38,284 nt of DNA from positions 1-38,284 of IMG/VR virus record IMGVR_UViG_3300043540_000799; one strand, 5' to 3'. This stretch comes from a virus. This document shows positions 1 through 38,284 of this stretch, one piece after another (the first letter of the stretch is position 1; the number at the start of each line of letters is the position of its first letter). The notes beneath the pieces were generated by a model. It searched no databases. It saw nothing but the letters and a program-made list of their open reading frames with translations, and was not told the origin of the DNA. The translations under genes were made by a program, and so were the position numbers.

Positions 1-2
1 CC

Positions 3-71
3 GCGCTTCTCGCGCATCAGGCCAAGTTCGCCGTCGGCGGCGATCTTGACCCCGCCCGCAAGGCTGCATAG
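3..71 (+). CDS. C-terminal end of an unidentified gene (5' truncated by window)
   Basis: An open frame runs in from the left edge and stops at TAG (69-71). It encodes about 22 residues ending in DPARKAA. The codons are strongly G/C at third positions, as in the phage structural genes downstream, while the other two forward frames look non-coding here. Its place upstream of the portal gene would suit a terminase or another packaging gene, but nothing in the short fragment identifies it. Both the coding call and the function are uncertain. Confidence 0.35.
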   Translation, partial: ALLAHQAKFAVGGDLDPARKAA

Positions 72-277
72 CCTCATCAACGAGCGACGCCCGCCAAGAG
101 CTTTTCAACATCGCGCGGGACATCCCCCTGGGGAGCAAAGAATTTTGATTCACCCAAAAGGTGAAAATCCGCATATACACATAAACGATCCAACTGGTGC
201 ACGGTTGGACAATAATGGGAATGTGGTCTCTCCCGAATCGTCGAGCGCACATTTGCCACTGCGTGGAGATTGACGCG
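72..277. other. Gene-free spacer with a short inverted repeat
   Basis: No convincing gene is seen in these 206 bases. The stretch is more A/T-rich than the flanks. It carries a 6-bp inverted repeat, TTCACC (149-154) and GGTGAA (160-165) around a CAAAA loop, which could be an operator half-site pair or a weak hairpin. A TTGATT at 145-150 resembles a -35 element, but no -10 sits at normal spacing. The spacer leads into a Shine-Dalgarno (GGAG at 265-268) for the next gene. Confidence 0.35.
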
Positions 278-568
278 ATGAGCCTTTTGCACGACGCGAC
301 CTTCAAAAAACTAGAATTGGATTGGAGTACGGGTCAGCTTACAATCTTTCTAACGTCCGCATTGCACCAAAATGAGGTACGTATCGTAGGAACCGGCGTC
401 ACTTCCGTTTCACTCGATCGAGAGTTTCCATGGGGCCGAAGCGTTTCGGTCAACGAATGCCTGATCGAGTCAACCGACGAGACCGCGACTCTTAAGCTGG
501 AAATGCAAAGTGGCGACAACGTCATTGCCTGCGGCATGAAATTCGTCGTGAATGTCGAAGCGCGCTGA
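278..568 (+). CDS. Small beta-rich protein of unknown function
   Basis: Encodes 96 residues. The ATG at 278 is chosen over an upstream in-frame ATG at 197 because GGAG (265-268) lies nine bases in front of it. The sequence alternates hydrophobic and polar residues like a beta-sandwich. It has a recognisable core FPWGRSVSVNE followed later by LEMQSGD. I have a general impression of similar small orphan proteins in proteobacterial accessory regions, sometimes near toxin/immunity loci, but I cannot name a family. Codon use is less G/C-biased at third positions than in the structural genes, suggesting an accessory (moron) gene. No signal peptide or membrane segment is visible. Confidence 0.6.
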   Translation: MSLLHDATFKKLELDWSTGQLTIFLTSALHQNEVRIVGTGVTSVSLDREFPWGRSVSVNECLIESTDETATLKLEMQSGDNVIACGMKFVVNVEAR

Positions 569-635
569 GAGTCAAGGCGCATCAGCGATGAGTTTGAACT
601 TGCAGAAGAGGGATCGCAAATACGGCGGAACAATC

Positions 636-974
636 ATGGAGTACATCCAGGCTGTTCCCTGCGAACTGCCCATCGACGCGGTTGGCTTGTGGCAAATTGC
701 CCCTGCTGGTCGATGCCGATTCGGCCTGTCCGGTGCTGATCTCACCGAATTCGTCAGCCGATGTGTCGCCGAGTTGCTGGCGCATGGCGCGAAACCCGTC
801 ATCGGCGGCGCCGGGACGGAATACGACTGGATTTACCAACCGCAATATGGCGAGACGAACGAAGAAATCCGCGATGCGGTCATGAAAGAATGGCTCTCCG
901 CAGGCGCGCCGGATTGCGATCCGGGCGGCCTCTGGTTCGCCTTGCCATCGCCCTATGTCGGAAACCGCGAATAG
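636..974 (+). CDS. Hypothetical protein upstream of the portal gene
   Basis: Encodes about 112 residues from ATG 636 (MEYIQAVPCEL), with GGCGGA seven bases upstream. In-frame ATGs at 552 and 588 are also possible but have poorer ribosome sites. The protein is acidic and soluble, with a helical middle (LTEFVSRCVAELLAHG) and a Trp/Gly/Pro-rich C-terminus. No family is recognised. It follows the 96-residue gene by 67 bases, so the two may form a small accessory pair. The 168 bases after it, up to the portal gene, hold no gene, only the portal Shine-Dalgarno near 1130-1135. Confidence 0.55.
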   Translation: MEYIQAVPCELPIDAVGLWQIAPAGRCRFGLSGADLTEFVSRCVAELLAHGAKPVIGGAGTEYDWIYQPQYGETNEEIRDAVMKEWLSAGAPDCDPGGLWFALPSPYVGNRE

Positions 975-1142
975 GCGACATTACAGTCCATCCGCGAAGT
1001 CTTCGCATTGGACCTGAAGGCGCCCGCCCACGGCGAGGCCTAGATCACGCGCGTCCTCCCCCAACTCCGAGAGCATCCGCAAACCTGATCGACCGGGTCG
1101 CTGCCGGCCCACCAAACACAATCAAACTCCCTGGAGCCAAAA

Positions 1143-2486
1143 ATGACCGAACGCGGCGCGGGCCTCCCCCGCTGGTCCCTTTCGCCTGCGGAATTTTCCG
1201 CCCGCGCCAGCGCCGCCACACAGGCCGGCGAAGACTGGTTCGGCCCCTCCAACCCCATCAACCCAGGCGCTCCGGATGACGTTGCGGGCCGCCAGTGGGA
1301 TTTTCCCGCCGGCTACAACCTTTCCACGCGCGCCCGTGGTTATGAACAGATTTCCTTCGCCGACCTCCGCGCGCTCGCCGACGCCTACGACCTGCTGCGC
1401 CTCGTCATCGAGACGCGCAAAGATCAGGTCGAGCGCATGAACTGGACCGTTCGGCCCAAACCGGGCCGCACCGCCGACGCGGAAACCATCGCCCGCGTGG
1501 AAACTTTCTTGCAAAGCCCGGACGGCGCCCACGACTGGAGCGCCTGGCTGCGCATGCTGCTCGAAGACCTGTTCGTCATCGACGCCCCCGCGCTCTGGTG
1601 CGAGCGCGACCGCGCCGGCAACCTTCTGGCCCTGCACCCCCTCGACGGCGCCACCATAAAGCCGGTGCTGGACTTTTGGGGCCGCACCCCGCGCCCGTTC
1701 ATGCAGGACGGCAGAACAATCTACCCCGTCGCCTACCAGCAAATTCTAAAAGGCCTGCCGGCGGTCGATTACACCACCCGCGACATCCTTTATCGCCCGC
1801 GCAACCCGCGCAGCGCCCGCGCCTACGGTTTTTCGCCAGTCGAACAGATCATCGCCACGGTCAACATCGGCCTGAAGCGCCAGTTGCACCAACTCAATTA
1901 CTACACCGAGGGCAACATCCCCGAGAGCCTGATCGGCGTGCCCGACTCCTGGACCCCCGATCAGATCAAGAATTTTCAGGATTATTGGGACCTCTATTTC
2001 GACGGCGACCTCGCAAGGCGCCGCCGCGCAAAATTCGTCCCCGGCGGCGTCGCCAAAACCTTTATTCAGACCAAAGAGCCCGAACTGAAAAACGCCTTCG
2101 ACGAATGGATCGCCCGCGTCGTCTGTTTCGCCTTCTCGGTCTCGCCGCAGCCTTTCATCAACCAGATGAACCGCTCGACCAGCGAGACGCAGTCGCAAAT
2201 GTCCAACGAGGAGGGCCTGCAACCCATCCTCGCCTGGATCAAGCGCCTCTGCGACACGATCCTCATCCAGCTTGGCGCCCCAAACCTCGAATTCGCCTGG
2301 CGCAACGAAGCCGCGATCGATCCCACGGTCCAGCGCGAAAATCTGGTCGCCCTGGTCAATTCCGGGATGATGACCCGCCGCCGCGCCGCCCAGATCATGG
2401 GCGAAATCTTGCCGAACGATCCCATGGCGGACGTGTTGACCGTGACGACAGGGCAGGGAGTTGCTAAATTGAGCGTCGATGCCTGA
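1143..2486 (+). CDS. Phage portal protein (HK97/lambdoid type)
   Basis: Encodes 447 residues, a usual portal length. The portal forms the dodecameric ring at one capsid vertex through which DNA is packaged and to which the tail joins. Family features are visible: an N-terminal stretch followed by LVIETRKDQVERMNW; a middle with DILYRPRNPRS and GFSPVEQI; the helix LKRQLHQLNYYTEGNIPE; and FINQMNRSTSETQ ahead of the helical C-terminus, matching portal proteins of the PF04860-like superfamily. CTGGAG at 1130-1135 is a good ribosome site. The stop overlaps the next gene by eight bases. Terminase is expected just upstream but is absent, displaced by small accessory genes. Confidence 0.9.
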   Translation: MTERGAGLPRWSLSPAEFSARASAATQAGEDWFGPSNPINPGAPDDVAGRQWDFPAGYNLSTRARGYEQISFADLRALADAYDLLRLVIETRKDQVERMNWTVRPKPGRTADAETIARVETFLQSPDGAHDWSAWLRMLLEDLFVIDAPALWCERDRAGNLLALHPLDGATIKPVLDFWGRTPRPFMQDGRTIYPVAYQQILKGLPAVDYTTRDILYRPRNPRSARAYGFSPVEQIIATVNIGLKRQLHQLNYYTEGNIPESLIGVPDSWTPDQIKNFQDYWDLYFDGDLARRRRAKFVPGGVAKTFIQTKEPELKNAFDEWIARVVCFAFSVSPQPFINQMNRSTSETQSQMSNEEGLQPILAWIKRLCDTILIQLGAPNLEFAWRNEAAIDPTVQRENLVALVNSGMMTRRRAAQIMGEILPNDPMADVLTVTTGQGVAKLSVDA

Positions 2487-2694
2487 AGACTTCGCTCATA
2501 TCGTCACCATTGACAGGAACTCGCGCAAACTGTCGATTGATCGGCTGCACCCCGACGGGAGTCGAGTGTTCCTAACATCGGTGGCTTTGCCGACGTCGGA
2601 AGGCAGCGAAGCCGTGATCGACAAGTTCGCATTCGAGCTTGGAGAAAATCTCCTTCTCGACTCGCCGGCAGCGCGCGAACTCTTGGGGCTTTAA
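2479..2694 (+). CDS. Small hypothetical protein overlapping the portal gene
   Basis: Encodes 71 residues beginning at an ATG inside the last codons of the portal gene (eight-base overlap), which suggests translational coupling. The sequence has a beta-like first half (AHIVTIDRNSRKLSIDRL) and an acidic, Leu-rich second half. No family is recognised. It opens a three-gene accessory group (2479-3490) between the portal and hisC whose codon choice is less G/C-biased than that of the structural genes. It may not be a virion gene. Confidence 0.5.
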   Translation: MPEDFAHIVTIDRNSRKLSIDRLHPDGSRVFLTSVALPTSEGSEAVIDKFAFELGENLLLDSPAARELLGL

Positions 2695-2768
2695 TCGAGC
2701 GACGCGACGTTCTCCACGACGCACGTTGAATGGAACGAGGACGCCAACGACCTCTTTCCTAAGAGGCA

Positions 2769-3008
2769 ATGACCGAAATGCCGATTGATCCTGTACGCGC
2801 AAAGAAAATATCGGACCTCGCGTTCCGCGCCTCCGACGACCTCAATTCGATCCTTATCGAATTGCTTGACGGCGCTGACGCGGAAAAAGCGGCCGAAGCG
2901 AAGAAATTGATCGGATCGCTTCTCGACGAAATCTATTTCGCTATCTTGCGCCCCATTTATGAGCACTATCCTGATCTCGCGCCGGAGGATTTGCGAACAA
3001 AGCCATGA
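2769..3008 (+). CDS. Small helical hypothetical protein
   Basis: Encodes 79 residues, almost entirely predicted helix, with charged heptad-like stretches (DAEKAAEAKKLIGSLLDEI) and no membrane segment. It overlaps the next gene by four bases (ATGA at 3005-3008), so the two are probably co-translated. That next gene is DUF4279-like, so this could be its partner. I cannot name a family or function. Confidence 0.55.
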   Translation: MTEMPIDPVRAKKISDLAFRASDDLNSILIELLDGADAEKAAEAKKLIGSLLDEIYFAILRPIYEHYPDLAPEDLRTKP

Positions 3009-3490
3009 GCGCCAAAGCCGACCCACGATCTTGTTTCAGAGCAAGCCTACGTCTGTGGAGCGACACCGAACCGTTGGCGCCGCTGCTGCGCGCCATCGGA
3101 TGGGACTGGAAAAACGTCCACGTCAAGGGTGAACTGGTTCCCGCCAGGGGTCGAACGCCGGCGCGTCTCGCGCAAAGACATTACGCATCCTCCAACGACC
3201 CGCGCCACGAAGACATTCAAGACATCATTCCGGTCATCGCGCACTGGCTCGATGAAATAGAAAGCCAAGCGTCATCGATGATCGCGCTCGCTTTGACGGG
3301 AACGATCGAAGCCGTGCTTTGGATCGCCATCTTCGGCGACGATGAGATCGCGACGCCCGATCTCCCGGCCGAACTCGACACAAGGGCCAGGAGAGTGGGC
3401 GTGCAAATCCTGCTGGAAAACTACACAACGCCCGACCCGGAAGACGGCAACTCCACCAAGCTGTTCTTGGGGACAAGCAGACAACGCTGA
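3005..3490 (+). CDS. DUF4279-like protein, possible immunity or accessory protein
   Basis: Encodes 161 residues. The order of elements fits DUF4279 proteins: an N-terminal strand (CFRASLRLWSD), a segment about a leucine-rich 'index' region with paired basic residues (HVKGELVPARGRTPA), then a helix beginning around IIPVIAHWLDEIESQ, a hydrophobic strand pair (AVLWIAIFGDD), and a final Leu/Asp strand. DUF4279 members are small cytoplasmic proteins often found in accessory and toxin-immunity settings; their biochemical role is not established. The gene overlaps its upstream neighbour by four bases. It ends only four bases from the convergent hisC stop, with no clear terminator between. The family call is by eye. 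Confidence 0.55.
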   Translation: MSAKADPRSCFRASLRLWSDTEPLAPLLRAIGWDWKNVHVKGELVPARGRTPARLAQRHYASSNDPRHEDIQDIIPVIAHWLDEIESQASSMIALALTGTIEAVLWIAIFGDDEIATPDLPAELDTRARRVGVQILLENYTTPDPEDGNSTKLFLGTSRQR

Positions 3491-3494
3491 CCGA

Positions 3495-4553
3495 TCAGCC
3501 CAAAATTTCGCGCAACGCCCCGATCAACCGATCCGTCTGCTCCGCCGTCCCCACAGTAATGCGCAAAAAATCCGCGATGCGCGGCGCGTTAAAATGCCGA
3601 ACCAGCACCGCCCGCTCGCGCAAAGCCTTCGCCAAATCCGCGCCGCCAAAAGCCCCGTGCCGCGCAAACACAAAATTCGCAGCTGACGGCAACACCTCGA
3701 AGCCAAGCCCCAAGAGCGCGTCAGTCATCCGCACGCGCTCGGCCACAATCTTCGCCAACCCCGCCTGAAAATACTCTTCATCCTCGACTGAAGCGATGGC
3801 CCCGGCCTGTGCGATGCGCCCGACCGGATAGGAGTTAAAACAGTTCTTGACCCGCGAAAGCGCCTCGATCAGCCCGGCGTCGCCAATCGCATAGCCGACC
3901 CGCAGCCCCGCCAGCGCCCGTGATTTCGAAAACGTCCGCACCACCAGCAAATTCCTGAATTCCGCGATCAGCGGAATGGCCGTCTCGCCGCCGAAATCCA
4001 CATAAGCCTCGTCCACCACCACGGGTATCGCGCCATTGGCGCCGACGAGCCGCGCGATTTCGGCGCGCGACAGCGCGATGCCGGTGGGCGCGTTGGGATT
4101 GGCGAACACAATGGCCCCCGCCGTATCTAAGCAGAAATCGTCCACCCGAATCCGCATGCCCTCATCGAGCGCCGCCGTCTCATAGGCGATGTCATAAAGC
4201 TTCGCCCACACCGGATAGAAAGAATAGGTCACGTCGGGCGCGAGCAAGGGGCGATCCTGCTTCAGCAACGCCACAAAAACATGCGCCAGAACCTCGTCGG
4301 AACTGTTGCCGACAAACACGTTCTCCGGAGCGACCCCATGATATCCAGCCAAAACGGCCCGCAACGCCGCTGACTCCGGATCGGGATAAAGCCGCAGCGA
4401 GTCGGCCGCCGCCTCGCGCATGGCCGCGATCGCCCGCGGCGAGGGCGGCAATGGCGACTCATTGGTGTTGAGTTTCACCAACCCTTCCATGCGCGGCTGT
4501 TCGCCGGGGGTGTAGGGGCTCAACCCCTTCGCCTTGTCGCTCCAGAACTGCAT
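3495..4553 (-). CDS. hisC: Histidinol-phosphate aminotransferase
   Basis: Encodes 352 residues, a full-length fold-type I PLP aminotransferase. HisC converts imidazole-acetol phosphate and glutamate to histidinol phosphate; family members may also act on aromatic amino-acid precursors. Visible motifs are KLNTNESPLPPSP near residue 27, the PLP-phosphate site GNSSDEV near 82, ANPNAPTG (151-158), DEAYVDFGG (181-189), and the Schiff-base lysine K210 in TFSKSRALAGLRVGYA with the phosphate/carboxylate arginine at R218. On the reverse strand a GGGAAG ribosome site precedes the ATG. It is the only reverse-strand gene in the window and sits between portal and protease, so it interrupts the head operon. 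All key residues are intact, so it is probably functional cargo. Assignment within the HisC/aromatic aminotransferase group is fairly, not absolutely, sure. Confidence 0.93.
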   Translation of the reverse strand: MQFWSDKAKGLSPYTPGEQPRMEGLVKLNTNESPLPPSPRAIAAMREAAADSLRLYPDPESAALRAVLAGYHGVAPENVFVGNSSDEVLAHVFVALLKQDRPLLAPDVTYSFYPVWAKLYDIAYETAALDEGMRIRVDDFCLDTAGAIVFANPNAPTGIALSRAEIARLVGANGAIPVVVDEAYVDFGGETAIPLIAEFRNLLVVRTFSKSRALAGLRVGYAIGDAGLIEALSRVKNCFNSYPVGRIAQAGAIASVEDEEYFQAGLAKIVAERVRMTDALLGLGFEVLPSAANFVFARHGAFGGADLAKALRERAVLVRHFNAPRIADFLRITVGTAEQTDRLIGALREILG

Positions 4554-4654
4554 TCTCGTCTTCCCGCCGCCGCGAAAAACCGCGGCTCCCGCACCGTTTA
4601 GAAAAATTGGCCGGCGACGTCAAAGCGCCGGAGCAGCAAAGGAGCGCGCTCCAA

Positions 4655-5647
4655 GTGACCGAACGATTGCAAATGTTCATCCCTCTGCGAAAAGCCGACG
4701 CCGCCCAGCGTCTGGTCTACGGCTACGCGACCGCCGAAGCCCCCGACCGCGCCGGCGAAATCTGCGACTACGCCAGCACCAAGCCCCATTACCAGGCCTG
4801 GTCCAAGACCTTCGCCAAGGCCACCGACGGCAAAAGCCTCGGCAATGTCCGCGCCATGCACGGCGCCGTCGCGGCAGGCAAGATCGCCTCCATCCGCTTC
4901 AACGACGCCGAGAAGCGCATCGAGATCGCCGCGAAAATCATCGACGACGACGAATGGCGCAAGGTCGAGGAGGGCGTCTACACCGGCTTCTCCCAGGGCG
5001 GCGCCTATCTGAAACGCTGGCCCGATCCCGAAAACCCCGATCTCATCCGCTACACGGCCAAGCCCAGCGAAATCTCGCTGGTCGATCTGCCCTGCCTGCC
5101 CGAAGCCAGCTTCGAACTGGTCAAGGCCGACGGCGCCAGCGAAACCCGCGCCTTCGCGCAGAAAACCCCGACGGCGATGCGCGACTGGCTGAAAGGCAAC
5201 ATCGAAAACGGCGCCCCGGCCGCCGAACTCATCGGCGATTTCTTCGACGCGCTCGAACACGATCTCAACGCCGATCCCATCCATGACGACGGCCTCACGG
5301 CGCTGCTCGCGCGGCTGAAAAGCGAAGTCGTCACCGCGCTCGCCCCCCGCCCGACGCAAAAATTCGCCGCCGCCGATCCGCGCCTGGACAAGCTCAGCCT
5401 CGAAGCCGACGCCCTGCGCAAGCTCACCGCCGAACTGAAGCCCAAACTCGCCGAACTCGCCGCGCGCGTCGAAGCGCTGGAACGCGCGCCCGCGCCGCCG
5501 CCGCTGATGCCCGGCACTGCGGCGGTCTCCAAGTCGGCGGCCTCGGGCCTCGACGCGCTCGCGGCGGAACTTTCGCGGCTGTCGCCCGAAAAAGCCTCGC
5601 TGGTCCTGATCAAGGCCGCCCAGTCCCAGCCGAAACGCTTCGGCTGA
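4655..5647 (+). CDS. Prohead protease fused to a scaffold-like coiled coil (XkdF-like)
   Basis: Encodes about 330 residues. GTG at 4655 is chosen because AGGAG lies at 4640-4644; a TTG at 4607 and ATG at 4673 are alternatives. The N-terminal half looks like a herpes-assemblin-type serine protease: YGYATAEAPDRAGEI, a candidate catalytic His (H69, RAMHG), a candidate Ser (S113, GFSQGG), and the diagnostic PSEISLVDLPCLPEASF near 138. The C-terminal half has a charged Leu/Ala coiled coil around residues 240-290 and a Pro/Ala linker, typical of a scaffolding domain. It would act inside the procapsid, templating assembly and then cleaving scaffold and capsid N-termini. It is divergent from hisC, 101 bases away, and 87 bases upstream of the capsid gene. 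Confidence 0.8.
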   Translation: MTERLQMFIPLRKADAAQRLVYGYATAEAPDRAGEICDYASTKPHYQAWSKTFAKATDGKSLGNVRAMHGAVAAGKIASIRFNDAEKRIEIAAKIIDDDEWRKVEEGVYTGFSQGGAYLKRWPDPENPDLIRYTAKPSEISLVDLPCLPEASFELVKADGASETRAFAQKTPTAMRDWLKGNIENGAPAAELIGDFFDALEHDLNADPIHDDGLTALLARLKSEVVTALAPRPTQKFAAADPRLDKLSLEADALRKLTAELKPKLAELAARVEALERAPAPPPLMPGTAAVSKSAASGLDALAAELSRLSPEKASLVLIKAAQSQPKRFG

Positions 5648-5668
5648 GCCCTGCCTCAACGCATGTCC

Positions 5669-5699
5669 TTCACGCGAAGCGGCGTCCGCTTCGCGTGAA
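5669..5699. repeat. Perfect intergenic palindrome (14-bp stem, 3-base loop)
   Basis: The arms TTCACGCGAAGCGG (5669-5682) and CCGCTTCGCGTGAA (5686-5699) pair perfectly around CGT. There is no T-tract, so this is not a classical terminator. The core GCGAA..GGC..CCGCTTCGC..TGAA recurs at 10765-10801, including the flanking GTC on the left and GCT..TGAA on the right. It therefore looks like a member of a dispersed intergenic palindrome family of the host chromosome. It sits between the protease and capsid genes, where it could also shape mRNA stability. Confidence 0.8.
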
Positions 5700-5734
5700 A
5701 ATGCTCCTGAAATCGCAACAGAGAAAGCAAGTCC

Positions 5735-7243
5735 ATGACCGCAATGCAGAACGCGCTGGAATTGAAGGAAGCCATCCGCAAGTCGCAGCTCAATCCGCTC
5801 TCCGACCCGCGCTTCGCCACCTTGGAGAAATCCACTTTCAGCGAACCCGCCTCCGCGACCACCGGCCTCGCCTATTACGACCTCGAGGCCGGCGCCAAAC
5901 TTCTCTTCCCGGTTCTGACGCCCTTGCGGAATTCCATCCCGCGCGTCTCCGGCAAGGGCGGCGTGCAGGCCGCCTGGCGCGCCATCACCGCCATCAATTC
6001 GACGGGTCTGCGCATCGGCGTGTCCGGCGGCAACCGCGGCGGCGTCGCCGCGATGACCACCAAGGACTACATCGCCAACTACAAGGGCCTCGGCATCGAG
6101 ACCAGCGTGGATTTCGAGGCGCAATACGCCGGCCAGGGCTTTGACGACCTCCGGGCGCTCGCCGCCCAGACCGGCCTGGAAGCCCTGATGATCGGCGAAG
6201 AGGCCATGATCCTTGGCGGCAACGGTTCGCTGGCGCTGGGAACGACGGGAACGCCGACTCTGGCCGCCTCGACCACCGGCGGTTCGCTCGCCACGTCCAC
6301 GCTGTCGGTCATCTGCGTCGCCCTGAGCCACGAAGGCCTGATCAACGCCTCCGTCAGCGGCGGCATCCAGGCGCAGATCACCCGCACCAACGCCGACGGC
6401 ACTTCGGACAGCTTCGGCGGCGGCGCGGCGCAGAAATCCGCCAACGCCACCGTCAGCGTCACCGGCCCCTCGGGCTCGGTCAGCGCCTCCGTGGCCGTCA
6501 AGTCCGGCGCGGCCGGCTATGCCTGGTTCTGGGGCGCGGCCGGCTCCGAACTGCTCGGCGCCGTCACCACCATCAATTCCGTGGTGATCGCCGCGACCGC
6601 GACGGGAACGCAGACGGCGGCCTCGCTGCCCGCCGCCGACTGGTCGGTCAACGCGCTCGCCTTCGACGGCCTGCTCACCCAGGCCTTCGCTTCGGGATCG
6701 GGCTCGCTGGTCATCACCCAGCCCAACGGCGTCGCGGGCGCCGGCACGCCGCTCACCGCCGACGGCGCCGGCGGCATCGTCGAGATCGAGAACGTCCTCA
6801 AGACCAATTGGGACAATTACCGCCTGTCGCCGGACGAAGTCTGGGTCTCCTCGCAGGAGGCCATGAACATCTCGAAGAAGGTGCTGTCGGCCGGCTCCAA
6901 CGCCGCGCAGCGCTTCATTTTCGACGCCACCGACCAGGCCTTCGCCGGCGGCGTGATGGCCACCACCTACAAGAACAAATATTCGATGGCCGGCCCCAAG
7001 TCGCTCGACATCAAGGTCCATCCCAACATGCCCGCGGGCACGATGCTGTTCCTCACGCGGCAGCTGCCCTATCCGCTGGCCAATGTCGGCAACGTCATCC
7101 AGATGCGCACCCGCCAGGATTATTACCAGATCGAATGGCCGCTGCGCTCGCGCCGTTACGAATACGGCGTCTACGCCGACGAAGTGCTGCAGCATTATTT
7201 CCCGCCGTCCATGTCGGTGATCACCAACATCGGCAACGGCTGA
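5735..7243 (+). CDS. Major capsid protein with a large inserted domain
   Basis: Encodes 502 residues, longer than usual for an HK97-fold capsid protein (about 280-400). The N-terminal part (to about 160) has the helical start followed by AAWRAITAINSTGLRIG and GIETSVDFEAQYAGQGFDDLR. The C-terminal part (from about 346) has VEIENVLKTNWDNYRLSPD, MPAGTMLFLTRQLPYP, and a final YQIEWPLRSRRYEYGVYADE. Between them, residues 163-345 are very rich in Gly, Ala, Ser, Thr and Val, with beta-strand periodicity, and look like an inserted surface or Ig-like domain. Its place after the protease and before the connector is the normal one. The call rests on gene order and sequence character. Only a weak ribosome site (GAGAAAG) is seen. 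Confidence 0.85.
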   Translation: MTAMQNALELKEAIRKSQLNPLSDPRFATLEKSTFSEPASATTGLAYYDLEAGAKLLFPVLTPLRNSIPRVSGKGGVQAAWRAITAINSTGLRIGVSGGNRGGVAAMTTKDYIANYKGLGIETSVDFEAQYAGQGFDDLRALAAQTGLEALMIGEEAMILGGNGSLALGTTGTPTLAASTTGGSLATSTLSVICVALSHEGLINASVSGGIQAQITRTNADGTSDSFGGGAAQKSANATVSVTGPSGSVSASVAVKSGAAGYAWFWGAAGSELLGAVTTINSVVIAATATGTQTAASLPAADWSVNALAFDGLLTQAFASGSGSLVITQPNGVAGAGTPLTADGAGGIVEIENVLKTNWDNYRLSPDEVWVSSQEAMNISKKVLSAGSNAAQRFIFDATDQAFAGGVMATTYKNKYSMAGPKSLDIKVHPNMPAGTMLFLTRQLPYPLANVGNVIQMRTRQDYYQIEWPLRSRRYEYGVYADEVLQHYFPPSMSVITNIGNG

Positions 7244-7259
7244 TTTTTCGCCGCGCCGC

Positions 7260-7286
7260 CGCCGTCCCGGCCCGACCGGGACGGCG
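7260..7286 (+). terminator. Hairpin after the capsid gene, terminator- or processing-like
   Basis: The arms CGCCGTCCCGG (7260-7270) and CCGGGACGGCG (7276-7286) form a perfect 11-bp GC-rich stem around CCCGA. No T-run follows, so efficient intrinsic termination is unlikely. A partial terminator or an RNA-stabilising hairpin that raises capsid message relative to downstream genes fits better. It lies 16 bases after the capsid stop. Confidence 0.55.
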
Positions 7287-7307
7287 CTCCTCCCCGCCGT
7301 CCCGCAA

Positions 7308-7520
7308 ATGGATCGACCAATGAAATTTCAGGCTCCTCCCGGCGTCACCGCGCTGTCCTGCGCGGGCGAGGACATCATCCCCGACGCCCAAGGTTGTTTC
7401 GAAGCGGCGGAAAATCTGGCCGACGACCTTGTCGCCCACGGCTGCGTTCCCGCGCCGCCCGAAGCCGACGCCAACACATCGCGCGCGAAGAAGCAAAAGC
7501 GCGCCGAGAAAGCGGATTGA
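7308..7520 (+). CDS. Small phage protein between capsid and connector
   Basis: Encodes 70 residues from ATG 7308; an in-frame ATG at 7320 gives 66. The pattern MKFQAPPGVTALSCAGEDI, then a short acidic segment and DDLVAHGC, resembles small proteins commonly encoded directly after capsid genes in siphoviruses, where a Gly-Val-x-x-(V/L)-S motif is followed by a 'hinge' ending in HG. The C-terminus is Lys/Arg/Ala-rich (RAKKQKRAEKAD). The role is unknown and a minor head component is likely. It ends two bases before the connector start. Confidence 0.65.
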   Translation: MDRPMKFQAPPGVTALSCAGEDIIPDAQGCFEAAENLADDLVAHGCVPAPPEADANTSRAKKQKRAEKAD

Positions 7521-7522
7521 CC

Positions 7523-8335
7523 ATGGCGCGAGGCGATCTCGTTTCCCTTACGGCGCTGAAGGCCCATCTCGGCGTCCAGTCCAGCGCCGACGACATCCTG
7601 TTGTCCAGCATGATCGGCCAGATCAGCCGGGCGATCTGCACCTATCTCAACCGCGCCTTCCTGTGGCCGCGCGACGTCGCCGACATTTTCGACGGCAACG
7701 GCCGCAACCGCATCCAGTTGCGCAACTGGCCCGTCATCTCCATCGCCTCCCTCACCGTCGATGGCCAGCCGGTCCCTCAATCCACGGACGGCCAAAGCTA
7801 TGGCTGGATGCTCGAACCCGGCGACGACGATCCCCCCGGCGCCATGCAGATGCTGATGCTGCGCGCCGGCTGTTTTCCGCGCGGCTGGCAGAACGTGGTC
7901 GTCCAATATCGCGCCGGCTATCAGATCTCCGCCGAGCCGCAGACGGTCCCGCACGCCGCGCCCGCAAGGATCGCCGTCGACCAGCCCTACGGCCCCTTCG
8001 CGGTCGATTGCGGCGCCGCCTACGCGTCGGGCGCGGCGCTCACGCCGGTCGCCGCCAATCCGGCGCAAGGCCAATATGCCGTGGATGCGTTCGGCGATTA
8101 TCTTTTCTCCGCCGCCGATGCGGGCGCGCAGGTTCTGCTCAGCTACGGCTACGTCCCGCAAGACCTCGCCTCCTGCGCGCTCGAATGGGCGGCCGACCGC
8201 TACCGCCACCGCGACCGCATCGGCATGACCTCGAAAAGCCTCGGCGGCCAGGAAACCGCCGCCTATCGCATCACCGCCATGCCGGATTACGTCCAGCAGG
8301 GCCTGCGCAGCTTCGCGCGCATCATCGCCAACTGA
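7523..8335 (+). CDS. Head-tail connector protein (gp6-like) with an inserted beta module
   Basis: Encodes 270 residues. The first ~45 residues (LVSLTALKAHLGVQ..DDILLSSMIGQISRAICTYLNR) are typical of the phage gp6-like head-tail connector family, which stacks under the portal. The C-terminal helix (LASCALEWAADRYRHRDRIG) also fits. The protein is longer than a minimal connector (~100-200 residues) because residues ~150-210 hold a beta module with GAALTPV, GQYAV and SAADAGAQVLLSYGY. That module recurs in the tail tube protein and the SGNH protein. The ATG at 7523 follows the previous stop by two bases and is chosen over upstream in-frame codons that would overlap the preceding gene. Confidence 0.82.
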   Translation: MARGDLVSLTALKAHLGVQSSADDILLSSMIGQISRAICTYLNRAFLWPRDVADIFDGNGRNRIQLRNWPVISIASLTVDGQPVPQSTDGQSYGWMLEPGDDDPPGAMQMLMLRAGCFPRGWQNVVVQYRAGYQISAEPQTVPHAAPARIAVDQPYGPFAVDCGAAYASGAALTPVAANPAQGQYAVDAFGDYLFSAADAGAQVLLSYGYVPQDLASCALEWAADRYRHRDRIGMTSKSLGGQETAAYRITAMPDYVQQGLRSFARIIAN

Positions 8336-8336
8336 C

Positions 8337-8861
8337 ATGCTGCAAATCAGCCTCGAAGGCCAGTCGGAGCTTTCCGAGCGACTCGCCATTCTGCCCGACG
8401 ACCTGCGCGCCGCGCTCGCCGAAAAAATGAATGCGCTGGCGCAGGAGATTTTCACGCAGATCGTCGACGTCAATCTGAGCGGCGGCGTGCTCAACGCCCA
8501 CACCGGCGCCTTGCGCGACTCCGTCAAGTTGCGCGAGGACAACCAGGACTCCGCGTTCACAGTCGAAATCGCGACCGACGGCAGCGCGCCCTATGACGCG
8601 ATCCAGGAATATGGCGGCAAAACCGCCGCCCACGAGATCATCCCCGACAAGGCCCGGGCGCTCGCCTTCATGTTCAACGGCAAGCAGTTTTTCGCGCGGC
8701 GGGTCCAGCATCCGGGATCGCTCATCCCCGAACGCTCCTACCTGCGCTCCGCGCTCGAGGAGAGAAGCGAAGACATCCGGCAAGCGCTCAGCGGCGCCCT
8801 GGCCGGGGCCTTGCAGCGCGCGACGGAAAACGCCGCGCCGGGAGCAAAGGAAAATCCATGA
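8337..8861 (+). CDS. HK97 gp10-like neck / minor tail protein
   Basis: Encodes 174 residues. The N-terminus (LEGQSELSERLAILPDDLRAAL) and the middle TGALRDSVKLRED match the HK97 gp10-like family, in which a long first helix precedes a Gly-rich 'TGxLRxS' turn. EYGGKTAAHEIIP and PERSYLRSAL are also family-like. Such proteins form part of the neck or head-tail joining ring. It starts one base after the connector stop and overlaps the next gene through ATGA (8858-8861), consistent with translational coupling. Confidence 0.8.
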   Translation: MLQISLEGQSELSERLAILPDDLRAALAEKMNALAQEIFTQIVDVNLSGGVLNAHTGALRDSVKLREDNQDSAFTVEIATDGSAPYDAIQEYGGKTAAHEIIPDKARALAFMFNGKQFFARRVQHPGSLIPERSYLRSALEERSEDIRQALSGALAGALQRATENAAPGAKENP

Positions 8862-9316
8862 ACGCGCGCGAAACCATCATCGAGGCGCTGTGCGCGCAAT
8901 TGGCGCAGGCGCGCTTTTCCGCGCCGCTCAACGGCCGCGACACATGGGCGACGCTGTCGCGCCGTCTCAAATTGTGGAGCGATGTCGCCAGCGCCGACCA
9001 GCCGGCGCTGTTCGTCGCCGAGCACAGCGAAACAACAGCCTTCGCTTCGGAGACGCTGCCGGGCAAGACCACGCTCAACGTCGATCTGTTCATCTACATT
9101 TCGGCGGGCCACGATCCGCGGAGCATTCCCGCGCGCGATCTCAACCTCGCGCTCGATGCGCTCACCGCCGCGCTGGCGGCGCCGCCGGGTTCCGACCGCC
9201 AGACCCTCGGCGGCCTCGTCTATCACTGCCGCATCGAGGGCCGCATCGTGAAGGACCCCGGCGACCTCGATGGCCAGGGCCTCGCACTGGTCCCGATCAA
9301 GATCCTCGCGCCGTAA
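8858..9316 (+). CDS. Tail terminator-like / minor tail protein
   Basis: Encodes 152 residues, starting at ATGA overlapping the previous stop. The sequence opens with a helix (RETIIEALCAQLAQARFS), then DQPALFVAE and a beta strand LNVDLFIYI. The segment LNLALDALTAAL and the final strand LVPIKI resemble tail terminator proteins (lambda gpU-like, HK97 gp11-like), which cap the tail tube and join it to the connector. Position between neck and tube protein supports the call. The family assignment is by gene order and pattern, not a strong motif. Confidence 0.7.
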   Translation: MNARETIIEALCAQLAQARFSAPLNGRDTWATLSRRLKLWSDVASADQPALFVAEHSETTAFASETLPGKTTLNVDLFIYISAGHDPRSIPARDLNLALDALTAALAAPPGSDRQTLGGLVYHCRIEGRIVKDPGDLDGQGLALVPIKILAP

Positions 9317-9351
9317 CGCGCAACATTCCGCTCAACAAGGAGCCATGATCC

Positions 9352-10110
9352 ATGTCGAACACAACTTCCGTCGCTTTCGGCTCGGGCGTTCTCATCGCCA
9401 CGCCGTCCGGCGCCAACGCGACGCCGGTGCAGTTCGGCGCGCTTCAGGACGTCACGCTCGATTTCAGCTTCACCTCGAAGCAGCTGTTCGGCCAGTACCA
9501 GTTCCCGATCGCTTTTGCGCGCGGCGAGGGCAAGATCAGCGGCAAGGCCAAGTTCGCCAATATCGACGGCCCGCTCTACAACGCCTGCTTCTTCGGCCAG
9601 ACGCTGAATGCGGGCCAGAAACTCTGGGCCTACAACGAAGCCGGCGCCGTCGCGTCCTCCACGCCTTACACCTACACGACCGCCAACGCCTCCGCCTTCG
9701 ACGCCGACCTCGGCGTGGTCTATGCATCGAGCGGCCTCGCGCTCACCCGCGTCGCCTCCACGCCCACCGTCGGCCAATACACGCTCTCGGGCGGCATCTA
9801 CACCTTCAATTCCGGCGATTCCGGCAAGGCCATCCTGGTGTCCTATTCCTACACCCAGACATCCTCCGGCAGCGGCTCGCGCGCGGTGATGACCAACAAG
9901 CTGATGGGCGCGGCCCCGACCTTCCAGATCGATTTCTATCAGACCAGTCCGAGCGTCGCCGGCGCGCAATGGTCTCTGCGCCTCTACAGCTGCGTCTCCA
10001 CCAAACTGAGCATCGCCTCCAAGACGCAGGACTTCAGCATCCCCGAACTCGATTTCGAAGCCTTCGCCAATTCGGCGAACAACATCGGCGAAATCAACAC
10101 GGCGCTCTGA
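9352..10110 (+). CDS. Major tail tube protein
   Basis: Encodes 252 residues, with an AAGGAG ribosome site (9338-9342). The N-terminal part (FGALQDVTLDFSFTSKQLFGQYQFPIAFARGEGKISGKAKFANI) is characteristic of tail tube proteins of this phage group, and the C-terminal half continues as beta strands ending IPELDFEAFANSA. Hexameric rings of this protein would stack into the non-contractile tube. Residues ~112-170 hold the beta module shared with the connector and the SGNH protein (GLALTRV, VGQYTL, GIYTFNSGDSGKAILVSYSY), probably displayed on the tube surface. The next gene starts one base after the stop. Confidence 0.87.
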   Translation: MSNTTSVAFGSGVLIATPSGANATPVQFGALQDVTLDFSFTSKQLFGQYQFPIAFARGEGKISGKAKFANIDGPLYNACFFGQTLNAGQKLWAYNEAGAVASSTPYTYTTANASAFDADLGVVYASSGLALTRVASTPTVGQYTLSGGIYTFNSGDSGKAILVSYSYTQTSSGSGSRAVMTNKLMGAAPTFQIDFYQTSPSVAGAQWSLRLYSCVSTKLSIASKTQDFSIPELDFEAFANSANNIGEINTAL

Positions 10111-10111
10111 C

Positions 10112-10489
10112 ATGCGGATTGATCCCAAGGTCGATTGCGCCCAGGCCCCGGTGGCGGCTCTGGGCGGTCGGGAATTCTTCATTCCCGCGCTTTCGCTGCG
10201 CCAGTCGCGCATCGTCGTTCCCGGCCTGCTGAAACTGCTGCCGCGTCTCAACGCCATCCAGGCCCGCATCGGCGCCGGCGACCCCCTCGGCGCGGCTCTG
10301 CTCGAACAGGACGATCTCGATCTGATGATCGATGTCGTCCACGCCGGACTCTCCCGCGCCCATCCCGATCTCACCCGCGACGACCTGCTCGATCTCGAAG
10401 CGGGCTTCGCCGACCTGGCGGGCGCGCTCGCGATCATCGCCAAGCAGACCGGCCTGTTCGCGCCGGCCGAGACCACGCCGGGGGAGTAG
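10112..10489 (+). CDS. Tail assembly chaperone, upstream (gpG-like) reading frame
   Basis: Encodes 125 residues. The position between tube and tape measure genes is the standard place for tail assembly chaperones. The product is helical, with GGREFFIPALSLRQSRIVVPG, then DDLDLMIDVVHAGLSRAHPDLTRDDLLDL split over residues ~70-95, typical of this group (a 'D-L-D-L-M-I-D' style core and an acidic helix). The stop is TAG at 10487-10489, directly after a G-run. The frame at -1 stays open beyond the stop (next entry), so a lambda G/GT-like frameshift product is likely. These chaperones bind the tape measure and load tube subunits. Confidence 0.8.
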   Translation: MRIDPKVDCAQAPVAALGGREFFIPALSLRQSRIVVPGLLKLLPRLNAIQARIGAGDPLGAALLEQDDLDLMIDVVHAGLSRAHPDLTRDDLLDLEAGFADLAGALAIIAKQTGLFAPAETTPGE

Positions 10490-10746
10490 GCGAGGGCGCG
10501 CCGGATTTCGACCGGATCGTCGCCCATTACTGCCAGATGTCCGGCGAAGCCTGGACCGACGCGCTGGAAAGCGAACTCACCTTTGCGCGCATCCTCGCGC
10601 GCAACGCCTACTGGCGCGAAAACCCGCCGCCCGCCGCCCTGCTGTCCGCGATCGCCGCGGGCATGGGGGTCTGGCGCCCGCAAAAACAGCCGGAAAAGGA
10701 TTCTCTGGGCGCGCTGCGCGCACTGTTTCCCTCCGGACGTTTCTAG
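10486..10746 (+). CDS. Tail assembly chaperone, downstream (-1 frame, T-like) extension
   Basis: An open frame of 86 codons in the -1 frame relative to the preceding gene. It has no credible start near its beginning: the first in-frame ATG is at 10537, inside a well-conserved-looking helix (DRIVAHYCQMSGEAWTDAL), without a ribosome site. The zero-frame end CCG GGG GAG TAG contains five G residues (10480-10484) where ribosomes could slip back. The combined product would join ..TTPG to GVGEGAPDF... The start coordinate marks the presumed shift region. Known relatives use this fusion to bridge chaperone and tape measure. An independent short protein from 10537 is the alternative. Confidence 0.7.
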   Translation, partial: VGEGAPDFDRIVAHYCQMSGEAWTDALESELTFARILARNAYWRENPPPAALLSAIAAGMGVWRPQKQPEKDSLGALRALFPSGRF

Positions 10747-10764
10747 GGCCTGTCCTGATGCCTT

Positions 10765-10801
10765 GTCTTCAAGCGAACCGGCCCCCGCTTCGCTTGAAGA
10801 C
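10765..10801. repeat. Intergenic palindrome, second copy of the 5669-type element
   Basis: The arms GTCTTCAAGCGAA (10765-10777) and TTCGCTTGAAGAC (10789-10801) pair over 13 bp around an 11-base C-rich loop. The layout and many bases match the palindrome at 5669-5699 (GCGAA..GGC..CCGCTTCGC..TGAA), including flanks. It sits between the chaperone and tape measure genes. No T-tract follows, so a dispersed intergenic repeat is more likely than a terminator. Confidence 0.75.
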
Positions 10802-10824
10802 GCTTGTGAAGAACCGGAAAAAGC

Positions 10825-11991
10825 ATGGCGGATAACGTTTCGATCTCCTTCGGCGCCGATGCGTCCGGCTTCCTCGACGGCGTCGCGCGCGTTTCGGCGG
10901 CGCTGACGAAAATCAGCGAAGCCTCGCGCGCCTGCGGCTCCTCCCAGCAGGACGTCTCGCGCGCCAACCTCGTCGCGATCAACGGTGAGATCGCCGCCGA
11001 GCAGATGGCGTTCGCGCAGAAGCAGTCGCTCTACACCGAGCTGACCCGGCTGAAGATCATGACCGGCGGCGAGCGCGTCGCCGCAACCCAGGCGGCGCTC
11101 GACGCCGAATATGCGGCGCAGTCGGCCCTGCTGCAAAAGGAAGCGCAGATCGAAGGCCTGCGTCCCGCGCAGCATCAGGCGATCCTGAGCCGCATGATGC
11201 TGCTCGACCAGAAATACGCGGCGGACAGCCAGCGCCTGATGCTGCAATCGGTGGAGCAGATGGTCGCGCCGATGAACCATATGATCGACTCCATGTCGTC
11301 ATCGATGTCCTCGTCGCTCACCGGAATGATCATGGGCACGAAAAATCTGCAGCAGTCGATGCGCGCGCTCACGACGGCCGTGGTGAACCAGTTCGTGAAA
11401 ATGGGCGTCGACGTCGTCGCCGACTGGGCGAAAAAGCAGATCGCGCTTGCGGCGCTGTCGGTCGCGGGCGAGGGCCAGAAGACCGCCGCGGCAAGCGCGG
11501 GCGCCGCCGCGCGCACCGGCATATCCGCGGGCGAAGCGGCGGCCGGCGAGGCCAATATTTTCGCCACGGTGCTGCGCAACATCACGGCGTCCGCCTCCGA
11601 AGCCTTCGCGGGCGTATTCGGCTTTCTCGCGCCCGTCATGGGCCCCGCCGCCGCCGGCCCGGCCGCCGCCGCTCAAGGCGCGGTGCTGTCGGTCGCCGCC
11701 TTCGACATCGGCGCCTGGTCGATCCCGCAGGACCAACTCGCCATGGTGCACAAGAACGAACTGATCATGCCGGCCGCCGAAGCGGGCGCCTTCCGCTCCA
11801 TGTTGAGCAACCAGTCCAACGGCGCGCAATCGCCCGCCGCCGGCGACACGCACGTCCATCTCAATGTTTCCGCCATGGACGCGGCCTCCGTGAAAAACTG
11901 GCTCGCCGGCAACTCGCGGCAGATCATGAAGGCGATGAACCAGGCCGTGCGCAACGGCGATCATATCGGTCTGCGGCGGCTGGCGCAGTAA
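10825..11991 (+). CDS. Tail tape measure protein (short)
   Basis: Encodes 388 residues. Tape measure features are present: an alpha-helical N-terminus (FLDGVARVSAALTKISEASRA), long charged helices with AATQAALDAEYAAQSALLQKEAQ split across residues ~80-115, then a Met/Ser-rich segment (DSMSSSMSSSLTGMIMG, ~152-170). After this come Ala/Gly-rich hydrophobic stretches around 215-300 and a C-terminus with AFDIGAWSIPQDQLAMVHKNE. Tape measure length sets tail length; at roughly 1.5 angstrom per residue this predicts a short tail of about 55-60 nm, similar to GTA-type particles. It follows the chaperones and precedes the baseplate genes, as expected. Confidence 0.83.
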   Translation: MADNVSISFGADASGFLDGVARVSAALTKISEASRACGSSQQDVSRANLVAINGEIAAEQMAFAQKQSLYTELTRLKIMTGGERVAATQAALDAEYAAQSALLQKEAQIEGLRPAQHQAILSRMMLLDQKYAADSQRLMLQSVEQMVAPMNHMIDSMSSSMSSSLTGMIMGTKNLQQSMRALTTAVVNQFVKMGVDVVADWAKKQIALAALSVAGEGQKTAAASAGAAARTGISAGEAAAGEANIFATVLRNITASASEAFAGVFGFLAPVMGPAAAGPAAAAQGAVLSVAAFDIGAWSIPQDQLAMVHKNELIMPAAEAGAFRSMLSNQSNGAQSPAAGDTHVHLNVSAMDAASVKNWLAGNSRQIMKAMNQAVRNGDHIGLRRLAQ

Positions 11992-11995
11992 GATC

Positions 11996-14476
11996 ATGGC
12001 TGATCTCTTCGGCGTCTGCCTCCTTCCCGCAAGCGGCGAATTCACCTACGATACGCTGCCGGCGCAGGCGAAGAAATCGACGGAAACGTCGTTCTCTCCG
12101 ATCAACGCCTATTTCGCGCCCGCCGGAACGAGAACCGATTATTCCTTCGCGCTCGACCAGCTCCAGGCCGCGCATCCGGAATGCCAGACCGTGGCGCTGA
12201 TTTGCGCGTGGTTCGGCAATTCCACCGACGCCGCAACCTGCCAGATTTACCCCTCCACCAACTACATCGGCGGCGCCTTCCGGACCCTCGCCAATGCCGC
12301 GTGGAGCAGCGCGAACTGGCAGGTCTCCGGCCTCACGCAATCCTCGCCCGGCCTGATCCCTATCTCGACGAGCAACGGCGCCGCCACCTACGGCGGCACG
12401 CCCTCCGACCAGAGCATCGTGCGCTGCATCCGCGATCTGCGCGCGAGAGGTTTTCGCGTGATCTTCTACCCGTTCGTGCTGATGGATGCGCAGGGAAAAC
12501 CCTGGCGCGGCCGCATCGGCCTCGCGAGCGATCTCACGGCGGCGACGACGCAGACCGTCAACGCCTTTCTCGGCGCCGCGACGCCCTCCCAGTTCACGCG
12601 CGACGCCACAAATCTCACCGTCGCCTATTCCGGCGCCCTCACCGATTTCACTTGGCGCCGCTTCATCCTGCACTACGCCAATCTCTGCGTCCTCGCCGGC
12701 GGCGTCGATCTGTTCCTGCTCGGCTCGGAACTGCGCGGCCTGGAAATCTTGCGCGGGCCGGACTGGAGCCCGGCGGGAACGACCGACGCCAACGGCCACG
12801 CGCAATGGGACTATCCCTTCGTCGCCGGCCTCGCGCAACTCGCCGCCGACGTGCGCGCCACCTTCGACGCCGCCGGCCTCGCCCGCGACCTGACCAATTC
12901 GAGAAACCTGATCGCCTATTCCCCGGACTGGTCGAGCTGGAACGGCTGGCAGCACGCGAACGCCAACGGCCAGTGGCCGCACCTCGATTCCCTGTTCGCA
13001 TCTCCAAACATCGACCTCGTCGCCTTCGACAACTACCTCCCTTTGTCCGACTGGACGCTCGGCGATGGCGGTCTCGATTGCCAGAACTGGAGCGCCCCGG
13101 CGCCGGATAGCTGGCCGCCCGCGCCCGACACGATGAACGGACTCGGCCTTCCCGGCCAGCCGTCGCTGCGCAATTCGGACTACCTGAAAGCCAATATCGA
13201 GGGTGGCGAAGGCTACAATTGGTATTACAACAACAGCGCCAGCGGCGGCGTCGGCCTCGACCCGCTCGGCACCGACCAGCGCTGCACCCTCCCACTCGGC
13301 GACCGCGCCACGCAAACCCGCCACGCCTTCGCCGCCAACCAGCAATTGCTGATGCGAAAAGGCCTGCGCTGGTGGTGGAACAACACACATCGCGCGGTCT
13401 ACGACAATGGCGACGGAACCGGCTGGAGCCCCCACGGCCCCGCCACCGCGTGGACGCCGCGATCGAAACCCATCGCCTTCGTCGAATACGGCTTCTCCAC
13501 CGTAGACCGCTGCACCAACCAGCCCAACGTCTTCTATGACGCCAAATCGACCGAAAGCGCCACGCCGTTCTGGTCGCTTTGGACGGGATCGATCGGCATG
13601 GGCTGGTCGCCGCTGCGCGACGACGCGCTCGCCGATCTCGCGCTGCAGGCCGTGCACGATTACTGGAGCGCGCACAACGAAATCTCGCCCGCCGCCGTCC
13701 CGATGATCCTGACGCCGTTCTGCTGCGCCTGGAACTGGGATGCGCGGCCCTTCCCCGTTTTCCCGCTCGACGCGAATGTCTGGGGCGACGGCGGCGATTG
13801 GGCGACCGGCAACTGGATTGCAGGCAAGGGTCCGTCCGCGGCGCCGCCGTCGCCCGACGCGCCGCCCGCCGCGGGTTCCTTCGCAATCTTTCCCCAACTC
13901 GTGGGCCAGGGTTGGAGCGTCAAATACCAGCCGCGCTTCCTGACCCAGGTCCAAGTCCACGCATCGGGCCGGGAGCTGCGCGCGTCGCGTCGCGCCAATC
14001 CGCTCCATGACATCGAACTGACCTTCAACGTCCTGCGCGACGATCCCGCCAATGCGGAAATGCAGGAGGTCGTCGCCTTCATCGCCAACCACGCGGGACA
14101 GGCGCAGCCCTTCCTGTTCGCGCCGCCCGACGCTCTCGGCCAATGCCTTGGCGCCAGTCTCGGCAAAGGCGACGGCGCCACGACGAACTTCGTCCTCAGC
14201 CGCCCGTTCGGCGGCTTCGTCGAAACCGTCCAGGCGCTCATTGGCGCGCCGACGATCTACGTCAACGGCGTCGCGAGTCCCTCGACCGCCGTCACGCTGT
14301 CGATCTTGCCCGCAACCGTCGTCTTCGCCACGCCCCCGGCGGCGGGCGCGATCCTGACGGCGGATTTCACCGCCGCGCATCTCGCGCGATTCAGCAGCGA
14401 CGACATCGAGCTGGAACAGTTCATGGCCGAATTCTGGGAAACCAGAAGCCTCAAAATCGAAACGGTGCGCGCGTGA
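11996..14476 (+). CDS. GTA TIM-barrel protein fused to a DUF2460 distal-tail domain
   Basis: Encodes 826 residues. Residues ~60-600 match the GTA TIM-barrel-like domain found at the front of the GTA tail-tip protein (RcGTA gp15): VALICAWFGN, YGGTPSDQSIVRCIRDL, FRVIFYPFVLMD, RRFILHYANLC, GVDLFLLGSELRGLE, DLVAFDNYLPLSDW, NIEGGEGYNWYYN, WWWNNTHRA, SKPIAFVEYGFSTVD, QPNVFYDAKS, and NWDARPFPVFP. After a Pro/Ala linker (~610-626), residues 627-826 are a DUF2460 domain (FPQLVGQGWSVKYQP, then the GDGATTNFVLSRPFGGF module). DUF2460 proteins form the distal-tail ring. Here the TIM barrel, possibly a glycosidase-like cell-wall binder, is placed on the distal-tail protein. It starts four bases after the tape measure stop. 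Confidence 0.88.
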   Translation: MADLFGVCLLPASGEFTYDTLPAQAKKSTETSFSPINAYFAPAGTRTDYSFALDQLQAAHPECQTVALICAWFGNSTDAATCQIYPSTNYIGGAFRTLANAAWSSANWQVSGLTQSSPGLIPISTSNGAATYGGTPSDQSIVRCIRDLRARGFRVIFYPFVLMDAQGKPWRGRIGLASDLTAATTQTVNAFLGAATPSQFTRDATNLTVAYSGALTDFTWRRFILHYANLCVLAGGVDLFLLGSELRGLEILRGPDWSPAGTTDANGHAQWDYPFVAGLAQLAADVRATFDAAGLARDLTNSRNLIAYSPDWSSWNGWQHANANGQWPHLDSLFASPNIDLVAFDNYLPLSDWTLGDGGLDCQNWSAPAPDSWPPAPDTMNGLGLPGQPSLRNSDYLKANIEGGEGYNWYYNNSASGGVGLDPLGTDQRCTLPLGDRATQTRHAFAANQQLLMRKGLRWWWNNTHRAVYDNGDGTGWSPHGPATAWTPRSKPIAFVEYGFSTVDRCTNQPNVFYDAKSTESATPFWSLWTGSIGMGWSPLRDDALADLALQAVHDYWSAHNEISPAAVPMILTPFCCAWNWDARPFPVFPLDANVWGDGGDWATGNWIAGKGPSAAPPSPDAPPAAGSFAIFPQLVGQGWSVKYQPRFLTQVQVHASGRELRASRRANPLHDIELTFNVLRDDPANAEMQEVVAFIANHAGQAQPFLFAPPDALGQCLGASLGKGDGATTNFVLSRPFGGFVETVQALIGAPTIYVNGVASPSTAVTLSILPATVVFATPPAAGAILTADFTAAHLARFSSDDIELEQFMAEFWETRSLKIETVRA

Positions 14477-15075
14477 GTCTTCCCATCTTCCCAACCCTTC
14501 CCGGCCAAGGCTGGAGCGTCAAGAAATCGCCGACGTTCTCGACCCGCGTCGCCGCGCATTCTTCCGGCCGCGAAGTGCGCGTCCCGCTCTACGCCCACGC
14601 GCTCTACCAGTTCGAACTGTCCTTCGACGCCTTGGATTCAAGCGGCGCCCATGCCGGCGCGCAGGCGCAATCCCTGCAAACCCTCATGGGCTTCTGGATG
14701 TCGCGCAGCGGCCAGTATGGCGCATTTCTCTACGTCGATCCGACCGACAACGCCGCCACCGACCAGGCCATCGCGACCGGCGACGGCGCGACCACGAGCT
14801 TCGTGATCGGACGCGCCATCGGCGGCTATTTCGAACCCGCAAGCTATGTCACCTCGGTCTCCGGCGTCACGGTCAATGGCGCGCCAACCACCGCCTATAC
14901 GCTGACGGCGCCAAACACCATCGTCTTCTCTGCGCCGCCCGCAAGCGGCGCAACCATTGCCGCAAGTTTTTCCTACGCCTTCGAGTGCCGCTTCCTCGAC
15001 GATACCGCCGAATTCGAGAACTTCGCCTCCGGCCTGTGGAAGGTCGGCGGCCTCAAATTCCGTCAGGTGCGCTGA
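14473..15075 (+). CDS. DUF2460 distal tail protein (stand-alone copy)
   Basis: Encodes 200 residues from GTG 14473, overlapping the previous stop by four bases (GTGA), which is why this start is chosen. It aligns by eye along its whole length with the C-terminal 200 residues of the preceding protein: FPTLPGQGWSVKKSPTF, SSGREVRVPLYAHALYQFELSFD, GDGATTSFVIGRAIGGYFEP, and a final ENFASGLWKVGGLKFRQVR. It matches DUF2460 (RcGTA gp12-like), the ring joining the tail tube to the hub. The pair looks like a tandem duplication followed by divergence and fusion. Confidence 0.87.
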   Translation: MSLPIFPTLPGQGWSVKKSPTFSTRVAAHSSGREVRVPLYAHALYQFELSFDALDSSGAHAGAQAQSLQTLMGFWMSRSGQYGAFLYVDPTDNAATDQAIATGDGATTSFVIGRAIGGYFEPASYVTSVSGVTVNGAPTTAYTLTAPNTIVFSAPPASGATIAASFSYAFECRFLDDTAEFENFASGLWKVGGLKFRQVR

Positions 15076-15076
15076 C

Positions 15077-15985
15077 ATGAAATCCGCTCCCCCCGCGCTT
15101 CTGTCCTATTTGAACGCCCTGCGTCCGGCGTCAGACGCGCCGCTGCTCACCGCCGAATGCTTCACCATCTGGCTCTCGACCGGCACGGTGCTGACCTATA
15201 CCGATTTGGATACGCCGGTCGCGATCAACGGCTTCACCTACCTCGCCAATTCCGTGCTGATCTCCGGTCTGAAATACAAGGCGAGTTGCGGCGTCAACGT
15301 CGACAGCCAGCAGGTCATGCTGTTCGCGCGGTCAAGCGACACGATCGGCGGCATCCCTTTCCTCCAGGCGGTGCAGCAGGGCGTGCTCGACGGCGCCGAG
15401 ATCCAGCGCGAAAAAGTCTTCTTCAGCGACTGGAACACGCCGATCGGCTCGGTGATCCTGTTCAAGGGCCGCGTCGCCCAGATCGACGCGATCGGACGCG
15501 CCAGCGCCCAGGTCACCGTCGCCTCGGACATGGTGCTGCTCGACATCGACATGCCCCGCAACGTCTACCAGGCGGATTGCCAGCACGTTCTCTACGACGC
15601 GCAATGCGGTCTGGCGGCGGGAACCTATTCCACCGCGGGCGCCGCCGAAAGCGGCTCGACGCAAAACATCATCGCATGGAGCGCGGCGAAACTCGACTAC
15701 CAGCGGGGCACGATCGCCTTCACTTCCGGCGCCAACACGGGCGTCAATCACACCATCAAGTCCGCGAGCGCGGGCCGCCTCGTCCTCTCCTATCCGCTGC
15801 CCTATCCGCCGGCGACGGGCGACGCCTTCGTCGCGACCTTCGGCTGCGATCGCACGATGGCCACCTGCCAGAACCGCTTCGGCAATCTCGCGAAGTTTCG
15901 CGGCTTCCCCTTCGTGCCGCCGCCGCAGATCATGACTGGCCCGCTGTCCTCCGTCTCCAACAGAAGCGCAAAGGGCGGCAAATAG
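15077..15985 (+). CDS. Baseplate hub protein, DUF2163 / phage BR0599 type
   Basis: Encodes 302 residues. ATG 15077 follows the previous stop by one base. Family marks are the N-terminal LLTAECFTIWLSTGTVLTYTD, LYRF-like strand LKYKASCGVNVDSQQVML, FKGRVAQIDAIGR, VYQADCQHVLYDAQCGL, and the C-terminal GCDRTMATCQNRFGNLAKF. The four late cysteines (two in each of the last two motifs) match the conserved cysteine set of this hub family, which in lambda gpL-type relatives binds an iron-sulfur cluster; that binding is inferred here. The hub (RcGTA gp13-like) sits between distal-tail ring and tail-tip protein. Confidence 0.88.
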   Translation: MKSAPPALLSYLNALRPASDAPLLTAECFTIWLSTGTVLTYTDLDTPVAINGFTYLANSVLISGLKYKASCGVNVDSQQVMLFARSSDTIGGIPFLQAVQQGVLDGAEIQREKVFFSDWNTPIGSVILFKGRVAQIDAIGRASAQVTVASDMVLLDIDMPRNVYQADCQHVLYDAQCGLAAGTYSTAGAAESGSTQNIIAWSAAKLDYQRGTIAFTSGANTGVNHTIKSASAGRLVLSYPLPYPPATGDAFVATFGCDRTMATCQNRFGNLAKFRGFPFVPPPQIMTGPLSSVSNRSAKGGK

Positions 15986-15995
15986 GAGCAACATC

Positions 15996-16508
15996 GTGAA
16001 CGACGTTTTTGAGCGCGCCGGGACGGACGCCGCCGGCGTTCGCCGACCGTGCGGGGACGAGGCGGAGCAACGCGCCTCCGTGGTTGCCGAGGCGCGCGGC
16101 TGGATGCTCACGCCCTATCGCCATTGCGCCGACCTTCGCGGCGTCGGCGTCGATTGCGGAATGTTGATCGTGCGCGTCTTCGTCGATCTCGGGCTCACGC
16201 CGCCGTTCGACCCGCGTCCCTACGATCCCGACTGGATGATCCATCGCGACGACGAAAAATATCTGAAGTTCTTCACCGAGCGTTGCGCGCCGATCAAACA
16301 GCCGCGCCCTGGCGACATCGTCCTGTTCCGCTATGGCCGCAGCTATTCGCATGGCGGCATCGTCACGCAAACCGATCCGCTGACGATCATCCACGCCTAT
16401 CACGACGCCGGCTGCGTTGTCGAAGAGCAGCTGAATCAAAATCCCGCCCTGACCGATCCGCGGCGCAAGCTCGCCTTCTTCTCGATTTGGCCCATAACCA
16501 GCAACTGA
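15996..16508 (+). CDS. NlpC/P60 cysteine peptidase (GTA gp14-like cell-wall peptidase)
   Basis: Encodes 170 residues. GTG 15996 is used, with AGGAG (15984-15988) overlapping the upstream stop codon. The catalytic triad is visible: C54 in GVDCGMLIVR, H119 in YSHGGIV, and H133 in TIIHAYHDAGC. This family cleaves peptide bonds in peptidoglycan stem peptides. In GTA-type tails the protein is carried at the tip and opens the cell wall during DNA delivery. The order hub, peptidase, tail-tip protein is as in GTAs. Confidence 0.9.
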   Translation: MNDVFERAGTDAAGVRRPCGDEAEQRASVVAEARGWMLTPYRHCADLRGVGVDCGMLIVRVFVDLGLTPPFDPRPYDPDWMIHRDDEKYLKFFTERCAPIKQPRPGDIVLFRYGRSYSHGGIVTQTDPLTIIHAYHDAGCVVEEQLNQNPALTDPRRKLAFFSIWPITSN

Positions 16509-16517
16509 GGGCGCACA

Positions 16518-18629
16518 ATGGGATTTCTCGGAGCTGGGAACGTCAACACCCAGATCACCAAATATTCGGGCTTGCAGGTCCAGACGACGTCAAGCTGCGT
16601 GCCCGTGCCGATCGTCTACGGCGCCAATGTGCTCGCGCCCAACTGCTTCTGGTACGAAAACTTCAAGGCGGTTCCGCAACACGCCGGCGGCAAGGGCGGC
16701 AAGGGCGGCTCGACGACGAGCTACAACTATTCCTGCTCGATCATGATGGGGATCTGCGAGGGTCCGATCGTCGGCATCGGTCAGATCTGGCAGACCTCCA
16801 ACACCACGACCACCCTCGTGGACCTGGCCCTCAGCCTGTTCGCCGGCGCCTCGCCGCAAACGGTCTGGTCCTATCTGGCGTCGGCGTTTCCCGCCCAGGC
16901 GCTGTCCTATCCCGGCGTGGCCTATGTCGCCAGCGCCAACTACAATCTCGGCGCCTCGGCCAGCGTCGGCAACAACAATTTCGAGGTTCATGGCGTCCTC
17001 TACGGCACGGGGGTCAATGGCGTCGACGCCGACCCGGCGCTGGTGATTTCCGACTTCCTCACCAATCCGCAATATGGCGTCGGATTTCCCGCGGCTTCGA
17101 TCGACGCGACCTCGCTCTACGCCAATGTGGGCGACACATCCTATCAAACCTATTGCTGGGCCAATTACCTCGCCATCAGCCCGGCTCTGAACATGCAGGA
17201 AACCGCTTCCTCCATCCTGTCGCGCTGGCTCCAGCTAACCAATGCGACGGCGGTCTGGTCCGGCGGTCTGCTGAAAATCATTCCCTACGGCGACAGCGTC
17301 GTTACAGGCGGTTCGGCGGCGTTGCAGAAAACCTGGACTCCGAATCTGACGCCAGTCTACGATCTCTCCGACGAGGATTTTCTGCACACGGAAGGCGAAG
17401 ACCCGGTCAAGATCACCCGGTCGGATCCCTATTCCGCCTACAATCAGCAGGCCATCGAAATCCAGGCGCGCTCTGACGCCTACAACACCGGCCCGATCGT
17501 CGCCTTCGATCAGGCGGCCATCAACCGCTTCGGCCGCCGCGTCGGCTCGACGGTCGCCGCGCACGAGATCTGCGATGTCGCGGTGGCGCAGACCTCGGCG
17601 CAATTGATCCTGCAGCGCGGCCTCTACATCCGCAACACCTACAGTTTCAGACTGTCGATGGAGTTCTGCCTCCTCGATCCGATGGACCTCGTGACGCTCA
17701 CCGATCCCGCGCTGGGCCTCAGCGCCACGGTCGTGCGCATCACCGACATCGAGGAAGATTCCGAAGGCGCGCTCACGGTCACGGCGGAAGAATTCCCGCA
17801 AGGCGTGGCTACGGCCACGCAATATCCGACCCAGCCCAGATCGAACGGCGCGCCGGACGCCAATGTCGCGGCGCAACCGGTCAACCCGCCGCTGATCATC
17901 GAGCCGCCGCCGCCGCTTACCGGCAATGCCGCGCAAATCTGGATCGGCGCCAGCGGTCAGAATGCGGATCCCAACTGGGGCGGCTGTCTCGTCTGGGCCT
18001 CGCTTGACGGAGCGTCGTATACGCGCATCGCGCAGATTTCGTCTCCCGCCAGCCAGGGCGTCCTGCTGGCGGCTTTGCCCGCCTTCGCAGGCGCCAATCC
18101 CGACTCCGCCGACACGCTGAGCGTCGATCTGACGCAAAGCGGCGGCGTCCTGAATTCCGTATCCTCCACGGCCGCGGCGGCGGGCGTCACGCTCTGCTAT
18201 GTCGATGGCGAATATATCGGTTACACGACCGCCAATCTGACCGCCGCCGATCGCTACGATCTCTCCGGACTCTATCGCGCCCAGGGCGCCTCGCAGGCGA
18301 GCGCGCATTCGGCGGGCGGCGTGTTCTGCGCGCTTGATTCCGCGATCCTGCATTACGACATTTCCACGGCGCAGATCGGCCAGACGGTCTATCTCAAATT
18401 CCAGAGCTACAATGTCTTCGGCGGCGGCGTGGAGGACCTCTCCACATGCGCCGTCTACACGCACACCATCCAGGGTCTGGGCGCCGTCGGACCGGTTGCG
18501 GCAAGTCTGGCGATCGGGGCGCCGATGGATTTCGGACTGGTCAACCAGCTTGTCGCCGAAACCGACGATTACGGCGATCTCCAATCGCCGGTCACGCTCG
18601 TCGTCGATCTCGGCGGAGTGTCGACCTGA
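16518..18629 (+). CDS. Large tail-tip / host specificity protein lacking the GTA TIM barrel
   Basis: Encodes 703 residues. The N-terminus (ITKYSGLQVQTTSSCVPVPIVYG), YNYSCSIMMGICEGPIVGIGQIW, and the ISDFLTNPQYGVGFP region match tail-tip proteins of the lambda J / T5 pb3-like 'Phage-tail_3' group, with the family's middle block GLLKIIPYGDSVV, PVYDLSDEDFLHTEGEDPV, and DPMDLVTLTD. A Pro-rich linker near 455-470 (VNPPLIIEPPPPL) separates a C-terminal half of beta domains. In GTAs the equivalent protein (gp15, over 1,200 residues) carries a GTA TIM barrel at its front; here it is absent and found in the gene at 11996. This protein plugs the tail tip and contacts the outer membrane. Confidence 0.85.
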   Translation: MGFLGAGNVNTQITKYSGLQVQTTSSCVPVPIVYGANVLAPNCFWYENFKAVPQHAGGKGGKGGSTTSYNYSCSIMMGICEGPIVGIGQIWQTSNTTTTLVDLALSLFAGASPQTVWSYLASAFPAQALSYPGVAYVASANYNLGASASVGNNNFEVHGVLYGTGVNGVDADPALVISDFLTNPQYGVGFPAASIDATSLYANVGDTSYQTYCWANYLAISPALNMQETASSILSRWLQLTNATAVWSGGLLKIIPYGDSVVTGGSAALQKTWTPNLTPVYDLSDEDFLHTEGEDPVKITRSDPYSAYNQQAIEIQARSDAYNTGPIVAFDQAAINRFGRRVGSTVAAHEICDVAVAQTSAQLILQRGLYIRNTYSFRLSMEFCLLDPMDLVTLTDPALGLSATVVRITDIEEDSEGALTVTAEEFPQGVATATQYPTQPRSNGAPDANVAAQPVNPPLIIEPPPPLTGNAAQIWIGASGQNADPNWGGCLVWASLDGASYTRIAQISSPASQGVLLAALPAFAGANPDSADTLSVDLTQSGGVLNSVSSTAAAAGVTLCYVDGEYIGYTTANLTAADRYDLSGLYRAQGASQASAHSAGGVFCALDSAILHYDISTAQIGQTVYLKFQSYNVFGGGVEDLSTCAVYTHTIQGLGAVGPVAASLAIGAPMDFGLVNQLVAETDDYGDLQSPVTLVVDLGGVST

Positions 18630-18669
18630 TTTCGCATCGCCCGCAACCCGTTCCGCTCAAGGAAAACGC

Positions 18670-20175
18670 ATGTCCGTTCAAGTGAAGCGCCGCCGCGACA
18701 CGCAGGCCAATGTCGCCGCCTATATCGGCGCCCAAGGCGAATTGATCGTAGACACGACCAACAATCGCGTCACCGTTCACGATGGCGTCACGCCTGGCGG
18801 CTGGGCTGCGGCAAAACTGTCGGAAATCGGAAGCGCAGGCTCTTCGGTTGCAAAAACCACCGTGTCCGACGCGAATTACACCGTGCTCTCGACGGATCGC
18901 GTCATCGGCATCGCAACGCTCACCGCCGCCCGGACGCTGTCGCTGCCCGCGGCCTCGTCCTTCCCCACCGCGCAGACTCTCCTGATGTTCGACGAATCCG
19001 GCGCGGCCTCGTCCTCGCTTGCCGTCACCGTCGCCGCCAATGGCTCCGACAAGATCGACGGCGCGGCCAGCATCGCGATAAACTCCGCCTATGGCTTCAT
19101 CGCGCTGCAAAGCAATGGCGTCGCCAAATGGACCGTGGTCGCGCGCGCGGCCTCGAACCTGCCCGGCGTCGGAATCGGAACCGCGCTGGACCCCAACAAT
19201 GCGCTGTCCGTCTATGGCGCCTCGGCGCTGTTCAACGGGACCACCTTCAATTTCACGCTCAACAAATCGGCCGCCGCCAACACTGCCTCCGTGCTGTTCC
19301 AGGATGGCTTTTCCGGCCGCGCGCAGGTCGGGCTCTGTGGCGACGACAATTTTCATTTCAAGGTCTCGCCGGACGGCGCGACGTGGAACGACGCCATCAA
19401 CATCAACGCCTCGACCGGCCAGCCCACTTTCGCGCAGGGGATCGCCGCCGGCGAGGCGGTCGGCTTCCGCAACCGCCTCCGCAACGCCAGCTTCGCCATC
19501 AATCAGCGCGGGGTTTCCGGCACGGTGACGCTCGCCGCCGGCGCTTACGGCCATGACGGCGTCAAGGCGGGCGCCAGCGGCGCGACCTACACCTTTTCGA
19601 CATCGGGGATCGACACCACGATCACGATCAGTTCGGGATCGCTGATCCTGCCGATCGAGTCCGCCGCCATCGAGGGCGGCTCCTACACGCTCTCGCAGGC
19701 GGGGACGGCGCGCGCGCGAGTCTGGCAGGGGACCGGTTCTTCAGGCTCGGGAACCTATGCCGCCTGTCCGCAGACCGTCACTGGCCTGACGGCGGCGACC
19801 CAAACCAATGTGGAATTCACGACGGGCACGATTCTTCGGCCGCAATTCGAGCCCGGCGCGGTTGCGACGGCGTTCGAGCGCCGGCCGCCCGGTTACGAAT
19901 TGCGGCTGTGCCAGCGGTATTACTGGCAGCCCTCGGGAGTCTTCATCGGGATTGCCTACAGCACCCTGCTCGTCACCAGCATTCTCGTCTTTCCGACGAC
20001 GATGCGCGCGGCCCCGACGATATCGGGCGCGATCGTCTACGATAATGGTTCGGCGCTTGGCACAGCGGCGTTTCAGTACAATTCGACGAACAGCGTCCAA
20101 GTCTACAATTCCGCCAACAACTGGGTGACCAATCATAACATAACGATATCTGCCAGTCTGAGCGCGGAAATCTGA
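18670..20175 (+). CDS. Tail fibre / receptor-binding protein
   Basis: Encodes 501 residues from ATG 18670, with AAGGAAAA upstream. The N-terminus (VKRRRDTQANVAAYIGAQGE then LIVDTTNNRVTVHDG) is a common phage fibre attachment motif. Residues ~40-150 are beta-rich. A middle segment has ALDPNNALSVYGASALFNG and DDNFHFKVSPDGATWNDAI, a DUF2793-like fibre repeat. The C-terminus (RNASFAINQRGVSG.., FERRPPGYELRLCQRYYWQ) is a typical receptor-facing tip found in many phage fibres. The function is reversible binding to host surface sugars. The next gene starts two bases after the stop. Confidence 0.82.
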   Translation: MSVQVKRRRDTQANVAAYIGAQGELIVDTTNNRVTVHDGVTPGGWAAAKLSEIGSAGSSVAKTTVSDANYTVLSTDRVIGIATLTAARTLSLPAASSFPTAQTLLMFDESGAASSSLAVTVAANGSDKIDGAASIAINSAYGFIALQSNGVAKWTVVARAASNLPGVGIGTALDPNNALSVYGASALFNGTTFNFTLNKSAAANTASVLFQDGFSGRAQVGLCGDDNFHFKVSPDGATWNDAININASTGQPTFAQGIAAGEAVGFRNRLRNASFAINQRGVSGTVTLAAGAYGHDGVKAGASGATYTFSTSGIDTTITISSGSLILPIESAAIEGGSYTLSQAGTARARVWQGTGSSGSGTYAACPQTVTGLTAATQTNVEFTTGTILRPQFEPGAVATAFERRPPGYELRLCQRYYWQPSGVFIGIAYSTLLVTSILVFPTTMRAAPTISGAIVYDNGSALGTAAFQYNSTNSVQVYNSANNWVTNHNITISASLSAEI

Positions 20176-20177
20176 CA

Positions 20178-20636
20178 ATGATGACGGGCTACACTCTCAC
20201 GAACTCCACTCTTGCCGATAATGCGCAGCCGATCATGCGCTCGGATGGCGCGTTCATCCCGCCAGATCCTGCGAACGTCGATTTCCAGGCCTATCTGGCT
20301 TGGCTCGCGGCGGGCGGCGCGCCGGCGGACCCGTCCTCCCCCGTTCAAGCCGTCCCGGCGCAGGTTTCCCGCCGCCAGTTCTTCCAGGCGGCGGCGCAAG
20401 AGGGGCTTATCACGCAGGCCGAGGCGCTGGCCCTCCTGGCGAGCGGAACCATGCCGCCGAGCCTTGCCGCCGCGGTCGCGACGCTCCCGACGGCCGAGCA
20501 ATTCCCCGCGCAAATGTCGATCCTCGGCGCCGCCGCATTCGCGCGGGCGAACACGCTCATTGCGGCGCTGGGGACGGCGATGGGCAAGACCAGCGCCGAC
20601 ATCGACGCTCTGTTCACACTCGCCGCGTCGCTCTGA
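20178..20636 (+). CDS. Small fibre-associated / fibre-assembly-like protein
   Basis: Encodes 152 residues. The pattern FIPPDPANVDFQAYLAWLAA then a Pro-rich linker and VSRRQFFQAAAQEGLITQAE recurs in small proteins located directly after fibre genes in many phages. Some of these are annotated as tail-fibre assembly (XkdW-like) proteins. The second half is helical. It starts two bases after the fibre stop, so coupling is likely. A chaperone or structural accessory role is inferred from position. Confidence 0.65.
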   Translation: MMTGYTLTNSTLADNAQPIMRSDGAFIPPDPANVDFQAYLAWLAAGGAPADPSSPVQAVPAQVSRRQFFQAAAQEGLITQAEALALLASGTMPPSLAAAVATLPTAEQFPAQMSILGAAAFARANTLIAALGTAMGKTSADIDALFTLAASL

Positions 20637-20680
20637 CGCGAGCCCGTCGCTCGAAGCGACCACCAGTTCCGGAGACAGGC

Positions 20681-21952
20681 ATGGAATGGCAAAACCCTGA
20701 TGGGTCCTTGACCCGCGGCGTGATCATCGAAGATGGCGCCGGCAACAAGATCACCAGTTTCGCGGGCGGCGGCGCCGGCGGCTCCAACGCCAGCGTCGGT
20801 GCGAGCGGCGCCGCGGCTCCATCGAGCGCGACCGAGATCGGTTTTGTCAACGCGCTCGGAAATCTCACGCCGGTGGCCGCGTCCAACCCGCTCCCGATTG
20901 CCGCCGCGACCGCGCTGGTCACGAGCGACAGCGGCGCCGCCATCACCGGCGCCGCCATGCCCAGCGGCGGCTCGGGTCTCACCGGCTGGCTCTCCGCGAT
21001 CTGGTCGAGGCTTTCCGGGACGCTCGCCGTCTCCTGGACCGGTTCGCCGAACGTCACGGTCGCCAATTCGTCGCTGGCGGTGACCGGCGCATTCTACCAG
21101 GCGACACAGCCGGTATCGGCCTTGGCGCTGCCGCTGCCCGCAGGCGCGGCGACCGCCGCCGCGCAGACGGGGGTCCAGACGACAACCACAGCCGGCGCCG
21201 CCAATCGGGCCGTGATTTCCGACGCGGCGTCGGGCCAGGGCGCGCTCGTCGCGGCCTTCCACAATGCCGACAATCAGGCCCTCGGTTCGACGTCCTATGG
21301 CGTGATGACCGGCGGCGTCGCGCAACTCGTCAATTCCAGCGGCAATCTCGACCGCCAGCGCGAGGGCTATGCCGACGCGATGGCGATCACCGGCTTCGCC
21401 GGCAGCATCGCCATGGTGCTGAACGGGTCCGGCACGTGGGATCGCCCGCGCTCGGCCGCAGCCGCGCAGGCGACGACTGGGACCGGCGTTGCTGCCGAAG
21501 CCGCGTTCGGCGTCTATAATTCCTCCCTTCCCTCGCTGACGAGCGGCCAATATTCCGCACTGCAGCTGGACGGCTCCGGACGGCTTATCGTCAGCGCGCT
21601 GCCGAGCGGCTCCAATGTCATCGGCGCGGTCAATCTCGATATCGGCGGCGCAACCGTCAGCCAAGGCAATCCGGTTCCGACAACCGAGACCTACGCCAAT
21701 ATCGCCACCGGCCAGGTCTCCGTCGCATCCACTGCGACGCTGATCGTCGCCGCACGCGCTGGCCGCAAGGAGGCGACAATCGTCAACAACTCGACGACCG
21801 CGGTCTTCCTCGGCGCTTCCAGCGTCACGCCATCCTCGGGTCTCCTGCTGGCGGGTGTTGTTGGCGAGGGCATCACGATTACTGGCGGCGCAGCAATCTA
21901 CGGCATCACGGCGACGGGCTCCGAGACCGTGAGCTATCTCGAGGTCTACTGA
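20681..21952 (+). CDS. Beta-rich tail-associated protein with a GWLSAIW repeat module
   Basis: Encodes 423 residues from ATG 20681 (GGAGAC upstream). The first 40 residues (MEWQNPDGSLTRGVIIEDG then Gly-rich FAGGGAGGS) look like a virion-attachment segment. Residues ~83-130 carry GAAITGAAMPSGGSGLTGW.. and LSAIWSRLSGTLAVSWTG, a module repeated in the protein at 25265-26587. This is followed by VTGAFYQATQPVSALALPLP. The C-terminal end (GRKEATIVNNSTTAVFLG) is a small beta domain seen at the ends of phage structural proteins. It is probably a fibre, a decoration or a linker protein. Its stop shares a base with the next start (TGATG). Confidence 0.65.
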   Translation: MEWQNPDGSLTRGVIIEDGAGNKITSFAGGGAGGSNASVGASGAAAPSSATEIGFVNALGNLTPVAASNPLPIAAATALVTSDSGAAITGAAMPSGGSGLTGWLSAIWSRLSGTLAVSWTGSPNVTVANSSLAVTGAFYQATQPVSALALPLPAGAATAAAQTGVQTTTTAGAANRAVISDAASGQGALVAAFHNADNQALGSTSYGVMTGGVAQLVNSSGNLDRQREGYADAMAITGFAGSIAMVLNGSGTWDRPRSAAAAQATTGTGVAAEAAFGVYNSSLPSLTSGQYSALQLDGSGRLIVSALPSGSNVIGAVNLDIGGATVSQGNPVPTTETYANIATGQVSVASTATLIVAARAGRKEATIVNNSTTAVFLGASSVTPSSGLLLAGVVGEGITITGGAAIYGITATGSETVSYLEVY

Positions 21953-24672
21953 TGCGTAGCGCGATCGCTGTTCTCCCGCTTCTGCTCGGCGCTCTGACTG
22001 CGAGCGCGCAGGACGTGGCTATCCAGAGGATGAACAATGCGGGAGGAATCCCGATCCATAGCGGAGGAGGGCACGCATTCTCTCCTCCCGCCGGATACGT
22101 CCAGCCGACCATTGTCAACAACTATCTGATTGCGGCGGGGGATTCCCGCACAGCGAATTCGATGGTCTTTCCCGCCTGGTCTGGCGGAAACACGTTCACG
22201 ACGGCGACCAATTATTCCAATGGCTATGCAGGCTGGCTGTTTCCCCTGTCGGGCAACAGGTATCTTGCGGAGATCGGGTGGAACTATGCAGTCGGAGCGC
22301 AAACGACCGCCGGCATCGCCGGGCGTCTGTGGAACACGACGCAGTACTGCAATGATTCCGGTTCGATAGCCGCCGCCTGCTTCACCGACGCGAGCTCCAC
22401 GGTCAGCTCTGCGGTGTCGGCCAATCCGTCCTCGCCGCTGACCATTCCGCTGGGAACTGTTTCGGGAACTCCAGCTGCTGGCGATTACATCACATCTTCG
22501 GTCGGCGTCAATTTCGGCTGTGCGATCACCAGCTATAATAGCTCGGCGCCGAGCGTCACCGTTCCCGCCAACTGCATCACCGGTCCGATCGCTTCTGGCG
22601 CCGCCGTTGCGTTCGCGCATCCAGCCCACGCCTCGTCGTTCACGAATTATGCGCCCTTCCAGTCCTCTGGAACCGCCGGCGCGACCATCACCGACGTCGA
22701 CACCAACAAGGTCAACGGCGGAGCCTATTACGGGGGCTCGTACTCATTCGCCACGGACCCTGCTCAGGTCCTGTTCCTGATGGCGGGAACGAACAATGCG
22801 AACAGAGCCGTCGCCAACACCATTGCCGACTTCCAATCGATCTTCAACGCCTACGGTCCGTCCGGGTTCAACAAGATCGTCGTGATGAGCGACGAGGTTC
22901 CCAGGGGGCTGGCCGAGGGCTATTCCCAGGCGAATGCGTCCACGAACGGCAGTCCCGAGGCGTGGACCATTCCCTCGTCGTCGCCATACACGATTACTGT
23001 CGCAAATGCTTCCACCTACTACGACACGCAGCAGGTGCTGTATGCGCCCTGCGGGTCCACGTCCACGGGGGCGCCTGCATACACCTACTACTGCGGAACA
23101 ACGGCCTCTGGCGTCACGTTCTCCCCCGGTTCGTCCGACGGGACTGCGCTGACGCAGGTCACCGGACCGCCCTCAGCCGGTCAGTATTCTGTTGCCAATG
23201 GAGTCTATACGTTCAATAGCTCGGACGCGGGCAAGCACATCGTCATCCTCTACAGATGGGTGAACAACGCGACCGTCGCCGCGCCGAACTATCTGACGAC
23301 CATCCACAACTGGCTGGACTCAACAGACTGCGGATCGTGGACCGATCCTCTCTCGTCGACTACGTACCCCGGCGTGTCTGGGGCGCAGTGTGCGGATCTG
23401 TATCCGTGGGTGCATGTCGCCTCCACCTGGAGCGCTCTGCTCGACACGAGCACTGGCTCGAACGACTACAATCTTCCCTACACGTCGGTGGACGGACTGC
23501 ACCCAACTCCGTATGGGGGCGCCCTCCTCGCACAGGCGATGCTGAACGCGGGCAACTCCGTCGTAACGAGCATGCCCTCCACGCCCTATACGGTGGCGAC
23601 AGCAAACAATACATGGTTTTACGGAACCACCTATGTGTCTTCCGCAGCCCAAACGTCCACCTGCCCGACCCAGCCCAAGGGATTCTACATTGCGAATGTG
23701 ACTGTCGGGTCTACTCCTCTGTCATCTCTGTCCTCTGCGCAGGCAGCTGCGCTGTTCCCCGTCGGCGCCAAGCTGTACTTCCAGAATGCGACGCAGGCGG
23801 CGAATAACGGCTTCTCGATCACATGCGTGGATACGACAAACGCGCTGATTCAGATGTCGGCGACATCGAAAGCGACCCTAACCGGTTCCTCCGTCAACTG
23901 GGCGATGGCGCAAGCCGACCTGACAAGTCCCGCATCGTTCCTCGCCAATGGAATTACTGGCGGCTACATCTACAGCTACCAGACCAACACAGCATCTCCG
24001 GTGGCGAACTCCCTGACTCCCTCCGGGTCCATGATCGGACCCACTGTCGAGCAAGGTGTGCCTTACGGCTGGACTCTCGCCCTGGACTCGGGCTCGACCA
24101 CCGCGATGTCGAAGGGCATCCTTGGGTTCGGGTACGGGGTCGAGCAGAACCCGTTCTTGGACGGAAACGACGACTTCGTGATGCAGTTCCAGGGATATGC
24201 CGGAACCGGCACGCCCCAGATCTCTCTGACGCAGTCCATCCAGACTCCGCTCGCGAATGCATTCGCAACTGGGTCGCAGCAGAGAGCCCTCTGCCGGGTC
24301 ATGGTTTCGGCAGGTCCGAACGGTCATCTGTATGGGCTGACCGGAGTGGTCGTGAAGTACTCCGACAACAACGGCGCTGGAGGGTTTGTTCCTCCTGGGC
24401 TGTCCTCCGGGGCTTACACGATCTGGGCTGGCCTGACGGGAAATGGAGCAACGGTCTTTAATGACGCCAGTCTGTGGACTGGCGCGCCAGGGGTGCAGAG
24501 CACGAATCTTGGAAACACTCTGATTCTGGACGAGATCACGCCTCCTGCCCAGGTGCAAGGCGGAGGGACAAATACTTCACAGGTGGTTCTGTACGTAACG
24601 CTGTCGCCAGGCGATCCGGTGTCGGCAACTGTCAGGTTCAGGAACTGCCGGGCCATGCAGGTGTCGCAATGA
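21952..24672 (+). CDS. SGNH/GDSL-hydrolase tail protein with signal peptide
   Basis: Encodes 906 residues. The N-terminus (MRSAIAVLPLLLGALTASAQ) is a Sec-type signal peptide with a probable cut near residue 19-20. SGNH hydrolase blocks are present: AAGDSRT with nucleophile S65, GTNN at 279-282, and DGLHP with D514 and H517. The ~230 residues between the last two blocks hold extra beta domains, including the module shared with the tube and connector proteins (~397-436). Such enzymes de-esterify or deacetylate polysaccharides. Codon use is clearly less G/C-biased than in neighbouring genes (many AAT, TCT, GGA), suggesting separate acquisition. C-terminal residues 560-906 are beta-rich with no assigned family. 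The exact substrate is unknown. Confidence 0.78.
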   Translation: MRSAIAVLPLLLGALTASAQDVAIQRMNNAGGIPIHSGGGHAFSPPAGYVQPTIVNNYLIAAGDSRTANSMVFPAWSGGNTFTTATNYSNGYAGWLFPLSGNRYLAEIGWNYAVGAQTTAGIAGRLWNTTQYCNDSGSIAAACFTDASSTVSSAVSANPSSPLTIPLGTVSGTPAAGDYITSSVGVNFGCAITSYNSSAPSVTVPANCITGPIASGAAVAFAHPAHASSFTNYAPFQSSGTAGATITDVDTNKVNGGAYYGGSYSFATDPAQVLFLMAGTNNANRAVANTIADFQSIFNAYGPSGFNKIVVMSDEVPRGLAEGYSQANASTNGSPEAWTIPSSSPYTITVANASTYYDTQQVLYAPCGSTSTGAPAYTYYCGTTASGVTFSPGSSDGTALTQVTGPPSAGQYSVANGVYTFNSSDAGKHIVILYRWVNNATVAAPNYLTTIHNWLDSTDCGSWTDPLSSTTYPGVSGAQCADLYPWVHVASTWSALLDTSTGSNDYNLPYTSVDGLHPTPYGGALLAQAMLNAGNSVVTSMPSTPYTVATANNTWFYGTTYVSSAAQTSTCPTQPKGFYIANVTVGSTPLSSLSSAQAAALFPVGAKLYFQNATQAANNGFSITCVDTTNALIQMSATSKATLTGSSVNWAMAQADLTSPASFLANGITGGYIYSYQTNTASPVANSLTPSGSMIGPTVEQGVPYGWTLALDSGSTTAMSKGILGFGYGVEQNPFLDGNDDFVMQFQGYAGTGTPQISLTQSIQTPLANAFATGSQQRALCRVMVSAGPNGHLYGLTGVVVKYSDNNGAGGFVPPGLSSGAYTIWAGLTGNGATVFNDASLWTGAPGVQSTNLGNTLILDEITPPAQVQGGGTNTSQVVLYVTLSPGDPVSATVRFRNCRAMQVSQ

Positions 24673-25259
24673 CCACGATCTACAATCTTCGCGCCTCGAC
24701 CAACGTCTCGTTCAGGTTGACCATCGACCTTTCGAGCCTTTCGGGCGTTTATGACGTCGCCTCGTCCGTCATTCGCATGCAGGCGCGGATGACGGCCGCG
24801 GCCGCCGATCCGCCCGTCTACGAATGGTGTTCGAGCAACAGCCAAGGCGGTCTCGTCTCCTTCGACCCCGCGTCGCGCCGGTGCATTTTCTCCGCGCCGG
24901 AATCGGCGATGGAGCAAATGCCCGAAAACCTCGTCTATGACTGCAGGCTGGAACTGGCCAGCGGCGTGGTTATTCCCCTGTTCGCCGGCCAACTCGTTTT
25001 TGCGCGCGGGATCACGCGAACCGCATCGGTTTCGACCGCCAACGGGAATCTCGGCCTCACGGATACCGTCACGGTCGACGGAACCGCCTCCGATGCGCCC
25101 ACGCCTCTGCCCTTGTCGCTCTCGTCGGTCCTGGTGATTGTGCGGGAAGCGGAAACCTCGGCGCAAGCGTCGGCTTTCGCGGCGTCTCAGGCGGCGGCGC
25201 AGGCCTCATCCGCGGTGTCGGCGTCGAACAACCTCATCTCCGCCCTCATCTACGGTTGA
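24669..25259 (+). CDS. Tail-associated hypothetical protein
   Basis: Encodes 196 residues, overlapping the previous stop through ATGA. It opens with beta strands (TIYNLRASTNVSFRLTIDL), has a helical/coiled linker later, and contains YDCRLELASGVVIPLFAGQLVFARGITR, a pattern seen in phage proteins encoded beside fibres. The last 50 residues are Ala/Ser-rich helix (AQASAFAASQAAAQASSAVS). A structural role at the tail tip is inferred only from position. It returns to the strong G/C-third-position bias of the structural genes. Confidence 0.6.
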   Translation: MTTIYNLRASTNVSFRLTIDLSSLSGVYDVASSVIRMQARMTAAAADPPVYEWCSSNSQGGLVSFDPASRRCIFSAPESAMEQMPENLVYDCRLELASGVVIPLFAGQLVFARGITRTASVSTANGNLGLTDTVTVDGTASDAPTPLPLSLSSVLVIVREAETSAQASAFAASQAAAQASSAVSASNNLISALIYG

Positions 25260-25264
25260 CCGCC

Positions 25265-26587
25265 ATGAAGCAGGTTCTCATTCCCGCCGCCTTCAATCCC
25301 GCAGCGGGCACAGTCGACTTCTCCAACGTCTCCGGCTTTGTTCCCGCGAGACTGCTCGCCATCGTCAACGCGACCGCGCGCGCCGTCGTCTACGATCCGA
25401 CCACGCAGGGAATGGGAATCGCCTCCATTTCCGGATCGATTGTGACTCTTCAGGCGAATATTTCCGCTCAGGGCGCAAGTGATCGCGTCATTGCTTTCTA
25501 TGACGATGGACAGAGCGCGGCGACGGCGGCGCTGCAGCCGGCTTTGCACGCCGACGGCGGCGCCCTGGCGCATGTCACCAACTTCCCTTCGAGCCAGACG
25601 ACGAACGACGGCGGCACCCCGATCGCGGGCGCCGCTATGCCCGCTGGCGGTTCGGGACTGAGCGGCTGGCTTTCCGCGATCTGGTCGAAACTTTCGGGCA
25701 CCCTGGCCGTTTCCTGGTCGGGACAGAGCGTGGCGGCGACGCAATCGGGCGCGTGGTCGGTTTCGGTCAGCAATCTCGCGACCACACAGGCGATCAGCGC
25801 GGCGTCGCTGCCGTTGCCGGCCGGCGCCGCGACGGCGGCGAATCAGCCGTCCCTGAACGCCGATGGCGGCGCTCTCGCGCATGTCACCAATTTTCCTTCG
25901 ACCCAGGTCGTCTCCGGCGCCGTGACGGCCTACGACGGCGGCGCCGCGATCACGGGCGCGGCGATGCCGACGGGCGGCTCGGGATTGACCGGCTGGCTTT
26001 CCGCGATCTGGTCGAAACTTTCCGGAACGCTCGCCGTCTCTTGGACGGGGCAGAGCGTGGCGGCGACGCAATCGGGCGCGTGGTCGGTTTCGGTCAGCAA
26101 TCTCGCGGCCACACAGGCGATCAGCGCGGTGTCGCTGCCGCTGCCGGCCGGCGCCGCGACGGCGGCGAATCAGCCGTCCCTGAACGCCGACGGCGGGGCC
26201 CTGACGCATATCACCAATTTTCCGTCGACGCAGCCGGTCTCCTGGTCGGGTCAAACGGTCGGCGTGTCCAGTCTTCCCAGCCTGCCCGCAGGCGCCAACA
26301 CGATCGGCTCGGTCAATGTCGCCAATTTCCCGTCGAGCCAAACGGTCTCAGATGTCCAGAGCGCGCCGTTTTCGGGCGCCGTCGCGATGACTGCCGGGAC
26401 GGTTTACGCAGCGCAACGCTCGCTTGGCGTGCTCTGTTCCTCCTCGGGAAGCGTTCAGATTCAACTCTCCGACGGTTCGGGTCTCACCTTGCCGGTTACG
26501 CCGGGCTGGCAGACATTTCCTTTCGCCGTCGTGCAGATCGTCGCGGCCGGCACGACAGCAACCGCCAGCTACTTCAACTTGAAATGA
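25265..26587 (+). CDS. Tandem-repeat tail protein, paralogue of the 20681 product
   Basis: Encodes 440 residues from ATG 25265; TTG at 25256 overlapping the previous stop is an alternative. The first 85 residues (MKQVLIPAAFNPAAGTVDFSN..) form a beta domain. Residues ~85-330 are a tandem array of a ~109-residue module with GGSGLTGWLSAIWSKLSGT, AVSWTGQSVAATQSGAWSV, and SLPLPAGAATAANQPSLNADGG. One related module is in the 20681 protein. The C-terminal 110 residues are a beta domain ending ATASYFNLK. The arrangement suits an elongated fibre shaft with variable repeat number. Its stop overlaps the next ATG (ATGA). Confidence 0.65.
   Translation: MKQVLIPAAFNPAAGTVDFSNVSGFVPARLLAIVNATARAVVYDPTTQGMGIASISGSIVTLQANISAQGASDRVIAFYDDGQSAATAALQPALHADGGALAHVTNFPSSQTTNDGGTPIAGAAMPAGGSGLSGWLSAIWSKLSGTLAVSWSGQSVAATQSGAWSVSVSNLATTQAISAASLPLPAGAATAANQPSLNADGGALAHVTNFPSTQVVSGAVTAYDGGAAITGAAMPTGGSGLTGWLSAIWSKLSGTLAVSWTGQSVAATQSGAWSVSVSNLAATQAISAVSLPLPAGAATAANQPSLNADGGALTHITNFPSTQPVSWSGQTVGVSSLPSLPAGANTIGSVNVANFPSSQTVSDVQSAPFSGAVAMTAGTVYAAQRSLGVLCSSSGSVQIQLSDGSGLTLPVTPGWQTFPFAVVQIVAAGTTATASYFNLK
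25517..26246 (+). repeat. 327-bp tandem coding repeat (about 2.3 copies)
   Basis: Copies start at about 25517, 25826 and 26153. The second and third starts are 327 bp apart (109 codons). The first copy is 18 bp shorter because it lacks a six-residue insert. Long stretches are nearly identical at DNA level, for example around 25730-25800 and 26057-26127, differing at a few bases only. This implies recent duplication or concerted exchange rather than constraint on protein alone. The third copy is partial. Confidence 0.9.
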
Positions 26588-28776
26588 GAGATGAAATGTT
26601 GCGCTTCGTTCGCCGCGTCTTTCTCGCCGTCATCGCGTGTTCCGCGTCTCCCGCTTTCGCGGTGCCAAGCGGCCAGTCCGCGCCTGTCACCGACGCTTCG
26701 TCGCTGACGATTACAGGAACAGGCTCTAATGTTCCGCGCACGGCCGCCGCTCGCGCCGCCGACGAAATCAACGCGCTGGATTACGCCAGTTTCCAGGCCG
26801 CCGCCGGCCAGGCCGCGAGCGCCGGCAAGGTGCTTCGCCTTCCCCCTGGCTCCTATTCCTACACGTCCTCGACAACGCTTACCGTCTCGGCTCCGGTCAT
26901 TTTCGAGCCCGGAGCGGTGCTGACGTGCTCCCGCGCCAATGTCGCGTTCACTGGCCTGATGAGCGCGCCGCGAACGAAAATCTTCGCCTCTGGCTGCGCT
27001 CCGACCCTTGGGCCGGTCGCTGATGCCGTTTACCCGCAATGGTGGGGGGCGACCTGCAACGGCGGCGACGACACCGCGGCGCTGCAGAATGCGCTTGACG
27101 CCGGAGGAAGCTCCTCACCGCGCCGGGTTTCGATCTCAGGCAATTGCCAATCCTCCGCGACGCTGATCGTCGCCAAACAGGTGGAAATCGCCTGTGGCGC
27201 CTGGGAGAACGGCCTTATCCTCAATTCGCCGACGTCCGGCGTCGATCTCTTGGATATCACGACCGGAAATTTCAGAATGCACGACTGCGCCCTGAGCAGC
27301 AATTACGCTCAGGGATCCGGCGCCATGCTGCGCTTTTCGGGCGTAGGCAACGAGCAACTTTCGCATCTCTACTTCTGGGGCCACGGCACAATTGGAACCG
27401 GTATCTATCTCGAGAATGCGACAAACGCGTCCATGCACAATATCTGGGTGCAGAACGCAACCGGCCCCTGCGTCGTGGCGACGGGAACGACAAGCACGAC
27501 CATCGGAGCGTCCGGTTTCATCGACTCTTTCGGAACCATCGCCGGGGGATCGGGCGGGACCGACGGAACCTATTACAATGTGAAACTGACGGGCGGTTCA
27601 AGTTACGGCGCTTACGCGAACATTGTCGTCTCCGGCGGCGCGGTCGTCAGCGTCACGCAAATGGTCCAATCGGGGAAGGGCTATCTCGTCGGCGACGTGC
27701 TCTCCGCTCCGTCGTCCGCTATAGGCGGCGTGACCGGGTTCTCGGTCCCTGTGGCGTCCATCGGGCTTGGCAGCACCGATATTCAATTGGACAGCCATTC
27801 CCGTTGCGATGGCGCTCAGGGTTTCGCGATCGGTCCCTATACCGACGGAGTCTATATCACCGACAATATTTTTTACGGCAACAGTGGGCCGGCGGTCTAT
27901 CAGACCGCAAAAAATGTTTGGGAGGTCGGCGGCTCCTACCAGATCGTCGGCAATGACTTCGACACGTCTCCAAGCTCAAGTCCTTCGGTGTCGAGCCTGT
28001 ATTTCCTCAATGCCTGGGATGTGATGATCACCGGGAACCGCATCGGCTATTTCACCGGCGTCGCAGGCATTCAGGCGCTCAACGCCAACCAGCTCGTGAT
28101 CACCGGCAACAAGATCGTGGGGGGCAAGGCGACCTCATGCATCGATCTCGGAACCAGCAGCGGATCGGCGTGGGCGACGCAAGATTTCACTGTCACCGGC
28201 AACGTCATCAACGGGTGCAACTATGGCGTCGCGCTAGAGGCCGGCGCTCAGAACGGCGTCGTCTCGGACAATGTGATTTCCGGACAGACCGTCGCGTCGA
28301 TCTCGACGGCTTGCAATACATCCGTCGTCGTCGGCTCCAACGCGATTAATCCGAATGGCGGCAAGCGTTTCGCGTGGAACTGCGGCGGGCAAAACTCGAA
28401 CGAATATGCCGGCGTCGGCGGCCCGCGTCTGCTGGCGGCCATCCACGGCGCCGACATGAATTCGACCTCCGATCAGAAAATGTATGTCTCGCCCAACATC
28501 ACCGCCTACGACATCAGCAAGATCGTCGTGACGAACTGCTCGACGGCGCTGGCGGTTCCGACCGGTGGGTTCTACTTTGGCGCCGGAAAGTCGCAGCCGT
28601 TCGTCGCGGCGACGCAGACTTACACGAACGCGAGTGTCTACGCGATCACCAACCCGACGCTGACTTATCTGGCGAACCAGCATACAACGCAGAACTATTT
28701 TTACTTCTCGCTCACCACGGCCAATGGCTCGGCGGCGACCTGCGACATCTTCGTCTATGGCGACGATCTGAGCTGA
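26584..28776 (+). CDS. Right-handed beta-helix tailspike-like protein with signal peptide
   Basis: Encodes 730 residues from ATG 26584 (ATGA overlap). ATG 26596, preceded by GAGAG, would also fit. The N-terminus (MLRFVRRVFLAVIACSASPAFA) is a clear Sec signal peptide. From residue ~60 onward the pattern is that of pectate-lyase-like beta-helix spikes: KVLRLPPGSYSYTSSTTLTV, DDTAALQNALDAGG, then repeated short strands with Asn/Gly turns (VYITDNIFYGNSG, MITGNRIGYF, VITGNKIVGG, TVTGNVINGCNYG). Residues ~319-395 hold an inserted beta module (GGSGGTDGTYYNVKLTGGS..). C-terminal residues ~600-730 are a separate beta domain. These proteins usually bind or cut polysaccharides. No catalytic residues can be assigned here. 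Confidence 0.75.
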   Translation: MRDEMLRFVRRVFLAVIACSASPAFAVPSGQSAPVTDASSLTITGTGSNVPRTAAARAADEINALDYASFQAAAGQAASAGKVLRLPPGSYSYTSSTTLTVSAPVIFEPGAVLTCSRANVAFTGLMSAPRTKIFASGCAPTLGPVADAVYPQWWGATCNGGDDTAALQNALDAGGSSSPRRVSISGNCQSSATLIVAKQVEIACGAWENGLILNSPTSGVDLLDITTGNFRMHDCALSSNYAQGSGAMLRFSGVGNEQLSHLYFWGHGTIGTGIYLENATNASMHNIWVQNATGPCVVATGTTSTTIGASGFIDSFGTIAGGSGGTDGTYYNVKLTGGSSYGAYANIVVSGGAVVSVTQMVQSGKGYLVGDVLSAPSSAIGGVTGFSVPVASIGLGSTDIQLDSHSRCDGAQGFAIGPYTDGVYITDNIFYGNSGPAVYQTAKNVWEVGGSYQIVGNDFDTSPSSSPSVSSLYFLNAWDVMITGNRIGYFTGVAGIQALNANQLVITGNKIVGGKATSCIDLGTSSGSAWATQDFTVTGNVINGCNYGVALEAGAQNGVVSDNVISGQTVASISTACNTSVVVGSNAINPNGGKRFAWNCGGQNSNEYAGVGGPRLLAAIHGADMNSTSDQKMYVSPNITAYDISKIVVTNCSTALAVPTGGFYFGAGKSQPFVAATQTYTNASVYAITNPTLTYLANQHTTQNYFYFSLTTANGSAATCDIFVYGDDLS

Positions 28777-28927
28777 CGTCTTCGCCGCCACGGACGAAAC
28801 ACGAAAAGCCCTAGGGATGTCGCTGCGGCGGGCCTGATGCGGCTTCCGCGAGATCGCGATGCGCGGAAAACCGGCGCTCGCTCAGCGACGCGCCTCGGCC
28901 TGCCCTCCTTTTTCGAAAGCCCAGACC

Positions 28928-29473
28928 ATGACCTTTATCATCGAACCGCGCGGTTTCACCGCTGCGGAATTCAAAGACTATTGCGCCACGCTCACTTGGG
29001 CGCAAGGCTGGCGTCCGAAGTTCGTCACGCTGCACAACACCGCCGAACCGAATCTGAAACAATGGAGCCATTTCGGGCTTGGCAAGGAGGCGGGCGCGAA
29101 GCGGGTCCACAATCTCAACAGCTACTACAGGAGCCTGCATTGGCATAGCGGGCCGCACATTTTCGTCGCGCCCGATCTGATCTGGGTCGCGTGCGATCTG
29201 CAACAGGATGGCGTCCACGCCTCCTGCTACAATCGGACATCGCTCGGCGTCGAAATGGTTGGGGATTATGCGACCGAGGCCTTTGACAGCGGCGACGGCG
29301 CCAAGGTGCGCGACAACGCCGTGGCGGCGGTCGCCGCGCTCTACCGCGCGCTGCGCCTTTCGCCGACCACCCTTCGCTTTCACAAGGAATGCGTCCGCGA
29401 CCATCACAATTGTCCCGGCGCGCGCGTCGACAAGTCGGATTTCATCGCGCGCGTAAAGGCCGCTGTGGGGTGA
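28928..29473 (+). CDS. N-acetylmuramoyl-L-alanine amidase (Amidase_2), endolysin
   Basis: Encodes 181 residues from ATG 28928. The Amidase_2/PGRP fold shows in KFVTLHNTAEP (candidate Zn ligand H36), then HWHSGPHIFVAPDLIWVACDL, SLGVEMVGDY, and FHKECVRDHHNCPG with candidate ligands H152 and C162. The enzyme cuts the amide between N-acetylmuramic acid and L-Ala, the normal endolysin activity. It lacks a signal peptide, so it needs a holin or another export route. The 151 bases upstream (28777-28927) carry no gene; they contain a purine-poor, GC-rich spacer after the spike gene. Confidence 0.88.
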   Translation: MTFIIEPRGFTAAEFKDYCATLTWAQGWRPKFVTLHNTAEPNLKQWSHFGLGKEAGAKRVHNLNSYYRSLHWHSGPHIFVAPDLIWVACDLQQDGVHASCYNRTSLGVEMVGDYATEAFDSGDGAKVRDNAVAAVAALYRALRLSPTTLRFHKECVRDHHNCPGARVDKSDFIARVKAAVG

Positions 29474-29532
29474 GCCTTCTTGCGAAGATCCTGGATATTT
29501 CCGTTCGATCTCACTGACTTTAGGAAAAAATC

Positions 29533-29979
29533 ATGGACCTTGAAGCCTATCGAGCGACGGCCGAGACTATTCTCAAATTCTGGATGAACGCTGGACTCAC
29601 CCTCGAGCAGGCCTGTGGCCTTCTCGCACAGGCGGACGCCGAAAGCTCGCTCAATCCCAAGGCGGTCGGCGATCACGATCAGGCTTTCGGCATTCACCAA
29701 TGGCACGCTGCGCGCATCGACGCTATCCGCAACGGTTGCGGCGTCGATCTGCACAGGCTTCCCTCCCTCGACGATCAACTCAAGGCGGCCTTGTGGGAGT
29801 TGACGCACACCGAAAAGCGCGCCTGGGCGGCGATCCGCGACACGCACACCGCTTATGACGCAGGTTATGCAGGCTGTCGATATTGGGAGCGCCCAGCCTC
29901 GCCGCAGCAATACGCCAAACGCGGCCAGAAGGCGGAAGTCTGGAAAACTTACTTTCAGGATAATCCGGCGCCGGACTGA
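29533..29979 (+). CDS. Lysozyme-like phage protein (Phage_lysozyme2-like)
   Basis: Encodes 148 residues. The stretch GLLAQADAESSLNPKAVGDHDQAFGIHQWH (residues ~29-58) matches the phage tail lysozyme / Phage_lysozyme2 pattern, with a candidate catalytic Glu at residue 37 and the family's 'A-G-I-x-Q-W-H..R' block. The end (QYAKRGQKAEVWKTY) is also typical. It lies 59 bases after the amidase, with AGGAAAAAA ahead of the ATG. Having a second muralytic enzyme beside the amidase suggests complementary glycan cleavage. A virion-borne role cannot be excluded. Confidence 0.75.
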   Translation: MDLEAYRATAETILKFWMNAGLTLEQACGLLAQADAESSLNPKAVGDHDQAFGIHQWHAARIDAIRNGCGVDLHRLPSLDDQLKAALWELTHTEKRAWAAIRDTHTAYDAGYAGCRYWERPASPQQYAKRGQKAEVWKTYFQDNPAPD

Positions 29980-30052
29980 TCGACGCTGATCGGCGCCGCC
30001 GCGCGCCTTAAAGCCATAGGCGTCCCATCCCGTTCCCCCGAAAAGACCTACA

Positions 30053-31000
30053 ATGCCTCATCTTGATATCGTCACCTGCGTCGCAAATCCGATCGGCTGG
30101 TCCAGCCGGACCCGTCTCGCAGCGCCTGCCATTCTGAGCTGGCTGGAAGAGCCGGAGGTGCGCGTCACGCTGGTCGAATGCGCCTATGGCGCCCGCGACC
30201 ACGAACTCGCGGCGCTCGCCGATCATCCGCGCGTCACCTTCGTTCCCGTCCGCGCCACCACGATGGTCTGGAACAAGGAAAACCTGCACAACATCGGGTT
30301 TTCGCGCGCCCCGGCCGACGCGGAATATTTCGGCTCCTTCGACGCCGACATCCATTTCCGCCGTCCCGGCTGGGCGCGCAACACCATCCGCGCCCTCGAC
30401 CTGCATCCGGTCGTGCAGCCCTGGTCGGTTTGCTACGATCTTGGGCCGAACGACGAGCACATTCAGACGCACACGTCTTTCGCGCGGTTGTTCCGCGAGG
30501 GCAAGCCGGTCACGCCGAAGGGCGAAAAGTTCTGGAAATCCAACGGCGGCTATTACGAATACGCTCATCCCGGCTTCGCCTGGGCCTGGACGCGCAAGGC
30601 GCTGGATCGGATCGGCGGTCTGTTCGAACTCGGCGCCATGGGGTCGGGCGATCATCACATGGCTCTGGGCATCGTCGGTCTGATAGAGAAATCCGTTCCC
30701 GGCGGCGCGCATCCCAATTACCTTGCCGCGCTGAAGGCGTGGGAATGCCGGGCGCAGGCCGCGATCAACCAGAACCTCGGCTTCGTGCACGGAACCATCG
30801 AACACCGCTTCCACGGCGCCAAGGACAAGCGCGGCTACATCAAGCGTTGGGGCATGTTCCTGAAACACAATTTCGATCCGCTGACCGGCGTCAAATTCAA
30901 TAGCCAGCGCGTGATCGAATGGGCCGGGGACAATCCGGAGCTCGAGCGCGAATTCCATGTCTATCTGATGTCGCGCGAGGAAGATTCGAACGTCATGTGA
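30053..31000 (+). CDS. Phage-encoded glycosyltransferase (GT-A-like)
   Basis: Encodes 315 residues. An N-terminal Rossmann-like strand (LDIVTCVANPIGWSSRTRLA) is followed by TFVPVRATTMVWNKENLHNIGF, a segment typical of GT2/GT27-like transferases. Next come the metal-binding FDADIHFRRPGW (DAD at 97-99), VVQPWSVCYDLGPN, GFAWAWTRKALDRIGGL, and GAMGSGDHHMALG (a candidate acceptor/catalytic block). There is no signal peptide or membrane segment, so action is cytoplasmic. It sits between the lysozyme and holin candidates. Likely targets are host lipopolysaccharide sugars, phage proteins or DNA; none can be chosen from sequence. Confidence 0.8.
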   Translation: MPHLDIVTCVANPIGWSSRTRLAAPAILSWLEEPEVRVTLVECAYGARDHELAALADHPRVTFVPVRATTMVWNKENLHNIGFSRAPADAEYFGSFDADIHFRRPGWARNTIRALDLHPVVQPWSVCYDLGPNDEHIQTHTSFARLFREGKPVTPKGEKFWKSNGGYYEYAHPGFAWAWTRKALDRIGGLFELGAMGSGDHHMALGIVGLIEKSVPGGAHPNYLAALKAWECRAQAAINQNLGFVHGTIEHRFHGAKDKRGYIKRWGMFLKHNFDPLTGVKFNSQRVIEWAGDNPELEREFHVYLMSREEDSNVM

Positions 31001-31081
31001 TCCCCTGTTGCGCGCGGGGCAACCGGACCGCGAGCAGCGCGCTCATCCTTTCGCTCGCGCTCGACACTGAACGGCTAAACC

Positions 31082-31552
31082 ATGAAAATTGAAACCCTGA
31101 TCATTGGGGCGGCGCTCGCGCTCGTCTCGACTGCGGCGTTCGCCGCTGAAGCCGCGCCAGCGACTGATATCGTCGTGCCCTGGGGCGCATGGCTGTCGTC
31201 CATGCTGTCTTCGCTGGCGTCGCTCGCGGTCGCGCTGTTGTCCTTCGTCGTCGCCAAATGGGCGCCGGCCTATATCAAGCTGCTGATCACCAATGACCTG
31301 ATCGCCAAGGCGGTCAACTTCGGCATCGCATCGGTCGAGGGCGCGGTCGCCGGCAAGGAACTGGACGTGAAAACCGCGAACGTCGTGATCGCCGCCGCGA
31401 CGAATTATGCCGTGCAGTCCGAGCCGCTGCTTGCCTCCTGGCTCGGCAAGAACATCATGCCGCTGATCCTCGCCAAGCTGTCGGAACTCGGCGTGCTTCC
31501 GGCTGAAGCGTCCGCCGCCAGCACCGGCGTTTCCGTGGCGCCCCCGAAATGA
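31082..31552 (+). CDS. Membrane protein, candidate holin (LL-H-like)
   Basis: Encodes 156 residues. The first 22 (MKIETLIIGAALALVSTAAFAA) look like a signal peptide or signal anchor. A second hydrophobic segment covers ~36-58 (WLSSMLSSLASLAVALLSFVVAKWAP). The remainder is a helical soluble tail (YIKLLITNDLIAKAVNFGIASVEGAV..). This layout resembles LL-H-type phage holins, with a short membrane segment and a long helical domain. It follows the lytic enzymes and glycosyltransferase and overlaps the next gene through ATGA. Holin function is inferred from topology and neighbourhood. Confidence 0.6.
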   Translation: MKIETLIIGAALALVSTAAFAAEAAPATDIVVPWGAWLSSMLSSLASLAVALLSFVVAKWAPAYIKLLITNDLIAKAVNFGIASVEGAVAGKELDVKTANVVIAAATNYAVQSEPLLASWLGKNIMPLILAKLSELGVLPAEASAASTGVSVAPPK

Positions 31553-31662
31553 CGGCGCGCATCCTGGGCTTTCTCGTCGGCGCCGCTCTCGCGCTCGTCG
31601 CCGCCGCCGCCGTGGGCGCGGTCTATCTCGAATTCCATACATGGCGGGGGTTCGCGCCATGA
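31549..31662 (+). CDS. 37-residue single-span membrane protein
   Basis: A short gene with ATGA overlaps at both ends: its ATG overlaps the candidate holin stop (31549-31552), and its TGA overlaps the next start (31659-31662). The product is almost entirely one hydrophobic helix (ILGFLVGAALALVAAAAV), with a short polar C-terminus (YLEFHTWRGFAP). Coupled reading on both sides and the lysis context support a real gene. It could be an antiholin, pinholin or small anchor; the function is unproven. Confidence 0.6.
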   Translation: MTARILGFLVGAALALVAAAAVGAVYLEFHTWRGFAP

Positions 31663-32036
31663 GCTGGAGGGGACGCCTCTCGACTTGGATCGGCGCCGCC
31701 GCTTCAACGCCTGCGGGCGTTTCTGCGGCCGCGGGGACCATCGGCCAGGACGTGGCCGCCGTTCAACAGGCGGTGCGATTCCTCGGGGACCTCGCCGCCA
31801 ACAAAGCGACGATCCAGGAGGGGCTTTCCGTGGGCCTCTCTCTCGACAAGGCGCTGGCGCCTTTTCTGCCGGGGCCTTTAGCCGCTGATGTGGCGCTCGC
31901 GATCTCGCTGGCCGAGGCTCTGATTGCGCTTTATTCCGCCCTTCCTCCCGACTGGCAAGCGATCAAGCGCACGCCGTCGAAGCCATACAAGGGCGACGGA
32001 ATCAATCCTTACACTGGCGCTCCGCTCGGCGTCTGA
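31659..32036 (+). CDS. Small hypothetical phage protein of the lysis region
   Basis: Encodes 125 residues. ATG 31659 is preferred over 31641 because it makes an ATGA overlap with the 37-residue gene. Helical segments (TIGQDVAAVQQAVRFLGDLAANKATI) lead into a hydrophobic stretch (PLAADVALAISLAEALIALYSAL, ~82-100) that may be membrane-associated. The end is Pro/Gly-rich (SKPYKGDGINPYTGAPLGV). No family is recognised. Location suggests a lysis-control or membrane partner role. Confidence 0.6.
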   Translation: MSWRGRLSTWIGAAASTPAGVSAAAGTIGQDVAAVQQAVRFLGDLAANKATIQEGLSVGLSLDKALAPFLPGPLAADVALAISLAEALIALYSALPPDWQAIKRTPSKPYKGDGINPYTGAPLGV

Positions 32037-32058
32037 TTTCCTCGAAAGGACCATCACC

Positions 32059-32388
32059 ATGAAAACCCGCATCCTCGCGGGCGCGCTCGCTTGCGCGCTC
32101 TCTTCCTCCAGCGCCTTCGCCATGTCGAGCACCACGCCGATCTCGACCGACAAGCTCCAACAGGCCGCGAAGAACGCCGCCGCCGTGGCGCAAATCTTCG
32201 CTTGCGACGTGAGCACGCTCGCCAATGTCGCGTTCGCCGTCGAGAACGCTGTGAATGCGGGTGGACAGGTGGTGCGCACGGGCACGACGACCAAGGTCGT
32301 TGGCGTCTCATCCGTGCTCTGTCAGCAGATCGGCGGCATCAATTCCGCCGTGACCGCCGCGCAGGTCTCGACCGCCACAAAGAACTGA
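32059..32388 (+). CDS. Small secreted protein with Sec signal peptide
   Basis: Encodes 109 residues from ATG 32059 (AAAGGA at 32045-32050). MKTRILAGALACALSSSSAFA is a strong Sec signal peptide with cleavage expected after residue 21. The mature part (~88 residues) is Ala/Val-rich and helical, with two cysteines (IFACDVS and VLCQQIG) that could pair in the periplasm. No family is recognised. It could modify the envelope of the lysogen (superinfection exclusion) or be a lysis accessory. Confidence 0.6.
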   Translation: MKTRILAGALACALSSSSAFAMSSTTPISTDKLQQAAKNAAAVAQIFACDVSTLANVAFAVENAVNAGGQVVRTGTTTKVVGVSSVLCQQIGGINSAVTAAQVSTATKN

Positions 32389-32400
32389 GCGGGGGCGGCT

Positions 32401-32574
32401 ATGAACAGCGCAACCGAATACAAGCTCGCCCTTTTGAAAATGATCCTGGACGGCATGGACGCCAAGATCGCCGCTCTTGGCCGGCAGGAGCCGGCGGTCT
32501 CTCACGCCCTTGCCGAAATGCATTTCGATGTGACGCAGGCCAGGATGGTCATTGTCGAATGGCAGGACAAATGA
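32401..32574 (+). CDS. 57-residue helical hypothetical protein
   Basis: Starts with MNSATEYKLALLKMILDGMD and continues as charged helix (KIAALGRQEPAVSHALAEMH) to a TGA at 32572-32574. Codon use follows the surrounding genes. It starts 12 bases after the secreted-protein stop, with GGGGGCGG rather than a strong ribosome site. No signal peptide, membrane span or known motif is visible. It lies inside the lysis cassette; the role is unknown. Confidence 0.5.
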   Translation: MNSATEYKLALLKMILDGMDAKIAALGRQEPAVSHALAEMHFDVTQARMVIVEWQDK

Positions 32575-32705
32575 ATGCGACCTTTGGGCCTGGCGCCCCG
32601 CTTTTTTCGGGGGGCAGGGCGCTCGCTGGCTTCCTCCGGTCCACCCTTCTCGCCGGGCTGCGTCGCGACGCTCTGAGATGAATAACGAAAAGGACGGCGA
32701 GTGTA

Positions 32706-32963
32706 ATGGTTGGCGAAATTCCCAACTGGCTGGTGACCTTGGGCGCCAGCGTCCTGACGGCGACAGGTGGTTTCATTCTCGCCCTGGTCAATCGCGGGCC
32801 GGCGATGCAGACCGCGCTGGACGCCCGCCTGCAAACCCTGATCGACGGCTATGAACGACGGGTCGATGACCTGATGCTTGAAGTTCATGGTCTGCGCGAG
32901 GAAGTCATCAACCTTCGTCGCGCGCTCTCCGAAGCGCATTATCAGAACAAATTCAGCGACTGA
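32706..32963 (+). CDS. Small membrane protein with coiled coil, possible i-spanin or holin
   Basis: Encodes 85 residues. One hydrophobic span (WLVTLGASVLTATGGFILAL, ~8-27) is followed by a heptad-patterned coiled coil (LQTLIDGYERRVDDLMLEVH and beyond, ~42-75). This single-pass plus coiled-coil layout is that of Rz-like inner-membrane spanins, or of XhlA-like small membrane proteins. No Rz1-like lipoprotein is found embedded or downstream, so the spanin idea is incomplete. It is the last gene before the intrinsic terminator, marking the end of the prophage operon. Confidence 0.6.
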   Translation: MVGEIPNWLVTLGASVLTATGGFILALVNRGPAMQTALDARLQTLIDGYERRVDDLMLEVHGLREEVINLRRALSEAHYQNKFSD

Positions 32964-32983
32964 CTTCCGCTTCTCGAAAATCC

Positions 32984-33017
32984 GCCCCGCCCGGCTTGCG
33001 CCGGGCGGGGCTTTTTT
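32984..33017 (+). terminator. Strong rho-independent terminator
   Basis: The arms GCCCCGCCCGGC (32984-32995) and GCCGGGCGGGGC (33000-33011) make a perfect 12-bp stem with a TTGC loop, followed directly by six T (33012-33017). It lies 21 bases after the last phage gene and probably ends the late operon, separating it from the SOS operon. Confidence 0.93.
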
Positions 33018-33043
33018 GCGTTTCCGGCGCCTGTTTGGACCTC

Positions 33044-33072
33044 TTGACTCTCGCCGCATTTCGGTTTTTGAT
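33044..33072 (+). promoter_or_regulatory. Probable sigma70-type promoter of imuA-imuB
   Basis: TTGACT (33044-33049) is separated by 17 bases from TTTGAT (33067-33072), a plausible -35/-10 pair with a weak -10. A LexA box begins two bases after the -10, so bound LexA would cover the start site. The promoter call is by eye. Confidence 0.6.
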
Positions 33073-33074
33073 CG

Positions 33075-33089
33075 GAACATAACAGGAAC
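33075..33089 (+). promoter_or_regulatory. LexA (SOS) box, alphaproteobacterial type
   Basis: GAAC (33075-33078) and GAAC (33086-33089) are direct repeats with exactly seven bases between them, the GAAC-N7-GAAC operator known for alphaproteobacterial LexA. It sits at the expected start site, 17 bases before the imuA ATG. It predicts repression in normal growth and induction after DNA damage. Confidence 0.93.
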
Positions 33090-33105
33090 AATCTCGTGAA
33101 GCGCC

Positions 33106-33948
33106 ATGCATGTCGCGCAGAAGGGCGAAGGATCGCCCTATGTCAAAACTCTGGCCGACCTGCGCCTGGTCCTCGCCGGGATCGCCGCCCGGCATGGCCT
33201 TGCCGCGCCGGGGCGCGAGACGGCTTTCGCTCTCGGCGACAGCGCGGTGGATGCTGTTCTCGGCGGCGGATTGAGCCCCGCCGCCTTGCACGAAATCCAT
33301 GCGCCCTGGGCCGATTGGTCGGCTGCGGCCGGCTTCGGACTGGCCCTGGCTGTTCGCGCCGCGCCGAAGCGCCCGCTGCTATGGGCGCGGCCGGATTTTC
33401 TCGAGCGCGAAGCCGGGCGGCTGAACGGGATCGGCCTTGCGGAATTCGGCGTCGATCCCGCGCTGTTGTCTCTGGTCCGGGGATGCGATGCGCAGGCCGT
33501 GCTGCGCGCTGGCGTCGAGGCGGCGCGCTGCAAGAGTCTTGGCGCGGTCCTGATCGAGATTAACGGGGCGCTGGGCGCGTTAAATTTCGCCGCAAGTTTG
33601 CGTCTGGCGCGGGCGGCGGAAAAGTCCGGCGTCACCCTGTTCCTGCTGCGCGTCGGTCTCGAAGATGCGCGGACGAGATCGCCGCCCAGCGCCGCCGCCT
33701 CGCGCTGGCGCGCGCGCGCCTGTCCGTCGCGCCCGCTCGCCGCCAATGCGCCGGGCGCGCCCGGTTTTCAAGTGACCTTGCTGCGCCATCGCGGGCTGAC
33801 GGCGGAGCGTTCGTGGCGTTTGGAGTGGTTGCGTGACCGAGGCCTGTTTCACCAGATCCCAGAGCCGGACGATGCGGCTTTACCTCGCGCTCTTCCTGCC
33901 CTTCCTGCCGATGGAGCGGTTGCGTCGGTGCGGCGGCGCGCCGGATGA
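33106..33948 (+). CDS. imuA: ImuA, SOS mutagenesis accessory protein
   Basis: Encodes 280 residues. It is a distant RecA-like protein that works with ImuB and DnaE2 in damage-induced translesion synthesis. Family marks are FALGDSAVDAVLGGGLSPAALHEI near residue 44, LLWARPDFLEREAGRLNGIGL near 88, and LLRVGLEDARTRSPPSAAAS then RWRA near 186, the Arg-rich 'T-R-W' block of ImuA. ATG 33106 lies 16 bases after the LexA box. The C-terminus overlaps the start of imuB by about 77 bases. The box, order and sequence together make the call secure. Confidence 0.9.
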   Translation: MHVAQKGEGSPYVKTLADLRLVLAGIAARHGLAAPGRETAFALGDSAVDAVLGGGLSPAALHEIHAPWADWSAAAGFGLALAVRAAPKRPLLWARPDFLEREAGRLNGIGLAEFGVDPALLSLVRGCDAQAVLRAGVEAARCKSLGAVLIEINGALGALNFAASLRLARAAEKSGVTLFLLRVGLEDARTRSPPSAAASRWRARACPSRPLAANAPGAPGFQVTLLRHRGLTAERSWRLEWLRDRGLFHQIPEPDDAALPRALPALPADGAVASVRRRAG

Positions 33949-35398
33949 GGGAACGCCCTTCGCCTTGGTGGAAAAACGCGCCCATGCGCAAAGGCTTTTC
34001 GCGCTTGATCCCTCCGCTTTGGAACAGGGATTGACCCCTGGCCTGTCGCTGTCGGATGCGCGCGCGCGCGCGCCGTGCCTCTGCGTCGCGCCCGCCGATC
34101 ACTCGGCCGACCGCGCGCTGTTGCTGCGCCTCGCGGCGCGCTGCGAGCGTTATACGCCGCTCGTGGCGCTCGACGAGCCCTATGGCGTTCTGCTCGACAT
34201 CTCCGGTTGCGCGCATTTGTTCGGCGGCGAAGAGGCGATGCGGGCGCGCCTCATCGCCGATTTTTCCGCATGGGGTTTTACAGCTCGGGCCGCCGTGGCG
34301 CCGGCGCCTGATTGCGCGCGGGCGCTTGCTCGTTTCTCTCCCGGCGGAATTTTCATTGATCACGCGGAAGGCGCGGTCGCGCGCCTGCCGCTCGCCGCAT
34401 TGGAGGCGGACGAGGACGTTCATTTTGCTCTCGCTCGCGCCGGATTCAGAACGCTCGGCGATCTCGCGGCGCGGCCGGCGCGGGGGTTCGCCGCGCGGTT
34501 CGGCAATGATTTTCCGTATCGGCTCGAACGTCTGTTCGGCCGCGCGGATCGCCGCATCACGCCTCTGCGGCCTCCACCCGAACGCATGGTCGAACGGCAT
34601 TTTCTCGAACCTGTTTCGCAGCGCGAGGCTTTGGAGTCCGTCATCGGCGATCTCCTGCGCGAAGTTGCTGTTCTTTTGGAGCAGCGCGGCGAGGGCGGGC
34701 GGGGATTTGAACTGTCGTTCTTTCGCGCCGATGGCCATGTGCGTCGCCTGGGCGTCGAAACCCTGCGGCCGACGCGCGACGACAATTTTCTCGGGCGTCT
34801 GTTCAGCGAAAAACTCGATTCGCTCGCCGATCCGCTGGACCCCGGTTTTGGTTTCGACGCTCTGCGTCTCGCGGTGCCTCGCGCGGAAACATGCGATGCG
34901 CGTCAGGAGAGTTTTGGCGGCGCCTCTCAAAGCGACGCCGAGCGGGAGTTGAGCGAATTGCTCGACCGCCTCACCACGCGTTTCGGCCGCGCGCGCGTGC
35001 TGCGGTTCATGCGCGAGGATGCCTATGAGCCGGAGCGCGAAAGTTTTGTCGTTCCCGCTTCTGCTCCGCCTTCAAAATGGCCCGCTCCGATCCCCGGCGA
35101 GCCGCCGACGCGGCCGCTCGCCTTGTTCGATCCGCCGCAACCGGTCGAGGTGGTGGCGTTGGCGCCGGACGGGCCGCCCGCGCGATTCCGTTGGCGGCGG
35201 AAAATGCATGACGTCCTGCGCGCCGAAGGGCCCGAACGCATCGCACCCGATTGGCGGGCGCACGGATTGGCGGCGCCGGAGCGGGATTATTATCGCGTCG
35301 AGGATCGTGAAGGGCGCCGGTTCTGGCTGTTTCGCCAGGGGCTGTACGAGCGTGGCGAGGGCGCGCCGCGCTGGTTCCTTCACGGGCTGTTCGCTTAG
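33872..35398 (+). CDS. imuB: ImuB, catalytically degenerate Y-family polymerase
   Basis: Encodes 508 residues from ATG 33872 (MRLYLALFLPFLPMERLRR), the usual ImuB N-terminus. A GTG at 33833 with TGGAG upstream would add 13 residues. The Y-family acidic catalytic residues normally found in this first strand are replaced (LFLPFLPMERL), as in known ImuB. Other marks are LLDISGCAHLFGGEEAM, RTLGDLAARPARGFAARFG, and the C-terminal FWLFRQGLYERGEG and WFLHGLFA. A RPLALF segment (~413-418) is a candidate beta-clamp-binding motif, although its first residue is not Gln. ImuB is the hub that links DnaE2 to the clamp. Confidence 0.92.
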   Translation: MRLYLALFLPFLPMERLRRCGGAPDEGTPFALVEKRAHAQRLFALDPSALEQGLTPGLSLSDARARAPCLCVAPADHSADRALLLRLAARCERYTPLVALDEPYGVLLDISGCAHLFGGEEAMRARLIADFSAWGFTARAAVAPAPDCARALARFSPGGIFIDHAEGAVARLPLAALEADEDVHFALARAGFRTLGDLAARPARGFAARFGNDFPYRLERLFGRADRRITPLRPPPERMVERHFLEPVSQREALESVIGDLLREVAVLLEQRGEGGRGFELSFFRADGHVRRLGVETLRPTRDDNFLGRLFSEKLDSLADPLDPGFGFDALRLAVPRAETCDARQESFGGASQSDAERELSELLDRLTTRFGRARVLRFMREDAYEPERESFVVPASAPPSKWPAPIPGEPPTRPLALFDPPQPVEVVALAPDGPPARFRWRRKMHDVLRAEGPERIAPDWRAHGLAAPERDYYRVEDREGRRFWLFRQGLYERGEGAPRWFLHGLFA

Positions 35399-35400
35399 AG

Positions 35401-35441
35401 CATATTCCCAGAAAGCTGCAGGCTTTTTTGATAATAATATG
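35401..35441. repeat. Imperfect palindrome with T-run between imuB and dnaE2
   Basis: CATATT (35401-35406) pairs with AATATG (35436-35441), and AAAGC (35412-35416) with GCTTT (35422-35426) around TGCAG. A run of six T follows the inner stem. It may be a decayed intergenic palindrome, and the inner hairpin could act as a weak terminator in front of dnaE2. The rest of the spacer (to 35533) is A/T-rich with no LexA box and no well-spaced promoter visible. Confidence 0.5.
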
Positions 35442-35533
35442 TATAAAAAACAATGTTTTATATAAAAATCGCGGTGTCGGCATGGTTGGGTTTCGCTCTA
35501 AGTCTGCCGCAGGCAAAACAGGGATCGAAAGCA

Positions 35534-38284
35534 ATGAGCTATGCCGAACTCATCTGCGCCTCGAATTATTCGTTCTTGCGCGGCGCCTCGCAGCCAGAAG
35601 CCTTGATCCTCAGGGCGTTGGCGCTGGGCTATTCGGGCCTTGGCCTGTGCGACCGCAACTCGGTCGCTGGCGTTGTGCGCGCGCTCGGCGCTTTGGAAGA
35701 CTTTTGCGCGGACGAAGAGTTTTGCGCGCGAGCTGAAAAATTCAGGTTCGTGGCGGGCGCGCGGCTGGTCTTTTCCGACGGTGCGCCGGATGTCGTCGCC
35801 TATCCGCAGAACCGCGCCGGCTGGGGGCAATTGTGCCGTTTGCTCACAATCGGGAAACGCCGCGCGAAAAAGGGCGCCTGCCTGCTGGCTTTCGACGATT
35901 TGCTGGCGGATGCGCGCGACCTGCTGTTGATCCTGCCGCCGCCGCATCCGGCGCAGGAATGCGAGTCCTTTCTTGCGCGCGCGAAAACTCGATGCGCGGG
36001 GCTTTGGCTGGGAGTCGCGATGCTGCGCGACGGTGCGGATCGGCGCCGGCTTCATGGCTTGCGCGAGATGGCGCGGCGCAATGGCGTCAAAATTCTCGCG
36101 CATAACGATGTGCTCTATGCTTGTCCCGAGGATCGTCCCTTGCAGGATGTGCTGACTTGCGTGCGCGAGCATGTCACGTTGGCGCAGGCGGGGCGTCGGC
36201 TGGAGCGCAATGCCGAGCGGCATTTGAAGGCGTCGGGAGAAATGGCGCGTCTGTTTTCCGATGCGCCCGAGGCTGTCGCGGAAACGCAGGTTTTTTTGTC
36301 TCGCATAAATTTTGATTTGCGCGAACTCGCCTATGAATATCCCGACGAGCCCGTGCCGAAAAGCTGGACGCCGCAGGCCTGGTTGGAGGAACTGGTGCGG
36401 TGCGCGCTGCCGGAGCGCTATCCGCAGGGCGCGCCGGCAAAAGTGCGCGATCTCCTTGCGCATGAACTCGCCTTGATCGCAAAGCTCGATTACGCGCCCT
36501 ATTTTCTCACCATCCACGACATTGTGTCTTTCGCGCGCGAAAAAGGCATTTTGTGCCAGGGGCGCGGGTCGGCGGCCAATTCGGCGGTGTGTTATGTGCT
36601 GGGAATCACCGCCGTCGATCCGGCGGTGAACGATCTGTTGTTCGCGCGCTTCATTTCTTCCGAGCGGCGCGAGCCTCCGGACATAGACGTCGATTTCGAG
36701 CATGAGCGGCGCGAGGAGGTCATCCAGCACATTTACGCCAAATACGGACGCGCGCGCGCGGGGCTGGCGGCCGAGGTGGTGTGCTATCGCGCGCGCAGCG
36801 CCTTGCGCGATGTGGCCAAGGTTTTTGGATTGTCGGAAGACATGATCGGCGCGCTGTCGTCGCTGCAATGGGGGTCGCATGGGTCGCCGCGCCTTGGGCG
36901 CGCGGAGATCGCGGGGACGGGCGTCGACCCCGACAACCCCATCATCGCGCAGGTGCTGTTTTTCGCGCAAAAAATTTTGGGTTTCCCGCGTCATCTTTCG
37001 CAGCATGTCGGCGGCTTCGTGCTGACGCGCGGGCGGCTTGATGAAATCTGTCCGATCGGCAACGCCGCCATGGCCGACCGCACATTTCTCGAATGGGACA
37101 AGGACGATATCGCCACGCTCGGGCTGATGAAGGTCGATGTGCTGGCGCTGGGCATGCTCAGTTGCATCAGAAAGGCGTTCGATCTGCTCGAAGCGCATGA
37201 GGGTTTGCGCATCGGTTTAGCCGATGTGCCGCGCGAAGATCCCGGCGTCTATGACATGCTGTGCAAGGGCGATTCCATCGGCGTGTTTCAGGTCGAGAGT
37301 CGCGCGCAGATGAACATGCTGCCGCATCTGCGCCCGCAAAAATTTTACGATCTGGTGATCGAGGTCGCCATCGTGCGGCCCGGTCCGATTCAGGGCGATA
37401 TGGTGCATCCCTATCTGCGCCGGCGCGCGGGAATGGAGCCGGTTTCGTTTCCCTCGCCCGCGCCGGGGCGCGGCGACGCCAACGAATTGGAGAACGTGCT
37501 CGGCAAGACTCTTGGGGTGCCGCTGTTTCAGGAACAGGCGATGAGTCTCGCCATGGTCGCGGCGGAATTTTCGGAGGCTGAAGCCAACCGTCTGCGCCGC
37601 GCCATGGCGACGTTCCGGCGCCTCGGCGAGATCGGCCAGTTCGAAACGATGATGGTCGAACGCATGGTTTCGCGCGGCTATGAGCGGGCGTTCGCACAGC
37701 GCTGTTTCGAACAGATCAGGGGGTTTGGGTCCTATGGCTTTCCCGAAAGCCATGCGGCCTCCTTCGCCATCCTCGTCTATATTTCCGCCTGGCTGAAATG
37801 CCGTCACCCCGCCGTGTTCGCCTGCGCGCTGCTCAATTCGCAGCCGATGGGGTTTTATGCGCCGGCGCAGATCGTGCGCGACGCGCGCGAGCATGGCGTC
37901 GAAATTTTTCCGGTCGATGTCAATGCTTCCCAATGGGACAATTGTTTGGAGCACGGCGACAATGGGCTCGCACTGCGCATCGGCTTTCGTCAGATCGGCG
38001 GGTTGCGTGAGGATGAAATTGCCAGGCTGGTGACCGCGAGAGGGCAGGGGCTTTTCGAGACTTTGGAGGCTTGCGCGGCGCGGACAGGTCTTTCGTCGCG
38101 TGCGCTAAAGTTTTTGGCGGACGCCGACGCCTTTCGCTCATGCCGCGCGAAAACATGTGAGCCGCGCGAAAGATTCGATCGCCGCGCTGCGTTGTGGGCC
38201 GCGCGTCGTTTGCCGGGCGAAAAACCCTTGCCTCTTTTTGACGCCGCTGGCGTCGAGGAATTGGCGGAGGAGCCCGATCCCATA
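35534..38284 (+). CDS. dnaE2: DnaE2 error-prone DNA polymerase III alpha subunit (3' cut by window)
   Basis: 917 codons are visible without a stop; full DnaE2 is about 1,050-1,100 residues, so the C-terminal OB-fold end is missing. ATG 35534 is preceded by AGGGA (35520-35524). The N-terminal PHP domain shows YAELICASNYSFLRGASQPE. The C-family polymerase core has GRGSAANSAVCYVLGIT and the catalytic acidic triad region PPDIDVDFEHERREEV (D383, D385, D387). Further blocks are FPRHLSQHVGGFVLT, DVLALGMLSCIRKAFDLL, VAIVRPGPIQGDMVHPYLRR, and FGSYGFPESHAASFAILVY. It synthesises across damaged DNA together with ImuA and ImuB. The short PHP-proximal spacing and block order fit DnaE2 rather than DnaE1. 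Confidence 0.95.
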   Translation, partial: MSYAELICASNYSFLRGASQPEALILRALALGYSGLGLCDRNSVAGVVRALGALEDFCADEEFCARAEKFRFVAGARLVFSDGAPDVVAYPQNRAGWGQLCRLLTIGKRRAKKGACLLAFDDLLADARDLLLILPPPHPAQECESFLARAKTRCAGLWLGVAMLRDGADRRRLHGLREMARRNGVKILAHNDVLYACPEDRPLQDVLTCVREHVTLAQAGRRLERNAERHLKASGEMARLFSDAPEAVAETQVFLSRINFDLRELAYEYPDEPVPKSWTPQAWLEELVRCALPERYPQGAPAKVRDLLAHELALIAKLDYAPYFLTIHDIVSFAREKGILCQGRGSAANSAVCYVLGITAVDPAVNDLLFARFISSERREPPDIDVDFEHERREEVIQHIYAKYGRARAGLAAEVVCYRARSALRDVAKVFGLSEDMIGALSSLQWGSHGSPRLGRAEIAGTGVDPDNPIIAQVLFFAQKILGFPRHLSQHVGGFVLTRGRLDEICPIGNAAMADRTFLEWDKDDIATLGLMKVDVLALGMLSCIRKAFDLLEAHEGLRIGLADVPREDPGVYDMLCKGDSIGVFQVESRAQMNMLPHLRPQKFYDLVIEVAIVRPGPIQGDMVHPYLRRRAGMEPVSFPSPAPGRGDANELENVLGKTLGVPLFQEQAMSLAMVAAEFSEAEANRLRRAMATFRRLGEIGQFETMMVERMVSRGYERAFAQRCFEQIRGFGSYGFPESHAASFAILVYISAWLKCRHPAVFACALLNSQPMGFYAPAQIVRDAREHGVEIFPVDVNASQWDNCLEHGDNGLALRIGFRQIGGLREDEIARLVTARGQGLFETLEACAARTGLSSRALKFLADADAFRSCRAKTCEPRERFDRRAALWAARRLPGEKPLPLFDAAGVEELAEEPDPI

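Follow-up and report, generated by a model that had tools for sequence, protein, structure and literature searches.

The window (the whole stretch of DNA that was analyzed, 38,284 nucleotides of IMG/VR virus record IMGVR_UViG_3300043540_000799) contained a run of tail genes, in which a TIM-barrel region and a DUF2460 distal-tail (Dit) domain were joined in one protein:

10825..11991, +: short tape-measure protein, upstream of the fusion (PHROG tape-measure matches)
11996..14476, +: TIM-DUF2460 fusion protein, 826 aa (Pfam, PHROG, NCBIfam, and AlphaFold2 model matches)
11996..13828, +: TIM-barrel region of the fusion, residues 1-611, megatron peripheral-type and GH113-like (PHROG 4271, NCBIfam megatron, and fold)
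12728..12730, +: Glu245 codon (GSE, end of barrel strand 4), putative acid/base (invariance; model strand 239-244)
13484..13486, +: Glu497 codon (VEYG, barrel strand 7), putative nucleophile (invariance; model strand 493-500)
13829..13873, +: Pro/Ala-rich linker from barrel to Dit domain (sequence; pLDDT about 30-45 around residues 581-627)
13874..14473, +: fused DUF2460 (DUFa), Dit-like (PF09343 at residues 636-824; 8gtc_G match)
14473..15075, +: second, stand-alone DUF2460 (DUFb), 200 aa (PF09343, E 1.4e-39; 8gtc_G match, 1.9e-7)
15077..15985, +: baseplate hub (PF09931 plus PF09356; Pfam)
15996..16508, +: NlpC/P60 tail peptidase (Pfam)
16518..18629, +: tail-tip protein without barrel (adhesin-like plus central plus Rcc01698_C; Pfam, PHROG, own profiles, and tree)

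The GTG start of DUFb overlapped the stop of the fusion gene (4-base overlap), and the hub, the NlpC/P60 peptidase, and the tip followed downstream of DUFb in the RcGTA gene order. A 906-aa protein at 21952-24672 displayed SGNH-hydrolase-like motifs (GDSR and DGLHPT) by eye, and its residues 394-443 matched phrog_8234 (E 2.7e-8), to which the 252-aa product of 9352-10110 (the probable tail tube protein) also belongs.

Pfam assigned residues 219-590 of the fusion protein to GTA_TIM (PF13547, E 1.3e-93) and residues 636-824 to DUF2460 (PF09343, E 4.7e-27), confirming the view of an earlier note on this DNA that TIM-barrel blocks (about 60-600) and a full DUF2460 domain (627-826) lay in one protein. 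The whole peripheral region of the megatron, the large tail-tip protein of RcGTA, was matched by fusion residues 6-611: (i) PHROG 4271 (megatron-like, 1309 positions) was split, with positions 220-746 on fusion residues 6-611 and positions 822-1176 on the tip, and (ii) NCBIfam megatron NF048004 scored 430.7 bits for the fusion and 145.3 bits for the tip, both short of the score above 800 bits that is required of members, in which the adhesin-like, the peripheral TIM, the central, and the fibre-binding part all lie on a single chain. The RcGTA megatron is composed of iris (1-46), adhesin-like (47-229), peripheral (230-744), central (745-984), and fibre-binding (985-1304) domains (PMC7296036), and the window barrel aligned with its residues 220-763, i.e., the peripheral domain; the barrel is thus internal in the RcGTA protein (230-744 of 1304 residues), not N-terminal as the earlier note had it. 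An assembly chimera or artefact was rejected, because isolates of Rhodoblastus acidophilus, Beijerinckia mobilis, and Roseiarcus fermentans carry the same fusion in their genomes.

Fold and predicted chemistry of the barrel

The AlphaFold2 model of the fusion was built from 33 sequences (mean pLDDT 73.4, the linker and some of the barrel being of low confidence). Model residues 1-600 matched the roseophage R4C megatron (8gtc_M; Z 27.8 over 489 residues, 35% identity), and the next-best fold match was to GH113 beta-mannanases (Z 20.8, 276/309 residues, 3.0 A). At the profile level, GH113 PF22612 scored 22.8 bits against a Pfam cut-off of 27 (residues 132-178), and a profile search of PDB sequences for a residue-level GH113 match returned only GTA/R4C proteins and one chance match. 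Clan GH-A enzymes have their acid/base at strand 4 and their nucleophile at strand 7. Two residues of the barrel, Glu245 and Glu497, did not vary across 155 barrels (110 from fusions and 45 from megatrons, a redundant set); in the model, Glu245 lay by strand 239-244 (strand 4) and Glu497 within strand 493-500 (strand 7), so that by model position the pair occupied the GH-A sites. Compared to the GH113 beta-1,4-mannanases (5YLH and 4CD7), the window barrel was alike in fold (Z about 19-21) and in the placing of a Glu pair on strands 4 and 7, but it had long insertions and a score below the Pfam cut-off.

On the basis of this fold, the invariant Glu pair, and its GH-A strand positions, the barrel looks glycosidase-like in the model and would cleave glycan, in line with the presumption of the earlier note that it is sugar-binding or hydrolytic. 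A barrel that only binds sugar, without turnover, is a possible but rather doubtful alternative: the GH113 score under the Pfam cut-off would suit it, as would the lack of known activity in megatron barrels, whose function a 2026 preprint describes as unknown (PMC13420450), but both putative catalytic Glu were fixed in sequences otherwise diverging to about 35-45% identity, and the fold match to GH113 extended over 276 residues at Z 20.8.

Dit duplication and variants of the fusion

DUFa and DUFb scored 95.2 and 136.1 bits with Pfam DUF2460, respectively (cut-off 30.4), and 38.9 and 39.7 bits with TIGR02217, the Rcc01695 family, both short of its cut-off of 136.65. DUFa displayed the Dit fold, with a Foldseek match to the R4C Dit 8gtc_G (E 3.6e-9, TM 0.64 by target length). 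In the tree, rooted on a chosen outgroup, DUFa and DUFb formed two separate clades (support 100/99 and 98/95) that, as read from these sequences, are derived from one duplication; the earlier note had omitted the stand-alone DUF2460 and so missed the duplication. DUFa was less conserved than DUFb in all 39 of 39 loci, and it had lost its middle insertion domain in many loci while the core was kept; on the tree, the loss must have occurred at least three times. Extra residues were observed in the insertion domain of stand-alone DUFb in L023, L028, L036, L126, L135, and L136, possibly for variable receptor binding.

The barrel was not confined to DUFa. In L045, L046, and L056 it was carried by the sole DUF2460 seen in the locus, 'sole Dit' being meant within these partial contigs, beyond which a second Dit may lie; since this DUF2460 was nested inside the DUFb clade, the barrel appears to have switched to the other Dit copy. 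L187 and L190, likewise partial contigs, resembled these three by annotation, with the barrel on the only visible Dit. In genome G043 (L183/L186), a barrel of the window-type clade was joined to phrog_1302 (2.5e-21), which PHROG names distal tail protein and which represents a Dit family unrelated to DUF2460; the prophage that carries this fusion has a J-like tip, and the AlphaFold2 model of the L186 protein had pLDDT 57, with the Dit part mostly below 50. The barrel reading frames were fragmented in L181, L182, L192, and L198, probably through prophage decay or assembly errors.

Another barrel family was found in front of DUF2460 in L165 (4047-6410, -) and L166 (2488-5004, +), in 2 of 289 sampled class genomes: N4 gp65-like NCTSP_N plus TIM-barrel_NCTSP (PF23844/PF23845). 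This arrangement shared with the window a large N-terminal TIM-barrel region and a barrel-less tip, but it differed in barrel family and was built on a GTA-like Dit that was the sole DUF2460 seen in those genomes.

The barrel-less tip and the origin of the barrel

On the tip at 16518-18629, Pfam detected Phage-tail_3 and Rcc01698_C only, and no barrel. A hidden barrel was rejected, none being detected by Pfam, PHROG, or purpose-built profiles; the profile search that the earlier note had set as its own refuting test thus left its barrel-less tip standing. The alignment of this tip began at RcGTA megatron residue 45. With the purpose-built profiles, megatrons were resolved as adhesin-TIM-central in one chain and window-clade tips as adhesin-central without barrel, and in 72 of the 72 related loci with a visible tip (a redundant set) the barrel was on a Dit-type protein and none was on the tip.

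Compared to the baseplate of RcGTA and R4C (Rcc01695-Rcc01698; PDB 6TEH and 8GTC), the window shared the order Dit, hub, peptidase, and tip, homologous Dit and hub, and the same peripheral-type barrel (Z 27.8 to 8gtc_M), but it differed in three respects: (i) the barrel was on a duplicated Dit rather than between the adhesin-like and central tip domains, (ii) the tip came from another, barrel-less lineage, and (iii) there were two Dit genes.

In the tip tree, rooted with a chosen outgroup, window-clade tips were grouped with tips that likewise lack the barrel, from Brevundimonas phage Strzyga (99/98), Acinetobacter phage 5W, and Pseudomonas phage KT1, and the branch between them and the megatrons measured 2.14 changes per column. 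Because of this grouping and this branch, the tip of the window lineage probably never carried the barrel. The tblastn search with the tip placed the Strzyga, 5W, and KT1 phages at the top and included no megatron phage among the 20 records, and GTA_TIM was absent from the proteins examined of these three phages. In Strzyga, the nearest barrel-less tip relative, an 816-aa protein (L060, 3164-5614) had a glycine-rich domain plus a C-terminal DUF2460.

These sequence relations (tip clade, tblastn order, and relatives free of GTA_TIM) make it more probable that the barrel was recruited onto the duplicated Dit than that it moved from the phage's own tip, so the move proposed by the earlier note was not borne out. 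A true relocation would assume an ancestor with a megatron-type tip whose peripheral barrel moved from tip to Dit; it would explain that the window tip misses just the iris and peripheral domains of the RcGTA megatron and that fusion and megatron barrels are homologous, but it is improbable, given that the window-clade tips joined Strzyga at 99/98 far from the megatrons, that their relatives were phages without any GTA_TIM seen, and that the barrel tree, which is unrooted, displayed a single long split between fusion and megatron barrels.

Likely working, distribution, and significance

Under the preferred reading (probability roughly 0.68), the fusion is an evolved Dit in which a GH113-like barrel on a duplicated DUF2460 docks a glycan-binding or glycan-cleaving domain on the distal tail. 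The flexible linker would join the GH113-like, peripheral-type barrel to the N-terminus of the duplicated Dit; DUFa would dock the barrel on the distal-tail ring, where the unfused paralogue DUFb would stay the main Dit; and the linker-borne barrel would project from the distal tail and bind, and probably cleave, host surface polysaccharide during tail approach, the barrel-less tip and the hub performing the remaining steps. The fusion, the duplication, the barrel-less tip, the fold, the invariant Glu pair, and the repeated Dit attachment were read at the level of sequence and model, and we infer that the fusion is present in the virion, sits at the distal tail, and cleaves glycan.

A Dit hexamer lies between tail tube and hub in RcGTA (PMC7296036) and R4C. 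The barrel should sit at the distal-tail ring, because it is carried by a Dit-type protein and is absent from the tip; the position around the distal tail suggested by the earlier note is therefore plausible, given the 72/72 loci above. The 'different baseplate architecture' claimed there is overstated: in RcGTA a single tailspike contacts the OB domain of the Dit as well as the peripheral domain of the megatron (PMC13420450), which places these two side by side, and Dits with added carbohydrate-binding modules (evoDits) are known to help adsorption in phages of Gram-positive bacteria (PMC9128512). Given the RcGTA arrangement, Dit mounting may change the anchor of the barrel more than its place. 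The fusion has the Dit plus extra carbohydrate-active domain that defines evolved Dits such as those of Deep-Purple and J-1 (PMC9128512), by homology only; it differs from them in that its added domain is N-terminal, resembles an enzyme (a TIM barrel) and not a binding module, and is on a DUF2460-type paralogue beside an ordinary Dit.

The faster evolution of DUFa, the repeated loss of its insertion domain, and the precedent of the detachable RcGTA tailspike (PMC13420450) would also agree with a loosely held or soluble depolymerase that is no ring subunit and has DUFa as a decaying tether. This is improbable, however, since the DUFa core was retained even without the insertion, the only visible Dit of some relatives bears the barrel, and in one phage the barrel is joined to another Dit family. 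DUFa and DUFb may share one ring or form stacked rings, and the number of barrels may vary accordingly. A more speculative extension of the evolved-Dit reading, itself unlikely, is that alternating barrel-bearing and plain Dits would form a mixed hexamer that adapts the six-fold tail to the three-fold baseplate, the Dit N-terminus being a general port where unrelated phages repeatedly mounted different TIM-barrel enzymes.

The fusion was found in 58 IMG/VR loci in one scan, most of them matching from residue 1 to 825, and in 18 loci of a genome scan that included the three isolates named above. Among 298 genomes of the R. acidophilus family (Beijerinckiaceae group), 40 carried it, counted as matches of about 50-80% identity in ORFs that span about 750-990 aa when complete; the remaining matches, with at most 46% identity, were ORFs of megatron type, almost all about 1150-1400 aa long. 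The GTA_TIM best matches listed for the 40 fusion genomes were all at fusion level and none at megatron level, and most other GTA_TIM-matching genomes of this family carried megatrons; a single host sub-lineage may lie behind this split. Of the 385 genomes sampled across the class, only that of R. acidophilus gave the fusion at 1e-66, a threshold outside which more distant fusions could fall, and no record among 50,697 deposited phages matched more than 80% of the fusion length. A literature search for DUF2460 together with TIM-barrel found nothing. The fusion is real and widespread in prophages of one bacterial family, and the arrangement is apparently undescribed; the survey called for by the earlier note thus found it widespread in that family and apparently without a published description.

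By homology, the fusion belongs with the evolved Dits, here within a GTA-type baseplate; a Dit with an added carbohydrate domain is already known, while this variant apparently is not. The same barrel as in the GTA megatron is here a separable N-terminal unit in its own protein, so that expression, assays, and mutagenesis of the barrel are possible apart from the 1300-residue megatron, and the fusion prophages occur in culturable Rhodoblastus and Beijerinckia. The finding also shows that an enzyme-like domain of the baseplate can be carried by scaffold proteins of different kinds, and that one copy of a duplicated Dit has become specialised.
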